62,538 nt of DNA, from NCBI GenBank assembly GCA_015485335.1, contig WFTT01000044.1:1-62538 (forward strand). The letters are read 5' to 3'. Below, one piece after another: positions 1 to 62,538 of the stretch. The stretch is from Robiginitomaculum sp. Lineage in GTDB: Bacteria; Pseudomonadota; Alphaproteobacteria; Caulobacterales; Maricaulaceae. Numbering within the stretch: position 1 is the first letter of the stretch; each line of letters begins with the position of its first letter. The notes beneath the pieces were generated by a model that ran no database searches, was not told where the DNA came from, and worked only from the letters and a program-made list of their open reading frames with translations. The position numbers and the translations under genes are program-made.

Positions 1-30
1 AATCCATACGCAAACGGACCGGCACAATGG

Positions 31-54
31 ATCCCGGATCAAGTCCGGGATGAC
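31..54. repeat. family A hairpin repeat (TCCCGGA...TCCGGGA)
   Basis: Seven-base arms TCCCGGA (32-38) and TCCGGGA (44-50) flank a five-base loop and are followed by TGACA. A second copy at 51861-51885 has the same loop-side AAGT and TGACA tail. One arm base and its partner are both changed there (TACCGGA/TCCGGTA), so the pairing is preserved. This looks like a dispersed intergenic palindromic element. Confidence 0.75.
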
Positions 55-202
55 ACGTTTGGTTTTGGAGATGGGGATAGAAATATCTAGTCCCACACCG
101 GTATGACCTAAGGTATCATGCTATCCATACGTCGAGGCCCTTCGTGGGTGCGGCACACACCCTCAGGACACCTCAGTATGAGGTCAGCATTTTATTCTCC
201 CC

Positions 203-303
203 CTCATCCTGAGCCTGTCGAAGGATGAAAGATAAAAAGGGAAAACCAAAACCCTCATCTTAAGGGATTTTCGAAAGAAATTGTCTCGAAGGGCGAAGGA
301 TGG
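203..303. repeat. family B intergenic repeats
   Basis: Two related units are seen. The first (203-228) carries TCATCCT at 204-210 and its inverse AGGATGA at 222-228. The second (about 252-303) has CCCTCATC followed by GTCTCGAAGGGCGA. Matching units occur at 48975-48996 (inverted) and 49030-49074. They sit only between genes, as expected for REP-like elements. Confidence 0.65.
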
Positions 304-341
304 AGCCACAAGCCCTTCGTCCAGAAACCATGAAGGAAAAA

Positions 342-932
342 TCAATCCGGCATGAGGATAGCGTTCAAGCTGTCCAAAATACTGTCCATATAGTGCGCAT
401 CACCGCGGGCTTTTTTGATCAGTATGGCCCCTTGCAGGGTCGAGGCGATGACTTTGGCCATCGCCTCGGCATCGCCATCAAAAGCAAAGGCACCCGCATC
501 GCGCCCCTCGTCCAGCAGGCGGGTCAGGAATTGTTGTTGCGTCTCAAAAAACTGGCTGACCCCTGCTTTCAAGTCATCGGGGAGACTGGCAAATTCGGCC
601 CCCAATACGCCAACAAGACAGCTGGAAGATTGCATTTTTGCCAAAGACCGCACCGGGATCAGCATATTTTCGAAGGCATTACGATAGCTTTGGGCGTCCC
701 CCGGCACCAAAGGCCCCAGCGTACTGAATGCCCCATCCTGATAGCGGCGCAAAACCGTCATCCCCAGATCGCTTTTGGTAGGAAAATGATAATGAATGCT
801 GGCAGTGCGGATCCCCAGACGCTTGGCCAGGTCCGCATAGCTGACCGCATTATAGCCGCGCTCCATCACCAGTTCGGTAAAGGTGTCGGCCAGCGCCGCG
901 GCGGTTTTCCCCAATGGCTTCATTACGTTCAT
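342..932 (-). CDS. TetR-family transcriptional regulator
   Basis: The 196-residue protein has a TetR-type N-terminal helix-turn-helix, with the pattern ADTFTELVMERGYNAVSYAD followed by IRTASIHYHFPTKSDL, at about residues 10-55. An all-helical ligand-binding domain follows. The reading frame stays open upstream to 1076, but the start at 932 gives the usual family length and follows a purine-rich GAAAGACGAG. It is divergent from the MAPEG gene, and an inverted repeat overlaps that gene's promoter, so it probably represses the MAPEG-cupin pair and perhaps itself. The inducer is unknown. Confidence 0.88.
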   Translation of the reverse strand: MNVMKPLGKTAAALADTFTELVMERGYNAVSYADLAKRLGIRTASIHYHFPTKSDLGMTVLRRYQDGAFSTLGPLVPGDAQSYRNAFENMLIPVRSLAKMQSSSCLVGVLGAEFASLPDDLKAGVSQFFETQQQFLTRLLDEGRDAGAFAFDGDAEAMAKVIASTLQGAILIKKARGDAHYMDSILDSLNAILMPD

Positions 933-1084
933 AACTCGTCTTTCCCATGGCCTGTGCGTCACAGGCAATACCATCATATCGTCATACCACCGGTAATGAC
1001 CAGCCGGCAAAAGGGATATCCATAACGGTCCAACCCGCACCCCTGCCAAGGACGTCATCCACAAATTTGATTTCAATTTTTATC

Positions 1085-1113
1085 TTGACTACCTTCTAGT
1101 AGATAGATATGCA
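1085..1113 (+). promoter_or_regulatory. sigma-70-type promoter with overlapping TetR operator
   Basis: TTGACT (1085-1090) and TATGCA (1108-1113) are 17 bases apart. Between them an inverted repeat, CTAC (1089-1092) and GTAG (1099-1102), covers the spacer and resembles short TetR-family operators. Its position in the gap between the divergent TetR and MAPEG genes supports a repressor site. Confidence 0.55.
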
Positions 1114-1152
1114 AGCACCCTCGTTTCACAAACCAGTGAGAAGGATGTAACC

Positions 1153-1554
1153 ATGGAACCCCTTAGCCCCGATCTTTTCTGGCTGTCGGCCACCGCAATC
1201 ATGACCATGTTGTTGTGGGTGCCACACATTAGCTGGCTGATTTTACAGGAAGGTCTGATCCCCGCCCTGATGGACCGCAATCACGTCATGCAGGTTAAAC
1301 CCGAATGGGCCAAACGGGCACAAAAGGCCCATACCAATGCCACCGACAATCTGGCCGCCTTTGGCATACTGGTATTGGTGGCGCATCTGGTGGGCATAGA
1401 CCCCGCGGCCACGGGTCAATTGGCCATGTATTATTTCGTCCTGCGGGCACTGCATTTTGCGGTCTATACATTGGGCCTGCCGGTTATTCGCACCGTTTTG
1501 TATCTGGGCGCCATCGGCGTTGAGATCGCCATTGCCCTGCAATTTCTTGGCTAA
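1153..1554 (+). CDS. MAPEG-family membrane protein
   Basis: The 133-residue protein has four hydrophobic segments and the MAPEG-like pattern RAQKAHTNATDNLAAFG after the first one. That arginine/asparagine-rich loop is typical of the MAPEG (membrane-associated eicosanoid and glutathione metabolism) superfamily. AAGGA about ten bases upstream fixes the start. In bacteria most such proteins have no known substrate; some have glutathione transferase or peroxidase activity. The neighbouring TetR gene and cupin gene suggest an inducible stress or detoxification module. Confidence 0.82.
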   Translation: MEPLSPDLFWLSATAIMTMLLWVPHISWLILQEGLIPALMDRNHVMQVKPEWAKRAQKAHTNATDNLAAFGILVLVAHLVGIDPAATGQLAMYYFVLRALHFAVYTLGLPVIRTVLYLGAIGVEIAIALQFLG

Positions 1555-1581
1555 TCACCGTATTTTATCGGAGTAACCTTT

Positions 1582-2310
1582 ATGTCCCTTTGTCGCGATT
1601 ATGGCCCCGCTGATCAGGCACCAGTGCATTTACATGCTGATCTTGGCATCAATGCGTTTGTCAATACATCGGCCATGACCTGGGCCTTATCACCCACCCC
1701 CGGCGTGCACCGCAAAGCCCTGGAACGCTTTGGCGGAAAGACGACCTGTCGCGCCACCTCTTTGATACATTATGCACCGGGGGCCCGTATTGCCGCCCAC
1801 ATCCATGATGGCGGCGAAGAGTTTTTTGTTCTTGATGGCGTCTTTTCAGATGATGCAGGGGATTATGGCCGTGGCACCTATGGGCGCAACCCGCCTCATT
1901 CGGCCCATGCTCCCTACAGCAAGAACGGCTGTACGATTTTTGTAAAACTGGGGCAATTTCCCGACAGAGACCGCCGCACGGTACGGGTCGACACACAGGA
2001 CCCCAAGGCCCCCTGGCAGTATAACCGGCCCGGCACCCGCATGTTGCCATTATATCGCAGCGAAGCCGAACAGGTTTCGCTGGTGCAATGGGAGGCCGGC
2101 CTGCAATGCATGCCGGTGCGCTTTGAACACGGGCTGGAGATTTATGTAATCAAAGGGGCGTTCAAGGATGAATACGGCCATCATGGCGTGGGCAGTTGGA
2201 TGCGCCTGGCCGCCGGTCAAAGTCAGACTTTGCAGGTATTGTCGGATTGCGAAGTCCTGATCAAAACTGGCCATCTGGGCCCCTATGCCGTTGGCACCCT
2301 GTCTCCATAA
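1582..2310 (+). CDS. double-cupin ChrR-like protein
   Basis: The 242-residue protein contains two cupin-like halves. The first (about residues 55-125) has the metal-binding pattern HIHDGGEEFFVLDGVF followed by GTYGRNPPHSAH. The second (about 150-235) is degenerate and lacks the His cluster. It resembles the cupin domain of ChrR anti-sigma factors but has no zinc-binding anti-sigma N-terminus, so it is probably a stand-alone metal-binding cupin rather than a sigma regulator. It follows the MAPEG gene by 27 bases with GGAG before its start, implying co-transcription. Confidence 0.8.
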   Translation: MSLCRDYGPADQAPVHLHADLGINAFVNTSAMTWALSPTPGVHRKALERFGGKTTCRATSLIHYAPGARIAAHIHDGGEEFFVLDGVFSDDAGDYGRGTYGRNPPHSAHAPYSKNGCTIFVKLGQFPDRDRRTVRVDTQDPKAPWQYNRPGTRMLPLYRSEAEQVSLVQWEAGLQCMPVRFEHGLEIYVIKGAFKDEYGHHGVGSWMRLAAGQSQTLQVLSDCEVLIKTGHLGPYAVGTLSP

Positions 2311-2377
2311 AGATCGGCCCCGCCCCCCTGACAAGAATGCCTTTGCCCGTTAAGCTGGGCACAGATATGGGGGAAGC

Positions 2378-2812
2378 ATGCTGAGACTATTTCCGTTATT
2401 GTCGGTCCCGGTCATCTTGTACAATGTGGTGGCGCTGGGCGGCGGCGTGTTTTCCCGCGCCGCCGAAGACGTGGTGGCGGGTCTGGCACGCACACTGACC
2501 ACCGTCCCCATGGCCTCGGGCACGGTGTGGGTGGTTTCTTCGGGCGATGTTATCTTGCTGATCGCCCTGTTGATGGTTTTTCTGGAATTGCTCAAAGCGG
2601 CCAGAAACACCCGCGAGGATGCACTGTCGCATATTTTATCGCTAGGCCTGTTCGTCCTCTGCCTGATTGAATTTTTGCTGATTCCGGCCTTTGCCTCAAC
2701 ATTGTTTTTTGCCATCACCATGATGACCCTGATGAATGTTCTTGCCGGCTATATGATGACCAGCCGGCAGGCAGAAATACTGATCGAAGATGATGAAGTG
2801 TATGAGGATTAG
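2378..2812 (+). CDS. small four-helix membrane protein, function unknown
   Basis: The 144-residue protein starts after GGGGGAAGC. It shows hydrophobic segments near residues 5-25, 50-70, 85-105 and 108-128, a central basic loop (LLKAARNTRED) and an acidic tail ending EDDEVYED. I do not recognise a named family. It sits alone on the plus strand. Its stop overlaps the stop of the convergent gene at 2809-3105 by four bases. Confidence 0.7.
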   Translation: MLRLFPLLSVPVILYNVVALGGGVFSRAAEDVVAGLARTLTTVPMASGTVWVVSSGDVILLIALLMVFLELLKAARNTREDALSHILSLGLFVLCLIEFLLIPAFASTLFFAITMMTLMNVLAGYMMTSRQAEILIEDDEVYED

Positions 2813-3105
2813 GCCACGGTTTTAAGGCGCCTTCCCAGGGAGGGGACGCCATGCTGTACCCGGGCATACATGGCAAAGATGCGTGCCTGTTCGGCCGGAT
2901 CGCCCTTTAGGCCCCGGCGAGGCGTACCGGCCAGCACCTGCGCCGAATAAGCCGCCATTTGGGTTGTCTGCACCCTGTGCGCTGCCCGACGTTTGGAGCG
3001 TGGCAGGGGTACCAGTACCGTACTTTGGGCCTTGGGCGCCGGGCGCACAGGGGTGGTACGGTCTTTGGAACGACTGGCGGTCGATATGGAGGATATACGG
3101 CTCAT
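2809..3105 (-). CDS. small basic protein of unknown function
   Basis: The 98-residue protein has a disordered Ser/Arg/Pro-rich N-terminal half and a better ordered C-terminal half, with TTQMAAYSAQVLAGTPRRGL and then DPAEQARIFAMYARVQ. This pattern of an alanine/tyrosine helix plus RGL resembles short uncharacterised alphaproteobacterial proteins. No catalytic motif is seen. The start has only a weak GGTAGGG upstream. A TTAA-N7-TAAG sequence at 3177-3191 could be a CtrA-type box, which would tie it to the cell cycle. An overlapping frame (2822-3121) has poorer composition. Confidence 0.6.
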   Translation of the reverse strand: MSRISSISTASRSKDRTTPVRPAPKAQSTVLVPLPRSKRRAAHRVQTTQMAAYSAQVLAGTPRRGLKGDPAEQARIFAMYARVQHGVPSLGRRLKTVA

Positions 3106-3176
3106 GCCCTACCAATTGCAAAAGGCGCGCCGGAAAATCTGACCCGCTTTGGCAATCCTAGGCGATTAATACCCCA

Positions 3177-3191
3177 TTAACCATAAATAAG
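3177..3191 (-). promoter_or_regulatory. possible CtrA-like box, weak
   Basis: TTAA (3177-3180), seven bases, then TAAG (3188-3191) partly match the CtrA consensus TTAA-N7-TTAA. It lies 72 bases upstream of the gene at 2809-3105. One half-site has two mismatches in this orientation, so this is tentative. Confidence 0.25.
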
Positions 3192-3235
3192 GCGCCATTG
3201 ATGCGTAAATAACCTCAAGACTGTGCCAGTTTGGA

Positions 3236-3820
3236 TCAGCTCAGCTTGTCGAGCTTTTCCTGCATGGCGGCCATTTGCGCGCGTAATTCGTCCAGATCGT
3301 CATTGCGCTCGGCCGGCGCCGCCGGTTCTGACTTTGGTGGCGGCTGGCCGGTGCCAAAGGCCCCAAAGGACGACATTGATTTCAGCGTACTTTCAAACAG
3401 GGCCATATTCTGGCGCACCTGTTCTTCAAACAGACCAAATAGCGGGTTCGTCGCCGTACTGCCCATTTGCTTGGCAAAGCGTTCCTTGCTTTGCGCCAGG
3501 GAGTTCATGCTCATGTCTAAAAAGCCGGGCACGACATTTTGCATGCTGTCCCCATAGAACCGGATCAGTTGGCGCAAAAAATCCACCGGCAACAAATGCT
3601 GTCCTTGAGCCTCCTGTTCAAAAATGATCTGAGTCAGCACGCTGTGGGTCAGATCTTCGCCGGTCTTGGCATCCTGCACCACAAAATCCGTGCCCTCGTG
3701 CACCAGCGCCTTTAGATCATCCAGCGTGATATAGGCGCTGCGCGTAGTGTCATACAGCCGCCGATTGGCGTATTTCTTGATCACCACCGGATCATTCGCA
3801 TTGGTTTTTGATTTCGCCAT
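3236..3820 (-). CDS. phaR: PHA synthesis repressor PhaR
   Basis: The 194-residue protein opens with the PhaR DNA-binding domain: VVIKKYANRRLYDT, ITLDDLK and FVVQDAKTGEDLT at about residues 12-60. The PHB-accumulation regulatory domain follows (QIIFEQEAQ, LPVDFLRQLIRFYGDSMQ). The C-terminus is Pro-rich and ends in a short coiled coil (ELRAQMAAMQEKLDKL). PhaR represses phasin and its own gene and is released when it binds nascent PHA polymer. It is divergent from phaB, which supports a role in PHA control. Length is normal for alphaproteobacterial PhaR. Confidence 0.95.
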   Translation of the reverse strand: MAKSKTNANDPVVIKKYANRRLYDTTRSAYITLDDLKALVHEGTDFVVQDAKTGEDLTHSVLTQIIFEQEAQGQHLLPVDFLRQLIRFYGDSMQNVVPGFLDMSMNSLAQSKERFAKQMGSTATNPLFGLFEEQVRQNMALFESTLKSMSSFGAFGTGQPPPKSEPAAPAERNDDLDELRAQMAAMQEKLDKLS

Positions 3821-3945
3821 GATGCGGCCCCGCCGTCAAAAAATGAGCGGACAGTTTCGCAAGTGCAGCACGCCGCGGCAAGCCAAATAGGGTGTTTTCT
3901 TTTGCGTGGGGTTTTGTAAAAATACAGTTCGCCTAACAGGAGATT

Positions 3946-4671
3946 GTGATGAGCAGATTGGCAGTGGTTACCGGCGGCACCAGAGGCATTGGCCGCGCCA
4001 TTAGCGAGCGCCTGGCCGATGCCGGCTATCGGGTGGCCGCCATTTATGCGGGCAATCGCGCCGCGGCAGATGAATGCGCCCGCGAAGGATCCATTTTTTG
4101 TTATCAATGGGATGTTGCCGATTATGAGGCCTGCGCCAACGGCATTGCCACCATAGAGGCCGAACACGGCCCGGTGGACATTGTGGTCAACAATGCCGGC
4201 ATTACCCGGGACGGCACCATGAAGCGCATGTCGCCCGAGGCCTGGAAAAAGGTTATCGATGTAAATCTGGGTGGCTGTTACAATATGGCCAATGCCGTGT
4301 GGAAGGGCATGCTGGATCGTAAATTTGGCCGCATCGTCAATATCGGCTCTATCAATGGACAGGCCGGGCAATACGGCCAGGTCAATTACGCCGCCGCCAA
4401 ATCCGGCATTCACGGCTTCACCAAGGCCCTGGCCCAGGAAGGCGCCGCCCATGGCATCACCGTCAATGCCATTGCGCCGGGCTATATTGATACCGATATG
4501 GTGGCCGCCGTGCCGGAAAATATACTGGAAAAAATCATTGCCGGCATCCCCGTCGGCCGCCTGGGCAAGGCCAGCGAGATTGCCCGCGGAGTGCATTTTC
4601 TGGTATCCGACAATGCAGGCTTTATTACCGGCTCGACCCTCTCTATTAATGGCGGTCAACATATGTATTAG
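3946..4671 (+). CDS. phaB: acetoacetyl-CoA reductase PhaB
   Basis: This 241-residue short-chain dehydrogenase would reduce acetoacetyl-CoA to (R)-3-hydroxybutyryl-CoA with NADPH, the second step of PHB synthesis. Visible are the cofactor loop TGGTRGIGRA (about residues 8-17), NNAGITRDGTMKRM, the catalytic Ser in NIGSINGQAGQ and the YAAAK catalytic pair. The NNAGITRD and GQVNYAAAKSG patterns are characteristic of PhaB rather than FabG, though FabG activity cannot be excluded. CAGGAG lies nine bases upstream of the ATG. It is divergent from phaR. Confidence 0.93.
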   Translation: MMSRLAVVTGGTRGIGRAISERLADAGYRVAAIYAGNRAAADECAREGSIFCYQWDVADYEACANGIATIEAEHGPVDIVVNNAGITRDGTMKRMSPEAWKKVIDVNLGGCYNMANAVWKGMLDRKFGRIVNIGSINGQAGQYGQVNYAAAKSGIHGFTKALAQEGAAHGITVNAIAPGYIDTDMVAAVPENILEKIIAGIPVGRLGKASEIARGVHFLVSDNAGFITGSTLSINGGQHMY

Positions 4672-4741
4672 GTCCAATTTGGCCGTAAAAGCGCCGCAGT
4701 TGGGTGCATGATGATCGGTCATGAGGGAAGGCCAATTGAAT

Positions 4742-5512
4742 ATGATGAAACGCGCAGGCGTTATTATTACAGTTGCAGGTTGCGCCCTTGTTGGCGCCGC
4801 GCCCGTCTGGGCAGGAGAACCCGCAACCAAGGTCCTGCGCGAAGCCTATCAGGTGCCAGCTAACTCACAGCCGGTCACCCGCTTTGATGTCGGCAAGAAA
4901 AACGAAGCCTTCATTCTGGATCAGCGCCGCCAGGGACAATTGCTGTTTCGTTATGTGCGGTCCCGGGAAATCTTTGTGTTGCGCCAGGTGCCCGGGCCAC
5001 GGGGCGACGTGATGCTGAAGAATGACCTTGGCGCGGTCATGGTGCGCATGAGCCGCGTTGGCGGCCCGGTATTGTTTCCCGAGCGGGCCTCCCACGGCAT
5101 TCCGGCCTGGCGGGCCGGGCCGGCCACGCCGCTGGGACCGCGCAATGTCCATCTGGAGGATCTGCGTCCGGCCCTGTCCAATATTGCTGATGATCTGGTG
5201 ACCATATTGGATCATGATGTGACCATATCGGCACGCGGCGCCAATGAAAACACGGCCTGGCTTTATCTGGATACAGCCTTAAACGCCCGCAGCGCCATTA
5301 AACGCATCAAGCGCAATCCCGATCGCAAGGGCCGCACATTGCCAGCCCTGAACGAGATCCGGCTGGTTTCTTCAGACCATCAGGAATTACGCCTGCAAGA
5401 TGCGGTTCTGGAAATTCATCTGGTCACGGATGATGGCTTTGCAGGCCGCCCGTCATCCTTGCGTCTGGCCGGATTTTTGTCGGGCAAGCGCACGTTTGCC
5501 AGTAAAAACTAG
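4742..5512 (+). CDS. exported protein of unknown function (DUF4908-like)
   Basis: The 256-residue protein begins with a Sec signal peptide ending near PVWAGEPA. AGGGAAGG before 4742 favours this start over the ATG at 4721, which would lengthen the signal N-terminus. The mature part carries FILDQRRQGQLLFRYVRSRE and a C-terminal region rich in beta-strand patterns. It resembles the alphaproteobacterial DUF4908 proteins, but I cannot confirm this. A periplasmic location is expected. It converges on the M23 peptidase gene with a four-base overlap. Confidence 0.65.
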   Translation: MMKRAGVIITVAGCALVGAAPVWAGEPATKVLREAYQVPANSQPVTRFDVGKKNEAFILDQRRQGQLLFRYVRSREIFVLRQVPGPRGDVMLKNDLGAVMVRMSRVGGPVLFPERASHGIPAWRAGPATPLGPRNVHLEDLRPALSNIADDLVTILDHDVTISARGANENTAWLYLDTALNARSAIKRIKRNPDRKGRTLPALNEIRLVSSDHQELRLQDAVLEIHLVTDDGFAGRPSSLRLAGFLSGKRTFASKN

Positions 5513-6945
5513 GGCTGCCCCGCCGAGGCCAGCTGGCTGTTGACGATTTTGGCGGGCCGGGCATTTTTGATCAGCTCATCAATACGAAGCTTTTCTTTGG
5601 CAAACAGTTTCAATTCACTGGCTTTCAGCTTGCGTCCGGTGGGTACCTTGACAGTCATCGGATTTACCTGACGACCGTTTTTCAGTACTTCATAGTGCAA
5701 ATGTGCGCCGGTTACCCGGCCCGTTGCCCCCACATAGCCAATGATCTGCCCCTGGCTGACCCGGCGCCCCTTGCGAATGCCCCGACCATATTTGGACATA
5801 TGCGCATAGGCGGTTTTATAGCCGTTGGAATGGCGGATACGCACGTAATTGCCATAGGAGCCATAGCGCGAAGCCCGTTCGACCACCCCATTGCCCGCCG
5901 CCATGATCGGCGTGCCGCGCCCGGCGGCAAAATCGGTACCCTTGTGTTTGCGGGTATAACCCAGCACCGGGTGCTTGCGTCGCCCAAAGCCGGAGGAAAT
6001 CCGCGCTCCCTTAATGGGGGTTCTCATCAAAAAGCGTTTGGCGCTTTGCCCCTCGGCATTGTAATAGCCTACTTCACCATCTGGCGTTTCAAAACGGTAA
6101 AAGGCCTTTTCCTTGCCGCGCGGGGCCAGCATGGCATAAATCAGATTACCGGACTTGATGGAATTTCCACGGTCATCGCGATAATCCTCGAACACCATGT
6201 CAAAGCGATCGCCGGGACGAATGCCCCGCTGAAAATCAACTGAATACGCATAAAGCTGGGCAAAGGCGGCAATAACCGCGTCATTGGCACCGGCCGCCAG
6301 GCCATCCACATATAAAGAGGAATCAATGCTGCCCCGGGCCCGGGTCTGGCCCTTTTTCAGATCCATCACCAGTTCACGGGCGGAAAAATCCCCATTGTGT
6401 TCGCGTTCCAGCAAGACCGTGCGGGTAACATCCGGTTTGGTGGTCAGACCGGCCAGGTGATAACGCACGCCTTTTTTGACCACACTGGTATCCAGGCTTT
6501 CCAGCGACAGGGTCAGCATCTGGCCGGCACGCAGCTGGCGGGGGTTATAGGTACGCGACAGGGCGGTAATGGCCCGCGCCGCCTCGCCTCGGTCTACCCC
6601 GGCATTTTCCAGCAAATTAGACAAAGTGGCCCCGGGGCGCACCTTGATCATCTGATTGTGCACCCGACTAAGGCGAGTTTCGATCAGTTCGCCAAAAACC
6701 GTTTGTTCCAGAGCGGCCATATCGGGCAATGGAGGCAATGGCGGTTCTTCTTTAATGACTTCAACCGGCGTGCTGGCGATATTGACCGCCGCGGGAACCG
6801 GGCGCGCATAGGCATTATAAAAAGCCGCACTCATCAGCAACACAGGCACCACAAAGGCAACCAGGCCCAGGACCTTGTGCTCTTTTTTCAGATTTGCCTG
6901 CATCATCGCCTTGATGCCCGCCTGCACTATAGCGTGCGCATTCAT
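5509..6945 (-). CDS. M23-family murein endopeptidase, membrane anchored
   Basis: The 478-residue protein has one N-terminal transmembrane helix (about residues 25-47), a periplasmic LysM/OapA-like region (KVRPGATLSNLLENAGV) and a C-terminal LytM/M23 domain. The zinc ligands are visible in HKGTDFA and in HLHYEV, and the catalytic His lies in TAYAHMSKYG. It should cleave peptide cross-links of peptidoglycan in growth or division. All key residues are present, so it is predicted active, unlike degenerate LytM activators. It is a monocistronic gene on the minus strand. Confidence 0.93.
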   Translation of the reverse strand: MNAHAIVQAGIKAMMQANLKKEHKVLGLVAFVVPVLLMSAAFYNAYARPVPAAVNIASTPVEVIKEEPPLPPLPDMAALEQTVFGELIETRLSRVHNQMIKVRPGATLSNLLENAGVDRGEAARAITALSRTYNPRQLRAGQMLTLSLESLDTSVVKKGVRYHLAGLTTKPDVTRTVLLEREHNGDFSARELVMDLKKGQTRARGSIDSSLYVDGLAAGANDAVIAAFAQLYAYSVDFQRGIRPGDRFDMVFEDYRDDRGNSIKSGNLIYAMLAPRGKEKAFYRFETPDGEVGYYNAEGQSAKRFLMRTPIKGARISSGFGRRKHPVLGYTRKHKGTDFAAGRGTPIMAAGNGVVERASRYGSYGNYVRIRHSNGYKTAYAHMSKYGRGIRKGRRVSQGQIIGYVGATGRVTGAHLHYEVLKNGRQVNPMTVKVPTGRKLKASELKLFAKEKLRIDELIKNARPAKIVNSQLASAGQP

Positions 6946-7195
6946 ACCATTCCCCGCGATCGCTCATATATACCAGGCCGCAGTGAATGCGAGCGAGGTT
7001 AAAGAAGTCTGACCCTCGGTCATGTTTTTATTGTGGCGGATCAAGCTGACAAATCCAAGCCTCCTCTCCAGCCGAGTGCAGAGATCACGGTAATGCACCT
7101 CCTATGAGAGTGATCGGTTTCTCATTCACCAGATGGTAAGGCTATGGACGCACTCTAGGGTTCCAGCCCAGTAACGGGTATGATTTCGAATCAGC

Positions 7196-7894
7196 ATGAG
7201 TGCCAACATGACCCATACACCAGCGCCTTTTGATATGCCCGCCGAAGATCTTGCCGCCCTTTTGTGCGCCCGATTATGCCATGATCTGGTGGCCCCGGTC
7301 AGTGCCATCAACACCGCCCTGGAGGTTATGGAAGACGAAAGTGCCGCCGACATGCGCGATGAAGCACTGAAATTATTGCACCTGTCGGCCGGTCAGGCCT
7401 CGGCCAAACTGGAATTTGCGCGCATTGCCTTTGGTGCCGGCACCTCGGCGCCCGGCATGGTGGAAACCCGTGAACTGGAACGGCTGGTTACCGGGGCGTT
7501 TTCCTCTACGCGTTCAGATATTGTCTGGCGAGTGACCGCTTCGCATCTTTCAAAAGCCGCCTCCCGCCTATTACTCAACATGGTCATTCTTGGTGTCGAA
7601 GCCGCCCTTCGCGGTGGCGAAGTCTATATCGAGGCCGCCTCGGCGTCCCGCATGCGCGTATGCGTGCGCGGCGGCATGAGCAAATTGCTGCCCTCGGTCA
7701 GCACGGCCCTGGAAGGCAAAGCCATGGAAAATGGTTATGATGGCCGCTCTATCCAGCCGTTTTATACCGGCCTGATTGCCCGTTCACTGGGTGGCCGTAC
7801 CGAAGCGCGCGTTCTAGAGGATGGTGTGGAATTTATCGCCCTCACCGAGGAAGATGCGTGTGAAATGATTGGAACTCGCGCAGAAGCTGTATAA
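7196..7894 (+). CDS. chpT: histidine phosphotransferase ChpT
   Basis: The 232-residue protein has the ChpT/HPtransfase layout: a dimerising helical hairpin with the phospho-accepting His29 in CARLCHDLVAPVSAI, followed by a degenerate HATPase-like domain without ATP-binding boxes. ChpT takes phosphate from the hybrid kinase CckA and passes it to CtrA and CpdR, so it acts at the heart of the cell-cycle relay. CtrA is encoded 9.6 kb downstream; cckA is not in the window. No good Shine-Dalgarno sequence is visible. A GAATC site lies four bases before the ATG, and the internal ATG at 7208 is an alternative start. Confidence 0.93.
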   Translation: MSANMTHTPAPFDMPAEDLAALLCARLCHDLVAPVSAINTALEVMEDESAADMRDEALKLLHLSAGQASAKLEFARIAFGAGTSAPGMVETRELERLVTGAFSSTRSDIVWRVTASHLSKAASRLLLNMVILGVEAALRGGEVYIEAASASRMRVCVRGGMSKLLPSVSTALEGKAMENGYDGRSIQPFYTGLIARSLGGRTEARVLEDGVEFIALTEEDACEMIGTRAEAV

Positions 7895-7928
7895 TTATCT
7901 GATTTTTAAGTTACTCCTTAGCACCCCC

Positions 7929-7945
7929 TTAACCAGTCCGGTTAA
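7929..7945. promoter_or_regulatory. palindromic site upstream of cheA
   Basis: TTAACC (7929-7934) and GGTTAA (7940-7945) form a perfect inverted repeat with a five-base spacer, in the 98-base gap between chpT and cheA. Each arm contains the CtrA half-site TTAACC, but the spacing is not the CtrA consensus. It looks like an operator for an unidentified dimeric protein or a pair of opposed CtrA half-sites. Confidence 0.4.
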
Positions 7946-7992
7946 TGATAGGAGCACCAGGGCAGAATCGTAGCCCATGGGGGAGTAAAACG

Positions 7993-10734
7993 ATGGATGA
8001 TCTACTAGAAGAGTTTCTTACTGAAACGGCGGAAAGCCTGGAAACTGTAGACGCGGAACTGGTCAAGTTCGAACAGAACCCCAATGACGAGGAAACGCTC
8101 AACAATATTTTCCGGCTGGTACACACCATAAAAGGCACCTGCGGATTTCTGGGTCTGCCGCGTTTGGAGGCATTGGCCCACGCCGGCGAGACCTTGCTGG
8201 GTAAATATCGTGACAAAGCGCTGGTACCCAATTCTGATACGGTGTCCCTGATCCTCAATGCCATTGACCAGCTGAAGGTTATTCTGGCCCATTTGGGATC
8301 GTCCCAAAGCGAGCCGGATGGCGATGATGCGGACATGATCGCCCAATTGGTGGCAGCCTCGGAAGGCAAGATGGAAGTTGCTGCCGAAGCGCCCGTTGAG
8401 GACAAGGCAGAACCCGTTGAAGAGCCTGCTCCCCAGGAAGAAACAGCCCCTGAGGTTACCGCCAGCGACGAAGCCGGCGAGAATACAGAAAATTATGATG
8501 CAGATCTGGATCGGCCTTTGCGCCCCGGTGAAGTATCCCTGGCAGATCTGGAACGCGCCTTTATGGAGGCCGACGGCCCGGATCTGGAAAAACTGGCTGC
8601 CGAAGCCGAACAAACCAAGCTGGCCGAAGAGAAAAAGAAAAAAGAGGAAGCCGAAAAATCCTCGAACGCCCCCACGGTTGAAGTTTCACTGGTATCACAG
8701 TCCATTCGGGTCAATGTTGATGTGCTCGAAGACCTGATGACCATGGTTTCCGAGCTGGTGCTGACCCGCAATCAGTTATTGCAGATGGTTCGCCATATGG
8801 GCGACACCGAGATCAAGGTGCCTTTGCAACGGCTTTCCAGTGTGACCGCTGAATTGCAGGATGGGGTGATGAAAACCCGGATGCAGCCCATTGGCAGCGC
8901 CTGGAAAAAACTGCCGCGGATTGTCCGCGACAGCGCCAAGGCCGTTGGCAAGAAAATTGAACTGCATATGGAAGGAGAAAGCACCGAACTGGACCGTCAG
9001 GTGCTGGAACTGATCCGCGACCCATTGACGCACATGGTGCGCAATTCGTGTGACCATGGTCTGGAGCCAACCGACATACGTCTGGCGGCCAACAAGCCCG
9101 AAGCCGGGCAAATTCATCTGCGCGCCTTTCATGAGGGCGGCCATATCGTCATTGAAATTGCCGATGATGGGGCCGGTCTGCCAACCTCTAAGATCAAACG
9201 CAAGGCCATAGAAAACGGCATCATTACCGAGGCCCAGGCCGAAAGCATGACGGAGAACGAGATTCACCGTCTGATCTTTGCCGCCGGGCTGTCTACCGCC
9301 AAGGAAGTGACCTCACTGTCTGGGCGCGGTGTCGGCATGGACGTGGTGCGCAACAATATTGAACAGATTGGCGGCACGATTGATCTGGAATCCATTGGCG
9401 GTGAAGGCACCACCTTTACCATCAAAATCCCGCTGACCCTGGCCATTGTATCGGCCCTGATTGTCGAAGCCGCCGACAGCCGCTTTGCCATTCCGCAACT
9501 TTCGGTTCTGGAACTGGTACGCACCACCAAAGACGGTGAACACCGGGTTGAGGAAATTCACAATACCCGGGTGCTACGCCTTCGTGACACCTTGTTACCG
9601 CTGATCGACCTGGCGGATATCCTGAATATCCCGCAGAGCGAGAAATCATCGGAAAACGCCTTTGTGGTGGTAATGATTGTTGGCGAACAGCGCTTTGGCG
9701 TTGTGGTTGATAATGTCTTTGACACCGAAGAGATCGTGGTCAAGCCGCTGGCAAAAGTGCTCAGCGGCATTTCCGCCTTCTCTGGCAACACCATTTTGGG
9801 CGATGGGACGGTGATTATGATTGTTGATCCCAATGGCATCGCCAAATCGGTCAATCTGGGCAAAGACACCGAGCGCGCCGCCGAAAATACGGAAATTGCA
9901 ACGAGCCTGATTGAAGATCAAACCGCCATGTTGCTGTTCAAAGCCGGCGGGGATGAACCCAAGGCCGTACCGCTGAGCCTGGTGACCCGTCTCGAAGAAA
10001 TCAACACCGCCAGCATCGAAAACGTGGATGGCGAGCAATTGGTACAATACCGCGGTGGCCTGATGCCATTGGTACAAATCGGTGGCTTCTCACCGCTGGA
10101 AGACAATGAACGTCAGCCGGTGCTGGTCTTTACCGATCACGGCCGCTCTGTCGGCCTGGTGGTTGATGAAATTGTCGACATTGTCGAAGAAGTTCTGAAT
10201 ATCGAGAAGAGTGCCAATACCCCCGGTATTATCGGGGCCGCGGTTCTCAAGGGCAATGCCACCGAAGTGATTGATGTGGGCCATTATCTGACCACCGCCT
10301 ATCATGACTGGTTCGAAAACGCCCATCAGGAAAAAGAAGCCGAAATTCCCCAGAAAAAGCGTATTTTGCTGGTGGATGATAATGCCTTCTTCCGCAATAT
10401 GGTTGCGCCTTTGCTGGCCGCCGCCGGTTATGAGGTTACCGCCGTTGGCAGCGCTGCCGAGGCCTGGCAACTGAACGAAACCGGGGCCGCGTTTGATGTC
10501 ATTGTATCCGACATCGAAATGCCTGACGAAACCGGCGTTGCCTTTGCTACCAAACTGGCAACCGACGAGCACTGGTCCTCCATTCCTCGACTGGCGCTTT
10601 CGGCCATGGGGCAAAATGATCTGGACCGCATGGGCGCCACCGATGCCTTCACCGACATTGTGCGCAAGGCGGATCGGGAATCCCTGATTTCCACCATTGA
10701 TTATGTTCTTCAAACCCATGGAGAAGCGGCATGA
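7993..10734 (+). CDS. cheA: chemotaxis histidine kinase CheA with C-terminal receiver
   Basis: The 913-residue protein starts after GGGGGAG. Its domain order is: HPt with His44 in VHTIKGTCGFLG; a long acidic Glu/Lys-rich linker (about 110-235) in place of an obvious P2; the P3 dimerisation helices; an HATPase domain with HMVRNSCDHGLE, IADDGAGL and GRGVGMDVV; a CheW-like P5 domain; a second CheW-like segment (about 640-770); and a receiver with DD near residue 795, Asp840 and a conserved Lys. It autophosphorylates in response to receptors and phosphorylates CheY and CheB. The fused receiver may act as a phosphate sink. It leads the cheAWYBR operon. Confidence 0.96.
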   Translation: MDDLLEEFLTETAESLETVDAELVKFEQNPNDEETLNNIFRLVHTIKGTCGFLGLPRLEALAHAGETLLGKYRDKALVPNSDTVSLILNAIDQLKVILAHLGSSQSEPDGDDADMIAQLVAASEGKMEVAAEAPVEDKAEPVEEPAPQEETAPEVTASDEAGENTENYDADLDRPLRPGEVSLADLERAFMEADGPDLEKLAAEAEQTKLAEEKKKKEEAEKSSNAPTVEVSLVSQSIRVNVDVLEDLMTMVSELVLTRNQLLQMVRHMGDTEIKVPLQRLSSVTAELQDGVMKTRMQPIGSAWKKLPRIVRDSAKAVGKKIELHMEGESTELDRQVLELIRDPLTHMVRNSCDHGLEPTDIRLAANKPEAGQIHLRAFHEGGHIVIEIADDGAGLPTSKIKRKAIENGIITEAQAESMTENEIHRLIFAAGLSTAKEVTSLSGRGVGMDVVRNNIEQIGGTIDLESIGGEGTTFTIKIPLTLAIVSALIVEAADSRFAIPQLSVLELVRTTKDGEHRVEEIHNTRVLRLRDTLLPLIDLADILNIPQSEKSSENAFVVVMIVGEQRFGVVVDNVFDTEEIVVKPLAKVLSGISAFSGNTILGDGTVIMIVDPNGIAKSVNLGKDTERAAENTEIATSLIEDQTAMLLFKAGGDEPKAVPLSLVTRLEEINTASIENVDGEQLVQYRGGLMPLVQIGGFSPLEDNERQPVLVFTDHGRSVGLVVDEIVDIVEEVLNIEKSANTPGIIGAAVLKGNATEVIDVGHYLTTAYHDWFENAHQEKEAEIPQKKRILLVDDNAFFRNMVAPLLAAAGYEVTAVGSAAEAWQLNETGAAFDVIVSDIEMPDETGVAFATKLATDEHWSSIPRLALSAMGQNDLDRMGATDAFTDIVRKADRESLISTIDYVLQTHGEAA

Positions 10735-11216
10735 GTACGCAAGAGGATCAACACATTCATATTGATGAAAACACGCGCGAATACGTCACCGTGGAAATTG
10801 CAGACCAGCTATTTGGCATAGAGGTCACCAGTATTCATGATGTATTTCAGCCCCATTCGCTAACCACCGTTCCCATGGCCCCACCCGAAGTGAAGGGGGT
10901 GCTGAACCTGCGTGGCCGTATCGTCACGGCCATAGATGCCCGTGATCGCCTTGGCCTGCCCAAGCCAGACACAGATGAACACCAGGACATGGCCATCGGG
11001 GTGGAAATGGGTAATGAATCCTATGGCCTGATTATTGATCGTGTTGGCGAGGTTCTGCGCCTGGCCGAACAGGACCGCGAACCTCTGCCCAGCAATATCG
11101 ATCCGATCTGGCAAGGGGTTTCCCGTGGCATTTACCGTCTGGACGGCCGATTGCTGATCATTCTGGACATAGAGAAAATGCTGAACATCGGTGAAACGGA
11201 AGCTCGGGCAGCCTGA
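10731..11216 (+). CDS. cheW: chemotaxis coupling protein CheW
   Basis: This is a 161-residue single CheW domain with EYVTVEIADQLFGIEVTSIH, the VKGVLNLRGRIVTAIDAR core and YGLIIDRVGEVL. It links CheA to methyl-accepting receptors at the inner face of the membrane. It overlaps the end of cheA by four bases (ATGA), so translation is coupled. The length and all conserved hydrophobic positions are ordinary. No receptor gene is present in the window. Confidence 0.96.
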   Translation: MSTQEDQHIHIDENTREYVTVEIADQLFGIEVTSIHDVFQPHSLTTVPMAPPEVKGVLNLRGRIVTAIDARDRLGLPKPDTDEHQDMAIGVEMGNESYGLIIDRVGEVLRLAEQDREPLPSNIDPIWQGVSRGIYRLDGRLLIILDIEKMLNIGETEARAA

Positions 11217-11251
11217 GCGGCGGATCTGGGGACAAAAGAGGACAAAGGGTT

Positions 11252-11629
11252 ATGAAAAATTGTCTAGTCGTTGATGACAGTCGTGTGATTCGCAAAGTTG
11301 CACGGCGAATTCTGGAAGATATGGAATTTGCCTGTGATGAAGCTGCGGACGGGGCCCAGGCGCTGGAGCAATGCCGCAAGGCCATGCCGGATGCCATTTT
11401 GCTGGACTGGAACATGCCGGTCATGAGCGGCATTGATTTTCTGCGGGCGCTTCGCAAGGAAGATGGCGGCGATGCCCCCATTGTTGTGTTTTGCACCACG
11501 GAAAATGATATGGGCCATATCACCGAAGCCCTGCATGCCGGCGCCAATGAATACATTATGAAACCGTTTGACGGTGAAATCCTGGGTTCCAAATTCGCTG
11601 AAGTCGGGCTGGTGACCGCAGAAACATGA
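11252..11629 (+). CDS. cheY: chemotaxis response regulator CheY
   Basis: This is a 125-residue stand-alone receiver. The acidic pocket is in VVDDSRVIRKVARRIL, the phospho-acceptor is Asp52 in LLDWNMPVMSG, the switch Thr is in CTTEND and the Lys is in IMKPFD. It has no output domain, so it should bind the flagellar switch (FliM/FliN). The start follows AAAGAGGACAAAGGG. It lies between cheW and cheB and overlaps cheB by four bases. Confidence 0.95.
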   Translation: MKNCLVVDDSRVIRKVARRILEDMEFACDEAADGAQALEQCRKAMPDAILLDWNMPVMSGIDFLRALRKEDGGDAPIVVFCTTENDMGHITEALHAGANEYIMKPFDGEILGSKFAEVGLVTAET

Positions 11630-12753
11630 GCCTGAACGCCCCCAGAATACCAAGACCGTCCCGCGGTATGAATGACCCGATCCGGGTCATGATTACCGAC
11701 GATTCGGCGGTGGTTCGCGGCCTGATTACCCGCTGGCTGGTCGAAGAAGACGGCATTGAAATTGTAGCCAAGGCCACCGATGGCCTGCAGGCCATCAAAC
11801 TGGCCGCCGAACACCAGCCCGATGTGGTAATTCTGGATGTGGAAATGCCGCGCCTGGATGGTTTGAAGGCATTGCCGCAAATTCTGAAGGCGGCCCCTAA
11901 ATCCAAAGTGGTGATGGCCTCGACCCTGACCCACCGTAATGCAGATATTACCTTGCGCGCCTTGTCCAATGGCGCTGCGGATTATCTGCCCAAGCCTGAA
12001 TCCAGTTCATTGGCCAGCGCCAAGGGTTTCCGACAGGATCTGATCACCAAGGTCAGGGCCCTGGGCGAAGCCGGCCGCCGGGCAAAAGTGGCGCACAAGC
12101 GCCCGATGGCACCACCGGCGCGGACCGCCGCGCGCATCCGGCCTAAAAACATTACCGCCAGACCGGCCCCCAAGGCCGTCTTTATCGGCTCCTCTACCGG
12201 TGGCCCCCAGGCGTTGCGTGATGTTATCACCGCCATTGGCCCCAAAATTAATATTCCGGTGTTTATCACCCAGCATATGCCCAAGGCCTTTACCGCCGTC
12301 CTGGCCGAACATTTGAGCAAAAATGCCCGCAAACCCGTGGTTGAGGGGCGTGATGGCATGCCGGTAAAATCCAGCGGTATTTATCTGGCGCCGGGTGATT
12401 TTCACATGACGGTGCGCCGTGCCGGCAGCGGCGTTGTGATTGGCCTGGACCAGCGCCCACAGGAAAACTATTGCCGCCCGGCGGTAGACCCAATGTTCCG
12501 CAGCGCCGCCGAAGTTTACAGCAATGCTGCCCTGGGTGTTATTCTTACCGGCATGGGCCATGATGGCTGTGCCGGTGCCGAACAGATGGTCAAAACGGGT
12601 GCACAGATCATCGCCCAGGATGAAGCCAGTTCCGTAGTCTGGGGCATGCCCGGATCGGTGGTACAGGCCGGTCTTGCCGAACAAATCAAACCTATAAATC
12701 AAATAGGATGTACGATCATGAAGATTGTCAGCGGGGTAAAGTGTAATGAATAG
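11626..12753 (+). CDS. cheB: chemotaxis methylesterase/deamidase CheB
   Basis: The 375-residue protein has an N-terminal receiver (acidic pair in ITDDSAVVRG, Asp71 in ILDVEMPRLDG) and a C-terminal CheB catalytic domain. That domain contains the Ser in IGSSTGGPQAL, the His in TQHMPKAF and the Asp in TGMGHDGCAG. When phosphorylated it removes methyl groups from receptors, giving adaptation. The start overlaps cheY by ATGA; Met15 at 11668 is an alternative. An Arg/Ala/Pro-rich linker joins the domains. Confidence 0.95.
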   Translation: MSLNAPRIPRPSRGMNDPIRVMITDDSAVVRGLITRWLVEEDGIEIVAKATDGLQAIKLAAEHQPDVVILDVEMPRLDGLKALPQILKAAPKSKVVMASTLTHRNADITLRALSNGAADYLPKPESSSLASAKGFRQDLITKVRALGEAGRRAKVAHKRPMAPPARTAARIRPKNITARPAPKAVFIGSSTGGPQALRDVITAIGPKINIPVFITQHMPKAFTAVLAEHLSKNARKPVVEGRDGMPVKSSGIYLAPGDFHMTVRRAGSGVVIGLDQRPQENYCRPAVDPMFRSAAEVYSNAALGVILTGMGHDGCAGAEQMVKTGAQIIAQDEASSVVWGMPGSVVQAGLAEQIKPINQIGCTIMKIVSGVKCNE

Positions 12754-13579
12754 TCAGGACTTTGACTTTTTGGTCTCTATGCTGAAAAAACGCTCCGGTC
12801 ATGTGCTGAGTGCCGACAAGGGGTATTTGCTGGATAGCCGTTTGGGCCCCATCGCCCGCAAGGAGAACTTTGCCTCGGTTGAGGCCTTGGTGGCGGCCAT
12901 GCGCACCCGCAATGATGAACGCCTGAATGCCATGGTCACCGAGGCCATGACCACCAATGAAACGTTTTTCTTTCGCGATCGCACCCCCTTTGACCTGTTC
13001 AAGAGCGAAGTTATTCCACACCTGACGGCCAATCGCCGTCCCGGTTCCAAACTCAAGATATGGTGCGCCGCGGCCTCCACCGGCCAGGAGCCCTATTCTC
13101 TGGCCATGATCCTGCGCGAAGAAGCCGCCCGCATGAAAGGCATGGCCAGCAGCATTCTGGCCACCGACATTTCGGACAAGGTATTGCAAAAGGCCAAAAC
13201 CGGCCTGTATTCCCAATTCGAGGTTCAACGCGGCCTGCCAGTACAACTGATGGTCAAATACTTTGAAAAAGTGGACGATCTGTGGCGTATTGATCCCAGC
13301 CTGCAACAACATATCACGTTCAAGAAATACAATCTTCTGGACAGTTTTCGCGCCCTGGGACAGTTTGATGTCGTCTTTTGCCGCAATGTGCTGATCTATT
13401 TTGATCAAGAAACCAAGACCGACATTTTGAACCGATTGGCCCAATGCATGGCCCCGGACGGCTTTTTGTTTCTGGGCGCGGCCGAAACCGTCATGGGCCT
13501 TTCCGATGCCTTCGTCCCGGTTCCTGGCAAACGCGGTCTTTATGTCCGCAAGGAAAAGGCCGTTGCCAAAGTGGCTTAA
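12746..13579 (+). CDS. cheR: chemotaxis methyltransferase CheR
   Basis: The 277-residue protein contains the CheR N-terminal helical domain and a Rossmann SAM-binding domain with IWCAAASTGQEPYSLAM, a second motif ILATDIS and the FDVVFCRNVLIYFD signature. It methylates glutamates on chemoreceptors using S-adenosylmethionine, opposing CheB. Its start lies eight bases inside cheB, in another frame. It is the last gene of the operon and is followed by a strong terminator at 13606. Confidence 0.96.
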   Translation: MNSQDFDFLVSMLKKRSGHVLSADKGYLLDSRLGPIARKENFASVEALVAAMRTRNDERLNAMVTEAMTTNETFFFRDRTPFDLFKSEVIPHLTANRRPGSKLKIWCAAASTGQEPYSLAMILREEAARMKGMASSILATDISDKVLQKAKTGLYSQFEVQRGLPVQLMVKYFEKVDDLWRIDPSLQQHITFKKYNLLDSFRALGQFDVVFCRNVLIYFDQETKTDILNRLAQCMAPDGFLFLGAAETVMGLSDAFVPVPGKRGLYVRKEKAVAKVA

Positions 13580-13605
13580 CGCCCCCTGTATTTTCTACAT
13601 CAAAG

Positions 13606-13628
13606 GCGGCCCCGGGGCCGCTTTTTTT
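13606..13628 (+). terminator. intrinsic terminator of the che operon
   Basis: A perfect 16-base palindrome, GCGGCCCC/GGGGCCGC (13606-13621), is followed by seven T residues. It lies 27 bases after the cheR stop. Confidence 0.9.
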
Positions 13629-13646
13629 GTGACTTTATTTTAACCA

Positions 13647-13679
13647 CTCCTTATAATAAGCATTGCTTACTATAAGGAG
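13647..13679. promoter_or_regulatory. MarR operator overlapping the ribosome binding site
   Basis: Two 15-base arms (13647-13661 and 13665-13679) separated by ATT are inverted repeats with a single mismatch. The right arm ends in TATAAGGAG, so the operator covers the AAGGAGG ribosome binding site and is inside or next to the promoter. This fits autorepression by the MarR protein encoded at 13696. Confidence 0.75.
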
Positions 13680-13695
13680 GGGTATATAACGCGTT

Positions 13696-14139
13696 ATGCC
13701 CTTAGCCAACGAAGATCGTGCCCTGGCGTTTGCCATCAGTGACACCGCGCAAATCCTGCGCAAGTCCTTTAATGAGCGGGCGCGCCATTTGCGCCTGACC
13801 CAGGCACAATACCGCACGCTGATTTTTCTGGATCGCCAACAGGGCATTACCCAGAGCGAGCTGGCCCGGCTGTTGGAAATTCGGCCCATCACTCTGACCC
13901 GCCAGTTGGACCTGCTGGCCGCCAACCAGATGATTGAACGGCGGATCAACCCCGATGACCGGCGTTCGTTCAAACTGTATCTGACCGATAATGCCGAGCC
14001 GGTTTTGCGTGAAATTCGTGCCATCGGGGCGGCCATCATGAAAAAAAGCACCCAGGGATTATCGGCCCAAAGCAAAAAACAACTCACCACCATGCTGATG
14101 CATATCAAAGATAACCTTATGCAGGATGAAGCCTCATGA
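13696..14139 (+). CDS. MarR-family transcriptional regulator
   Basis: The 147-residue protein has a MarR winged helix at about residues 30-100. Its patterns are LTQAQYRTLIFLDRQQGITQ, the recognition helix region LARLLEIRPITLTRQLDLL, and the wing NPDDRRSFKLYLTD. It heads the efflux operon and overlaps emrA by four bases, so it probably represses the operon until a lipophilic compound binds. A long inverted repeat lies immediately upstream over the ribosome binding site. Confidence 0.92.
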   Translation: MPLANEDRALAFAISDTAQILRKSFNERARHLRLTQAQYRTLIFLDRQQGITQSELARLLEIRPITLTRQLDLLAANQMIERRINPDDRRSFKLYLTDNAEPVLREIRAIGAAIMKKSTQGLSAQSKKQLTTMLMHIKDNLMQDEAS

Positions 14140-15293
14140 GCGCCCCCCAAGCCAAAGATGATCTGGATGTGGACAAGGCAGACATTGCCGTAGGGCAATC
14201 CAGCGCCATGTCGTTGGGGGCAATCCGTCAACGGTTACACTCGCCCATCGCAATGCGCGTTGTTCTGATGGGTCTGCCGATCCTGATCATTGCCTTTATC
14301 GCCCTTTGGATTTACGCCACGGGCGGGCGCTGGATGCAGACCGAAAACGCCTATGTCAAAGCCGACAAGGCCCAGGTCAGCGCCGAAATTTCCGGCACCA
14401 TTGCCAAGCTGAATGTCCACAGTAACCAGCATGTGAAGGCCGGAGATATTCTCTTCAGTCTGGATACCAAGCGCCTGAAGGCGGCGGTGGATGCGGCACG
14501 GGCCGCCCATGATGAAGCCTTGGGCCAGATCATGGCAGCCAAGGCCAATTATCAACAGCGCCTGAGCGAACGGGAAACGGTGCTGGAAAACCTGTCCTTT
14601 TCCCGGCGTGAATTAAAGCGGCGTAAAGAGCTGGCCAACCGTAAAGTGGTTTCCGAAGCCATGCTGGACGAATATGTCCATGATCGCGATGTGGCGGCCA
14701 CCCGACTGCAAACCAAAGCCCAGGAAATTGCTGTTCTGCACGCCATGCTGGGAGACCCCGAGGCCAGCCCCCATGATCACCCACGCGTTCGCGGGGCCTG
14801 GGCCAGAGTAGAACTGGCCCAGCAGGATCTGGCCAATGCGGTGATCCGCGCCCCCATTGCCGGCACCACCGGCACAGTGCCAGTGGTGGGCGATTATGTT
14901 CGTGCCGGAATACCGGCCATGGTGATCGTTGCCGATCAGGGATTATGGATAGAGGCCAATTTCAAGGAAACCGCCCTGACCCATATGCAAGTTGGCCAGC
15001 CCGCCAGGCTGCGCGTGGATGCCTATCCGGACAGACCCTTAAGCGGCCATGTGGAAAGTATTGATCCGGCCACGGGGTCAGAATTTTCCTTGTTGCCGCC
15101 CCAAAACGCTAGCGGAAACTGGGTGAAGGTGGTCCAGCGCGTGCCGGTACGCATTGCCCTGGACGGATACAAAGGCAAGCCGGTATTGCGCGCGGGCATG
15201 AGCGTCAAGGTGCGTATTGATACCGGTTATCATCGTCCGCTGCCAACGATTTTGCGCGTGCCTTTACGCTGGTTAGGCGCCGATGTCGGCTGA
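14136..15293 (+). CDS. emrA: EmrA-type membrane fusion protein
   Basis: The 385-residue HlyD-family protein has one transmembrane helix (about residues 45-65), then the lipoyl half-motif (AEISGTIAKLNVHSNQHVKAG), a long coiled-coil hairpin (about 110-215) and the returning barrel region with IRAPIAGTTGTVPVVGDYV. It bridges the inner-membrane pump EmrB to an outer-membrane channel. No TolC-like gene is nearby. The ATGA overlap with marR and the 11-base overlap with emrB show one operon. Confidence 0.92.
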   Translation: MSAPQAKDDLDVDKADIAVGQSSAMSLGAIRQRLHSPIAMRVVLMGLPILIIAFIALWIYATGGRWMQTENAYVKADKAQVSAEISGTIAKLNVHSNQHVKAGDILFSLDTKRLKAAVDAARAAHDEALGQIMAAKANYQQRLSERETVLENLSFSRRELKRRKELANRKVVSEAMLDEYVHDRDVAATRLQTKAQEIAVLHAMLGDPEASPHDHPRVRGAWARVELAQQDLANAVIRAPIAGTTGTVPVVGDYVRAGIPAMVIVADQGLWIEANFKETALTHMQVGQPARLRVDAYPDRPLSGHVESIDPATGSEFSLLPPQNASGNWVKVVQRVPVRIALDGYKGKPVLRAGMSVKVRIDTGYHRPLPTILRVPLRWLGADVG

Positions 15294-16791
15294 TCCCCCT
15301 TCTGTGGCGGTCGGACCCAACCGGGCCATGATCACCCTGTCGGTGATGCTGGCCACCACCATGCAGGCCATCGATACCACCATTGCCAATGTGGCACTGC
15401 CGCATATGCAGGGGGCGATGGCCGCCACCCAGGATCAGATTTCCTGGGTGCTGACCTCTTATATTGTTTCGGCGGCCATTATGACACCGCCCACCGGCTT
15501 CCTGGCGGCGCGTTTTGGGCGCAAGCGCCTCTTCATTGGGGCGGTAACCGGATTTGTGGTGGCCTCCATGCTGGCCGGGGCAGCGGTCAATCTGGGCCAG
15601 TTGGTGTTTTTCCGCCTGATGCAAGGGGCCTTTGGGGCGTCCCTGGTGCCTTTGTCCCAGGCGGTTTTGCTGGACATATACCCGCGCCATCAACATGGCC
15701 GCGCCATTGCCATCTGGGGCGTGGGGGTGATGATTGGCCCGGTTTTGGGGCCAACCCTGGGGGGGTGGCTGACCGAGACGCTTTCGTGGCGATGGGTATT
15801 TTATATCAATTTGCCGGTGGGACTGATGGCCATTACGGGCCTGTCGTTATTTGTAAAACGCACCTATCGGCAAAAAAAACTGCCTTTTGACTGGGCCGGC
15901 TTTACCCTGCTCAGCCTATCCATCGGGGCTTTGCAAATGATGCTGGACCGGGGCCAGTCTCAGGACTGGTTTTCTGCGCCCGAAATTGTCATCGAGGCCG
16001 TTTTGGCGGTGTTGTGCCTTTATCTTTTTGTGGTGCATATCATGACCACACAGCGGCCGTTTTTAAACCCGGCCATGTTCAGGGACCGTAACTTAAGCAT
16101 GGGGCTCAGCTTTATGTTTCTGGTGGGGATCATTTTTCTGTCCACAATGGCCATTCTGCCGCCGTTCCTGCAGACCCTTAAGGGCTGGCCAGTGATCCTG
16201 ACCGGGCTGGTCCTGGCCCCGCGGGGGCTGGGCATGATGCTGGGCATGATGGTGATGGGACGCCTGGCCGAACGTTTTGATCCACGGCTTCTGATCGCCG
16301 GCGGCATGATGATGATTGTCATTTCCCTTTATTCAATGAGCCAGTTCACCCTGGAGGTCAGCCAAAAAGACATTATCTGGACCGGCTTTGCCCAAGGTCT
16401 GGGCCTTGGTTCGGTCTTTGTGCCCATGGGGGTGATTACCTTTGCCACCCTGGACGAGAAATACCGCACCGAAGCCACGGCGCTGTTCTCGTTGGTGCGC
16501 AATATCGGCTCTTCGATCGGGGTGTCAATTTCCTTTGCTTTGCTGGCCCGCAATATCCAGATCAATCATGCCGAACTGGCGGCACACATCACGCCCTTTA
16601 ACCCGCTGGTCACGGCATTGGGCATTACCGGACCGGAAGGGGTGGGGCGGCTGGCTATTATCAATGCCCAGATCAATCAGCAAGCCGCCCTGATTGGCTA
16701 TCTGAATGATTTTCGCTTTATGATGGGGATTTCCCTGTTGGCGGCCCCGTTTATTTTATTATTGCGCTCGCCCCACAAAAAAGGCGGCTGA
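15283..16791 (+). CDS. emrB: EmrB/QacA-type DHA2 drug:proton antiporter
   Basis: The 502-residue, fourteen-helix MFS protein carries the DHA2 signatures DTTIANVALPHMQG in helix 1, GFLAARFGRKRLF as loop motif A and GPVLGPTLGGWL as the antiporter motif C. It exports hydrophobic toxic compounds in exchange for protons, working with EmrA. The length fits the family. Its stop codon lies within the left arm of the terminator shared with ctrA. Confidence 0.94.
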   Translation: MSADPPSVAVGPNRAMITLSVMLATTMQAIDTTIANVALPHMQGAMAATQDQISWVLTSYIVSAAIMTPPTGFLAARFGRKRLFIGAVTGFVVASMLAGAAVNLGQLVFFRLMQGAFGASLVPLSQAVLLDIYPRHQHGRAIAIWGVGVMIGPVLGPTLGGWLTETLSWRWVFYINLPVGLMAITGLSLFVKRTYRQKKLPFDWAGFTLLSLSIGALQMMLDRGQSQDWFSAPEIVIEAVLAVLCLYLFVVHIMTTQRPFLNPAMFRDRNLSMGLSFMFLVGIIFLSTMAILPPFLQTLKGWPVILTGLVLAPRGLGMMLGMMVMGRLAERFDPRLLIAGGMMMIVISLYSMSQFTLEVSQKDIIWTGFAQGLGLGSVFVPMGVITFATLDEKYRTEATALFSLVRNIGSSIGVSISFALLARNIQINHAELAAHITPFNPLVTALGITGPEGVGRLAIINAQINQQAALIGYLNDFRFMMGISLLAAPFILLLRSPHKKGG

Positions 16792-16805
16792 TACAGCCGC
16801 CTTTT
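16779..16805. terminator. bidirectional terminator between emrB and ctrA
   Basis: AAAAGGCGGCT (16779-16789), loop GATAC, AGCCGCCTTTT (16795-16805). Perfect 11-base arms with A and T runs on either side serve both the plus-strand efflux operon and minus-strand ctrA. The emrB stop codon is within the hairpin. Confidence 0.85.
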
Positions 16806-16826
16806 CCATCAAACTTTTCAAAAACC

Positions 16827-17522
16827 TCAGGCGGCTTCTTCTTCCTCGGCCGGGTCGCGCAGTACATAGCCACGGCCCCAGACCGTTTCGATATAATGCT
16901 CTCCGCCGGTGGCATTGGCGAGCTTTTTACGCAATTTACAGATAAACACGTCTATGATTTTTAATTCCGGCTCATCAAGACCGCCATAAAGCTGGTTCAG
17001 GAACATTTCCTTGGTGAGCGTCGTGCCCTTGCGCAAGGAAAGCAGCTCCAGCATCTGGTATTCCTTACCCGTCAGATGCACACGCTGTTTATTCACATCA
17101 ACGGTTTTGGCATCGAGATTAACCGCGACCATACCCGTTGTAATAATAGATTGCGAATGCCCTTTGGACCGGCGCACCACCGCATGAATGCGGGCGACCA
17201 GTTCGTCCTTGTGGAACGGTTTGGTCAGATAATCATCGGCACCATAGCCAAGACCCTGGACCTTGACCTCTGTGTCGGCAGTTCCTGACAGGATCAACAC
17301 CGGTGTTTCCACTTTGGAAACCCGCAATTGTTTCAATACGTCAAAGCCGGGCATGTCTGGCAGATTCAGGTCCAGCAGAATGATATCATAATCATACAGC
17401 TTACCCAGATCGACGCCTTCTTCACCAAGATCCGTCGTATAAATATTAAAACCTTCAGATTTTAGCATCAGCTCAATCGATTGTGCTGTTGCACTATCAT
17501 CCTCAACTAAGAGAACTCTCAT
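16827..17522 (-). CDS. ctrA: cell-cycle response regulator CtrA
   Basis: The 231-residue OmpR-type regulator has a receiver ([15 protein letters not shown], Asp51 in [14 protein letters not shown], Lys in [10 protein letters not shown]) and a winged helix with [17 protein letters not shown] and [12 protein letters not shown]. These are near-invariant CtrA patterns. Phosphorylated CtrA activates flagellar and division genes and, in Caulobacter, silences the origin. The C-terminus ends in Ala-Ala, as in the ClpXP degradation signal of Caulobacter CtrA. ChpT, SciP and CcrM are all encoded in this window, which supports the identification. The leader carries GANTC sites. Confidence 0.98.
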
Positions 17523-17543
17523 GGGCCCCTCCCATTGGCCTGC

Positions 17544-17621
17544 GAATCAGTTTGCAGGCTTCATTGGCGTAATGGTTAACTCTATCCCTACGCTAGGGGA
17601 ATCCCCTTAACCAAACTTAAA
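17544..17621 (-). promoter_or_regulatory. ctrA leader: two GANTC sites and a CtrA-like box
   Basis: GAATC occurs at 17544-17548 and 17599-17603, both CcrM targets. TTAA (17607-17610), seven bases, TAAA (17618-17621) reads TTTA-N7-TTAA on the ctrA strand, one base from the CtrA consensus. In Caulobacter ctrA P1 is repressed by GANTC methylation and the gene is autoregulated; the same logic is inferred here. Confidence 0.55.
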
Positions 17622-17767
17622 CAAATCGAACTGATTTTGTTAATCATTCGGGGTCAGGCACAAAAACTGTAATTCGTACAATTATTGTTGCCACGTTTAC
17701 GTGATCTCAAGGCGTCATGTGTAGGTTTGTGATGAAACCTGACACGTTTGAGATGGAGTTCACGTAT

Positions 17768-19114
17768 ATGCAAGCTCTTCGAGCCAGCATCGAAGCCTTG
17801 GAACCGCGCCGCTTTCGCGGCCGCGTTACAGCTGTTAACGGTCTGATGATCGAAGCCATAGGGCCGGCAGATGCGTTAGAGCTTGGGGCCCGTGCCACCG
17901 CCCAAACCCGTCATGGTGATATTGCCTGCGAAGTCGTGGGCTTTCGCGGTGATCATGCCCTTATGATGCCTTTTGGGCCGCTGGACGGTGTTCGCGCCGG
18001 AGCGCGCATGGAAATTAACCCCGAAGGCCCTTATGTGCGCCCCTCTTCGGCCTGGTTAGGCCGGGTGATTAATGCCTTTGGAAAGCCTATTGATAATGGC
18101 GGCGCTTTATTGCCGGGCCTGCATCCCTATCCGCTTCGTGGTCGCCCACCGGCACCCCATGCCCGGGCCCGGGTCGGCGCCCGCATGGATACCGGTGTAC
18201 GCGCTATCAATACCTTTACACAAATCTGCAAGGGCCAGCGCATGGGCGTATTTGCCGGCTCCGGGGTTGGTAAATCCGTCCTCATGTCCATGTTGGCACA
18301 AAATGCGGATTGCGATGTGGCGGTGATCGGGCTGATCGGGGAACGGGGCCGCGAGGTCAAGGAATTTATCGACGATGTTTTAGGGCCAGAGGGCATGAAA
18401 CGTACCGTCGTTGTGGTGGCCACATCGGACGAGCCGGCGCTGAGCCGGCGCCAAGCGGCGCAATTGACCCTGACTGTGGCGGAATATTTTCGCGATCAGG
18501 GCCAGCATGTGCTGTGCCTGATGGATTCGGTAACGCGCTTTGCCATGGCCCAGCGCGAAATCGGCCTGGCCGCCGGCGAGCCACCGACCACCCGCGGCTA
18601 TACCCCATCTGTGTTTAACGAGCTGCCGCGCCTTCTTGAGCGCGCTGGACCGGGCCGTCGCACCGATGGCCGCCCCGAGGGGGCCATTACCGGTATTTTC
18701 ACGGTGCTGGTGGATGGCGATGATCATAACGAGCCGATCGCCGATGCCACCCGCGGCATCCTTGATGGCCATATTGTGATGGAACGGGCCATTGCCGAAC
18801 GGGGCCGTTTTCCGGCCATCAATATTTTGAAAAGCATATCACGCACCATGCCCGGTTGCTGTGATGATGATGAAATCGAGCTGATCCGCACCGCGCGTCG
18901 CGCGCTTAGTGATTATGCCGATATGGAAGAATTAATTCGTCTGGGCGCCTATGCCCGCGGATCTAATGCCGGTGTGGATCGTGCCATAGAATTACACGAC
19001 CCGCTGGAAGCGTTTCTGGGCCAGAATAAAGAAGAAGCCACGTCTTTGGACGATGGCTTCCAACGTCTGGCCGAGATTTTGGGTGATAGTAATAGCCTCA
19101 ATAACGAGGCATAA
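17768..19114 (+). CDS. fliI: flagellum-specific ATPase FliI
   Basis: The 448-residue F1-beta-like ATPase has Walker [12 protein letters not shown] (about residues 168-178), Walker [19 protein letters not shown] and the export-ATPase pattern [14 protein letters not shown]. It drives unfolding and entry of substrates into the flagellar export gate. The frame opens at 17717, but 17768 follows GATGGAG and gives the usual family length. It is divergent from ctrA across a 245-base regulatory gap and is followed by fliJ. Confidence 0.95.
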
Positions 19115-19126
19115 TGGAGGGGTATA

Positions 19127-19534
19127 ATGCGTAATTTTGCATCCCTGGTAAAACTGGCACGGTTCAAGGTCGAAGAACTGCAAAAACAAATGGGCGCGCT
19201 GGATGAGGCACGCGCCCATCTGGAAAGCCGCGCCGCGGACCTGGAACGCAGCGTGCCTGAAGAGCAGGTGGCTGCTGATGAAAGCCGCGAAGGGTTTATG
19301 GCCTATGGCTCCTATGCCCAGGCCGTGATCGAGCGCAAAAACAATTTGCGTGCTTCGATGATCGAACTGGATGCCCAGACCGCGGCTTTACGCGTGCAAT
19401 TGGAAGAAGCCTTTTTAGAGCTGAAAAAGTTTGAACTGATGGAAGAGCGCCGCCTGGCCCGCCTTGCGCAGGCACGCAACAAGGCCGAACAGGACGAGCT
19501 GGACGAAATCGCCGGCAAACGTGCCGCGCGTTAA
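19127..19534 (+). CDS. fliJ: flagellar export chaperone FliJ
   Basis: The 135-residue protein is almost entirely coiled coil, with heptads such as LVKLARFKVEELQKQM and LEEAFLELKKFELMEERR. This is the typical look of FliJ, which sits in the centre of the FliI hexamer and contacts FlhA. The sequence itself is weakly conserved, so the call rests on its position 12 bases after fliI, its length and the coiled coil. GGAGG precedes the start. The stop overlaps the convergent gene by four bases. Confidence 0.85.
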   Translation: MRNFASLVKLARFKVEELQKQMGALDEARAHLESRAADLERSVPEEQVAADESREGFMAYGSYAQAVIERKNNLRASMIELDAQTAALRVQLEEAFLELKKFELMEERRLARLAQARNKAEQDELDEIAGKRAAR

Positions 19535-19854
19535 CTCTCGGATCCCAACAGACGCTTGAACGTCAAAATGACTGAAATTGCGGCAAAATAAAGTACCATC
19601 CGCAAGGCAATCGCAGCCCCGCCATCACGCATTAAATGCGTGGTGGCCGCTTCGCGTGCCAGGCTTGCATCAAATCCCTGACTGATTTCCAATACCCAGG
19701 GCCAGGCCATATCAGCACCCAGGGCCAGCAAGACCGCCAGCCAGATGCGCGAGAACTGGCCCGTGGCCAGCCCAATAATGGCGGCAATACCGGCGCATAC
19801 CCCCAATTCCCCCGGCGCAAACGCAATATCACTGATCAGTTTCAAGGTTTCCAT
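19531..19854 (-). CDS. small membrane protein, paralogue of the next gene
   Basis: The 107-residue protein (start chosen at the Met before ETLKLIS; the frame opens at 19884) has three hydrophobic segments and ends with ALRMVLYFAAISVILTFKRL. It shares this C-terminal pattern and the N-terminal FAPGELG with the protein at 19929-20252 (LVRMLVYFSAISLLFGTK and FTPADLV). The two are therefore tandem duplicates with diverged sequence. Function is unknown. Its place at the end of the fliF-flhA operon suggests a link to export-gate assembly, but this is inference. Confidence 0.7.
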   Translation of the reverse strand: METLKLISDIAFAPGELGVCAGIAAIIGLATGQFSRIWLAVLLALGADMAWPWVLEISQGFDASLAREAATTHLMRDGGAAIALRMVLYFAAISVILTFKRLLGSES

Positions 19855-19928
19855 CACTACCCCCATGGTCTCAATTGCGAACAATCAGAAGGGGGGTACG
19901 CAAACTTCAGGCCAGAAGGCCATAGGCT

Positions 19929-20252
19929 TTACCGACGGCCATAGGCCGCCTTGGTGCCAAAAAGCAGGCTGATCGCCGAAAAGTAAACCAGCATACGTAC
20001 CAGCAGGGCGACACTGGAATATCCCGCCAGCCGGGTCCAGCTGGCTGCCATGGCATCGCCCACCGGCGCCCCGGTCAGCAGAGCAAATAGCCCCGGCAGC
20101 ATGTAATCCACTGCCGTGGCAATAAACACCGTGACGATGATGTGGCCGTAATTACGCATCGCCCCGGCGCAAACCAGCGAAATGGCACTGATCAACACCA
20201 GATCAGCGGGCGTAAAACTCTGTTCCATGATGGAAAGGACACTCGGGTTCAT
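19929..20252 (-). CDS. small membrane protein directly after flhA
   Basis: The 107-residue protein has three hydrophobic segments and a conserved-looking RMLVYFSAISLLFGTKAAYG end. Its start codon shares a base with the flhA stop codon (TAATG), so the two are translationally coupled; Met9 at 20228 is an alternative start. It is a diverged paralogue of the protein at 19531-19854. No family name is recognised. Co-translation with flhA suggests a role in the flagellar basal body or in membrane organisation around it. Confidence 0.72.
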   Translation of the reverse strand: MNPSVLSIMEQSFTPADLVLISAISLVCAGAMRNYGHIIVTVFIATAVDYMLPGLFALLTGAPVGDAMAASWTRLAGYSSVALLVRMLVYFSAISLLFGTKAAYGRR

Positions 20253-22360
20253 TATACCTGCCCCACTACTTTTAAACGTGCTTTTGGATAAATTTCATTT
20301 TGCGACATCACGATCGTCTGGCCACGAAAACGCTCGATGATGGAACGCACATAGGGGCGGATCGCCGGTGAGGTCAGCAGAACCGGCGCATCGCCAGCCT
20401 CGGCCGCCGCATCAAAGCTGTCGCGCACCCGGTTGATAAATTCATGCAGTTTGGAGGGCGGCAAGGCCAATTGCCGGTTGTCCCCCTCCCCGATCAGGTT
20501 TTCGGCGAAGGCCTGTTCCCATTCCGGCGACAGGCCCAGCATGGGCAAGGTGCCATCGGGGGCCGCCGCCGCATGGCATAATTGCCGCGCCAGACGGGTG
20601 CGCACATGTTCGATAATCGCCCCCAGATTCTGGGTGGTGGCACTGGCCTCGGCAATGGCTTCCAAAATGGCGGGCAGATCGCGAATGGAAACGCGCTCTT
20701 TGAGAAGCCCCTGCAAGACCTGTTGAATGCCCGAGCGGCTGATTTGCGAAGGACTGATCTCTTCGAGCAGTTTTTTATCTTCCTTGCCCAGACCCTCGAG
20801 CAGTTTTTCGGTTTCCGCAAAGGACAGAAGGTCCGGCATGTTATCGCGCAAAATTTCGGTCAAATGAGTGGCCAGCACGGTGGCTGGATCAACCACGGTT
20901 AGCCCTTTGAACATGGCTTCTTCGCGCAAGGATTCGGTGACCCAGGTGGCCGGCAGCCCGAAGGTCGGCTCTTTGACATGATCGCCGGGTAAATCCACTT
21001 GCGCCCCGGCCGGATCCATAACCAGCAAATGGCCCAATTTTAACATGCCCGCGCCCGCCTCGATCTCTTTGACGCGCACCATATAATCATCGGCTTTGAG
21101 CTGCATATTATCCAATATGCGCACCGGCGGCATGACAAAGCCCATCTCCTGCGCCATCTGGCGGCGCAAGGCCTTGATCTGATCGGTCAGCCGACGCCCT
21201 TCCATATCATTGATCAAGCTTAAGAGATTATAACCAAGTTCAATCTTCAGGCCGTCGATATGCAGGCTTTCGGTGATTGGCTGCTCTTCGTTTTCGCTTT
21301 CCTTGGCCTCTGCAGCGGTGGCCACATCCGCCTTGGTTTTTTCCGCGGCTTTACGTTGATGCAGAACCCAGGCACCACCGCCCAGCAACACAGACATCAG
21401 CGCAAAGGGTACAAAGGGCATGCCCGGCATCAGGGCCGCAATCAGGCTGATCCCGGCCACAATGATCAGGCCCTGCGGGTAACCGGTGAACTGCGAGAAA
21501 ATGGCCTTGTCGGCAGCCCCTTCAACCCCGGCCTTAGAGACCAGCAGGCCCGCCGCAATGGAAATGACCAACGCCGGGATCTGGCTGACCAGACCGTCAC
21601 CAATGGTCAACATGGTATAATTTGACGCCGCCTGGGCAAAAGGCATGCCCTCTTGACCCACGCCAATAATCATGCCGCCAATAATATTGATGGCGGTGAT
21701 CAACAGACCCGCCACCGCATCACCACGTACAAATTTCGAGGCACCATCCATGGAGCCGTAAAAATTGGACTCGGCCTCCAGATCCTTGCGCTTTTGCCGG
21801 GCTTCATCTTCTTTCAAAAGACCCGAGCTGAGATCCGCATCAATAGCCATTTGCTTGCCGGGCATGGCATCCAGAGAGAAGCGTGCCGCCACCTCGGCAA
21901 TACGGCCAGAGCCCTTGGTGATCACCACAAAATTGACGATCACCAGAATGATAAAGACAATAATGCCGATAACGTAATTACCCTGGGTAATCAGCGCCCC
22001 AAAGCCGCGAATAATCTGCCCGGCCGCATCGGGTCCCTGGGAACCATCAGACAAGATCAGGCGCGTAGAGGCCAGGTTCAAGCCCAACCGCAACATGGTC
22101 GCAATCAGCAAAACCGCCGGAAATGCACTGAATTCCAGTGGCTTTTGAATGAAGAGTGCCGTCATCAGCACCATAATGGAAAAAGAAATGGAAACCGCCA
22201 GAGCCATGTCCAAAAGCCAGGATGGCATGGGCAGGATCAGCATCATCAAAATCGCAACAATGCCAATCGCCAAAGCCACATCACCACGCAGAATGGCGTT
22301 GGAGAATTTCTTGGAATCAAATCCGGTTGTTGCGGTTGTTATGCCTGAAGATTCAGCCAT
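20252..22360 (-). CDS. flhA: flagellar export-gate protein FlhA
   Basis: The 702-residue protein has eight transmembrane helices in the first 330 residues, including the FHIPEP-type signature region GSGRIAEVAARFSLDAMPGK, followed by the large cytoplasmic domain that docks chaperones and FliJ. It is the proton-driven core of the export gate. It lies in the fliF operon, 31 bases after flbD. Length and motifs are ordinary. The other gate genes (flhB, fliP, fliQ, fliR) are not in the window. Confidence 0.97.
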   Translation of the reverse strand: MAESSGITTATTGFDSKKFSNAILRGDVALAIGIVAILMMLILPMPSWLLDMALAVSISFSIMVLMTALFIQKPLEFSAFPAVLLIATMLRLGLNLASTRLILSDGSQGPDAAGQIIRGFGALITQGNYVIGIIVFIILVIVNFVVITKGSGRIAEVAARFSLDAMPGKQMAIDADLSSGLLKEDEARQKRKDLEAESNFYGSMDGASKFVRGDAVAGLLITAINIIGGMIIGVGQEGMPFAQAASNYTMLTIGDGLVSQIPALVISIAAGLLVSKAGVEGAADKAIFSQFTGYPQGLIIVAGISLIAALMPGMPFVPFALMSVLLGGGAWVLHQRKAAEKTKADVATAAEAKESENEEQPITESLHIDGLKIELGYNLLSLINDMEGRRLTDQIKALRRQMAQEMGFVMPPVRILDNMQLKADDYMVRVKEIEAGAGMLKLGHLLVMDPAGAQVDLPGDHVKEPTFGLPATWVTESLREEAMFKGLTVVDPATVLATHLTEILRDNMPDLLSFAETEKLLEGLGKEDKKLLEEISPSQISRSGIQQVLQGLLKERVSIRDLPAILEAIAEASATTQNLGAIIEHVRTRLARQLCHAAAAPDGTLPMLGLSPEWEQAFAENLIGEGDNRQLALPPSKLHEFINRVRDSFDAAAEAGDAPVLLTSPAIRPYVRSIIERFRGQTIVMSQNEIYPKARLKVVGQV

Positions 22361-22391
22361 TACGATTTCCTGACTCTATACTGATTCATAC

Positions 22392-23771
22392 TCAGGCAAT
22401 GGCCCCCACATCTATATTGCCATTGCCCCCCGGCATGGGCACAGAAACCCCATGGTCTGCATAGATTTTGAGCTTGTTCCGTAGCGTCCGGATGGAAATA
22501 CCCAATATATTGGCCGCATGGGTACGATTGCCCAGACAATGGGACAGGGTATCCAGAATAAGATCCTGTTCCACCTGTGCCACGGTCAGGCCAACGGCTC
22601 GTTGGGTAGAAACCTGGGCCGCCTCGGCCGCGCTGGCGACCACGCCGCGCGGGGCCGCATCGCCCAGCTTGGTACCGTCCGGGGCACGCAGGGCATCGGG
22701 GCCGATTTCATCACCTTCGGCCAGCAAAACGGCACGATGAATGGCGTTTTCCAGCTCGCGCACATTGCCCGGCCATTGCCGGTTCAGCAGAACATGGCGG
22801 GCGGCCTCGGAAATAGGTCGGGCCGGCACCCCATTGGCGGCGGCATAGCGGGTGGCAAAATAATCGGCCAGAGCCGCAATATCGCCCGGGCGGTCACGCA
22901 AAGGCGGCAGTTTCAGATTGACCACATTCAGACGGAACAACAAATCCTCGCGGAAACTACCATCGCGCACGGCCTCGGTCAGATCCCGGTTGGAGGTGGC
23001 CAGAATACGAATATCCACCTTTACCGGCTTTGAGCCACCTACCCGGTCAATTTCGCGTTCTTGAATGGCACGCAACAGCTTGGCCTGGAGACGGGCATCC
23101 ATTTCCGAAATTTCGTCCAGTAGAAGCGTGCCACCATCGGCCTCTTCAAATTTACCGATGCGGCGGGCAATGGCCCCGGTAAAGGCTCCTTTTTCATGGC
23201 CGAACAGCTCGGATTCGAGCAAATTATCCGGAATGGCCGCACAATTGATGGAAATGAACGCCTTGTCCGCCCGTTTGGATTTTTCATGAACATAGCGCGC
23301 CATCACTTCCTTGCCTGAACCGGATTCGCCAGTGATCAGGATGGAGGCATTGGAGGGCGCAATCTGGTCGGCCAGCGCCACCACCTGGCGGATCACCGGA
23401 TCGCGTGCAATCATCGGACGCTCATCATCGGCGACGGCGGCCAGCACCGCCGCAATCAGATCTGTATCCGGCGGCAGAGGAATAAACTCCTTGGCCCCGG
23501 CACGAATGGCGGCGGCGGCGGCCGCTGGCGTTGCCGATACCCCGCAAGCCACAATCGGCACATGGATACGTTCTTTTTTCAAAGCATCAGCCAGAGAGCC
23601 GATATCATTGCCTATGTCGGCCATCAAAAGGTCTGCGCCCTGCCCGGCGCGCAGCGCTTTCATCGCCGCTTCAACACTCTCTACATGGGCTACCTTGGCT
23701 CCATTATTTATGGCTATTTTAGTGGCTTCGCCGAGCTGTCCGCCCAAACTACCGATAATCAAAACCCGCAT
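22392..23771 (-). CDS. flbD: sigma-54 activator FlbD
   Basis: The 459-residue protein has an atypical receiver (MRVLIIGSLGGQLGEATKIA, no acidic pair, FIPLPPD in place of the usual KPF). It then has an AAA+ sigma-54 activator domain with Walker A TGESGSGKEV, the GAFTGA loop and Walker B DGGTLLLDEISEM, and a Fis-type helix-turn-helix (THAANILGISIRTLRNKL). The receiver closely resembles Caulobacter FlbD, which activates late flagellar genes and represses fliF. Its position between fliN and flhA in the fliF operon matches that role. Confidence 0.95.
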   Translation of the reverse strand: MRVLIIGSLGGQLGEATKIAINNGAKVAHVESVEAAMKALRAGQGADLLMADIGNDIGSLADALKKERIHVPIVACGVSATPAAAAAAIRAGAKEFIPLPPDTDLIAAVLAAVADDERPMIARDPVIRQVVALADQIAPSNASILITGESGSGKEVMARYVHEKSKRADKAFISINCAAIPDNLLESELFGHEKGAFTGAIARRIGKFEEADGGTLLLDEISEMDARLQAKLLRAIQEREIDRVGGSKPVKVDIRILATSNRDLTEAVRDGSFREDLLFRLNVVNLKLPPLRDRPGDIAALADYFATRYAAANGVPARPISEAARHVLLNRQWPGNVRELENAIHRAVLLAEGDEIGPDALRAPDGTKLGDAAPRGVVASAAEAAQVSTQRAVGLTVAQVEQDLILDTLSHCLGNRTHAANILGISIRTLRNKLKIYADHGVSVPMPGGNGNIDVGAIA

Positions 23772-23799
23772 TTTCTTCTCCTATAGGTCACACAGCCGA

Positions 23800-24186
23800 T
23801 CAGGTGCTGGTCACTGAATCTTTAATAATTTCTGTCATAGTGACCCCAAGTTGTTCGTCCACAATCACCACTTCACCACGCGCCACGATCCGGTTGTTGA
23901 CATAAATATCAATGGCCTCGCCCACTTTTCTGTCCAGCTCCAATATCGAACCACGACTGAGCGCCAGCAGTTCGTTCACATTGATTTTGGTTTTACCCAG
24001 CACAGCAGATATACGCACCGGCACATCATAAACCGGGGCCAGGTCAACGGCGGTTTTAGGCTCTTCATCCTCGGCAATGGCCGCTGGTGGTGCCGCGATC
24101 GGTTCTTCTGCAGGCGTTTGATCTTCCGGTACGTCTCCCGGCTGATCAAAGTCCTGCAGTTCAATATCTGATTCATTATCGGACAT
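23800..24186 (-). CDS. fliN: flagellar switch protein FliN
   Basis: The 128-residue protein has a disordered acidic N-terminal half and a C-terminal SpoA domain (about residues 50-125) with YDVPVRISAVLGKTKINVNE, SRGSILELDRKVGE and GEVVIVDEQLGV. It forms part of the C-ring that controls export docking and rotation switching. The acidic N-terminal extension is typical of alphaproteobacterial FliN. It lies between fliH and flbD. fliM is absent from this window. Confidence 0.95.
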   Translation of the reverse strand: MSDNESDIELQDFDQPGDVPEDQTPAEEPIAAPPAAIAEDEEPKTAVDLAPVYDVPVRISAVLGKTKINVNELLALSRGSILELDRKVGEAIDIYVNNRIVARGEVVIVDEQLGVTMTEIIKDSVTST

Positions 24187-24189
24187 GGA

Positions 24190-24861
24190 TTATGGTCCCT
24201 CCTCGCTGCCAGGAACACTGGCAAACAAATCTCGTTGTGCTTCTTGTTCTTCGGTCGCCGCCAGCCACTGGCGCACGGTATTTTCAACACGCGCGGCAAT
24301 GTCTTCGGTGCTAATATCCACTTCGCCTTGTGCCCATTCCAGACGCACATCCCCGGGGGCGGCCTCTTCTGATTGTCTAAGGATCAACTCGCCTTCAAAG
24401 GCACTGTGGGCGGCCATATCCTGCAGTTCTTTTGACAGCTTGTCCGAAACCCCCGGCGGGCACGTCACCACCAGACGCGGTGCCCCGCGAAGGTCTTTCA
24501 GGATTTCCTGTACCGTGTCTTTAACCTGCTCGTCCGGGAAACATTCCAATGCCCGACCCGCAATCTTGCGGGCCGCCACCAGAACCAGTTCGATGGCCTG
24601 GCAACGACATGCATTTGCCTGTTCTTTCAAGGTCGACAGTATTTGCGCACTATGCTCATTCAGCTCGCTCAACAGCGCCGCTGAGGCCTGTTCTGCCTTG
24701 ACCAGCGCATCGCGCTGTCCCTCTGCATAGGCTTTGTCACGCTCGACCTGCATTTCCTCCTGCGTGAAGGTCATCCGCCAGCCGGTATCATCGCGCAGGA
24801 TCGTACCGTCGGGGGCAAACTCCGTTTCAAAAGAAAACTTGGTTGTGTTTTGCGTGTCCAT
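24190..24861 (-). CDS. fliH: flagellar assembly protein FliH (FlbE)
   Basis: The 223-residue protein sits between fliG and fliN, where Caulobacter carries flbE/fliH. It shows a helical, charged N-terminal half (about residues 35-95) and a C-terminal domain with VVTCPPGVSDKLSKEL and DVRLEWAQGEVDISTEDIAA. The latter is the FliH/YscL pattern that binds FliI and FliN. The sequence is weakly conserved, so position adds weight. It starts one base after the fliG stop. Confidence 0.88.
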   Translation of the reverse strand: MDTQNTTKFSFETEFAPDGTILRDDTGWRMTFTQEEMQVERDKAYAEGQRDALVKAEQASAALLSELNEHSAQILSTLKEQANACRCQAIELVLVAARKIAGRALECFPDEQVKDTVQEILKDLRGAPRLVVTCPPGVSDKLSKELQDMAAHSAFEGELILRQSEEAAPGDVRLEWAQGEVDISTEDIAARVENTVRQWLAATEEQEAQRDLFASVPGSEEGP

Positions 24862-24862
24862 A

Positions 24863-25897
24863 TTAGTAAATCAACTCGTCATCAGCGCCGCCATCGGCCA
24901 ACAGAATCTCGCCCTTGGCCGCCAGATCCTTAGCCAGATTGACCATCATTTGCTGGGCCCCCTCGACATCTTTCAGTCGCACCGGCCCCATGGCCTCCAT
25001 ATCTTCGCGTAAAATCTTGGCGGCCCGTTCAGACATATTCGAGAAGAACAGGTCGCGCAGGGCCTCGGAGGCCCCTTTCATTGCCAGCGCCAGCTGGTCT
25101 TTTTCCACCGCCCGCAACAGGGTTTGCGCGCCGCCGGGATCCAGCTTTTGCAGGTCTTCAAAGACGAACATCAAAGAGCGGATCTGTTCGGAGGCATCAC
25201 GGTTGCGTTCTTCCAGCGAGGCCAGAAAACGGTTTTCGGTCTGGCGGTCAAAATTGTTGAAAATATCCGCCATCATTTCATGGCTGTCGCGCTTGTTGGT
25301 GCGGGCCAGATTGGACATGAACTCGCGACGCAACGTGGCCTCAATCTCGTCCATGATCTCTTTTTGCACCGGCTCCATGCGCAACATGCGCATCACCACT
25401 TCCATGGAAAAATCTTCCGGCAGAGCGCTCAGCACCCGGGCTGCATGATCGGCCTTGACCTTTGACAGCACCACCGCCACCGTTTGCGGATATTCATTTT
25501 TCAGATAATTGGCCAACACACCTTCGTTAACATTGCCCAGCTTGTCCCACATAGTGCGCCCGGCCGGCCCACGGATCTCCTCCATGACGCTTTCGACCTT
25601 GTCTTCGGGCATAAAGCTGGCCAACAGGCGCTGAGTGGCCTCATAAGACCCCATAATCGAGCCGGTGGACGACATCTGGCTGACAAATTCGACAATCAGT
25701 TTTTCCACGGCCGAGGCCGTCACATTGCCCAGATTGGACATGGATTGGGAAATCTCCTTGATTTCCTCATCATCCATCAACTCCCACAATTTGTGGTGCT
25801 CCTCGCCCAGGGCCAACAAGATAATAGCGGCCTTGTCCGCGCCTGAAAGGCGCGTCACATCATCAACAACGGGGCGACTGGCGGCGGCTCTGACCAT
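24863..25897 (-). CDS. fliG: flagellar motor switch protein FliG
   Basis: The 344-residue protein shows the FliG layout: an N-terminal domain with [18 protein letters not shown], a middle domain with [20 protein letters not shown], and a C-terminal torque domain with [11 protein letters not shown] followed by the charged pattern [20 protein letters not shown]. It joins the MS ring to the C ring and contacts the stators. It follows fliF with a three-base gap. Length is typical and all torque-helix charges look present. Confidence 0.97.
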
Positions 25898-25900
25898 AAC

Positions 25901-27574
25901 TTATGCCTCGTGCAACCAGGTGCGAAGGATCGAAATGGATTCCTCCGGGTGTGAATCTACGATTTCGGCGACCTTATTGACCGACGAGGCTTTGACCTGT
26001 CCCTGAATTTTGGCCACATCGATGGTCTCTTCCAGTTCCGAATTTTGCTGTGGCGGCGGCAAAGCACCCTGAGCGCCCGAGCCCCCTCCCCCTGAGGGAA
26101 TCGGCGGGGCCGCGGCCGGCCCCTCTGGCCCTGCCAACGCCGGTGCACCACCGGCACTGGCCAGCATGGGCATACCACTCCCGGCACCACCTCCAACAAT
26201 ACCAGACAATAAGGGCCGCACGATAAAGATCATCATGGCAATTGAGACCACGGCCAGGATAAGCAGCTCGATCGTGCGCATTATGTCATCCTTGCTAAAA
26301 GAGAACATACCCGGCGGAGCCACATCGCCCAGCGGTTCTGGTCGCGAAAAGCGCACATTGGAAACCGTAACCGTGTCGCCACGCGCCGCATCAAAACCGA
26401 TGGCGGTTTTGACCAGTGCCTCAATCTCTTTCATTTGTTCCGGTGTGCGCGGTGTATAGGTTTCAACACCGGCATCATCTTTGGTCAAAGTTCCATCCAC
26501 CACTACGGCCACCGACAACCGCTTGATGGCCCCCGAAGAGCGCACAATGGTGCGTTCGGTTTTTGAATTGCCATAATTGAGGATTTCGCTGGTACGCGAA
26601 CTGATGGCATTGGACTTGCCCCCATCGCCCCCCGCCGAATCATCCTTATTGGGTACATTGGCCCCAACGCTGACGGCGGCACTGGTTTTGGCTTCGGACT
26701 GATCCGAGCTCTCTTCGCTGGTATCGCTGGAAATCACCACCCGGTTATCCGGATCATAAATTGTGGACCGTTCGGTGATCCGATCCAGATCCAGATAAGC
26801 ACTGATTTGCACCTGTACCCCGGCCGGGCCTGCAATGGGGGCCAGCATGTTGGTAATTTTTTTCGAGAGTGCCATTTCAACCAGAGTGCGTTGCCCCGCC
26901 GAGGCGGCCTCGCCCTCGTGTCCCTCTTCATCCTGGCGGGCCAGAACACGTCCTGCCTCGTCAGCAACGGTAACATTGCCCGCCTTCAGCCCTGGCACCG
27001 CACTGGCCACCAACTGTCGAATGGCCTGGGTCTGGGTAACGCCAATAATGTTGGATTGCAGGCGAATCACTACCGAGGCCTTGGCCTGTTGCGCATCACG
27101 TTCGAACAGGCGCCGTTTTGGCATGACCAACAGCACCCGAGCCGCGCTAACCCCGTCCAGCGAGGTTATGGTGCGTTCCAATTCCCCCTGCAGGGCACGC
27201 AATTGCGCCATGTTCTGGGCAAAGCTGGTCTGCCCCATGGCCCCGGTCTTGTCGAAAATTTCATATCCCATGGAACCGGAACTGGGCAGATTTTCCCCGG
27301 CCAGCGCCATCCGCACTGTTTCCACCTTTTTACGCGGCACCATAATGGTAGAGCCCCCGGCACCAATAGAATAGGGAATGCCCATCTGGTCCAGGCGGGC
27401 GCTGATTAGTGAGGCTTCCTTCAAATCCAGCCCGGAATAAAGCAAGGTCTTATCAGCAGTACCAATCTGAAAGCTCATCATCATCAACGCCAATGTGACG
27501 CCAATGGTGACCCCCATGATGATGATCAACCGCACCGGTCCGAACTGATTGAGGGTATTGAGTAAACCGTTCAC
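25901..27574 (-). CDS. fliF: flagellar MS-ring protein FliF
   Basis: The 557-residue protein has two transmembrane helices (about residues 18-40 and 435-458) flanking the ring-building domains. It shows LLYSGLDLKEASLISARLDQ and YEIFDKTGAMGQTSFAQNM. A Gly/Pro-rich cytoplasmic segment leads to a C-terminal FliG-binding helix (SVNKVAEIVDSHPEESISIL). It is the first part of the basal body to assemble and the first gene of its operon. A CtrA-type box lies 64 bases upstream, in line with the CtrA control of fliF in Caulobacter. Confidence 0.97.
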   Translation of the reverse strand: MNGLLNTLNQFGPVRLIIIMGVTIGVTLALMMMSFQIGTADKTLLYSGLDLKEASLISARLDQMGIPYSIGAGGSTIMVPRKKVETVRMALAGENLPSSGSMGYEIFDKTGAMGQTSFAQNMAQLRALQGELERTITSLDGVSAARVLLVMPKRRLFERDAQQAKASVVIRLQSNIIGVTQTQAIRQLVASAVPGLKAGNVTVADEAGRVLARQDEEGHEGEAASAGQRTLVEMALSKKITNMLAPIAGPAGVQVQISAYLDLDRITERSTIYDPDNRVVISSDTSEESSDQSEAKTSAAVSVGANVPNKDDSAGGDGGKSNAISSRTSEILNYGNSKTERTIVRSSGAIKRLSVAVVVDGTLTKDDAGVETYTPRTPEQMKEIEALVKTAIGFDAARGDTVTVSNVRFSRPEPLGDVAPPGMFSFSKDDIMRTIELLILAVVSIAMMIFIVRPLLSGIVGGGAGSGMPMLASAGGAPALAGPEGPAAAPPIPSGGGGSGAQGALPPPQQNSELEETIDVAKIQGQVKASSVNKVAEIVDSHPEESISILRTWLHEA

Positions 27575-27637
27575 GTAATTTTCCTACCTAAACGCGCGAT
27601 TGCGCACTCCACTAGGCAGGAATTTCCCACTACGTCG

Positions 27638-27652
27638 TAAACGTATACTTAA
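27638..27652 (-). promoter_or_regulatory. candidate CtrA box upstream of fliF
   Basis: Read on the fliF strand: TTAA, seven bases, TTTA followed by C. This is one base from the consensus TTAA-N7-TTAA and has the same form as the box before ccrM. It lies between the sciP terminator and the fliF start. Confidence 0.55.
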
Positions 27653-27682
27653 TGAAAAGGTCACAGAGGGATGAAAATGCAT

Positions 27683-27721
27683 AAAAAAAGAGCCAGAAGA
27701 TAAACTTCGGGCTCTTTTTTT
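27683..27721. terminator. bidirectional terminator downstream of sciP
   Basis: Twelve-base arms, a run of seven A plus GAGCC (27683-27694) and GGCTC plus seven T (27710-27721), pair perfectly around a 15-base loop that itself contains a short GAAG/CTTC pair. It should end the sciP transcript before the fliF promoter, and it could also act in the other direction. Confidence 0.9.
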
Positions 27722-27767
27722 GATTTTGCCAGAGGCCAAGCCTCTTAATTTTGGCGATTTGCCAACT

Positions 27768-28055
27768 CTATCGGTATTGCTGCACCTTGGTTGTGCGCAG
27801 CCCGGCCAGGCCATGCCGATCAATCATTTGCTGCCAGCCCAGAAATTCTTCAACTGTCAGACGGTAGCGCTTGCAGGCGTCCTCCAGGGTTAACAACCCT
27901 CCCCGGACCGCGGCTACCACTTCGGCCTTGCGCCTGATAACCCAGCGTCGGGTTTCCGGTTGTGGCAGGTCGGCTAGTGTCAGTGGACTTCCATCTGGAC
28001 CAATGACCAATGTTTCTCGTGTTTTGCGTGCGTAACCCATATCACCCGTTCCCAT
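27768..28055 (-). CDS. sciP: CtrA inhibitory protein SciP (DUF1153)
   Basis: The 95-residue protein carries the SciP hallmark patterns VIGPDGSPLTLADLPQPET, RRWVIRRKAEVVAAVRGG and a C-terminal HGLAGLRTTKVQQYR. A helix-turn-helix lies around residues 45-85. SciP binds DNA and CtrA in swarmer cells and stops CtrA from recruiting RNA polymerase. Met6 (28040) is an alternative start, because the upstream SD is unclear for both. It lies between flgE and fliF, with terminators on both sides, so it probably has its own promoter. Confidence 0.95.
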   Translation of the reverse strand: MGTGDMGYARKTRETLVIGPDGSPLTLADLPQPETRRWVIRRKAEVVAAVRGGLLTLEDACKRYRLTVEEFLGWQQMIDRHGLAGLRTTKVQQYR

Positions 28056-28169
28056 ACTTGTTTATCGGACATTTGCTGTCTCTGGGTGTGACCCTAAGAG
28101 AAGAAGTTAAATATCCGGCAAATGAAGCTGGTGAATTCCTCCAAAAAAAACCCTGTCCAATTTTAATTA

Positions 28170-28200
28170 AATCCCCTCCGGTCCAGGACCGGAGGGGATT
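28170..28200 (-). terminator. terminator after flgE
   Basis: A 31-base near-perfect palindrome has arms 28170-28184 and 28186-28200 (AATCCCCTCCGG and its inverse), with a T-rich stretch following on the minus strand. It begins six bases after the flgE stop and would end the hook operon before sciP. Confidence 0.85.
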
Positions 28201-28206
28201 AATGCG

Positions 28207-29592
28207 CTATCGTTTGATCCTGATCAGCTCGTCCAGCATCTGGTCAGCCGTAGTGATGATTTTAGATGATGCGGAATAGGCCCGCTGTACCGTAATCAGA
28301 TTGGTGAACTCTTTGGCCAGATCCACATTGGAACCTTCCAGGGTTTTGGAAGCAATTTTGCCAACCCCGTTACCGGCCGCTTTCAGGTTCAAGGAACCGG
28401 AATTAATGGCCAAGCTAAAGGCATCACCATCTTCGGCATTCAACCCGTTTGGATTGACGAAGGTGGCCAGGGGGATCTGATAGATCTTCTGAATGACACC
28501 ATTTGAAAAACTGGCCGTAACAAAGCCCTGATCATCAACATCAACGCCGGTCAGGCTGCCAAAAATGGCGCCGTCCACAATTGAAGAGTCCAGTACCGAA
28601 TTGGAATCAAACTGGGTCATGCCCCCGGAGGCCCCGGCACTGCCCAGATTGACGTTAATCGTCTGTGCCGCAATCCCTAAGCTGCTGGCCCAGTTAAAGG
28701 CACTGGCCGCAGGGGCCCCTGCGGATGAAGCGCCAAAGGCCAAGTTCAGCGACATAGAGGATGCGGCATCAAACTGGCCATTGGCGTCAAAGACCACATT
28801 GCCCACGGCGAGCTGACCATCAACCAGTGGGGCCCCAATGGTCACATCACTGGCCGGGCTGGCATAAACCTCTACGTGCCAGGTATTGGCCGCCGCACTA
28901 CTTTTCAGAAATGCCATATTGATATTGTGGACCCCGCCCTGGCTATCAAAAACCTGTACCGTGCGAACAAAGTCTGGGGTTACCGCGCCCGAGGCCATAT
29001 TATTGGCCGATGTCCCGGCCGCATATGTGCCTTCGGCGGCGGAAATAGCCTGGCTGGCTTTGAGGTTGCCATTGATCTGGACACTGCTGGTGGCTTTGGC
29101 CGCCCCACTGATGGAGGCAATATTGACGGTGGAAAGCGACGTAATATCTGAGGCATTTGTGGCAAAAGTACCATCGGGTTGTGCAGGCCAGCCACGTAAA
29201 TAATACCCGGCCGCATTACGCAAGAAACCTTTCTCATCGGGAGCAAACCCACCGGCGCGCGTAAAGCGCAAGGCATCATCGGTAGCCCCGTTTTGTGTGG
29301 CGGTGCCCACAACAAAGAAACCGGCACCGGCAATACCAAGATCGGTGGAAGCGCTGGAGGATTGCAATTGGCCCTGTTCGGCGATCAGGCGTTGCGAACC
29401 GGCCGAAACCCCCGCGCCGGCATCCAGCGCACTGATATTGGCCGACGAAGTGACCAGAGATGAAAAATCAGAGCGTGTACGCTTGTATCCGACCGTGTTG
29501 ATGTTGGCGATATTATTGGAAATACCGCTAAGGGCGGACGAATTGGCCCGCAGCCCGGCAACCCCGATAGTCAGTGCTGAATTAAGTGACAT
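28207..29592 (-). CDS. flgE: flagellar hook protein FlgE
   Basis: The 461-residue protein starts at MSLNSALTIGVAG after CAGGAG; the frame opens 24 bases earlier. The N-terminal rod-type motif LSGISNNIANINTVGYKR and the C-terminal LITVQRAYSASSKIITTADQ plus MLDELIRIKR are the conserved coiled-coil ends. The Ala/Ser/Gly-rich middle forms the surface domains. It polymerises into the hook under the FlgD cap, with length set by FliK. All three genes are consecutive on this strand. Confidence 0.96.
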   Translation of the reverse strand: MSLNSALTIGVAGLRANSSALSGISNNIANINTVGYKRTRSDFSSLVTSSANISALDAGAGVSAGSQRLIAEQGQLQSSSASTDLGIAGAGFFVVGTATQNGATDDALRFTRAGGFAPDEKGFLRNAAGYYLRGWPAQPDGTFATNASDITSLSTVNIASISGAAKATSSVQINGNLKASQAISAAEGTYAAGTSANNMASGAVTPDFVRTVQVFDSQGGVHNINMAFLKSSAAANTWHVEVYASPASDVTIGAPLVDGQLAVGNVVFDANGQFDAASSMSLNLAFGASSAGAPAASAFNWASSLGIAAQTINVNLGSAGASGGMTQFDSNSVLDSSIVDGAIFGSLTGVDVDDQGFVTASFSNGVIQKIYQIPLATFVNPNGLNAEDGDAFSLAINSGSLNLKAAGNGVGKIASKTLEGSNVDLAKEFTNLITVQRAYSASSKIITTADQMLDELIRIKR

Positions 29593-29678
29593 TATAAACT
29601 CCTGTTGATTTTTCACTCATTTTTTCTTGAGGAGCTTCTGCTTCAAAGAAAGGGTCACCATTCTGGACCCCCGTTTCA

Positions 29679-30353
29679 TTATATGGCTGGTGTTGTTCGG
29701 TCCCGAACCGCCAGAATACTGGCAAAGGAGATGCGATCATTGCCCACCAGCAAGGCCGGTTCCGTACCGGAGAAATCAGCGCCCGTAATCACCCGCGTAG
29801 TGGTGACCGAGGTGGAAACCAGATTGCCATCATTATCCAGGGCGCTCACTTCGAGATCATAATTGCCATCTGCCAACAAAGTGCCGACATTGTCCCGGCC
29901 ATCCCAATTAAAGGTGTGAGTGCCGGTGGCCGTATTTCCATCAGCCTTGAAAACCACTTTTCCATTGGCATCCTTGACCAGAATGCTTACCGAGGCGGCA
30001 TCGGACTGGGTGGCATAGCTCCATTGTGCATTACCATTGGCAAGGGGGGCCGTGGTGTTCAGTACATCCACTTCCTTGCCGATAAACCCAACCGCCGCCG
30101 TGGCCGAGTTGGACGCATTCAGGGTAATCAGGGATTCCAGGTTCTTGTTCTGATTGATTTGCTGCTCTACCCCGGAAAACTGTACCAATTGATCAACAAA
30201 CTGGGTGGAATCCAGTGGGCTGAGCGGATCCTGGTTTTTCAGCTGTTCGGTCAGCAAGGTAAGGAAGGTATCAAAATTATCCGCAAGGCCGGTGGTCGCC
30301 GTTTGCGTCGTTGATACCGTCGAATTTAATCCTAGCCCGTTTAGTACTGGCAT
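29679..30353 (-). CDS. flgD: hook cap protein FlgD
   Basis: The 224-residue protein has the FlgD N-terminus (FLTLLTEQLKNQDPLSPLDS, FVDQLVQFSGVEQQINQNKN) and C-terminal tudor-like and FN3-like domains with GTHTFNWDGRDNVG. It caps the growing hook and is lost when the hook is complete. It is nine bases downstream of fliK and 86 bases upstream of flgE. A normal-length protein. Confidence 0.96.
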   Translation of the reverse strand: MPVLNGLGLNSTVSTTQTATTGLADNFDTFLTLLTEQLKNQDPLSPLDSTQFVDQLVQFSGVEQQINQNKNLESLITLNASNSATAAVGFIGKEVDVLNTTAPLANGNAQWSYATQSDAASVSILVKDANGKVVFKADGNTATGTHTFNWDGRDNVGTLLADGNYDLEVSALDNDGNLVSTSVTTTRVITGADFSGTEPALLVGNDRISFASILAVRDRTTPAI

Positions 30354-30362
30354 AAACTCACC

Positions 30363-32342
30363 CTATAATCTCACGTCGACACGGCCGTCAAAAACACGCG
30401 TCAAGCCATATCCACGATCACTTTGTGCTAGAATGGGGGCCTGAGCCTCCAGACTCTCTTCTGCTTCGCCGCCATGCAGACCCGACAGGCCCGAAGTGCC
30501 ATTGCCGTCCTGGTCCGTGCCAGACCCACCCGTGCCTTGCTCCAAAGAGAAGCTCAGCCCGTCAGATCCCAAATCAAATCCCATATCGCTCAAGGCCCGG
30601 CGCAAGGCATCAGCCCCCCGTTGCAGGTCCGCAAGGACTTCGGGGCGATGAGAGCTAAGCACCGCTTCGACACGGTTATCGGCACTGACCTCCAGCTTTA
30701 CCTGGACTTTACCCAGCTCTGCCGGATCCAGACGAATTTCAAACCGCGTGCCCCCACCTTGTACCCGTTGCGCCATATTGGCGGCAAAACCGGCCAGGCT
30801 GGCCTGATCAAGGCGCGCCGTAGTGTGTGAACTTGTATTGGCCGCCTTTTGGGCAATATCATGGGTTTGCGCCGTCTTCAGACCATGATCAGTGGATGTA
30901 CCGATCAGGGCGGCCCGGCCGTCCAGACCCGCATCGGTCACACCGGCAAAGCCCGATGGAGCACCATTTTGTAGTGCAGTGCCCAAGTTATCATGGTTCT
31001 GGGTATTATATGGCTGGTTCGAGGTGGCCTGGGCCAACACCGTATTTGAACTGATGAACGGGGTCGCATTGGCGGTAACATTCCCCGTATTAGTCGTCTG
31101 GGATGCCGAACTGCCGGCCCCTGACTGGCCACTGGCCTTGGCCAGACTGCCTTTGGCCGCATTTGTTTTGGAAGCCCCATGGACTGCTCCGCGGACGCGC
31201 CTGGTCTTTTGTTGTGCTTCTTCGGGTGTATTCAAACCTTGCATCAAGCCAGACAAAGAGGGCACCGTGGTCTTGCCGGGGGTCAGCCCGGCAACCACCG
31301 GCCCGGTTTTGATGGCCGGTGTACCGGCAAGATGTTGTGACCCGCCACCTTTTTGGTTTTGTTCGGCGATCACCGGCCCGGCTTCAATCGCCGGCCTACC
31401 TGCCGGCTGAGGCGCGGCAAAGGCTTTTGTATCCAGGCCAGCAATCACCGGCCCGCTTTGAATGACCGGGCTTTTGGATAATGGCGACGGGCTAGCCTTT
31501 TTATCGTCCAGGCCAGCCACGACCGGTCCATGATGGATGGCCGGGGTTCGAGAGGGCTGGGGCGTGGTTTTTAAAGAGGGCTCAAGCCCGCTAACCACAG
31601 GGCCGGCCTCAATGGCCGGGCTGGTAGAAAGTTGGGGTGTGGTAATGGTTTTTGGGTCCAGTGCCGCTTCGATCGGGCCGCTCTGAATCGCTGGCGAGGT
31701 TGAAGGCGCAGGCGCAACGCCCCCTTTGGTATCCAATTCGGCAACAATTGGACCAACTGTTATCGCCGGGGTCTTGGCCCGCGGATCAGATGGGTTTAGG
31801 TCGCCGCCACCAATCGACCGGCGAATCTGACCGGGATTGCGCTGGACGTTTTGCTTAGTGGTCTTGTGTGCCGCATCGCCAGTATTCTGGACCAGGCCTG
31901 ACACTGCAGAAGGTTTGTTCTTGCCAGACTGCCCTTTGGTATTTGCCACCAATGTCGCCGTATTGGCCGGAATGATGGTCGCACCAACCAGGGCTTGTTC
32001 ACCTTCATCACCAACCTTTGCAGGCTTCAGTGCGCTGGCCAGCTCACTTTGTAATCCGTGCACCTTTAAGGCCGGTTTTTTTCCTGTACTTTGCAACCAC
32101 TGGGCATTGGCCGTTGTTTTGCTGCCCGTTTTACCCGTGGCCTTTCCTGCCAGTTCCCCGGTGGGACCGCCCTGTGCATTGGCTTGCACACTGGCATTCA
32201 GCAGGTCGGCAAAGGCAGAGTGGGATCCATTTTTCTGCAACGCAGCTTTGGCAGAAACTTTCTGGCCTGCAGCCGAAGAAGCCGCACCGGTTTTTACCCC
32301 GTTGCCGCTTGCCGTCGCCAGAATGTTAAAATCCAAACTCAT
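30363..32342 (-). CDS. fliK: hook-length control protein FliK with internal repeats
   Basis: The 659-residue protein ends with the FliK/Flg_hook domain (about residues 525-615). Its key pattern is GTRFEIRLDPAELGKVQVKLE followed by LSDMGFDLGSDGLSFSLEQ. The N-terminal ruler part is long, Ala/Gly/Thr-rich and predicted disordered. Residues 191-365 are seven back-to-back 25-residue repeats. FliK measures the hook and switches FlhB specificity; the ruler length sets hook length. It leads the fliK-flgD-flgE operon and is divergent from flgK, with a possible sigma-54 promoter just upstream. Confidence 0.92.
   Translation of the reverse strand: MSLDFNILATASGNGVKTGAASSAAGQKVSAKAALQKNGSHSAFADLLNASVQANAQGGPTGELAGKATGKTGSKTTANAQWLQSTGKKPALKVHGLQSELASALKPAKVGDEGEQALVGATIIPANTATLVANTKGQSGKNKPSAVSGLVQNTGDAAHKTTKQNVQRNPGQIRRSIGGGDLNPSDPRAKTPAITVGPIVAELDTKGGVAPAPSTSPAIQSGPIEAALDPKTITTPQLSTSPAIEAGPVVSGLEPSLKTTPQPSRTPAIHHGPVVAGLDDKKASPSPLSKSPVIQSGPVIAGLDTKAFAAPQPAGRPAIEAGPVIAEQNQKGGGSQHLAGTPAIKTGPVVAGLTPGKTTVPSLSGLMQGLNTPEEAQQKTRRVRGAVHGASKTNAAKGSLAKASGQSGAGSSASQTTNTGNVTANATPFISSNTVLAQATSNQPYNTQNHDNLGTALQNGAPSGFAGVTDAGLDGRAALIGTSTDHGLKTAQTHDIAQKAANTSSHTTARLDQASLAGFAANMAQRVQGGGTRFEIRLDPAELGKVQVKLEVSADNRVEAVLSSHRPEVLADLQRGADALRRALSDMGFDLGSDGLSFSLEQGTGGSGTDQDGNGTSGLSGLHGGEAEESLEAQAPILAQSDRGYGLTRVFDGRVDVRL
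31248..31772 (-). repeat. seven tandem 75-bp (25-residue) repeats inside fliK
   Basis: Seven consecutive units each begin with a form of (S/T)PAI..GPVVAGLD and are exactly 25 residues long, covering residues 191-365. Units differ at many positions but keep the PAI, GP and terminal Ser/Gly. They have diverged at DNA level, so the array is old rather than freshly expanded. Confidence 0.92.
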
Positions 32343-32366
32343 TCAATTTGCCTGTTTGCATAATCT

Positions 32367-32381
32367 GCACGTACTTTGCCC
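32367..32381 (-). promoter_or_regulatory. weak sigma-54-like promoter for fliK
   Basis: On the minus strand GGGCAAAGTACGTGC has GG and GC exactly ten bases apart and matches the -24/-12 consensus TGGCACG-N4-TTGC in 7 of 11 fixed positions. It lies 25 bases before the fliK ATG, which would make a very short leader. Confidence 0.3.
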
Positions 32382-32561
32382 ACACCTCAGCAAAAGCCGG
32401 GCCAACTTGAACTGATTATATTATAACTTATATTTCAACATGTTACGAACTACGCCCACAGAGCATAGCGCAGTATTGCCGGGCGTTTTCTGCCCAGTTG
32501 CGCATATTTGCCGGGGTCATTGGCACCGGCAAATAATGGATTGCATCAGGGAAAGCGACAC

Positions 32562-32577
32562 TTGGCCCATCCCTTGC
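32562..32577 (+). promoter_or_regulatory. candidate sigma-54 promoter for flgK
   Basis: TTGGCCCATCCCTTGC has GG at 32564-32565 and GC at 32576-32577, the required ten-base spacing, with TTGC intact at -12. Transcription would start near 32589, giving a leader of about 170 bases before flgK. FlbD encoded at 22.4 kb would be the likely activator. Confidence 0.45.
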
Positions 32578-32756
32578 GTTAACTGAAACATGGTTAATCC
32601 GCACACATTTTGGGTGGCACGCATGAAAAACAAAATAAAGTCGTCAAAGCAAAGACTTACAGGGTTTTCAGCAAAATCGCTGCTACGCAAAAATGACCAG
32701 TAATGTCGGAAAAAATAGCCCTAAGGGCGGCAAGTCCTGCCGGTACGGTATAGATA

Positions 32757-34886
32757 ATGTCTATTAATTCAATTCTTGGAAATGCGCTTTCTGGCCTGAA
32801 TGCTTCACAGCTGGCTTTGCGCTCCACCTCGACCAATATCAGTAATGTCAATACGCCGGCCTATGCGCGCTCCCAGGCCAATATTACCTCGCGCAATGTA
32901 GTCGGCGCCGGGCTGGGGGTTGATGCGGCCAGCCTGACCCGCATTACCGACAGATTTTTGTTTGCCACCTCGCTCAGCGCCAATGGCGATGCGGCGGCCG
33001 GCGAGGCCAAAGCGGGTCTTTTGGATCGGGTACAGGCACAATTTGGTACGCTGGATGATCCCGGATCACTGTTTGCCCGTCTCAATACTGCCTTTGCCGA
33101 AATCGGCTCGGCGGCGCTGGACCCGGCGTCGGGAGTGCGACGCCTGACCGCGGTTTCTGATGTACAGTTTTTGTTTGATGAATTTACCCGCCTGCAGGGC
33201 GAGTTGCTGACAGCACGCAGCGAGGCCCAGCGCCAGATCGGCTTTAGTATAGAGCGCGCCAATGCGCTGCTCTCTGAAATCAGCTCTTTGAATGGTGACA
33301 TTACCCGGGGCCGTATTCAGGGCGATGCCACCGGCGCGGAAAACCGCCAGGATGCCCTGATCACTGAATTATCTTCATTGATTGATATCAAGGTAGATCG
33401 CACCGCCGACGGTGGAGCCGTTTTGCGCACCTCTGATGGCATATTATTGCTGGGCCAGTTCCCCATGACCATTGAAGGACCAGTGGCAGGCCCCGGCAAT
33501 CTGGGCCAGACCTTTGCTCCTATTCAGGGGCGCACCCCCTCTGGCAATGTAGTGGAATTGCAATCCCACTTCAAAAGCGGGGCCATTCGCGGCTATCTGG
33601 ATTTGCGAGACCGCGAACTGCCAGCCCTGACGCTGGAACTGGCAGAATTTGCCGCCGGGGCAGCAGATGCGCTGAACGCGGCCCACGCCAATGCCAGCGC
33701 GGTACCAGCCCCAACCACTTTACAGGGCCGCAATACCGGGCTGCTCAGCGCCGATGCGTTGAACTTTACCGGCAAAACCAGCCTGGCGCTGACCGACACG
33801 GCCGGGGCGCTGGTCCGTCGGGTTGATATTGATTTTGGGGCCGGTACGCTAAGCGTGGATGGCGGTGCCGCCACTGCCTTTGGGGCCACGATTGGCGGCA
33901 TCACCACCGCCTTAAACACCGCCCTTGGTGGCCTGGGCAGTGCCAGCTTTACCAATGGAAAACTGAACATCAGTGCCACCGGCACCAATGGGGTTTCCCT
34001 GGTACAGGATGCCACCACTCCATCAGATAGAGCCGGGCGGGGATTTGCCCATTTCTTTGGGCTGAACGATTTGGTTACCAGTGCCCTGCCAACTCAGTTT
34101 GAAACCGGCCTTAACGGCACCGATGCCCATGGCCTTGCCGGTGGGGGCGCCATTACCTTCAACGTTACCGGGCCGGATGGACGTACCGCGGCCACCATTA
34201 ATGTGCCGGTCACCGGGGTGAGTATCAATGACTATCTGGCGGCCCTGAACAATACCACCACGGGGGTTGGCCGCTTTGTCACCTTCTCTTTGGATGCATC
34301 GGGCCGATTGGTGCAGACCCCAACCGTGGGGGCAGAAAATTATCAGGTGGAACCCACCGCCGATTCGACCGCGCGAGGCACCACTGGCCTATCATTTACC
34401 CAGCTCTTTGGCCTAGGCGAAGGGGTGCTGGGGACACGGGGCGCCGCCTTTGCAGTACGCAGCGATATTGCCAACAACCCTGACAAGCTGGGCATGGCCA
34501 AACTGGAACTGACCTCTACCACGGCCATAGGCGATGTTGTATTGGGTTCTGGTGACGGACGCGGCGGCGAGGCCATTGCCAGCGCGCTTTCTAAAAACCG
34601 CCTTTTCCAAAGTGCCGGATCCTTGTCCGGGGTCACCAGTACATTAAGTGATTTTTCCGGACGTTTTGCCACCGATGTCGGCAGCCGGGCCTCGCGGGCA
34701 GCCCGCCAGTCTGATGCTGCCATTTCCCTGCGCAGCGAGGCAGAGCAAAGACTGGCCAATAAACAAGGCGTCAACATTGACGAGGAACTGGCACTGATGA
34801 CCCAGTTCCAGCAATCCTATAATGCCTCGGCGCGTCTGATTCAGGCCGCCAAAGAACTGACCGACACCCTGCTTTCTATAATTTAG
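32757..34886 (+). CDS. flgK: flagellar hook-associated protein FlgK (HAP1)
   Basis: The 709-residue protein has the conserved N-terminus with LSGLNASQLALRSTSTNISN and NTPAYARSQ, and the C-terminus with NIDEELALMTQFQQSYNASA and LIQAAKELTDTLLSII, which form the coiled-coil ends. The middle is a variable, Gly/Ala/Thr-rich surface region. It forms the junction between hook and filament together with FlgL. Only a weak GGTATAG lies before the ATG. flgL follows after 24 bases, so the two form an operon. Confidence 0.96.
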   Translation: MSINSILGNALSGLNASQLALRSTSTNISNVNTPAYARSQANITSRNVVGAGLGVDAASLTRITDRFLFATSLSANGDAAAGEAKAGLLDRVQAQFGTLDDPGSLFARLNTAFAEIGSAALDPASGVRRLTAVSDVQFLFDEFTRLQGELLTARSEAQRQIGFSIERANALLSEISSLNGDITRGRIQGDATGAENRQDALITELSSLIDIKVDRTADGGAVLRTSDGILLLGQFPMTIEGPVAGPGNLGQTFAPIQGRTPSGNVVELQSHFKSGAIRGYLDLRDRELPALTLELAEFAAGAADALNAAHANASAVPAPTTLQGRNTGLLSADALNFTGKTSLALTDTAGALVRRVDIDFGAGTLSVDGGAATAFGATIGGITTALNTALGGLGSASFTNGKLNISATGTNGVSLVQDATTPSDRAGRGFAHFFGLNDLVTSALPTQFETGLNGTDAHGLAGGGAITFNVTGPDGRTAATINVPVTGVSINDYLAALNNTTTGVGRFVTFSLDASGRLVQTPTVGAENYQVEPTADSTARGTTGLSFTQLFGLGEGVLGTRGAAFAVRSDIANNPDKLGMAKLELTSTTAIGDVVLGSGDGRGGEAIASALSKNRLFQSAGSLSGVTSTLSDFSGRFATDVGSRASRAARQSDAAISLRSEAEQRLANKQGVNIDEELALMTQFQQSYNASARLIQAAKELTDTLLSII

Positions 34887-34910
34887 CGTTTTAACGCAAG
34901 GACACGCCCC

Positions 34911-35837
34911 ATGCCTCGTATTGCCACCAATATTTCCAGCCAGGTTGCCCTGTTTGAGTTATTGCGCAATCAGACTGATTTGCTGAAAGCGCAAAAACAG
35001 GTTTCCAGCGGCAAGGAGGCCAGCGATCTGAAAGGACTGGCCCCGCAATTGGGGACGTTAAGCGCGACCCACGCTCTGGCCACACGCACCGAAGGCTATA
35101 TTCAGGCCAGCAAAGAAGTCAGCGGCCGTCTGGCAACACAGGATCTGGCCCTGAACGAAGTGGCCGGATCGGCTGATGATTTACGTCAGGCCGTGGTTGA
35201 TGCCATTGCGCTAAATTCGGGCATCACCCTTATGCAGCAATTGGAATCAGCCTTTGGACGGGCGGTTAATGGCCTTAACCAGACCTATGCAGGGCGTTCG
35301 CTTTTTGGCGGCAGCCGCATAGACGCCCCGCCAGTGAATATCAAAACCCTGAATGACCTGGGCGCCGCCGCCTCGGTCAGCAGTATTTTTGACAATACCA
35401 AAGTCAAAGTCACCGCACGTGTCGAAGAAGGTAACCCGGTGGAAATCGGCTTTCTGGCCGATGATGTGGGTACCGACCTGATGACTGTGATCAAAGCCAT
35501 CAAGGATTATAATGACAGTGCCGCCGGCCCCTTTACGGCCAGCCTGACCACCGCACAGAAAAACTTTTTACAAAGCCAGTTGGCCAGCATTACCAGCGCT
35601 GCCGATGGGTTGAACACTGTGGTTGGTAAAAACGGTTTGTTGCAAAACCGGGTTGATAATGCCCAAAGCCGGGCAGAGGATCAAAAACTTATCCTGAAAC
35701 AGGTGGTTGGCGATATTGAAGATGCCGACCTGGCCGAGGCCTCGACCCGGCTTTCCCAGGCCCAAACTGCCGTGGAAGCCTCGGCACGAACATTCTCCCT
35801 GTTGAGTAATTTATCGCTTCTGAATTTCCTGCGCTAA
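34911..35837 (+). CDS. flgL: flagellar hook-associated protein FlgL (HAP3)
   Basis: The 308-residue flagellin-like protein has a conserved N-terminal helix (LLKAQKQVSSGKEASDLKGL), the central hairpin with YAGRSLFGGSRIDAPPV and a C-terminal helix ending in SLLSNLSLLNFLR. FlgL joins FlgK to the filament. The size and gene order with flgK make FlgL more likely than a flagellin. AAGGAC lies upstream of the ATG. No flagellin gene occurs in the window. Confidence 0.94.
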   Translation: MPRIATNISSQVALFELLRNQTDLLKAQKQVSSGKEASDLKGLAPQLGTLSATHALATRTEGYIQASKEVSGRLATQDLALNEVAGSADDLRQAVVDAIALNSGITLMQQLESAFGRAVNGLNQTYAGRSLFGGSRIDAPPVNIKTLNDLGAAASVSSIFDNTKVKVTARVEEGNPVEIGFLADDVGTDLMTVIKAIKDYNDSAAGPFTASLTTAQKNFLQSQLASITSAADGLNTVVGKNGLLQNRVDNAQSRAEDQKLILKQVVGDIEDADLAEASTRLSQAQTAVEASARTFSLLSNLSLLNFLR

Positions 35838-36000
35838 GCCGGTTCTGAAACAACACGGTTTGAAGGGCGAACGATAAAGAAAATGGTGCGCTTAGACACG
35901 GATACCTCGAACCGCACCAAAGGGCGTGACCGCGCCCCGGCGACCGTTCGCCGCCCTGTCGGAGGCGGATGCGAAGCATCTCGCCGCGAGATATATAAAA

Positions 36001-36087
36001 TGGTGCGGGCGGGGGGAATCGAACCCCCACGATCAAATGATCCCAGGATTTTAAGTCCTGTGCGTCTACCAATTCCGCCACGCCCGC
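36001..36087 (-). tRNA. tRNA-Leu (anticodon UAA)
   Basis: The minus strand folds as a class II tRNA: acceptor GCGGGCG/CGCCCGC, D-arm with GGCGGAATTGGTAGACGC, anticodon stem CAGGA/TCCTG with loop CTTAAAA (anticodon TAA), a long variable arm (GGATCATTTGATCGT) and T-arm GGGGGTTCGATTCCCCC. ACCA follows in the DNA, so the CCA end is encoded. It reads UUA codons, with UUG possible by wobble. Confidence 0.97.
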
Positions 36088-36179
36088 AAAGCCGTAACTG
36101 ATGCGCGCACTATGGCAAAAGCGGCGCTAAAAGAAAGCCCCCATTGCGGACATCATGCACCTAGGGGCAGTATGGCGGC

Positions 36180-36878
36180 ATGCGATTCTCAGATACCCTG
36201 ATCGAAGCCACGCTGATCCAGCGCTATAAACGGTTTTTGGCCGATGTGCGCCTGGCGGGTGGCGAGGAGATGACCGTGCATTGCGCCAATCCCGGCTCCA
36301 TGCTGGGACTAAACGCGCCCGGCGCACGCGTATATATTTCGGACAGCCACAATCCCAAACGCAAATTGCGTCATTCGCTGGAACTGGTTGAGGCCGATGG
36401 GGCTTTGGTGGGGGTGCATACGGGCCGGGCCAATGGACTGGCCGAAGAAGCCATCACCGGCGGGATCATCACGCCGCTCTCTGGCTATGAAACGCTGCGC
36501 CGCGAAGTCAAATATGGCGAGGCCAGCCGGGTGGATTTCCTGCTGGAAGATGAAAACCGCCCGCCTTGTTTTGTCGAGGTCAAAAGTGTCACCTTGTTGC
36601 GAAACCCGGGGCTGGCCGAATTTCCTGACAGTGTCAGCAAACGCGCCGCCAAACATATGGATGATCTGACCCGCGAAGTGCGTAATGGCGCGCGGGCCGT
36701 CGTTCTGTTTGTGGTTCAGCGCGAGGACGGCGAACGCTTTGCCCCGGCCATGGATATAGATCCCGCCTATGCCGAGGCCCTGCAAGCGGCCCGCAAGGCC
36801 GGGGTGGAAATGCTGGTTTATGGCTGTCGGGTAAATCCGGTCGAAATTTGCATTACCCGTCCGATCACGTTTGAATAA
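36180..36878 (+). CDS. sfsA: SfsA-family DNA/RNA nuclease-like protein
   Basis: The 232-residue protein matches SfsA (sugar fermentation stimulation protein). It has an N-terminal OB-like part with RYKRFLADVRL and VHCANPGSMLGL, then a restriction-enzyme-like core with the conserved patterns RVDFLLE and CFVEVKSVTLL. The core resembles a PD-(D/E)XK nuclease fold and the physiological role is uncertain. It stands alone on the plus strand next to the tRNA-Leu gene. Confidence 0.93.
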   Translation: MRFSDTLIEATLIQRYKRFLADVRLAGGEEMTVHCANPGSMLGLNAPGARVYISDSHNPKRKLRHSLELVEADGALVGVHTGRANGLAEEAITGGIITPLSGYETLRREVKYGEASRVDFLLEDENRPPCFVEVKSVTLLRNPGLAEFPDSVSKRAAKHMDDLTREVRNGARAVVLFVVQREDGERFAPAMDIDPAYAEALQAARKAGVEMLVYGCRVNPVEICITRPITFE

Positions 36879-36906
36879 GGCCATAACAACCTCATGGGGG
36901 GCCAGT

Positions 36907-37299
36907 ATGGCGGATTTTGTTGATGAAGCGGTCATGGAGGCCAATGTCACGCTGGAGGCCGAAAAGACCGGCGAGGGAGTGTATCGCTGTACCCTGACCA
37001 GCGATTATAACCAGATGGTGCGCGATATAACCGTAAAGCCGGGTATTGATTATGCCCCGGGCGCGGGCAATCTGCTGTATCATTTTGCCCTGGTCACCCA
37101 GGGGATTCTGGACAGTGATGATCTGGACGATTGGGCCGAGGAACAGGGCCTGAATCCCAGGGACAAGGCCACCAAAGCCCGCTATGAACAAGCACGCACC
37201 GATGCCGAAGACTTGCGCACGCTACTTGGCGGCTATACCTTTGAAAACCTGATGGGCGGCCTTGCTATCCATCAGGCCATCAGCAATGCAAGGCCTTAA
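36907..37299 (+). CDS. conserved protein of unknown function
   Basis: The 130-residue protein (frame open from 36871; start chosen at MADFVDEAV after GGGGGGCCAG) is acidic and shows MVRDITVKPGIDYAPGAGNL and a C-terminal helix with TFENLMGGLAIHQAI. It has no signal peptide or membrane segment, so it is cytosolic. I do not recognise the family. It follows sfsA by 28 bases and is probably co-transcribed with it. Confidence 0.6.
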   Translation: MADFVDEAVMEANVTLEAEKTGEGVYRCTLTSDYNQMVRDITVKPGIDYAPGAGNLLYHFALVTQGILDSDDLDDWAEEQGLNPRDKATKARYEQARTDAEDLRTLLGGYTFENLMGGLAIHQAISNARP

Positions 37300-37377
37300 G
37301 TGTGAGAACGTAAAAGCATAAACTGCGGCAGCAAAGCAAATAGATTTAATTAACTTCAGATCGGCAACAAACGTTTT

Positions 37378-37496
37378 CCTCTCCCTATGGGAGAGGAATA
37401 AGGTGAGGGGGTTGTGCCCTAGGGGATAAAACAAGATTCAAATCTAGTTTTGCTACACCATCCCCTCATCCCGACCTTCTCCCTCAAGGGAGAAGG
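37378..37496. repeat. family C: inverted pair of CTCCC hairpin repeats
   Basis: Two related hairpins lie in opposite orientation between convergent genes. The first is CCTCTCCC/GGGAGAGG (37378-37385 and 37389-37396). The second is CCTTCTCCCT/AGGGAGAAGG (37475-37484 and 37487-37496). Each is accompanied by a CCCCTCA stretch. They may serve as a transcription-ending element for the two convergent genes. Confidence 0.7.
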
Positions 37497-37500
37497 AGAG

Positions 37501-38688
37501 CTAAAGCATTTCCAGGGCCACGGCGGTGGCTTCGCCGCCACCAATGCACAAAGACGCCACACCCTTTTTAAGGCCGCGTTGTTCCAATGCGGCCATCAAA
37601 GTGGCCATAATACGCGCGCCCGAAGCACCAATGGGATGACCGAGGGCGCAGGCCCCGCCATGCACATTGATCACATCATGGGACAGGCCCATCTCTTTCA
37701 TAGCGATCATCGGCACCACGGCAAAAGCCTCGTTAATCTCCCACAGGTCTACATCATCGACGCTCCAGCCCGCTTTTTCCAAAGCCTTTTTCATGGCCGG
37801 TACCGGGGCGGTGGTAAACCATTCCGGCTCGTGGGCATGGGCCGCCGTGGCGACAATTTTGGCAATGGGTTTCAAGCCACGTTTTTCTGCCTCGGAAGCG
37901 CGCATCAGCACCATCGCCGCCGCGCCATCAGAAATGGCCGAAGCATTGGCCGCGGTCACGGTGCCATCCTTGTTGAAGGCCGGGCGCAGATTTGGAATTT
38001 TTTCCGGGCGCGCCTTGCGGGGCAATTCGTCCGTATCCACCACTATATCGCCCTTGCGGGTTTTGATGGTCACGGGCGTGGTTTCGCGGTCAAAGGCACC
38101 GGTTTTGGCCGCCTCTTGGGCGCGGCGCAGGGTTTCCAGCGCGTAAGAATCCTGGGCCTCGCGAGTGAATTGGTATTTCTCGGCCGCCGTATCGGCAAAC
38201 TTGCCCATGGGCTCGTGGGCATAGGCATCTTCCAGCCCGTCCAGCGCCATATGGTCCAGTATGCGGTCATGGCCGTATTTATAGCCAGCCCGGTGGCTGG
38301 GCATCATGTGCGGCGCGTTGGTCATGCTTTCCATGCCGCCGGCGATGATCACATCGGCCTGACCGGCTTTGATGGCATCATGGGCCATAATCGCCGCCTG
38401 CATGCCTGAGCCGCACATTTTGTTCAGTGTCGTGGCCTCGACGGAGAGTGGCAGACCGGCTTTTAACGCCGCCTGACGCGCCGGGGCCTGGCCCTGGCCA
38501 GCGGGCAGAACACAGCCCATAAAGGCCTGTTCAACTACATCGCCCTCAAGACCGGCATCCGCCAGCGCCGCCTTGATTGCCACCGCGCCCATTTCATTGG
38601 CGCTGAGCGGCGTCATTTCGCCAAGCAGGCCGCCGATAGGCGTGCGGGCGTATCCAACAACAACAATGGGATCAGGGTCTTGGGACAT
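37501..38688 (-). CDS. phaA: acetyl-CoA acetyltransferase (thiolase) PhaA
   Basis: The 395-residue biosynthetic-type thiolase condenses two acetyl-CoA to acetoacetyl-CoA, the first step of PHB synthesis. The nucleophile is Cys92 in LNKMCGSGMQAA. The other signatures are NEAFAVVPM, the His in GGACALGHPIGASGARI and the second Cys in SLCIGGGEAT. The start at 38688 follows GGAG; 45 upstream bases of open frame are ignored. It stands alone, 33 kb from phaB. A degradative thiolase cannot be excluded. Confidence 0.9.
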   Translation of the reverse strand: MSQDPDPIVVVGYARTPIGGLLGEMTPLSANEMGAVAIKAALADAGLEGDVVEQAFMGCVLPAGQGQAPARQAALKAGLPLSVEATTLNKMCGSGMQAAIMAHDAIKAGQADVIIAGGMESMTNAPHMMPSHRAGYKYGHDRILDHMALDGLEDAYAHEPMGKFADTAAEKYQFTREAQDSYALETLRRAQEAAKTGAFDRETTPVTIKTRKGDIVVDTDELPRKARPEKIPNLRPAFNKDGTVTAANASAISDGAAAMVLMRASEAEKRGLKPIAKIVATAAHAHEPEWFTTAPVPAMKKALEKAGWSVDDVDLWEINEAFAVVPMIAMKEMGLSHDVINVHGGACALGHPIGASGARIMATLMAALEQRGLKKGVASLCIGGGEATAVALEML

Positions 38689-38793
38689 GACGAACTCCGT
38701 TTTTGATGCGCCGCAACATGAGCATACGCACACCGCCCGTCAAGATAGAGATGCACCGGCCTATCTATGAACAAAAACCTTGTTGGAAAGATG

Positions 38794-38994
38794 TTATTTT
38801 ACCTCAAAGGTCACCTGCATATTGACGCGGAACTTATCAATTTTTCCATCTTCAACAGTAACTGACATATGATTGACGCTGGCCGAGCGCACATGTTGCA
38901 CTGTCTTGGCAAAACGCTCCACGCCATTGGCAACTGCATCTTCAAATGATTCTGTAGAATCAGACAGTATTTGTGATGACTTTAAAATGGTCAT
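38794..38994 (-). CDS. dodecin
   Basis: The 66-residue protein has the dodecin pattern SFEDAVANGVERFAKTVQHV followed by VEDGKIDKFRVNMQVTFEV, forming one helix and three strands. Dodecins assemble as hollow 12-mers that store flavins and, in some bacteria, coenzyme A. The start at MTILKSSQ gives family length; the frame opens eight codons earlier. It stands alone between phaA and the sulfide:quinone reductase. Confidence 0.9.
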   Translation of the reverse strand: MTILKSSQILSDSTESFEDAVANGVERFAKTVQHVRSASVNHMSVTVEDGKIDKFRVNMQVTFEVK

Positions 38995-39098
38995 GATAGA
39001 AACCCCTGCTTTCCCCATAGAGGCGCATTAAAGCAGAAAACCGCTAAGCATGCTAGAAAAACCATAATCAAAATCAAGACTGTCTTTGAACGCTGTCT

Positions 39099-40367
39099 TT
39101 ACTTGGATTTGGTAATTCCCATAATGTCGAGCGCCATTTTTTCATAAAATGGTTCGGCAACACCACGGCGCACCTTGCCCAGGAAAAATTTCTCAAAGGC
39201 GATTTTACCCCAGTGAACCCATTTGCCACCGGACGCCCAGTTTACATTGCGCGGCGGAATTTGCGGCATGGCCACAAAGGCAAAGCCACCATCACCAAAG
39301 TCGGCCAGACATACCGCATTCCAGGTGCCTTCATGGGTGGGCGCCCGTCCATCCAGCAAAGCCCGGATATTATGGGCGGTGGCACGCACCATGCTTTCGA
39401 TCATGAAACCGGTTTTGGGCACACCCACCGGTACCGGCGTTGGCCCCACCGGCGGAATGGCAATGCACACCCCGATCGAGAAAATATTGGGATAGGTTTT
39501 GTTTTGCTGGTGCTCATCCACCATGACAAAGCCACGCGGATTGACCAGACCTTCCAGCCCCATCAGGGGTTTGATGCCGCGAAAAGCCGGCAGCATCATG
39601 GAATGTTTGAAGGGCAGTTCGTGGGTGGCCGCCACCGAGCCATCCTCGTTCACCTCTTCGATCACCATCATGCCGTCTTTGACTTTTTTGATCCGGGCAT
39701 TGGTGATCCAGTTGATATGCCGATTGCGCATTTCGCTTTCCAGCATGCTTTTGGTATCGCCGACACCATTCAGGCCCAAATGGCCGATATAGGGCTCGGC
39801 GGTGACATAGGTCATCGGTACTTTATCGCGGATTTTACGCTTGCGCAGATCAGTATCCATGATCATGGCAAATTCATAGGCAGGGCCATAGCATGAAGCG
39901 CCTTGCGCCGCGCCGACAATGATCGGGCCGGGATCTTCGACAAAGTCCAGCCATTTCTTGCGCGCATTATCGGCATGATCAGTGGTGCAAATCGACACGG
40001 TATAGCCATCGGGGCCAAGACCTTCGACCTCGTCAAAGGCCAGTTCCGGCCCGGTGGCAATGACCAGATAATCATAGCTGATGGTTTGTCCATCGCTGAG
40101 GGTCAGGCTGTTATTTTTCGGATCCAGCCCATCAACGCGGGCATGAATAAATTCAATTTTCTTGCGCTTGAACACCGGCGCCAGCTCGACCTTGATCTGA
40201 TCAGCCTGCCGCCAGTCAACCGCCACCCAGGGGTTGGAAGGGGTGAAATTAAAGGTCGGCTGGTCACACACCACCGTGATGGTATCTTCACGGCGCGCCT
40301 TGTTACGCATTTCAAATGCCATAGGAACACCGCCAAGGCCTGCTCCCATAATCACAATATGTGCCAT
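39099..40367 (-). CDS. sqr: sulfide:quinone oxidoreductase
   Basis: The 422-residue flavoprotein has the FAD-binding GAGLGGVPMAFEM start. Its three active cysteines are at residues 127 (SICTTDHA), 159 (GASCYGPAYEF) and 353 (AVCLADFGDGG), the same numbering as the essential Cys of Rhodobacter capsulatus SQR. It oxidises sulfide to sulfane sulfur on the periplasmic or membrane face and feeds electrons to quinone. The start follows GGGGAGAG; the frame opens 66 bases earlier. No persulfide dioxygenase or rhodanese gene adjoins it, so the downstream sulfur acceptor is unknown. Confidence 0.93.
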   Translation of the reverse strand: MAHIVIMGAGLGGVPMAFEMRNKARREDTITVVCDQPTFNFTPSNPWVAVDWRQADQIKVELAPVFKRKKIEFIHARVDGLDPKNNSLTLSDGQTISYDYLVIATGPELAFDEVEGLGPDGYTVSICTTDHADNARKKWLDFVEDPGPIIVGAAQGASCYGPAYEFAMIMDTDLRKRKIRDKVPMTYVTAEPYIGHLGLNGVGDTKSMLESEMRNRHINWITNARIKKVKDGMMVIEEVNEDGSVAATHELPFKHSMMLPAFRGIKPLMGLEGLVNPRGFVMVDEHQQNKTYPNIFSIGVCIAIPPVGPTPVPVGVPKTGFMIESMVRATAHNIRALLDGRAPTHEGTWNAVCLADFGDGGFAFVAMPQIPPRNVNWASGGKWVHWGKIAFEKFFLGKVRRGVAEPFYEKMALDIMGITKSK

Positions 40368-40468
40368 GTATACTCTCTCCCCCCAAGGTTTAGCTGTATA
40401 CTTCAATAAACGCCTTTGAGGCGAAACTGGCAAGTCAGTTCTATGATTTTATGGTGTTGACGGGCTCT

Positions 40469-41647
40469 TTAAACCAGCATGGGTTGAGTTTTGGTGATCC
40501 AGCCTCCACCCAGCACCCGCGCATGATTGTCATCAGGACTATAAAAGACACAAGCCTGGCCGGGGGCTACCCCTTCATCACCACCCTCAAGGTAAACACG
40601 CAAAGCGTCACCTTCGTCTTGAATAAAGTGCGCCGGCAGAGGCGGGCGGGTCGAGCGCACCTTCACCGCCACGGGCTGACCATCCAAATCCGCCAAAGAG
40701 GTATCGCCCAGCCAGTTCACCTCGCGAAGGTCCAGCCCTGCGGTCAACAGCGCCTCGCGCGGACCAACAAACACTTGCGCGGTTTTGGCATCCAGCCGCA
40801 CCACGTATAGCGGCTCGCCCAGCGCCACCCCCAAGCCCCGGCGCTGGCCCACGGTAAAATGGATCACGCCCTTGTGTCGGCCCAGTATGCGGCCATCAAT
40901 ATGCACGATATCGCCGGGGCGTACCGCGCCCGGACGCAGACGTTCCACCACGGCGGCATAATTGCCATCGGGGACAAAGCAGATGTCCTGACTGTCCGGC
41001 TTGTCGGCCGCGGCCAACCCCAGATCGGCGGCCAGCGCCCGCACTTCGTCCTTTTGCAGGCCTCCCAGTGGAAAGCGCAAATAGTCCAATTGCTCAGGGG
41101 TTGTGGCAAAAAGGAAATAGGACTGGTCCTTGGCGGCATCGACGGCCCGGTGCAATTGCACCCCCGATGGGGTTTTCACCCGCTGAACATAATGTCCGGT
41201 GGCCAACGCCGCCGCGCCCAGATCCTTGGCGGTGCGCAACAGGTCGGCAAATTTCACCGTCTGATTACAGCGCACACAGGGAATGGGGGTTTGCCCGGCC
41301 AGATAGGTGTCGGCGAAATCCTCCATCACCGCTTCGGAAAAGCGCCCTTCATAATCCAGCACATAATGGGGAAAGCCCAAACGATCGGCGGCCATACGCG
41401 CATCCTGTATATCATCACCGGCGCAACAGGCGCCTTTGCGCGCTATCGCTGCCCCATGGTCATAGAGTTGCAGGGTGATGCCCACCACATCATAGCCGGC
41501 TTCTTTAAGAAGCGCCGCGGTAACCGTGCTGTCCACGCCGCCAGACATGGCCACAACAATGCGAATTTTGGATGGATCGCCAGCCGGCAGATCCAGCACA
41601 GCAGGGTCGAGCGCCCGCGCCCGGGCGCGGCTCAGTATATCGGTCAT
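40469..41647 (-). CDS. mnmA: tRNA 2-thiouridylase MnmA
   Basis: The 392-residue protein has the PP-loop ATPase motif [13 protein letters not shown], the catalytic cysteines in [10 protein letters not shown] and [10 protein letters not shown], and the C-terminal beta-barrel domain with [18 protein letters not shown]. It adds sulfur to U34 of Lys, Glu and Gln tRNAs. GGAGGCGGAG lies just upstream of 41647; the frame opens eight codons earlier. It is a minus-strand, apparently monocistronic gene. Confidence 0.96.
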
Positions 41648-41809
41648 TTTCTCCGCCTCCAGCGGGATCAAAGGCCCGCAGCAAACTGTAAAAGACGCCT
41701 ATAAAGGGTCTGTAGCGGTCCGAAAAGGGCGAGACACAGTGCCGCATGGTCTTGAGCGTGGAGGTGCACATCGCCACATGAGCCCCATACGCAACCAAAG
41801 GAGGCCCTC

Positions 41810-42172
41810 ATGATTTCCTTCACCACCACACGGGACAACAAAGTCCTTGGCTTTCGCGTATCCGGGAAACTCAGCGCGAAAGATTATGAAGACGTGCTGA
41901 TGCCAGCCATCGAAGCCCAGATCAAAGACCAGGGCAAAGCCCGCATCCTGATTGAGTGGGATGAAAGTTTCAAAGGCTGGGAAGCCAAGGCCATGCTGGA
42001 CGATATGCGCCTGGGCTTTGCCCACTGGAATGACTTTGAAAAGGTCGCGCTGGTTGGTGCACCTAAATGGCTCGACATTTTCTTCAAATTCTTTGACAGC
42101 CTGTCCAAAGGGGAAGTCAAAGTATTTGACGAAGGCCAGTATGATGCGGCCATGGCCTGGGCAGAGGCCTAA
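41810..42172 (+). CDS. SpoIIAA-like (STAS-related) protein
   Basis: The 120-residue protein resembles SpoIIAA-like/CRAL-TRIO-like proteins of Proteobacteria, with VLGFRVSGKLSAKDYEDVLM, ILIEWDESFKGWEAKAMLDD and VKVFDEGQYDAAMAWAEA. No anti-sigma factor target is nearby. AAAGGAGG lies before the start. It converges on the bufferin operon's DoxX gene with a zero-base gap. The function is unknown; binding of lipid or a membrane component has been proposed for relatives. Confidence 0.85.
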   Translation: MISFTTTRDNKVLGFRVSGKLSAKDYEDVLMPAIEAQIKDQGKARILIEWDESFKGWEAKAMLDDMRLGFAHWNDFEKVALVGAPKWLDIFFKFFDSLSKGEVKVFDEGQYDAAMAWAEA

Positions 42173-42655
42173 TCAGCGCTTTTTACCAAGCATGGCATCC
42201 AGCGACAGATTGCCGGGACCATAGGCCATCAGAGCAAACAGGATGACCGTCCACCACACATGGTCATTCCACCACAGGCTGAGCCCCTGTCCGGTCCAGA
42301 ACGGATAGACCAGGGTGGAGATAACCAGAGTCATTACCAACAGGCCGGCACTGGCAAAGCGGGTCATAAAGCCCACGATCAGCATCAGGGGCAGCACCGT
42401 TTCCCCAAAAGTGGAAAGCGCCCCCGCAAATACGGCCAATCCATGGGGAATGCCCTCAAAATATTCATATTCAAAGAGATCAACCGCAGTGCCAAAATCC
42501 TGTACTTTCAGGATACCGGATTTAAGGAACATGCGCGCCATGACCAGCCGCGCCGCCAAAGCCGCCAATCCCTGAAAATGCATGCTTAGGCCTTCGAAGC
42601 GACCATAAAGATTCTGGGCCTTGGCCAATAGGCTGGCCTTGTTATCATTGGTCAT
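42173..42655 (-). CDS. DoxX-family membrane protein of the bufferin operon
   Basis: The 160-residue protein has four transmembrane helices and the DoxX patterns LAARLVMARMFLKSGILKV and ETVLPLMLIVGFMTRFASAG. In bufferin operons (including the Caulobacter gig locus) a DoxX protein is the usual last partner. It may pass electrons or act in the membrane step of processing or export, but this is not proven. Its start lies inside bufC (11-base overlap) after GGAGAGC; a frame from 42676 is possible. Confidence 0.88.
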   Translation of the reverse strand: MTNDNKASLLAKAQNLYGRFEGLSMHFQGLAALAARLVMARMFLKSGILKVQDFGTAVDLFEYEYFEGIPHGLAVFAGALSTFGETVLPLMLIVGFMTRFASAGLLVMTLVISTLVYPFWTGQGLSLWWNDHVWWTVILFALMAYGPGNLSLDAMLGKKR

Positions 42656-43415
42656 CGTGCTCTCCGTTAAAGACACCGGCGCTTAGCCAGTGTGCAAATT
42701 CCCTGGTCAGATCAAAGGCCGGATCATACCCCATGGCATCGGTCCAGCCTTGTGCCAATGAATGCCCACCGCCTATGGCATCCAGAAAAACATATTGCGC
42801 CCGGGTAAGGCTGGTATGGCGGATTTGCAGGTCCTGGCGCCAGATAAGCGCCCATTCACGCCCGGCTTTCAGGTCGATTTTACGCACATCATCATCTTCG
42901 ATATTGGTGCGCCAGATTGAATAGGCCGGTACGGAAAAGCGCAACAGCGTTGCCGAGACATGCAGACCCGGTGCCAGCGCCGGCAGCGCTTCGGGGGCCA
43001 TACCCTGTAATTCATCAGCTGCCAGTGCCGGCGCATTTGCCGCGCCATAGGCAACAAACCAGGCCCAGTCGAGACGGGCCACCGGGGCCAGCCAAGGTAG
43101 CTCGTTTTGCACCGGCGCAAAAGTGCGCAAAAAATCTGCAAACCCGGCCCCATAATGGGTGAGGCTAGCAGATGAGGGCGGATTTTCCTTTAAAAACGCT
43201 GTCATCAGGGCGGCGAAATATTCATCCCCGACCAGCCGGTTGACCGCCTTGTAAATGCCCTGCATGGCTTTGGTGGTGGTGATGCGAAAATTGCTCTGGT
43301 GGATATCAAGACGTGCCACATGAGTACCCTCTTTTAGCCATGGCAGCATGATGTCAGCATCACCGCCGCCAAGCATATTGGCAAACCGCTCATAAAATTC
43401 CCGATCCTCAGCCAT
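42645..43415 (-). CDS. bufC: BufC-type DUF2063 partner protein
   Basis: The 256-residue protein has the DUF2063/HvfC N-terminal domain: FRITTTKAMQGIYKAVNRLV and YFAALMTAFLKENPPSS, with YGAGFADFLRTF. A looser C-terminal domain follows (about 110-245). Although annotated as DNA-binding in some families, in bufferin systems it partners the BufB enzyme and probably presents the precursor. Its start lies within bufB (eight-base overlap), so the two are translationally coupled. Confidence 0.9.
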   Translation of the reverse strand: MAEDREFYERFANMLGGGDADIMLPWLKEGTHVARLDIHQSNFRITTTKAMQGIYKAVNRLVGDEYFAALMTAFLKENPPSSASLTHYGAGFADFLRTFAPVQNELPWLAPVARLDWAWFVAYGAANAPALAADELQGMAPEALPALAPGLHVSATLLRFSVPAYSIWRTNIEDDDVRKIDLKAGREWALIWRQDLQIRHTSLTRAQYVFLDAIGGGHSLAQGWTDAMGYDPAFDLTREFAHWLSAGVFNGEHDDQ

Positions 43416-44262
43416 GCCCGGCCTCCAGACCTACATCATCCAGCACCAGATTGGCCTGATGCGCTTCGGCCATCAGCTCGGCAAAGGCGGGAATGTTTTC
43501 ATCGCGCTCGATCAGTGTGGGTTTTGACCCCGCCGTGCGGATAAAGTCTTCATAAAGCGCCCAGACGGCCCCGCTGATCGGCGCACCATGGCTGTCAATC
43601 AGAACCTGATCCCCATTGCGGGTTTGGGCGGTAAAGCCCGCCAGATGCACTTCGCCAACCTCCTTTGGGGGCACAACATCCAGCCAGTCCTGGGGGCTGC
43701 CGCCCAGATTTTGGGCGCAGACATAAATATTATTCAGATCGAACAACAGACCCGCCCCGGCGATTTTGGCGGCCTCAACATATAATTCCATCATGGAAAT
43801 ATCGCCCTGTAACGATATATACAGCGCCGGGTTTTCAATAAGGATTTGCCGCCCTAGAAAATCCTGGGTCTCGGCAATATGCGCCGCCAGGGCATGCAGG
43901 GTCTGGCGGGTTGGTGGCGGCGGCAACAGATCGGCAAAGTAAACATCACCCAAACGCGACCAGGCCACATGTTCGGATACACTGGCCGGGTTATACCGAT
44001 CCACCAGTGTTTTTAAACGCGCCAGATGATCCGGATCCGGACGATCCGGTCCGCCCAATGACAAACCCACCCCGTGCAGGGAAAGGGTAAAACGATCGGC
44101 AATGGCATCCAACCAAGCCAGCCGCGGCCCACCTTCAACCATGTAATTTTCCGGGTGCACCTCAAACCACAGACCATTGGCGGGTGCCGCCAGGGCATCT
44201 CGATAATGCTCTGGTTTCAGGCCCAGACCAGCCCGTTCCGGTAATGTGTGGTGCTTTGTCAT
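43408..44262 (-). CDS. bufB: BufB-type multinuclear iron oxidase (DUF692)
   Basis: The 284-residue protein is a DUF692 TIM-barrel enzyme. Visible are GLGLKPEHYRDA, the metal-ligand regions SLHGVGLSLGG, SEHVAWSRLG, ENPALYISLQ, LLFDLNNIYV, GEVHLAGF and DSHGAPI. The His/Asp/Glu set matches the MbnB/BufB iron site. These enzymes oxidise precursor cysteines to thiazole- or oxazole-type rings using oxygen. The neighbouring precursor and DUF2063 partner identify it as the maturation enzyme of the bufferin. Confidence 0.94.
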   Translation of the reverse strand: MTKHHTLPERAGLGLKPEHYRDALAAPANGLWFEVHPENYMVEGGPRLAWLDAIADRFTLSLHGVGLSLGGPDRPDPDHLARLKTLVDRYNPASVSEHVAWSRLGDVYFADLLPPPPTRQTLHALAAHIAETQDFLGRQILIENPALYISLQGDISMMELYVEAAKIAGAGLLFDLNNIYVCAQNLGGSPQDWLDVVPPKEVGEVHLAGFTAQTRNGDQVLIDSHGAPISGAVWALYEDFIRTAGSKPTLIERDENIPAFAELMAEAHQANLVLDDVGLEAGHG

Positions 44263-44276
44263 ATAATTTCCAAATC

Positions 44277-44314
44277 AAAACGGCGGCCGCGCCCTTTGCA
44301 CAACCGCCGCTTTT
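44277..44314 (-). terminator. hairpin between bufA and bufB (partial terminator)
   Basis: On the minus strand AAAAGCGGCGG is followed 17 bases later by CCGCCGTTTT, a GC-rich stem with a T-run. It lies 24 bases after the bufA stop and 15 bases before the bufB start. It could cut transcription or stabilise the precursor mRNA so that more peptide than enzyme is made. Confidence 0.6.
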
Positions 44315-44337
44315 CATTGTGCGTTTCCGATGAAGGC

Positions 44338-44652
44338 TCAGGCCTTGATCGCTGCCTTGGCTTCGTCTTTGAGCATGCCTTTGTGCTCGGTGCCGTCTTC
44401 GGCTTTTACCACGGTTTCATGACAGGTGCCTTTGGCAACAAATTGCCATTCGCCGGCGTCATAGCTGACGGTGGATTGACCCTGGCAGGAATGCGTGCCG
44501 GCAAGATTGCCGCAATCATTTTCGCCAGCCAGTGTAATGCCATAGCATTTTTCCTTGGGGCCTTTGACCTTGGCGGCATTGGCCACACCAGCGGTTAGGG
44601 CAATGGAGGCCACGGAGAGCGTGGCGACACTAATTTTCGTATAAGCATTCAT
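44338..44652 (-). CDS. bufA: bufferin precursor BufA (DUF2282)
   Basis: The 104-residue precursor has a Sec-type signal peptide, with cleavage near GVANA/AKV (residue 26-27). Its core has exactly four cysteines at 36, 47, 56 and 77, in KEKCYG, NDCG, HSCQG and GTCHE. This is the DUF2282 four-Cys pattern of bufferins, periplasmic copper-binding RiPPs in which BufB/BufC modify central cysteines. The start at 44652 gives a normal signal peptide; the longer frame from 44691 has charged residues before it. It is first in the bufA-B-C-DoxX operon. Confidence 0.94.
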   Translation of the reverse strand: MNAYTKISVATLSVASIALTAGVANAAKVKGPKEKCYGITLAGENDCGNLAGTHSCQGQSTVSYDAGEWQFVAKGTCHETVVKAEDGTEHKGMLKDEAKAAIKA

Positions 44653-44779
44653 GGGAAGATCTTTCTTTTTACGTTCCTCGACACGCCACATTCAGCGCGG
44701 CGCCTGCTCAAGACATAGCGCGTCTTGGTGCATTGTCATCATAACATCACCATAACTGGTTATAAAATTAGCGTGAGGT

Positions 44780-45505
44780 TCACTCACGCCCCGGACACGT
44801 TTTGGTGCAAACGTACAAAACATCTTCACGATAAAGGCCATAGGTGACCTCTTCTTCGGGGGATAAACGCCAACACAACACTTCAAACCCTGCGGCACGG
44901 AGGCGGTCGGCAAAGTCCCGCCCGTAAAAGCGCACATGCAAGGGATCGCCATAATGGGCAAAGGCCAAAGCCGGGCTGGTGATCGCGTCATTTTCATAGG
45001 TGCTCTCTCGCGACCAGTTTTGCGGCACGGTCAGCAAAGCCCGTCCGCCCGGCTTTAACACCCGAAACATCTCCAAAAGCGCCTTTTTATCGTCGGGGAC
45101 ATGCTCCAGAACATGGTTGGCCATGGCCCAATCAAAATGATCATCAGGAAAGGGAAGGTTCTGAATATCCGCCTGATGGCGCGCCCGCCCCGGGGTCAGA
45201 TCAGCGCTATGATAGTTTTCACACCCCTTCATCATGCGTGAAAAATGCTTTTCCGGCGCAATATGCAAGAACGCCCCCGCCCGGCGCGGATCCACGCCCT
45301 CTTTTTCAAAATAAAGGTGGATCAGCCGGTGCCGCTCCCGCGAGCGGCAATGAGGACACCGTGCATCATAGCGCGGCGGCGAACCCACCGCATAAAACAG
45401 GCCCTGATAATCACAGATCGGGCAATGCCGCGCAATTTTACCAGCCCGAAACTGGCACGGTTGGCGCAACCAGTAACGAAGGCCATTAATCGATTTTCTG
45501 ATCAT
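44780..45505 (-). CDS. SAM-dependent methyltransferase with N-terminal Cys-rich motif
   Basis: The 241-residue class I methyltransferase has the cofactor-site region HIAPEKHFSRMM, the acidic ADLTPGRARHQADIQNLPF and the post-motif region DWAMANHVLEHVPDDKKALL. The first 60 residues contain HCPICDYQG and RCPHCRSRERHRL, a likely zinc knuckle of two CxxC pairs. Such zinc-ribbon methyltransferases occur next to glycan genes, but no substrate is evident here. It overlaps the upstream membrane gene by four bases. Confidence 0.88.
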   Translation of the reverse strand: MIRKSINGLRYWLRQPCQFRAGKIARHCPICDYQGLFYAVGSPPRYDARCPHCRSRERHRLIHLYFEKEGVDPRRAGAFLHIAPEKHFSRMMKGCENYHSADLTPGRARHQADIQNLPFPDDHFDWAMANHVLEHVPDDKKALLEMFRVLKPGGRALLTVPQNWSRESTYENDAITSPALAFAHYGDPLHVRFYGRDFADRLRAAGFEVLCWRLSPEEEVTYGLYREDVLYVCTKTCPGRE

Positions 45506-46176
45506 GGATGATCTTTGGCCTGTCGCGAAAGATCTACCAGCCAGGCCCCCAGCGCAATCACGGTGTAAGCAATCAAAGCCGATATGGCAAAGGGTTGAGC
45601 CGATGCCCCGGCCTCGACCTCGCCCATATGGCTATAAGCCTGCACCGCCATCAAAAATACCAAAAACAGCCATGGCGAGACACGCCCCATAAACCCTTTG
45701 GGGCTGGTATGGCGCAGATACAGCCAAAAGCCGCCCACGAGCAGGCCCATCTCGGCAATTTGTGACCACAATAGCGAGCGCCAAAGCCCAAACCCGTATT
45801 TGGGATCACCAACCACCAGCGGCAGATCCGGCGCATGGACCAGCAGATCGGCAAACCAGTGGGACAATACGGCCCCGCCCAGGATTAATCCGGCGGCCCA
45901 TTTATGGCCGCCCTTACGATAAACACCATAAAGCAAGGCCGCCGCCACGGCCCAAATGGCCGCCCCCACCAAAGAATGCGTATAGGGCATATAATAAAGG
46001 TCCAGCGGCGAGGCCTCTAAAAAGCCGGGGATAATGCGTACCTTTTCCACCCCGGCCAGCACCAACCCGGCCCATATAAAATCCACCAATTGCACCGCCA
46101 CAAAGAGCAGCCACAAAGGCACTGCCGGCTTAAACGCACGGGCCGCAAAGGCGGCGCTGTAATGACCTATGAACAT
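45502..46176 (-). CDS. multi-pass membrane protein, metal-dependent hydrolase-like
   Basis: The 224-residue protein has about seven hydrophobic segments. Conserved polar patterns are MFIGHYSAAFAAR at the start, YYMPYTHSLVGAAIWA and VLSHWFADLLVHAPDLPL. These His/Asp motifs resemble the YdjM/DUF457 inner-membrane hydrolases. The substrate is unknown. Its stop overlaps the start of the downstream methyltransferase (ATGA), so the two form an operon. Confidence 0.85.
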   Translation of the reverse strand: MFIGHYSAAFAARAFKPAVPLWLLFVAVQLVDFIWAGLVLAGVEKVRIIPGFLEASPLDLYYMPYTHSLVGAAIWAVAAALLYGVYRKGGHKWAAGLILGGAVLSHWFADLLVHAPDLPLVVGDPKYGFGLWRSLLWSQIAEMGLLVGGFWLYLRHTSPKGFMGRVSPWLFLVFLMAVQAYSHMGEVEAGASAQPFAISALIAYTVIALGAWLVDLSRQAKDHP

Positions 46177-46203
46177 GATATTTCCCCTATAATACTTAGG
46201 TGT

Positions 46204-47586
46204 TTAGTCCCCAAATGATCCGGCCGGCCCCGGAAACACCACCGGGCTTTCCGATCCGTCCTTGGCCACCGAAGCCACGCCGAAATAATAATTGTCGATG
46301 ACAATATTTTGCAAGGTATAGTGATCAACCTTGCCGACAAAGCGCGACCATTGCCATTGTGGCTGGTCGGTCAGGCGCCAGTAGACCTTATATCCTGCCA
46401 GATTGTCAGCCGCCTTTCCGGTGGCCATTTTCCAGCTGAGCTGGGTTGAGGGTTGCACCGCGCCCTTGATTTTCACCGCAGCGGGAAAAGGCGGTGCACC
46501 AGCCATTTCGGCCAAAGAGACCACGTTTAACGCCGTCAGCTTGCGCGCATAGTCAAAGTTTACACCGGCGATGACATCGCCATAGGCAATGCCGTTTTCG
46601 GTGCGTATATCCTGATGCTGGCGGTTGTAGTTTTCGTGGGTTTCCATGATCCGCACCCCGGGAATGCCCACCGCATTAAAGGGCCGGTGATGACCGCCCC
46701 GGCCAAACCGGTCCAGCCGGTAAACCATCATCACATCCAGCGCGGGAATATAGCGGTCGGCGCGCACATCAATATAGCGGGCCAGATTGCGCGAGGGCGA
46801 ATCCACTTCACCACCGGTAAAGCGGCGCATGCGGGCTTCTTTGGGCGTTTCCACATCCCGCGTACCTTCGGAAAACACCCGCGCAATGGTGTTGTCGGTA
46901 ATCCCATCAATGCCCGAGATATTGCCGATCATGTCATTATTCAGCACCGCCTTGATCCGCCAGCCATGATCCAGCGCATATTTGGCAACAATCTTGCCGC
47001 CAAACAGGCCCTGTTCCTCGCCCGCCAGTCCGGCATAAATGACCGAGCCGGCAAATTTATGCCTGGATAACACCCGGGCTGCCTCCAGCACCCCGGCCAT
47101 GCCGGACGCATTATCATTGGCCCCCGGACTATCAGAGGTAAAATCCATCGGATCGGTAACGCGACTATCGATATCGCCGCTCATCATCACATAACGGTCC
47201 GCATCCAGCGTGCCGCGCTGGATCGCAATCACACTGACCACCTCTACTGGATCGGGAATGCGCTGTTCGCCCTTGACCGTATCGGCAATGGTGATGACCT
47301 CAAGACAGCCGCCGCATTCGGCGCTGATGCGCTCGAACTCGGCCTTGATCCAGCGCCTGGCCGCACCAATACCGCGGGTGTTGGATTTGGTATCAGAAAG
47401 CGTATGGCGGGTGCCAAAATCGACCAGCTTCTGCACATCCTTTTGCAGACGATCCGCCGATACAGCACCGGCCAGATCATGCATCAGCATGACCTCGCCC
47501 GGCGGGGCAGTATTATCGGCCAGTGTCGGCGATGCGATCAGGGCACACGCCATAAAGGCGCCAAGACGCAGAAAATTAAAATGCAT
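46204..47586 (-). CDS. secreted M28-family metallopeptidase
   Basis: The 460-residue protein starts at MHFNFLRLG after GGGAGC and has a signal peptide ending near SPTLADN. The M28 core (about residues 75-350) shows MSGDIDSR, SPGANDNASGMAG, LAGEEQGLFG and HHRPFN, which supply the two-zinc ligands and the Glu base. A C-terminal fibronectin-like domain follows, with DNLAGYKVYWRLTDQPQWQW. It is a probable exported aminopeptidase. It is divergent from the M14 peptidase gene. Confidence 0.92.
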   Translation of the reverse strand: MHFNFLRLGAFMACALIASPTLADNTAPPGEVMLMHDLAGAVSADRLQKDVQKLVDFGTRHTLSDTKSNTRGIGAARRWIKAEFERISAECGGCLEVITIADTVKGEQRIPDPVEVVSVIAIQRGTLDADRYVMMSGDIDSRVTDPMDFTSDSPGANDNASGMAGVLEAARVLSRHKFAGSVIYAGLAGEEQGLFGGKIVAKYALDHGWRIKAVLNNDMIGNISGIDGITDNTIARVFSEGTRDVETPKEARMRRFTGGEVDSPSRNLARYIDVRADRYIPALDVMMVYRLDRFGRGGHHRPFNAVGIPGVRIMETHENYNRQHQDIRTENGIAYGDVIAGVNFDYARKLTALNVVSLAEMAGAPPFPAAVKIKGAVQPSTQLSWKMATGKAADNLAGYKVYWRLTDQPQWQWSRFVGKVDHYTLQNIVIDNYYFGVASVAKDGSESPVVFPGPAGSFGD

Positions 47587-47732
47587 GATGAAGCTCCCGG
47601 TATTTTTGTTTTGCCACACCTTAGGGAAGCGATGCACCCACAGCAAATTAATCTTACTACACCAAGTCATAGCCATGGGATTGGGCATCCCCTATAAGCA
47701 AACAAAAACAGCCATCACTATGGGAGCCAAAA

Positions 47733-48863
47733 ATGATCCAGATTTCATCCTCTTTCGATGCGGGCAATATCGACATTCTGGACACCAGCGACCCACAGGA
47801 TATTCGCCTTGAGATCCGAACCGATAATGGCTCTGATTTTTATCAGTGGTTCTATTTTCGCCTGACCGGTGCCAAGGGTATTTCATGCCGTTTGCGCCTG
47901 ATGAATGCTGGCGGCGCGGCTTATACCGAAGGCTGGCCGGGCTATAGAGCGGTGGCCTCCATGGACCGGGAAACCTGGTTCCGGTTGGATACGGACTATC
48001 AGGACGGCGTGCTGGATATTCATCTGGTGCCCGAGGAAGATGCCATCTGGATTGCTTATTTCGCCCCCTATTCCATGGAACGGCACGGCGATCTGATCGC
48101 CCAGGCGCAATTGTCAGACCGGGCAAGCCTTAGCGTTCTGGGCAAAACCCTGGACGGACAGGATATTGACCTGTTGTATATCAGCGATGGCAGCGATGGC
48201 CCCAAGAAAAAATGCTGGATCACCGCCCGCCAGCATCCCGGCGAAAGCATGGCCGAATGGTGTGCCGAAGGCCTGATCTGGCGTTTGCTGGACGAGGCCG
48301 ACCCGGTATCGCGCGAGCTGTTGAAACGCACAGATTTTTATATTGTGCCCAATATGAACCCCGATGGCTCAAAACGCGGGCATTTGCGCACCAATGCGTG
48401 CGGGGCAAACCTTAACCGGGAATGGGAAAACCCCACCATGGAACGCTCGCCAGAAGTTTATCTGGTACGGGAAAAAATGCGCGAGACCGGCGTGGATTTT
48501 GCCATGGATATGCATGGCGATGAGGCCCTGCCCTATAACTTTATTGCCGGGGCCGAGGGCACGCCCAATTGGTCCAATGCCCGGGCCACGCAATTGGCCG
48601 ATTATCTGGAGGCGTTGAAAAAAGCCAGTCCGGATTTTCAAACCGAACACGGTTATCCGCCCAGTGCCCCCGGCACTGCCAATCTCAGCATGGCCACCAA
48701 CTGGATTGCCCAGGAATTCACCTGTCTTTCCATGACCCTGGAAATGCCGTTCAAGGACACCGTGGACACCCCCGATGATGAATATGGTTGGTCACCAGAG
48801 CGCGCCGCCGCCCTTGGCCGGGCGTGCCTGGATGCCCTGTGGGCGCGGATTGATGATATTTAG
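47733..48863 (+). CDS. M14-family carboxypeptidase (AGBL/CCP-like)
   Basis: The 376-residue protein has an N-terminal beta-sandwich domain (about 1-135, with SDFYQWFYFRLTGAKG). A zinc carboxypeptidase domain follows, with RQHPGESMAEW (His/Glu ligands), NPDGSKRGHLRTNACGANLNR and the third ligand in DMHGDEALPYNF. The two-domain layout is that of cytosolic carboxypeptidase-like (M14D) enzymes, which in eukaryotes trim polyglutamate. No signal peptide is seen, so it is cytosolic, unlike the divergent M28 enzyme. Confidence 0.93.
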   Translation: MIQISSSFDAGNIDILDTSDPQDIRLEIRTDNGSDFYQWFYFRLTGAKGISCRLRLMNAGGAAYTEGWPGYRAVASMDRETWFRLDTDYQDGVLDIHLVPEEDAIWIAYFAPYSMERHGDLIAQAQLSDRASLSVLGKTLDGQDIDLLYISDGSDGPKKKCWITARQHPGESMAEWCAEGLIWRLLDEADPVSRELLKRTDFYIVPNMNPDGSKRGHLRTNACGANLNREWENPTMERSPEVYLVREKMRETGVDFAMDMHGDEALPYNFIAGAEGTPNWSNARATQLADYLEALKKASPDFQTEHGYPPSAPGTANLSMATNWIAQEFTCLSMTLEMPFKDTVDTPDDEYGWSPERAAALGRACLDALWARIDDI

Positions 48864-48902
48864 GAGGGCACACCTTTCGACAAGACGAGCCAAACCAGCC
48901 AA

Positions 48903-49074
48903 GGGTCCCCGGATTTAGTCCGGGGTCCATTTTTGCTGCCTTTTGGATCCCGGCGCGGGGGCCGGGATCCCTCTCCTTCGACAAGCTCAGGATGAGAGTT
49001 AGATATATAAAGCGCCTCACCTTGAGCTTCCTCATCCTGAGGGATTGCGGAGCAATCGTCTCGAAGGGCGAGGC
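48903..49074. repeat. cluster of family A and B dispersed repeats
   Basis: Several palindromes are packed here. CCCCGGA/TCCGGGG lies at 48907-48925, and GGATCCCGGC/GCCGGGATCC with ten-base perfect arms at 48945-48970. An inverted copy of the family B unit at 203-224 lies at 48975-48996. A further B unit at 49030-49074 contains GATTGC-GGA-GCAATC and GTCTCGAAGGGCGA. They lie between M14 and ccrM, which converge. Confidence 0.8.
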
Positions 49075-49082
49075 GCGTAAAA

Positions 49083-50251
<1,169 letters not shown>

Positions 50252-50255
<4 letters not shown>

Positions 50256-50872
50256 GAGTTATGGTTAATCAAGGGTTTAGCCCGCATGGCAGCCAATACC
50301 GGGGCGAAGGAAAACCGGTGAATGGGGCATGGTCCCTGAGCCGCCAAAGCGACTTTATGCACTTTGGTCAGATAGCCTTTATGGGCCGCAAACCCATAGC
50401 CTGGATACAGCCCATCGGCACGCACCATCAGGCGGTCGCGCACCACTTTGGCAATGATGGAGGCCGCCGCGATCGAGACGCTTTTGCCATCGCCCTTGAT
50501 GATCGCCGCCGCTGTGCATGGCAAATCTTTTGGCAGTCGGTTGCCATCAATCAGCGCATGATCCGGCACGTGGGGCAAAGCCGCCACGGCCCGTTCCATC
50601 GCGGCCATGCTGGCATGCAAAATATTACGCCGGTCAATCTCTTCGGGCTCGGCCATACCAAAGCCAAAAAGCGCATTGCGGGTCAAAACTTCAAACAAGT
50701 GTTCCCGGCGCTTTTCAGATAGCTTTTTGGAATCATCCAGACCGGTCGGAATTTTTGCCGGATCCAAGATGACCGCTGCGGCCACCACCGGCCCGGCTCC
50801 TGGGCCACGGCCCACCTCGTCCACCCCACAGACAGTGCCGGTGGCGGCGCGCTCTAGGGTATAATCAGGCAT
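50252..50872 (-). CDS. rnhB: ribonuclease HII
   Basis: The 206-residue protein starts with the active-site pattern [20 protein letters not shown] (Asp18-Glu19) and carries ALIDGNRLP, with the third acid, and the conserved [19 protein letters not shown]. It cuts RNA in RNA-DNA hybrids and removes single ribonucleotides from DNA. It is upstream of ccrM by 80 bases, the same pairing seen in several alphaproteobacteria. Length is typical. Confidence 0.96.
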
Positions 50873-50894
50873 ACCAGCAGCGGCTTGGCGCGCC

Positions 50895-51698
50895 CTATTC
50901 GTCCGCCACGCGGAAATTTTTGGTCTGGCGTTTCATCATCGCCATGGCCAAGGGATCGGGCAGAATTTTGGATATGGCCGCAATGGTTTTATTGGCCAGG
51001 CCAGGCACGCGCACCGCCACATTATTTTCCACCGCCGTATAGCCAACCGCCGCCACATATTCAGACGTTTTCCACATCCAGCCCGGGGTTTTGGAGACCA
51101 GCCCGCGGGTGTCGTTGACGTCATGAAATTCGGAAAAGGTAAAGCCCGGACATAGCGCGGACACATGCACGCCGGTACCCAGTGTTTCCAGGTTGAGAGA
51201 TTGCGAAAACTTGATCAGAAACGCCTTGTCGGCAGCATAAAGCGTGTGTCCCTTGGAGCCCGGCAAATGCCCGGCCAGTGAGGCCACATTGATGATCCGG
51301 CCAAAACCGCGCTCGACCATGCCCGGCAGAGCCAGATAGATCAGCTCGCACGGGGCGGTCAGCATGATCTGGATAAAGTCCGCATGGGTTTTCCAGGGCA
51401 CTTTGGTAAAGGTGCCCGGCACTCCATAGCCGGCATTATTGATAATGCCATCCAGATGACGCCCGGCATCCTTAACCGCCTTCATAATGGCCTTGGGTGC
51501 GCCCTTGGTGTGCATATCAATCGGAATGATCAGGCTGTCCACGCCGTTTCTGGCCTTCATTTCTTCTGCCAGATCCTCAAGGCGCTCTTTACGCCGCGCC
51601 GTCAGCGCCAAATCCCAGCCATGGGCGGCAAATTCACGGGCCAAAGCGGCGCCAATACCAGCCGATGCGCCGGTGATGAGAATAAGGGGTCGGGTCAT
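50895..51698 (-). CDS. short-chain dehydrogenase/reductase
   Basis: The 267-residue SDR has the cofactor loop [15 protein letters not shown] at the N-terminus, [13 protein letters not shown], the catalytic Ser in [13 protein letters not shown] and the pair in [14 protein letters not shown]. It belongs to the DltE/YqjQ-like classical SDR group, which has many possible substrates, so no specific reaction is named. A longer C-terminal tail (about residues 200-267) carries basic patterns. It lies 22 bases upstream of rnhB on the same strand. Confidence 0.9.
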
Positions 51699-51782
51699 GG
51701 TATCACTCTCTCGCTAAATGGTAGGCTTATCAAAAGCAATTGTTGCTCATAGGCAAGCACAGATGCGCAAAAAAACAATATG

Positions 51783-51885
51783 GTGTCATCCCGGCCCCCG
51801 AGCCGGGATCCAGACCGGGTTTAACCCACGCGATGTTTTGCAAGGTGATCCAAAAAATAGATACCGGAGCAAGTCCGGTATGACA
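51783..51885. repeat. family A hairpin repeats
   Basis: A CCCGGC/GCCGGG palindrome lies near 51790-51807. TACCGGA (51862-51868) and TCCGGTA (51874-51880), followed by TGACA, make a second hairpin. The latter matches the copy at 31-54 with one compensated base pair. Confidence 0.75.
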
Positions 51886-51939
51886 TGTGGGCAACAATGT
51901 CGCGATGAAAAGCCTGAAAGGTTATTTTAGATACATCAC

Positions 51940-51967
51940 TTGACGTTATATCGCATCGCGATATAGC
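51940..51967 (+). promoter_or_regulatory. promoter and PadR operator, predicted leaderless start
   Basis: TTGACG (51940-51945) and TATAGC (51962-51967) are 16 bases apart. The perfect inverted repeat TATATCGC-ATC-GCGATATA (51947-51965) fills the spacer and reaches into the -10. The ATG of the PadR gene at 51974 falls where transcription should start, and there is no Shine-Dalgarno, so the mRNA is probably leaderless. Confidence 0.65.
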
Positions 51968-51973
51968 TGCACC

Positions 51974-52312
51974 ATGAGTGAGAAAGCCGAAATCCTGTCT
52001 GAAGCCAGCACGTTCATCCTGCTGGCACTGGCCGAACCGCTGCACGGTTATGGGATTATCAAAAAGGTCGAACAGATGAGCGATGGCCGTGTGCGCCTTG
52101 GCCCGGGCACGCTTTATGGGGCGCTGACCAAAATGGTCAAAAAGGGCTGGATATTGCCTCTGCCGGTGGAAAATGGCGCCCGGCGCAAGGTCTATAAGCT
52201 GACCACGGTAGGCCACGAACAATTACAAAATGAAATGGCCCGCCTCACCGCCCTTATCGGCTATGGCGAGGCGGCGCTGGCCGCCTGGAAGGACGCGAGG
52301 AAAGAGACATGA
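51974..52312 (+). CDS. PadR-family transcriptional regulator
   Basis: The 112-residue protein is a PadR winged helix: TFILLALAEPLHGYGIIKKV, LGPGTLYGALTKMVKKGWI and RRKVYKLTTVGHEQL at about residues 12-95. It ends in a short dimerisation helix (the PadR-s2 small type). It overlaps the downstream DUF2812 gene by four bases. The promoter contains a perfect inverted repeat, so it probably represses its own operon. Such PadR-DUF2812 pairs are common; the inducer is unknown. Confidence 0.92.
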   Translation: MSEKAEILSEASTFILLALAEPLHGYGIIKKVEQMSDGRVRLGPGTLYGALTKMVKKGWILPLPVENGARRKVYKLTTVGHEQLQNEMARLTALIGYGEAALAAWKDARKET

Positions 52313-53148
52313 GCAACCCTGAAACTCTGATCCAAAACTTTCCCTGGGTATCCTGGAAAGAAGATGATTTCCTGGACTTTCTCAAATCCATGGCGGCAAA
52401 GGGCTGGGTATTGTGCGGCTTTAAAAAGCAAAACCCATTGATGATGTGGAGGCCACACGGCTATATCTTCAAGCGCGCTGAGTCACAAAATCTGGAATTT
52501 CGTGTTGATTACCGCCCGGTCAGCAAGAAAGAACGTGATACGTATATTCAGCTTTGCGAGGATGCCGGTTGGCACCTTGGGTGCGCAATCAAGGGGCTTT
52601 ATGTCTTCTATACGGATGCGAAAAAAGCGGCGCAAGCGGATTTCTTTTCCGACGGTCAATCAAAAATTTCAAAATTTCGGCGCTTGCAAATCCGCACGAT
52701 GACACTGGGCGTTATACTCATCCCAGCCATGTACTATCTGTATTATCATTCGTGGTTATCCCACCATGTTTCCGTCTTTATGGATTCGCCTTTCATCGCC
52801 AGCATGATTGTGCTCCTGGTTATTTTCTATCTCTATGTACTCATCCGGTTTAATCTGGTTATCGGGCGAATTAAAAACCAAAAGAACGCTAAAGAAGCAC
52901 AAAGCAAATCTACAAAAAATAGGAAGAAATGGCATTTTTGGTATGATGTGGTGATTATCATTAGCCTGACATTGGCCCTCACTCCACTTTTTGGAATTTG
53001 GTTCATTCCCAATTTTCACTGGCAATGGAGTTGGTATTTCCAAAATGCACTTTTCGTTACCCAATGGAGTGTCTTCATGGTGCTGTTCTTTGCCTGGATG
53101 AGTAGACAGGGAAAGAAAAAAGCCAAAAAGGTTCTTGAAGAAATTTAG
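52309..53148 (+). CDS. DUF2812-like membrane protein
   Basis: The 279-residue protein has a soluble N-terminal half with WKEDDFLDFLKSMAAKGWVL and DYRPVSKKERDTYIQLCEDA, the DUF2812 pattern. Four hydrophobic segments follow, near residues 135-155, 165-185, 215-235 and 250-265. The gene is richer in A and T, and in AAA and AAT codons, than its neighbours, so horizontal acquisition is possible. It is co-transcribed with and presumably regulated by PadR. Function is unknown. Confidence 0.82.
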   Translation: MSNPETLIQNFPWVSWKEDDFLDFLKSMAAKGWVLCGFKKQNPLMMWRPHGYIFKRAESQNLEFRVDYRPVSKKERDTYIQLCEDAGWHLGCAIKGLYVFYTDAKKAAQADFFSDGQSKISKFRRLQIRTMTLGVILIPAMYYLYYHSWLSHHVSVFMDSPFIASMIVLLVIFYLYVLIRFNLVIGRIKNQKNAKEAQSKSTKNRKKWHFWYDVVIIISLTLALTPLFGIWFIPNFHWQWSWYFQNALFVTQWSVFMVLFFAWMSRQGKKKAKKVLEEI

Positions 53149-53162
53149 TCATCCTCCCCGCC

Positions 53163-53195
53163 TTGACATTACTTTGTATTTCTCCTAATTAGGAA
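53163..53195 (+). promoter_or_regulatory. promoter and SdpR operator, predicted leaderless start
   Basis: TTGACA (53163-53168) and TAATTA (53186-53191) are 17 bases apart. The perfect palindrome TCCTAATTAGGA (53184-53195) covers the -10. The ATG at 53198 is about seven bases after the -10, so the transcript has no leader or a very short one; AGGA just before the ATG is too close for normal pairing. Confidence 0.65.
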
Positions 53196-53197
53196 AA

Positions 53198-53467
53198 ATG
53201 AATAAAACGTTCAAAGCACTGGCCCATCCAGTACGGCGGGAAATCCTGTCCATGCTGCGTGATGGGCCGATGATATCGGGCGATATTGCCGCCCGGTTCG
53301 ATATGACCTGGCCGACCATGACCGGTCATCTGAAAGTTTTGAAAGAGGCCGGGCTGGTGCACGGCGAACGCTTTGGCACGCAAATCCGCTATCGGCTGAA
53401 CGCCGGGGCCGCCGAAGAAGCCATAGCGGCCCTGATGGCCTTGTTTGGCAAGGGAGAAGAAAAATGA
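53198..53467 (+). CDS. sdpR: ArsR-family repressor, SdpR-like
   Basis: This is an 89-residue winged-helix protein with FKALAHPVRREILSMLRDGP and ISGDIAARFDMTWPTMTGHL followed by VLKEAGLVHGERFGTQIRY. It has no metal-binding cysteines, so it is an SdpR-type rather than metal-sensing ArsR. In Bacillus SdpR is sequestered at the membrane by SdpI. The gene overlaps sdpI by four bases, and a palindrome covers its -10 region. Confidence 0.93.
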   Translation: MNKTFKALAHPVRREILSMLRDGPMISGDIAARFDMTWPTMTGHLKVLKEAGLVHGERFGTQIRYRLNAGAAEEAIAALMALFGKGEEK

Positions 53468-54168
53468 TCCGTACGGGACTGATCGCATCTGCACTGCTGA
53501 TTATTGTGATGTTGGGCCTTAGCCTGGGGGCCATGCCGCACCTTGCCGGCGATGGCCAGTTTGCCACCCACTGGAATATCAAGGGTGAAGCCGATGGCTT
53601 TGGCAGCCGCGCCATGGTTTTGTGGCTGATACCTGGCATTGCCGCAGGCATGGCAGCACTGATAGCCATTTTGCCGCTGATTGACCCGCGCCGCAAAAAC
53701 CTGTTGCGATCCTCAACACCCTATCTGATCGCCTGGATCGGCAGCTTGATGGTGCTGACCTTTGCGCATGCCATGCTGGTATTAAACGCCGTTGGCACGA
53801 TCAACTTGGCCGATGTGTCTAATGGACCGGGGCTGTTGCGCTGGATCTCTGTGGTGGTCGGGGCGTTTATGGCGGTCCTGGGCGCGGTGATGGGCAAAAT
53901 GCGCCCCAACTGGTTTATGGGTGTTCGCACGCCCTGGACGTTGTCTTCTGATCTATCATGGGACAAGACCCACCGCCTGACCGGCTGGCTTTTCATGCTG
54001 ACCGGGTTGGCGACAGTCGTGGCGGCCCTTTTCCTGACCCCGCGCTGGGCCTTTGTCTGCATGAGTGTCGGCATCGCTTTGTCGGTTGTCATAGCCGTTG
54101 GCTATTCATTCTTGGTGTGGAAAAATGATCCGAACCGCGAGACTCTCATTCCCGAAGAAGCCGGTTAA
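53464..54168 (+). CDS. sdpI: SdpI-family membrane protein
   Basis: The 234-residue protein has a DUF1648 region (FATHWNIKGEADGFGSRAMV, about residues 35-55) and about six hydrophobic segments. The SdpI pattern MGKMRPNWFMGVRTPWTLSS lies near residue 145. In Bacillus subtilis SdpI gives immunity to the SdpC toxin and sequesters SdpR. No toxin gene is found here, so a sensor or stress-response role is more likely than immunity. Confidence 0.9.
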   Translation: MIRTGLIASALLIIVMLGLSLGAMPHLAGDGQFATHWNIKGEADGFGSRAMVLWLIPGIAAGMAALIAILPLIDPRRKNLLRSSTPYLIAWIGSLMVLTFAHAMLVLNAVGTINLADVSNGPGLLRWISVVVGAFMAVLGAVMGKMRPNWFMGVRTPWTLSSDLSWDKTHRLTGWLFMLTGLATVVAALFLTPRWAFVCMSVGIALSVVIAVGYSFLVWKNDPNRETLIPEEAG

Positions 54169-54731
54169 GCGGTTTCTTTCTTGCTCATTTTGGCGCGTAT
54201 AATCTGTACAATAACGGCGCATACCACCAGCCCGATCGCAATCAGCGGCATGATGGCCTTGGCCTTTTCCCCGCCGACCTCGCCCAGGGCATGGAACAGG
54301 GCAAAGACCAGCGCCCCGTACAACGTGCCCGAGAACACCACCCAGAAGGCAAATTTCCCAAACGGAGCCTTGAAAAAGCCCGCCGCCAGATAGGTTGGAA
54401 TGCGCGTGCCAGGGATAAAACGCACCGCCAGCAAGGTGGGGGCCAGCCGTTTTAACACCTTGTCGCGGGCCGTCTGAACCCCTTCGCGGGCGGCAAAGCG
54501 TTCGGCCCAATGTTGGGTGCGCGCCGCCCGTCCGGCCCAGTATTTCCATAAATCACTGGCGCTCAGGCCCACAATCAGCGAGGCAAACAGCCATGCCGGC
54601 TCGCCCAGCCCCATAGAGGAGGCCGAGGCCGCCCCGATCACCGCCGCATCTTCCTGTATAAACGGGGCCAACAGCAAAAAGGCATAGACCCCCCACGGGT
54701 AAGCTTCCAAAGCGGCCTCTAGAGCATGCAT
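54165..54731 (-). CDS. DedA-family membrane protein
   Basis: The 188-residue protein has the DedA/SNARE-associated pattern: an N-terminal re-entrant EDAAVIGAASASSMGLG, FASLIVGLSASDLWKYWAGR, and the arginine motif RFIPGTRIPTYLAAGFF. Several transmembrane helices follow. DedA proteins act in lipid flipping (undecaprenyl phosphate or phospholipid) and membrane homeostasis. It converges on sdpI with a four-base overlap. Confidence 0.9.
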   Translation of the reverse strand: MHALEAALEAYPWGVYAFLLLAPFIQEDAAVIGAASASSMGLGEPAWLFASLIVGLSASDLWKYWAGRAARTQHWAERFAAREGVQTARDKVLKRLAPTLLAVRFIPGTRIPTYLAAGFFKAPFGKFAFWVVFSGTLYGALVFALFHALGEVGGEKAKAIMPLIAIGLVVCAVIVQIIRAKMSKKETA

Positions 54732-54834
54732 ACACTTATTCCTCTGGCACTTTATTCCTTTGGCCCGGCAGGGACGTATTCCCCCTTATGTGGGACAGCG
54801 CGCCCGGACAGGCAAGCACCAATATAAGACAAGG

Positions 54835-55770
54835 TCATGACGCGTTATCAGGCCGATTTTGCCCGTTCCATACACTTTGATAGGCCGCCTGCGGATCCAG
54901 CAAAGGCGACCAGCCAACACAGCGGCGCAAATGATCCGAAGACAATACCAAGTGCTGATCATAATTCTGCCCCTCTACATCATCGAGCCGGGAAGTGGTT
55001 TTAACCACGATGGTTTTCCCAACGGCCTTGGCAAAGGCCAGGGCCCGCGCCCTTTCGCTTAAATGCGTATCCGGGCCAATGTTAAAGATTTTCCCCGCAA
55101 CATCCGCATGGCATGTCGCCATGGCAATGGCATTGGCCACGTCATCCACATGCAGAAATGGCGATTTCCACCTGGCCAGTTTTTCATCCATGGTGATCGT
55201 ATCCTGCCCGGATGCCAGGGCATGGCATAGCGCCGTAAAGCGCTGTCGCGGATCATCGGGGCCAAACACCATGGGCAGGCGCAAGATCACCGTTTGCAAA
55301 CCCGTTTGCACCAGCGCCGCCCGTTCCAGCGGGATTTTGTCATACCGTTCTCGTCCTGCCATCAAGCCTCGAAACGGGTAAAGGCTGGTCCGCAAGGGCG
55401 CGTCCTCGCGCAGCACCGCATTATCCACCGGCCCGGCTTCGGTGCCCAACAGGCGGCCAAAGGCGGCATAGACATCGCATGATGAAATGAGCACATAGCG
55501 GCCGACCTGTCCCGCCAGCCGGTCTAATAACGCCAAGGTATCGGCCTCTTCAAAGGCAATCATGTCGATAACAATATCAGCACCAAAACGTTTGGCGGCG
55601 GCCAGTACCTCGCCCGGCCGGGAACGATCCCCCGCCAAGACCTGAACATTCGGTACCATGGACCCACCCGCCCGGTTCAGCACCAGGACCGTATTACCCG
55701 CCTTTACCAGCGTCCGGGCCAGCGCACTGCCGATAAATCCGCCACCCCCCAACAGCATAATCTTGTGCAT
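54835..55770 (-). CDS. NAD-dependent epimerase/reductase-like protein
   Basis: The 311-residue extended SDR begins with the cofactor loop IMLLGGGGFIGSALARTLVK and has DIVIDMIAFEEADTLALLDR and YVLISSCDVYAAFGRLLG. FGPDDPRQRFTALCHALAS and FLHVDDVANAIAMATCHAD follow. It resembles isoflavone-reductase/epimerase-type proteins; the usual YxxxK pair is not obvious, so catalysis may be altered. The substrate is unknown. It is divergent from argG with a 67-base gap. Confidence 0.82.
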   Translation of the reverse strand: MHKIMLLGGGGFIGSALARTLVKAGNTVLVLNRAGGSMVPNVQVLAGDRSRPGEVLAAAKRFGADIVIDMIAFEEADTLALLDRLAGQVGRYVLISSCDVYAAFGRLLGTEAGPVDNAVLREDAPLRTSLYPFRGLMAGRERYDKIPLERAALVQTGLQTVILRLPMVFGPDDPRQRFTALCHALASGQDTITMDEKLARWKSPFLHVDDVANAIAMATCHADVAGKIFNIGPDTHLSERARALAFAKAVGKTIVVKTTSRLDDVEGQNYDQHLVLSSDHLRRCVGWSPLLDPQAAYQSVWNGQNRPDNAS

Positions 55771-55837
55771 TGTGCATTGACTTTCAGAGCAATTGCGTCA
55801 TTTCCACATCATACTCACTTTTTTTCGGAGAGCGAAC

Positions 55838-57064
55838 ATGGCGCATGCGCCCAAAAAAGTGGTTCTGGCCTATTCCGGTGGGCTGGATACCTCGATCATC
55901 CTCAAATGGCTGCAAAGCGAAATGGGGGCTGAAGTGGTGGCCTTCACCGCAGATCTGGGCCAGGGCGAAGAGCTGGAACCGGCGCGCAAAAAGGCGCAGG
56001 AGCTGGGCGTGCAGGAAATCTTTATCGAGGATTTGCGCGAAGAATTTGTCCGCGATTATGTCTTTCCCATGTTTCGCGCCAACACGGTTTATGAGGGCCA
56101 ATACCTTCTTGGTACCGCCATTGCCCGGCCATTGATCGCCAAACGCCAGATCGAGATCGCCCACGAAACCGGGGCTGATGCGGTGTGCCATGGGGCCACC
56201 GGCAAAGGTAATGACCAAGTGCGTTTCGAGCTGGCCTATCTGGCGCTGGACCCGGATGTGCAAATCATTTCGCCCTGGCGGCAATGGGATTTTGGCTCGC
56301 GTACTGATCTGATCGCCTATGCCGAAGAACATGGCATTGATGTGCCCGCCGACAAGCGCGGCGAAGCCCCATTTTCGGTTGATGCAAACCTTTTGCATAC
56401 CTCGTCAGAGGGCAAGGCATTGGAAGACCCGGCCGTGGAAGCTCCTGAGTTTGTTTATCAGCGCACCGTGGCCCCCGAAGACGCCCCCGATGCGCCGCAA
56501 ACCATTGAAATTGGCTTTGAACATGGTGATCCGGTTAGCATTGATGGCATTGCCCTGTCCCCGGCCAGCCTACTTACCCGGTTGAACGAGCTGGGCGGCA
56601 AGCACGGTATCGGCCGTCTGGATTTGCTGGAAAACCGCTTTATTGGCATGACGTCACGGGGGATTTATGAAACTCCCGGCGGCACCATCTTGCTGGAGGC
56701 GCACCGCGGCATAGAACAGATCACACTGGATGGTGGGGCCACGCACCTCAAAGACGAACTGATGCCACGCTATGCGGAACTGATTTATAATGGCTTCTGG
56801 TTTTCGCCCGAACGCAAAATGTTGCAGGCCGCCATTGATGCCAGCCAGGAAATGGTCACCGGCACGGTGCGCGTCAAACTCTATAAAGGCTCTGTCAATA
56901 TAGTGGGCCGGTCATCGCCGCGCTCGCTCTATTCGCTGGACCATGTGACGTTTGAAGATGATGTGGTTTATGATCAGTCCGACGCCGATGGCTTTATCGA
57001 GCTGAACGCCCTGCGCCTGAAACTTCTGGCCCGTCGCAACCGCGCCAGCGGCAAGAACCACTAG
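55838..57064 (+). CDS. argG: argininosuccinate synthase
   Basis: The 408-residue enzyme has the P-loop-like [16 protein letters not shown] and [38 protein letters not shown] and FYQ-type substrate residues follow, with [15 protein letters not shown] in the middle. It joins citrulline and aspartate with ATP in arginine biosynthesis. The start at 55838 follows CGGAGAG; the frame opens 45 bases earlier. argH is not adjacent. Length is typical. Confidence 0.97.
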
Positions 57065-57075
57065 GGGGCTCTGCC

Positions 57076-57414
57076 CTATTCCTCCACCGGCTCGCATCTG
57101 GCCTTGGCCTTGTCTTGCAAGGCATCTGCCTTCATCGCCATGGTAAAGATTTCGCCCGCAGTCAGCCCCTTGGCCGTCAGTGCCTTTAAGGCGGATTCCA
57201 GTGAGCCGCGATGTTTGGGATCAGTCAGCACCGTCAGGGCAGAGAGTTCCCGTTCATTGGTGTTATCGGCAATAAAGCCGGCATAGCATTCGCACAAGGC
57301 GGCGCGTTCACCTTCGGCAATACAGCTATCAGCAAGTGTGCGCGCATCGGTCGCAAGAGGGGCGGACCCAATGGCGGCATTACTGAACAAGGCAATAAAA
57401 ACAAGGGCTAACAT
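57076..57414 (-). CDS. small exported protein of unknown function
   Basis: The 112-residue protein starts at MLALVFIALF after AAGGAAAGAG; an open frame continues upstream but is not supported. It has a signal-like hydrophobic N-terminus ending near IGSAP. The mature part holds four cysteines, one in DSCIAEGERAALCECYAGF and the last near the end. A periplasmic location with disulfides is likely. No family is recognised. It converges on argG with an 11-base gap. Confidence 0.65.
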   Translation of the reverse strand: MLALVFIALFSNAAIGSAPLATDARTLADSCIAEGERAALCECYAGFIADNTNERELSALTVLTDPKHRGSLESALKALTAKGLTAGEIFTMAMKADALQDKAKARCEPVEE

Positions 57415-57586
57415 TGAAGTCTCTTTCCTTATAAGCAATACACAGACAAGCCCTATAGCGCATTTAAAGCGTCTTGAATATGAATGACGGATGAACAAAT
57501 GGTGATAACCCTCGACGTCGGGGCCAGATCGCTCCATATTAAAGAGGTATCAACGCCCCCGCCGCCCCACATACTGGAGAAGATAA

Positions 57587-58150
57587 ATGCGCAAACTTAC
57601 CCTCCTCGCCTTGGCAGCCGCCGGATTGATCCTGACGGCCTGCGCCACGGCCACGCCCTATCAGGCCGCCGTGGATTCGTCTCGCGGCTATAGCGAACAA
57701 CGCATTGAAAGCAATCGCTATCGCGTTTCCTTCTCGGGAAATTCCCTTACCAATCTGGAAACCGTAGAGAATTACCTGCTGTATCGCGCCGCTGAGCTGA
57801 CCAAACAGAACGGCTATGACTATTTTGTCATTGCCGATCGCAATACCGAAAAGAAAGAACGCTATTCAAGCAGTTCCGGTTTTGGTGCCGGTTATGGCTC
57901 TCACTTTGGCTATCTTGGCCATTATGGCTTTGGCTGGAGTTATTACAGCCCGTTTTATGGCTATGGTTATGGCTATGACCCATTTTTTGATGGTTATGAC
58001 ATCCGCCAGATCACCCGCTATACAGCCACTGCCGAGATCGCCATGTATCATGGTGAAAAACCAGCCAAGAATGAAAAAGCCTATCAGGCCGACGAAGTTC
58101 TGAAAGAACTGGGTTCCAAAATCGTACGGCCGGAAGATATCAAAAGCTGA
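57587..58150 (+). CDS. lipoprotein with Gly/Tyr-rich segment
   Basis: The 187-residue protein has a lipobox LILTAC with Cys19, so it should be lipidated and exported. The middle has SGNSLTNLETVENYLLYRAA and YDYFVIADR. Residues about 97-130 form a Gly/Tyr/Phe-rich low-complexity segment with FGYLGHYGFGWSYY and YGYGYGYDP. This resembles the CC0125/CC1285 family of alphaproteobacterial lipoproteins. GGAG precedes the ATG. Function is unknown; a surface or stress role is possible. Confidence 0.82.
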   Translation: MRKLTLLALAAAGLILTACATATPYQAAVDSSRGYSEQRIESNRYRVSFSGNSLTNLETVENYLLYRAAELTKQNGYDYFVIADRNTEKKERYSSSSGFGAGYGSHFGYLGHYGFGWSYYSPFYGYGYGYDPFFDGYDIRQITRYTATAEIAMYHGEKPAKNEKAYQADEVLKELGSKIVRPEDIKS

Positions 58151-58156
58151 ACACCG

Positions 58157-60433
58157 TCAATACGACAGGGTAAGACCGATCAACGCCATGCGAGGCAGCC
58201 CCGGCCGCAAGCCGGCCGGGCGTCTGGCCACCGCATAACGGGTATCAAACAGATTGCGCACACTGGCCGATACCCGCACGCGGTCCTGGACCTGCCAATA
58301 GGTGCTAAGGTCAGCCACCACATGGCTTTGTATCCGCGAAGAGGTCGGGATGGGGCCCTGCCCTGCCTGGGTACGTACTGCCGAAACATAGGATAAGGAC
58401 AGCTCGCCGCCAAAGTGTGTTCCCTCCAGGCCCAATGCCGCCGATCCCTGGTGACGGGGAATATAGGGTACCTTATCCCCCGCCGTGACTGCCCCCCAGG
58501 GCTCGAACCCGCTTTGGAAACTGGTTTTAAAACTGGCGTCGGTATAGGTGTAGGCAAAACGCAGCGGCATGTTGAAGGGCGTATTCAGAAGAGCAGCCAG
58601 ATCCATACTGGCCGTGGCCTCGACCCCTTTTACATCCACCTTGCCGCCATTAAACTGATCGCCAATGGCTGCATTGCCGCCGGTGGAGGCTGTAACCGTA
58701 CCCACCATGTTGGAAAAGGCGTTATAAAATCCGGTCAGCTCGACAAGATAACCATCGCGATGCCAGCGGCTTCCCAGCTCCCAATTGGTAGCAGTTTCGG
58801 CGCGGGCGTTTTGACGGCCCGGCGATGGCGGGGAAAATCCTTCGTGCACGCCGCCAAACAACGCATAGTGGTCATTCACATCATAGATTATGCCCAGACC
58901 CGGTATAAAGGCGCTAACCGTATTATCGGTTTGTTTCATGGCCCCGCCAAGGCGATCTGGGTCGGCCTTGCCATAATCGCGCCTTTGTAAATCCACGCTT
59001 TCAAAACGCGCGCCCGGCACCAAAGTCCAGCGCCCGATAATGGCCGTATCCTGCACATAAAGCGCCAGCGCCCTGGCGCTGTCGATACGATTGGATTCGG
59101 TGCCGGCGGCATCCACGCCGGTGCGGACCAGCGTCCCGGCATCGCTTTTATAGCGATCCCACCATTGGAAGCGATCCTGTTGATCTTCATGATAGCGCGC
59201 ACTGGCCTCGATGGTGTGGTTCGCCTTCCCCAAATCACCGTTCCAGGCCATCGCCCCTTGCAAACCTTGGGCATAATAATCGCGATTATTATGTTTGATC
59301 AGCAAGGCCCCATCCGCCGAAACCAGGCCGTTTTCGCCCTTTAAAATGGCCAGCTCGTCGCCATAACGGTCCGGATTGGCCAGTATCGAAGAAATCCCAA
59401 TACCGCTTTTGCCGCCATTAGAGACCGTGCCCGCGATATCCACCCGGTCCAGCTTGAACCAGTCCCGGGAAAAATCTGTGCGATAGGCCAAAACCGTGCT
59501 GGTAAAGCCTTTGCCCAGATCCCCCTGCCAACGGGCAGAAAAAAGAGAATGCTCACCAGTAAATTCATCCAGCGAAGAGCCGCTATAACGGCGAAACGGC
59601 GTGGCGGCAAAGTCTGTATCGGTCAGCCCCAGATAGGTTTCATCCGAGGTTTGATCAGAGTATTGCGCCTTAAATTCCAGGCTTTGCTGATGTGCTGTAT
59701 TACTTGGCGATTGCAGGCGCAATTTGACCACATAATCCTGAATATCAAAGCCGGTATTACCGCCATTATCCAGACGTTTAAAACCATCAGATGAATTGAA
59801 AAATCCCTCGCCCAGCAGGCTGATGCGCACACCCTTTTCACGCACCGGACCACCGGCCCAGATATGGGCGCGCCGGGTATTGAAATCCCCCAGGCGCAAA
59901 TCAGCCAGCGCGCCAAACGTGCCTGGCACCGCCGTTGATAGCAGGTTTACTGAGCCGCCCTGGGTCCGGGGACCATATTTGATGCCCGCTGCGCCCTTGA
60001 TCACCTCAACGCCGCTCATCCGTCCCGCCGAAGGAAAGTAATAGGCACTGGGCGCCGCATACGGGGCCGGCGCGATCAGCACGCTGTCTTCCATCAGGGT
60101 GATCTTGGCCGAACGGTCCAGCCCGGTGCCGCGAATGCCAATATTGGGGCGCAGACCAAAGCCGTCCTCCTCCTGAATATTGACCCCCGGCACAGCCCGC
60201 AATACGCGATTAATGTCGCTGTAATCCTGCTTTTGCAATGCCTCCAGCCCAATAAAGCTTGCCGAGCCGGGAACGTCCTCTACCGAGGCATGAGAGCCGG
60301 TAATGATGATCAGATCATCCGATGGCCATGGGTGGTCCTCGCCCTCATGCTCCGCCGCCATGACCGGTATGGCGGTGCTGGTCATCAAAACGCCCATCAC
60401 TAGTTTCAACATGGCCCTGTGTTGATTACGCAT
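58157..60433 (-). CDS. TonB-dependent receptor (FecA-like)
   Basis: The 758-residue outer-membrane receptor has a signal peptide ending near AIPVMAAEH and a TonB box region (DDLIIITGSHA). The plug domain carries RVLRAVPGVNIQEEDGFGLR and PNIGIRGTGLDRSAKITLME. A 22-strand barrel ends in RVSASVRNLFDTRYAVARR and an aromatic C-terminus. The plug resembles Fe(III)-dicitrate or siderophore receptors; the substrate is unknown. Two Fur-like boxes lie upstream. No TonB, ABC or sensor gene adjoins it. Confidence 0.92.
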   Translation of the reverse strand: MRNQHRAMLKLVMGVLMTSTAIPVMAAEHEGEDHPWPSDDLIIITGSHASVEDVPGSASFIGLEALQKQDYSDINRVLRAVPGVNIQEEDGFGLRPNIGIRGTGLDRSAKITLMEDSVLIAPAPYAAPSAYYFPSAGRMSGVEVIKGAAGIKYGPRTQGGSVNLLSTAVPGTFGALADLRLGDFNTRRAHIWAGGPVREKGVRISLLGEGFFNSSDGFKRLDNGGNTGFDIQDYVVKLRLQSPSNTAHQQSLEFKAQYSDQTSDETYLGLTDTDFAATPFRRYSGSSLDEFTGEHSLFSARWQGDLGKGFTSTVLAYRTDFSRDWFKLDRVDIAGTVSNGGKSGIGISSILANPDRYGDELAILKGENGLVSADGALLIKHNNRDYYAQGLQGAMAWNGDLGKANHTIEASARYHEDQQDRFQWWDRYKSDAGTLVRTGVDAAGTESNRIDSARALALYVQDTAIIGRWTLVPGARFESVDLQRRDYGKADPDRLGGAMKQTDNTVSAFIPGLGIIYDVNDHYALFGGVHEGFSPPSPGRQNARAETATNWELGSRWHRDGYLVELTGFYNAFSNMVGTVTASTGGNAAIGDQFNGGKVDVKGVEATASMDLAALLNTPFNMPLRFAYTYTDASFKTSFQSGFEPWGAVTAGDKVPYIPRHQGSAALGLEGTHFGGELSLSYVSAVRTQAGQGPIPTSSRIQSHVVADLSTYWQVQDRVRVSASVRNLFDTRYAVARRPAGLRPGLPRMALIGLTLSY

Positions 60434-60795
60434 ACTCTGTAAAACCCTCTGATTGGAATGACCGGATTGGCATTCCGTTATTGCGAACGATTCTCATCTA
60501 CACAGTAAATTTTGAATATGCAACTCATTCTCAACATCAAATAATGAGTTTATGCAGTAGCCGTGGCGCTCGTTGGCCAGCCATTTTTCATTTGGCAATG
60601 CCCTGACAATCAAACCACATCCATTGGGGGGCAATATAATCGATGCCATAGGCCTGAACTGAAAAGATGGGCCAGCACCATCAAGCCATGCATATGTGCA
60701 TAGCTATTCCGACAAGCTGGCAGTTCTCATAATCGTACAACAGGCCCATATGCTGTTCACAAGATAAAAACACCACAAGAAAAAAGGAAACTATC
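60434..60795. other. intergenic control region of the receptor and the small gene
   Basis: No gene is supported in this 362-base gap. It holds the two Fur-like boxes close to the receptor start, AT-rich sequence near 60505-60550, and the plus-strand promoter region of the small gene at 60796. Confidence 0.7.
60482..60533 (-). promoter_or_regulatory. two Fur-box-like sites upstream of the TonB receptor
   Basis: On the receptor strand TGAGAATCGTTCGCA (60482-60496) and TGAGAATGAGTTGCA (60519-60533) each match the Fur core TGATAAT-N-ATTATCA in about ten of fourteen positions. They lie 49-100 bases upstream of the start codon, consistent with iron repression by Fur or an Irr-like regulator. Confidence 0.45.
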
Positions 60796-61068
60796 ATGTC
60801 GGTCGCTGAAGCTTTTTCGCATTTTGATGCCAACACCATGTTCGACAACGCCCTGGCGCGGGTTCGCCGCACCATTGGGGTACGGCACCTGCCACACACC
60901 ACCAGTGTTCGTGATTATCTGGATGCCCAGGGTCTGATGACCATGGCTCCTGATCTGAACACCAAGGCGATGAAGGCTGCCAATGAATCCGTAGCCAATG
61001 GCACCTATCATGCCAGCACGGTTGGTCGTCGTCGGTCCCGCCGGGATCGCCGGGCCATGCGCGGCTAA
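60796..61068 (+). CDS. small basic-tailed protein of unknown function
   Basis: The 90-residue protein starts after AAAAAGGAAA. It has a helical N-terminal half with EAFSHFDANTMFDNALARV and a strongly basic C-terminus (VGRRRSRRDRRAMRG). This charge suggests nucleic-acid or phospholipid binding. No family is recognised. It stands alone between the TonB receptor and yaaA and is followed by a clear terminator at 61141. Confidence 0.65.
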   Translation: MSVAEAFSHFDANTMFDNALARVRRTIGVRHLPHTTSVRDYLDAQGLMTMAPDLNTKAMKAANESVANGTYHASTVGRRRSRRDRRAMRG

Positions 61069-61140
61069 TCCTCCCCGAACGCCCCCAAGGTTCAAACGCA
61101 TGTAACGATTTGAACTTTAAAAACCCTCTAAACCGCACTT

Positions 61141-61171
61141 CCCCCGTCTGCCAATGCGCAGGCGGGGGTTT
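61141..61171 (+). terminator. intrinsic terminator after the small gene
   Basis: CCCCCGTCTGC (61141-61151) pairs with GCAGGCGGGGG (61158-61168), with one G-U pair, and three T follow plus a T-rich run. It lies 72 bases after the stop at 61068. Confidence 0.8.
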
Positions 61172-61251
61172 GTGTTTATGCATACATTTTTTTGCGTTAG
61201 ATTTGCACGGTGCTTCAATCCTGATTACATCTTCACTTAAAGGAGATTCCC

Positions 61252-62037
61252 ATGCTGTGCGTCCTGTCCCCGGCCAAGAAAATTACCGTTCGGGAGGCCC
61301 CCAAGGGGGTAACCACCACCCCGCCGCCCCTGATCACAGAGGCACAGACTCTGGGTAAAATTGCCAAAAAACTGAGCCGGACAGAGATCAAACAGCTCAT
61401 GGGCCTCTCTGATGCGCTGGCGGAACTGACCCAGGCACGCTTTGCCGCGCTGGACCTAAGTGATGAGGCACAAGGCAGCCCGGCGGTACTGACCTTTGCC
61501 GGTGATGTCTATCGGGGCCTGGATGCGTCCAGCCTCAGCCCCGACGATCTTACCTTTGCGCAAAACCATATACGCATTCTGTCGGGTCTTTATGGCGTGT
61601 TGCGCCCTCTGGACCGGATGCAACCCTATCGGCTGGAAATGGGGCGCAAGCTGAAAAACCCGCGCGGCGAGGATCTTTATGACTTTTGGGGACCGCGTAT
61701 TGCCGAACAACTGAACGCCGATCTGGCGCGCACTGGCAATAGGGTACTGCTGAATCTGGCCTCCAATGAATATTTCAAAAGCGTCGATAAAAAGGCCCTG
61801 AACGCCCAGGTAGTCAGCCCGGTCTTCAAAGAGATCAAAGATGGCCAGGCCCGCACACTGGCGGTCTTTGCCAAACCGGCCCGCGGCATGATGGCCAGAT
61901 GGATCATCAAAAACCGTATTGATGATGTTGACCGGCTCAAAGACTTTGCCATTGCCGGCTATCGCTATGATGCCCAAGGCTCCACACCGGACAAACCATT
62001 ATTTGCGCGCCAGCAACCGGCCAAAAAGGCGGCCTGA
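61252..62037 (+). CDS. yaaA: peroxide stress protein YaaA
   Basis: The 261-residue DUF328/YaaA protein starts MLCVLSPAKKI after AAAGGAG. It has LTFAGDVYRGLDASSLSPDD, RILSGLYGVLRPLDRMQPYR, the LEMGRKLKNPRGEDLYDFWG pattern and NLASNEYFKSVDKKALNAQV. In E. coli YaaA limits free iron and protects DNA from Fenton damage during peroxide stress. The bdhA gene starts one base after its stop codon. Confidence 0.95.
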   Translation: MLCVLSPAKKITVREAPKGVTTTPPPLITEAQTLGKIAKKLSRTEIKQLMGLSDALAELTQARFAALDLSDEAQGSPAVLTFAGDVYRGLDASSLSPDDLTFAQNHIRILSGLYGVLRPLDRMQPYRLEMGRKLKNPRGEDLYDFWGPRIAEQLNADLARTGNRVLLNLASNEYFKSVDKKALNAQVVSPVFKEIKDGQARTLAVFAKPARGMMARWIIKNRIDDVDRLKDFAIAGYRYDAQGSTPDKPLFARQQPAKKAA

Positions 62038-62038
62038 T

Positions 62039-62538
62039 ATGAGCGCTGATAAACCCCTTACCGGGCGCGCTGCCCTGATCACTGGCTCTACGTCAGGCAT
62101 CGGCCTGGCCCTGGCCGACGCGCTGGCCGGAGCCGGGGCCAATATGATGCTGAACGGCCTTGGCGACCGCGATGCGATCGAGCGCACCCGGACTGAATTG
62201 GCGCAAAAACACGCCGTGGATGTGCGCTATCATGGGGCGGATATGACCCGCCCGGACGAGATTGCCGATCTGGTTTCACAAACCCATCGCGCCTTTGGGC
62301 GTTTGGATATTGTGGTCCCCAATGCTGGCATTCAGCATGTGGCCCCCATAGAGGATTTTCCGGTGGAAAAATGGGATGCCATACTGGCGATTAATCTTTC
62401 ATCCGCCTTTCATATTATTCGCACTGCCGTGCCCATCATGAAGGCGCAGGGGGCTGGCCGCATTGTCAATATGGCCTCGGCCCACGCGCTGGTGGCCTCG
62501 CCGTACAAATCGGCCTATGTGGCGGCCAAGCATGGCCT
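62039..62538 (+). CDS. bdhA: 3-hydroxybutyrate dehydrogenase, truncated by window end
   Basis: The frame opens at 62039 and runs to the window end (166 codons visible of about 260). It shows the SDR loop ITGSTSGIGLALADA, PNAGIQHVAPIEDFPVEKWD, NLSSAFHIIRTAVP, the catalytic Ser in NMASAHALVASPYKSA and the Tyr/Lys pair in YVAAKHG. The QHVAPIEDFP pattern is typical of 3-hydroxybutyrate dehydrogenase, the last step of PHB degradation to acetoacetate. It lies one base after yaaA, so they are probably co-transcribed. Confidence 0.92.
   Translation, partial: MSADKPLTGRAALITGSTSGIGLALADALAGAGANMMLNGLGDRDAIERTRTELAQKHAVDVRYHGADMTRPDEIADLVSQTHRAFGRLDIVVPNAGIQHVAPIEDFPVEKWDAILAINLSSAFHIIRTAVPIMKAQGAGRIVNMASAHALVASPYKSAYVAAKHG

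Follow-up and report, generated by a model that had tools for sequence, protein, structure and literature searches.

Tandem copies of a small, predicted membrane protein family beside flhA in a Robiginitomaculum flagellar locus

Introduction

Small membrane proteins encoded beside flhF and flhG (genes for flagellar positioning), such as FipA and FlgV, have recently been found to control where and how flagella are built. Closest in genomic slot to the genes described here is FipA of Gammaproteobacteria (PMC11620751, PMC12826062). It is encoded just downstream of an operon holding flhA, flhF and flhG, combines one transmembrane (TM) helix with a cytoplasmic DUF2802 domain and has been reported solely from genomes that also encode FlhF and FlhG (PMC11620751). 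FlgV is the closest in kind. In Borrelia (BB0268) it is described as a small inner-membrane protein encoded right after flhF-flhG, and in many phyla its gene is part of the flhF-flhG section of the flagellar operon; it acts at the basal body, and Alphaproteobacteria are not among the taxa listed for it (PMC11607428). Type-1 FlgV has two TM helices, a conserved arginine within the last of these and a polar cytoplasmic tail (PMC11607428), and in H. pylori FlgV is reported as a ring near the junction of the MS- and C-rings (PMC10655999). FliQ and FliO are small membrane proteins of the flagellar export gate, FliO being described as one TM helix plus a cytoplasmic beta domain (PMC12403147).

Here, a 62,538-nt stretch of Robiginitomaculum sp. 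(GCA_015485335.1, contig WFTT01000044.1; the window) was analysed, in which two small genes, A and B, lie downstream of flhA. A preliminary description had presented them as a duplicated, undescribed part of the flagellar or export-gate neighbourhood, an interpretation that is partly supported by the results below.

Gene content of the flhA region

On the minus strand, fliN (23800-24186; PF01052, E 3.1e-24) is followed by a gene for a sigma-54 activator with AAA+ and Fis-type HTH domains (22392-23771; PF00158, E 2.4e-69; PF02954, E 6.6e-14), flhA (20252-22360; TIGR01398, E 1.6e-272, above cut-off), A (19929-20252) and B (19531-19854). The activator is FlbD-like, and its position suggests FlbD. 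On the plus strand, fliI (17717-19114; PF00006, PF18269) and fliJ (19127-19534; PF02050, E 5.7e-8) converge with B, the stop codons of B and fliJ overlapping at 19531-19534. The highest-identity named match of the window FlhA (68%) is from an Oceanicaulis MAG.

A and B each encode a 107-aa protein, and the paralogy proposed for them holds, with the genes on the minus strand: the two proteins align ungapped (BLASTP E 9e-9; 26/98 residues identical, 27%), a likeness that exceeds chance, and A as query against the whole genome (G000) returned only itself and B (E 5e-6). Both proposed motifs are present in each protein, FxPx(D/E)L near the N-terminus (FTPADL, FAPGEL) and RM(L/V)(V/L)YF(S/A)AIS at the C-terminus. 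The start of A overlaps the stop of flhA (TAATG, 20250-20254), as first noted, and this junction is TAATG or TGATG at 10/10 A genes of the window’s genus. For B, an in-frame TTG at 19884 would give a longer frame (19531-19884, minus strand; 117 aa). This start is unlikely, and the ATG at 19854 is preferred because it is kept in relatives, has GGGGG just 5′ and leaves room for a promoter-like element at 19900-19914. Ratios of non-synonymous to synonymous polymorphism (pN/pS) were 0.015-0.41 across all 36 pairs of nine A genes and 0.07-0.35 across all 15 pairs of six B genes, so both are under purifying selection; codon-usage scores, read without a null distribution, were positive for both. Together these values support A and B as real coding genes.

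Family membership and predicted structure

A and B belong to an alphaproteobacterial family, here called X, and both this membership and the flagellar location of the family’s genes are well supported. No Pfam family was matched above cut-off by A, B or six other members, and no NCBIfam model matched A or B at E up to 1. DUF4396 was considered for B and dropped (E 0.0059; 17.4 bits, cut-off 27). A PDB sequence search with the family profile A2 (28 rows) returned nothing at E up to 10, and Foldseek found no PDB match at E 0.001 or better for models of A and B, nor any BFVD match at that threshold for the model of A. No description of the family was found in the open-access literature, in a search of limited reach. 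Absence from Pfam and NCBIfam does not prove novelty; ‘undescribed’ holds for the libraries and literature searched.

AlphaFold2 models of A (pLDDT 78.9, pTM 0.61) and B (pLDDT 74.4, pTM 0.60) suggest three TM helices per protein, membrane placement being read from the models. In A, helices span residues 15-31, 35-59 and 80-105, in addition to a short N-terminal helix, and the stretch 64-77 is read as amphipathic; in B, residues 63-104 are drawn as one long helix. Mean charges over A2 fit an orientation with both loop 1 and the C-terminus on the inner side and loop 2, like the N-terminus, on the outer side; from sequence and models together, a topology is predicted in which the N-terminus faces outwards and a short basic C-terminus lies in the cytoplasm. 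R86 is found in 28/28 A2 rows and D49 in 27/28, while position 90 is Y in 25 rows and F in three; D49, R86 and Y90 are all predicted to be buried in the membrane.

Compared with FlgV, X proteins are also small inner-membrane proteins by prediction, and in most of the X-bearing relatives examined their genes take the cluster slot beside flhF-flhG, although in the window itself flhF and flhG were not found beside X. R86 of X, like the FlgV arginine, falls inside the last TM helix, a likeness of position only. X differs in having three helices and a very short basic tail in the models of A and B, not two helices and a polar tail. Alignment of A2 with A4 by hhalign gave a probability of 0.1% over one column, A4 being a thin set of four unvalidated FlgV-like proteins picked by eye after flhG in L108, L110, L112 and L116. 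With FipA, X shares its slot downstream of flhA, flhF and flhG, but neither A nor B matched DUF2802 at E up to 1, and X persists in the window’s genome without FlhF and without convincing FlhG. X thus fails one defining feature each of FlgV (helix number and tail) and FipA (DUF2802) and is filed as neither.

As small hydrophobic proteins adjoining flhA, A and B could also be extra or replacement subunits of the export gate, for instance FliQ-like ones, which we regard as very improbable. X has neither the profile nor the architecture of FliQ or FliO: neither protein matched PF01313 (FliQ) or another export family, three membrane helices are predicted, and no PDB match was obtained. Replacement of FliQ was rejected, as fliQ is encoded elsewhere in the same genome (contig C132, above cut-off).

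Distribution and genomic context of family X

Among the window’s own genome and 60 relatives, A2 matched 27/61. In the window’s genus (n=18) flhA was found in 15 genomes and flhF, with an FlhF N-terminal profile, in none; X is present in 14 of the 15 genomes with flhA and in 0/3 without it. The single exception (G005) has flhA at a contig edge, and X was not matched there. Both SRP-type GTPases of the window’s genome are accounted for by FtsY and Ffh, each above its curated cut-off. FlhG was sought in 36 genomes with a 64-residue N-terminal piece. Its scores were 1.4e-19 and 1.2e-17 for the two searched members of the family that have flhG, but no better than 1.5e-7 to 1.7e-5 for four order relatives with flhF (G040, G043, G044, G048), so this query can miss or under-score distant FlhG. 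With it, the window’s genome gave no convincing match, only two weak ones, neither on the window’s contig, whose best NCBIfam models were partition ATPases of the ParA/RepA kind and the iron-sulfur carrier ApbC, both below cut-off. Absence of FlhG from the genus is accordingly less firm than absence of FlhF. As flhF was undetected and flhG gave no convincing match, X abuts flhA in this genus.

In the rest of the family (n=19), flhF is found in nine genomes, and X follows flhG in 8/9; in the ninth (G033) flhA-flhF-flhG are present and no X was found between flhG and fliJ. The ten genomes without flhF, six of which have flhA, contain no X (0/10). Five family members (G018, G024, G027, G032, G036) carry a lower-scoring type of flhA, which may belong to a different flagellar system, and neither flhF nor X was found in them. 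In another (G031, L172) flhA has an in-frame stop and only its 3′ part was matched; the adjoining flhF, flhG and X look full-length. Of the 24 order-level relatives, 18 have flhF, with no X seen beside it. Matches to the family occur in 5/24 (G040, G042, G052, G058, G060): those of G040, G052 and G060 lie on other contigs than flhF or 300 kb away, G042 and G058 gave no FlhF match, and the G042 member is near coaBC-dut genes.

In a class-level sample, A2 matched 16/387 genomes. Besides the window’s own, 14 of the 15 matched genomes have a member in a flagellar locus, G042 being the exception, and in 12 of these 14 it adjoins, or is one small gene away from, flhG, flhF or flhA. In G135 it lies 3 kb from fliJ-fliI, and in G158 after flhG at a contig end. 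Counting the window’s own, the flagellar slot is kept across seven family-level groups. At 80 named flhA loci (18 with titles outside Alphaproteobacteria, nine with uninformative titles and at least three ending within 0.5 kb of flhA), X was present at two, those of the Oceanicaulis MAG (E 5e-29) and Parvibaculum sedimenti (E 2.5e-11), the next match having E 0.65; in P. sedimenti HXT-9 (L094) a single X gene ends the order flhA-flhF-flhG-X. Profile A5 matched 4/299 genomes of a phylum sample, namely the window’s own and three others of its order. At most 16 candidates per genome were scored in the phylum search and at most 12 in the class searches, which limits sensitivity. X is patchy and, within the sampled genomes, alphaproteobacterial.

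Where X occurs in the sampled Alphaproteobacteria, the usual order is fliN-flbD-flhA-flhF-flhG-X, with fliJ-fliI convergent. FliN, FlhA, FliJ, FliI, LemA, DUF2207, the carboxylase genes, the CoaBC C-terminal domain and dUTPase were named by Pfam, and FlhF and FlhG by SRP54-type and MinD-type domains and position; in L042, FlhF was the best NCBIfam model, yet below cut-off. Homologues near flhA, whose absence elsewhere would have counted against the preliminary description, were recovered by the search for linked copies in other Alphaproteobacteria that it had proposed, and its assignment to the flagellar neighbourhood stands, X being found in the flagellar loci of relatives. A particular link with flhA or the export gate has weaker support, since outside the window’s genus the usual upstream neighbour is flhG or flhF. 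X was found next to flhA in loci that have neither flhF nor flhG, those of the window’s genus and of G331 (L178; checked at the locus only).

This arrangement raises the possibility that X is a dedicated membrane partner of FlhF and FlhG, setting flagellar position or number as a counterpart of FipA, and that it is a relic or has been re-used in the window’s genus. The slot directly after flhG, the restriction of X in the family outside the genus to genomes with flhF (8/9 with, 0/10 without) and the similar position of FipA, just downstream of the flhA, flhF and flhG operon (PMC11620751), all point this way. We nevertheless hold this role to be doubtful: the window’s genus and G331 keep X though flhF and flhG are missing from the locus, in the genus X is duplicated and under purifying selection, and in three species of one genus (G068, G182, G394) X follows flhF, no flhG having been matched between the two. 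Retention of X, apparently without FlhF and FlhG, counts against a role that depends on them.

Some members lie away from flagellar genes, so the fold is not necessarily a flagellar one. In four relatives (L130-L133) acyl-CoA (methylcrotonyl-type) carboxylase genes flank tandem pairs, and single copies lie near carboxylase (L035/L153) or coaBC-dut genes (L036/L154). In this non-flagellar branch the column that is mostly D49 in flagellar members shows H, and R86 is not kept throughout. Within flagellar loci, lemA-DUF2207 is found after X and before fliJ-fliI in four family-level groups (L160-L162, L165, L166). The carboxylase and coaBC-dut settings, together with the adjoining lemA-DUF2207, would suit a protein of general function in the membrane or envelope that travels with the flagellar genes and has no direct role in the flagellum, a reading we consider unlikely given a slot kept across seven family-level groups, presence that tracks flhA in the genus and, before B, a promoter element of the type found before fliK and flgK.

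Promoter-like element upstream of B

A sigma-54-type -24/-12 element (TGGCCTGAAGTTTGC; 19900-19914, minus strand), additional to what the preliminary description reported, lies between A and B. It starts 56-62 nt upstream of the B start in 11/11 genomes with B, as [TC]GGC-N7-TTGC: the strict form TGGC-N7-TTGC is found at the 7/11 B genes from genomes with both A and B, and CGGC-N7-TTGC at four from B-only genomes, the first base of the pattern having been widened from T to [TC] after inspection of these four. B of G003 is cut by a contig end. At the density of such elements over genus sequence, about 0.01 occurrences are expected per 60 nt. The 11 genomes are related and not independent, although uncorrected synonymous differences reach 0.5-0.75 in most pairs. 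Within 200 nt upstream, the widened pattern was found at 0/10 A genes and 0/9 flhG-linked X genes, and the three regions that follow A in genomes with A only also lack it.

Across the window, 13 occurrences of the strict pattern compare with an expectation of 6.9 (sd 2.6), and the widened pattern occurs 22 times, four of these intergenic: upstream of B, fliK and flgK, and at 3118. Since single -24/-12 sites are common by chance, the case for the B element rests on conservation and position. The comparison elements are 48 nt upstream of fliK (32390-32404, minus strand) and 180 nt upstream of flgK (32563-32577, plus strand), within the divergent region between these two genes. Coupling to flhA, as originally noted, stands for A; B is not simply a second gene of the flhA operon, having its own conserved sigma-54-type element.

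The genome carries rpoN, and the gene upstream of flhA encodes a sigma-54 activator. In Caulobacter, FlbD is described as activating flagellar genes of the middle and late classes after the early structures have been completed (PMC3930126). Taken together with an element that is conserved at B and not seen at A, these points suggest that A is expressed early and B late in flagellar assembly. Between the element and the B start is an imperfect inverted repeat (GTTCGCAATTGAGAC; 19868-19882, minus strand), which in G015 and G016 is a perfect GTTYC-N5-RGAAC at the same position and is a possible operator.

Duplication of X

X is duplicated in the window’s genus. In a 47-row tree, rooted for drawing purposes only, 29 rows (10 A, 10 B, eight flhG-linked X of the family and the Oceanicaulis X) split off with support 97/96. 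Within them, support is 96/92 for a group of the A proteins and 100/99 for one of the B proteins (despite its label, row gB_G003_L007_1501 is of type A); the tree does not resolve how A, B and the flhG-linked copies branch from one another. A is found alone in G001 (a fragmented assembly), G009 and G010, and B alone in G013-G016. Both copies appear to be older than the genus and to have been lost differentially, which argues that two copies are not needed. Elsewhere, in a different family (f109; L160, 6242-6923), flhG is likewise followed by a tandem pair of X genes (E 2e-5 and 6e-29).

Discussion

Our preferred reading, held tentatively and at somewhat under even confidence, is that family X serves the flagellar basal body as an undescribed inner-membrane accessory of Alphaproteobacteria, present here in two copies, A and B, whose timing was split by duplication. 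It is favoured by the position of X in flagellar loci, by presence that tracks flhA and by conserved D, R and Y residues in the predicted helices; the tight flhA coupling of A is probably secondary. Against it, most flagellated relatives are without X, as in 78 of the 80 named flhA loci and in the 18/24 order relatives whose flhF has no adjoining X.

As such an accessory, X would pack in the membrane beside the MS ring or the FlhA gate, probably as an oligomer, and would aid assembly of the basal body or keep it in place, much like FlgV in other phyla. A would be made together with FlhA while the export gate assembles, and B only after the checkpoint of FlbD and sigma-54 opens the hook-stage genes, B then replacing or joining A in the later structure. 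A more specific proposal, which seems to us quite unlikely, is that X is the alphaproteobacterial counterpart of FlgV and forms a membrane ring at the basal body; in the window’s genus, after loss of the FlhF/FlhG switch, it would have become a two-part module whose copies, one produced early with FlhA and the other past the sigma-54 checkpoint, succeed or join each other during assembly.

X would be a candidate of the FipA/FlgV sort in Alphaproteobacteria, for which the literature searched gave no earlier example. A genus that keeps and duplicates X, apparently without FlhF and FlhG, would be a natural experiment on two usually entangled questions, whether such proteins serve the basal body itself or FlhF and FlhG. 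The proposed division of promoters into early (A) and late (B) gives a directly testable prediction.

Follow-up and report, generated by a model that had tools for sequence, protein, structure and literature searches.

A predicted Buf1-type bufferin operon with a histidine-containing precursor core in Robiginitomaculum sp.

Four minus-strand genes at positions 42173–44652 of a Robiginitomaculum contig form what we consider, with a probability of roughly 0.9, to be an ordinary, intact Buf1 bufferin (captophorin-type) operon of canonical type that makes a copper-chelating periplasmic peptide. The published definition of this family comprises a DUF2282 precursor with four cysteines and a Sec signal peptide, an MNIO gene, a PME-type 1 partner and often doxX (PMC12452194). 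The present locus encodes a DUF2282 precursor with four cysteines, a bufferin-type MNIO, a PME-type 1 protein and a DoxX protein. By analogy with published relatives, we infer the thiooxazole modification, the roles of the cysteines, export, copper binding and the physiological role. The operon is very likely a family member of a kind already published that carries one small change, an extra histidine near one of the cysteines predicted to be modified.

Operon layout and gene products

The window (the whole stretch of DNA that was analysed, 62,538 nucleotides) contains the following features.

44338–44652, minus strand: bufA, Buf1/DUF2282 precursor, 104 aa, putative Sec signal peptide at about residues 1–26, Cys36, Cys47, Cys56 and Cys77
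43408–44262, minus strand: bufB, MNIO maturase (PF05114), 284 aa
42645–43415, minus strand: bufC, PME-type 1 partner with DUF2063 and a likely RRE-like domain, 256 aa
42173–42655, minus strand: bufD, DoxX-family membrane protein, 160 aa; it starts with ATG at 42655, inside the 3′ end of bufC
44485–44514, minus strand: precursor core Cys47–Cys56, CGNLAGTHSC, x8 spacing with His54; coordinates derived from bufA residues 47–56
44735–44776, minus strand: block upstream of bufA, candidate regulatory or promoter element, loosely conserved by eye

The four genes fill the interval 42173–44652 exactly and are overlapping or adjacent: bufB and bufC share 8 bp, bufC and bufD share 11 bp, and a gap of 75 bp separates bufA from bufB. 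All four reading frames are intact, and all four products passed Pfam cut-offs in a profile search. The MNIO gene lies directly 3′ of bufA, as is typical of bufferins. The Buf1 operon of Caulobacter vibrioides/crescentus agrees with this locus in all four families, their order and the DUF2282 precursor; its genes CC3254–CC3257 encode 93, 280, 254 and 150 aa (PMC3511200), compared with 104, 284, 256 and 160 aa here. The original prediction had described this arrangement as that of the Caulobacter gig/bufferin locus. The gene order holds, but gig (or GIG) is the name given to such operons in Cupriavidus and Legionella (PMC5413113; PMC12452194). Among 112 loci, two of which are the window itself, the gene strings were ABCD at 55, ABCDD at five, AABCD at three, ABC at 32 and other strings at 17. 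Of the ABC loci, 28 come from the genome-search set and were taken as too short to reach bufD; strings such as BACD most likely reflect stop-to-stop open reading frames ordered by their starts.

Translated from the ATG at 44652, BufA has 104 residues and, as had been predicted, exactly four cysteines (residues 36, 47, 56 and 77). It matches the DUF2282 family (PF10048) with an E-value of 1e-20 and 73.9 bits (cut-off 22.4). In an alignment of 48 sequences, M1, C36, G38, N45, C47, C56 and C77 are invariant. The N-terminus, judged by eye, shows a basic start, a hydrophobic stretch and a cleavage-like VANA/A site, which we read as a putative signal peptide. An AF2 model of BufA has a pLDDT of 77.4 and a pTM of 0.59, with pLDDT below 50 at residues 1–10 and 12–16, a pattern that would fit a signal peptide but does not prove one. 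The suggestion of acidic surroundings for the core cysteines is weak: the assumed mature form of 78 aa contains 11 Asp and Glu residues against 10 Lys, and its pI of 6.3 is unremarkable. A notably acidic precursor was rejected on this value.

BufB scores 288 bits against PF05114 (cut-off 25) and 322.7 bits against the NCBI equivalog NF050167 MNIO_BufB, the MNIO family bufferin maturase (cut-off 310). The closest named relative among the best 80 of 488 is that of a Robiginitomaculum sp. MAG (L003), with 92% identity. The prediction was to fall if an alignment showed BufB without the metal ligands, which did not happen. Eleven candidate positions (H63, H98, E143, N144, D175, N178, H206, D223, H225, E252 and D254) are invariant in all 146 distinct BufB stretches, which numbered 168 before identical ones were removed, and most lie within motifs aligned to structure 3bww. 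On the basis of published structures, we take these positions to be putative iron ligands of the MNIO site. Read through the 3bww alignment, the D-x-N-N and D-S-H segments of BufB appear to correspond to N175, D242 and H244 of HvfB, residues described as essential in a 2026 preprint (PMC13419390).

BufC matches PF09836 over residues 9–96 (61.9 bits, cut-off 27.2), and BufD matches the DoxX family PF07681 (49.9 bits, cut-off 23.6); together with the PF05114 match, these confirm the DUF692 enzyme, DUF2063 partner and DoxX protein proposed to follow the precursor. PME-type 1 proteins combine DUF2063 with an RRE and measure 250–260 aa (PMC12452194). The best AF2 model of BufC, built with 10 sequences, has a pLDDT of 82.4; the other four have values of 81.0, 77.5, 55.7 and 53.0, so that two of the five are poor. 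In this model the N-terminal half is helical and the C-terminal part is of strand–helix type, and it is from the model that we assign a likely RRE-like domain. A search of PDB sequences with BufC gave no matches. Foldseek matched the model to three PDB chains at E-values of at most 0.001 (8hci_A, 1.8e-4; 3dee, 3.3e-4; 8hi7_A, 8.5e-4), with TM-scores of 0.54–0.66 and rmsd values of 5.0–7.6. Two of these are TglHI entries and the third is NGO1945 (3dee). As the DUF692 protein is chain D, chain A of 8hci and 8hi7 is presumably TglI. The modelled likeness of BufC to the partner chain of the pearlin system TglHI and to NGO1945 is thus likely to hold at the level of the fold, not of detail.

The captophorins oxazolin (HvfABC), gonophorin and fontiphorin also pair an MNIO with a DUF2063/RRE partner (PME1) acting on cysteine-containing peptides, and a Sec signal has been reported for oxazolin, like the putative one here. 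Their precursors carry EGKCG repeats, whereas BufA has a DUF2282 domain with two core cysteines and its translation lacks EGKCG. The NCBIfam models HvfC and HvfX are named for the oxazolin branch, and the present proteins fall below the cut-offs of the HvfB (194.8 bits, cut-off 360), HvfC (24.8 bits, cut-off 142) and HvfX-family (49.2 bits, cut-off 80) models. Membership in the oxazolin/EGKCG captophorins was rejected on these scores and the lack of EGKCG.

Predicted function, regulation and distribution

In Caulobacter, Buf1 is reported to contain thiooxazoles derived from cysteine, to chelate Cu(I) and Cu(II) and to aid growth in copper excess; its central cysteines carry the modification, and the two outer ones are joined in a disulphide (PMC12452194). 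For clusters that combine an MNIO with PME1, 5-thiooxazole has been argued to be the common product, with a role in copper detoxification (PMC13097082). On this model, BufA would carry a Sec signal peptide that doubles as a recognition handle, and BufC, through its DUF2063 and RRE-like domains, would hand it to BufB. BufB, as a multi-iron MNIO working with BufC in the cytoplasm, would convert Cys47 and Cys56 to 5-thiooxazoles, and Cys36 and Cys77 would form a disulphide. The modified precursor would then be exported via Sec, and the mature peptide of about 78 residues would chelate periplasmic copper and lower the level of free copper. BufD would serve as a membrane accessory.

A methanobactin-like alternative would have the MNIO generate an oxazolone–thioamide and the peptide scavenge copper for uptake. 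BufB is weakly homologous to MbnB (7dz9, E-value 1.2e-8) and scores 51.9 bits against the MbnB model TIGR04159. This score is far under the cut-off of 325, whereas the bufferin-maturase model gives a score above its threshold; the partner is a DUF2063 protein and not MbnC, and the precursor, by eye, appears to be exported by Sec. Oxazolin, to which an oxazolone–thioamide had formerly been assigned, has itself been revised to 5-thiooxazole (PMC13097082). We regard this chemistry as highly improbable here, and membership in the methanobactin family was rejected on the MbnB model score and the DUF2063 partner. Both MbnABC and TglHI share distant MNIO homology with BufB and differ from the present system in precursor and predicted product.

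The same peptide and chemistry could instead serve mainly against another soft metal, under gold, mercury, cadmium or chromium stress. In Caulobacter, dichromate and cadmium induce CC3254–CC3257 by way of sigma-F (PMC3511200), gig operons were named after gold induction, and MerC–bufferin fusions exist (PMC12452194). The regulatory setting of the present operon also leaves room for this view. The Caulobacter buf operons are controlled through sigma-F and NrsF (PMC3511200), whereas here NrsF was found in none of 18 genus genomes, and the window holds no exact copy of the Caulobacter sigma-F motif, scanned as GTAACC-N16-CGAA with the 16-base spacer fixed. Allowing up to two mismatches yields no copy in the interval from bufA to the upstream gene; 35 matches occur at two mismatches, where chance alone would give 37. 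The metal-responsive regulation of the Caulobacter operon is therefore in part missing here, and copper induction is accordingly only a possibility; association with a sigma factor and NrsF is an optional feature of the published bufferin family. Against a different principal target, copper protection has been reported in Caulobacter (PMC12452194), and in a Caulobacter study the CC2906, CC3255 and double mutants did not become more sensitive to dichromate or cadmium (PMC3511200). Another soft metal as the main target is thus unlikely, and we retain copper as the favoured one.

The block upstream of bufA is a lead only as a regulatory or promoter element. It starts with TCAC, has a downstream TGT-A-G-GAC part and was aligned across 14 genus loci, including the present one; it adjoins a terminator-like hairpin at 44790–44770. 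A strict form of the pattern occurs at four places in three of the 18 genomes, each 5′ of a bufA, and is absent from the other 12 genus genomes that have bufA, a specificity that is partly circular since the pattern was built from the same sequences that were later searched.

The bufferin system is common but patchily held. A DUF2282 precursor is present in 15 of the 18 genus genomes (the present one included), and in 50 of 137 family genomes; in samples of 200 genomes from the order and 398 from the phylum, 48 and 102, respectively, have one. BufA relatives occur in 176 of 72,556 plasmid records, all at below 60% identity. The genus name Robiginitomaculum does not appear among the literature matches listed for a search that named it. 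Eleven of the genus genomes reach 90% completeness or more with no more than 5% contamination; two of these belong to the three without the precursor, and the system therefore looks dispensable. The three genomes without it would also fit a relic operon, decayed or making an unmodified peptide. The four intact frames, the invariance of the candidate BufB ligands and of the four BufA cysteines, and the retention of the four-cysteine core in 14 distinct genus cores make decay a very remote prospect.

Searches of the genome gave a single MNIO gene and a single DUF2282 gene, both at 42173–44652. Elsewhere it encodes a copper P-type ATPase (TIGR01511, 609.6 bits, cut-off 397), so the bufferin would be an extra layer and not the sole defence. 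Downstream of the operon lie a convergent SpoIIAA-like gene and a gene of tRNA-thiolase type, which we take to be mnmA; a methyltransferase gene lies upstream.

Spacing of the precursor core

The core of BufA places eight residues between Cys47 and Cys56. We surveyed core spacing in 258 DUF2282-like ORFs from 249 of 250 loci, counting cores as distinct together with short flanks. C-x10-C-x7-C-x20-C was found in 159 distinct cores, x8 in 29, x6 in 26 and other spacings in five. Eleven cores were unparsed: eight start with C-A-G or C-S-G and so fell outside the first expression, two are fragments of one split gene (L071), and the last is truncated at a contig end (L153). A second survey used a looser expression, counted cores without flanks and included loci added since the first. 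There, the residue two before the third cysteine is Thr in 149 of 151 x7 cores and His in 30 of 31 x8 cores; x6 cores have His in 20 of 32, Ser in 11 and Asn in one. Two core types are thus recurrent among DUF2282 precursors, one with Thr (x7) and one with His (x8 and 20 of the 32 x6 cores), and they are closely linked to spacing.

In the genus, each of the 14 distinct full-length cores has x8 spacing and a His at the second position before Cys56. Outside the genus but within the family, all 14 distinct cores are x7 with T before [ST]-C, in a comparison that covers 16 loci from 14 of the 35 genomes with a match. What separates the genus from the examined family members is one inserted residue, in effect the His of G-T-H-S-C. 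The Caulobacter Buf1 differs in the same way, with x7 and Thr against x8 and His54, as judged from Caulobacteraceae cores in place of the C. vibrioides sequence itself. The x7 rows end in a ...GSLTP-like sequence that the C-terminal tail of the present precursor does not have; this tail instead resembles the G-M-x-K-x-E-A-K of x8 precursors from other classes.

The suggestion that core spacing may define a variant therefore stands relative to the examined members of the same family, but the spacing recurs elsewhere in DUF2282. Fifteen of the 29 distinct x8 cores lie outside the genus, in 14 genomes, four of the same class and 10 of the same phylum only; an x8 spacing peculiar to the present organism was rejected on this count. 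The x8 core type is not new, and the variant is real but small. In the x8 precursors of family f41, which come from other classes, the core N-L-A-G-T-H-S-C-x-G-Q is nearly identical to the present one, and that of family f44 is almost the same.

Trees of the maturase, partner and precursor

A BufB tree was built from 146 rows, and the 15 from the genus group as a single clade with an SH-aLRT of 100. This clade is nested in a 94-row group (support 93), whose other 79 rows comprise 78 with x7 cores and one unparsed; they are mostly Caulobacteraceae, Maricaulaceae and Burkholderiales-type sequences, and f41 and f44 lie outside the group. For topology tests, 55 of the 146 rows were chosen by hand, with groups named after the 146-row tree had been seen. 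In this subset, the genus and the crown are joined with support of 100/98, and f41 and f44 form a separate clade. Joining the genus BufB to these two x8 families is rejected (p-AU 3.4e-7).

The precursor tree points elsewhere. With 68 columns, the genus BufA groups with four f41 precursors (support 98/89). Grouping with the crown alone is disfavoured (p-AU 0.022), whereas neither the genus with the crown and five other x7 rows (p-AU 0.227) nor the genus with f41/f44 (p-AU 0.513) is rejected. With the 44 core columns only, the corresponding values are 0.033, 0.215 and 0.405. BufC, for which four of the 55 rows were left out as short, joins the genus and the crown with support of 92/80, less than the program itself counts as well supported; joining the genus to the x8 families is not rejected (p-AU 0.256).

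By these trees, the genus BufB groups with x7 enzymes, while BufA leans to the x8 families. A precursor swap in the genus Robiginitomaculum is a possibility and no more, since the congruent BufA alternative is not rejected and BufC is indecisive. A mosaic operon, in which BufB and BufC of the Caulobacterales-centred x7 clade were kept and a His-type GTHSC x8 precursor core, found elsewhere alongside another BufB clade, was acquired or re-evolved, is accordingly put forward as a tentative reading that we hold to be less probable than its opposite. The x8 core may instead be an ancestral retention, or it may reflect a one-residue insertion within the genus.

The operon would extend a published family of copper-buffering peptides to a further alphaproteobacterial genus. 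If the mosaic reading is true, the extra His beside the second modified cysteine may be a copper ligand or a tuning residue, BufB would tolerate differences in core spacing, and cores would be exchangeable among lineages, with altered metal affinity. Core type and enzyme clade seem discordant in the genus, which would provide a natural pair of precursors for the study of copper affinity and enzyme specificity.

Bufferin precursors in other genomes

In three loci from genomes of the same taxonomic order as the window's (L208, L233 and L238, from genomes G008, G092 and G102, respectively), DUF2282 precursors are paired and lie near each other; several have cores that begin C-A-G instead of C-Y-G and are short and HSC-type. 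The precursor located 5' of bufB in Pseudomonas morbosilactucae (L071) is broken across two reading frames, and may therefore be inactive or reflect a sequencing error. Within the genus, Robiginitomaculum NORP54 contains two bufferin operons (L004 and L007), both of the type with eight residues between the central cysteines and a histidine two positions before the later one. Their cores are identical to those of L148 and L154 in genome G581; the two entries most likely represent the same genome.

Genes near the operon and copper ATPase matches

41810-42172, plus strand, SpoIIAA-like gene, convergent with bufD
49083-50171, minus strand, RAMA-domain DNA methylase (PF01555 and PF18755)

No bases separate the SpoIIAA-like gene from bufD. 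The methylase is probably CcrM, the cell-cycle methyltransferase. Elsewhere in the window's own genome, the copper P-type ATPase model gave two partial matches below the cut-off (G000:C106:54389-55186 and G000:C77:27-569), the second at a contig start.

The region upstream of bufA

Caulobacter bufferin operons are described as sigma-F/NrsF-dependent in PMC3511200, whereas the anti-sigma factor NrsF was found in 0 of 18 Robiginitomaculum genomes.

44735-44776, minus strand, block upstream of bufA, loosely conserved across the genus (judged by eye)

The strict form of this block has four matches, in 3/18 genomes of the genus, each 5' of a bufA and nowhere else, a specificity that is partly circular because the pattern was written from the same sequences. 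In the window the block adjoins a terminator-like hairpin (44790-44770), and it may accordingly serve as a promoter, operator or read-through control.
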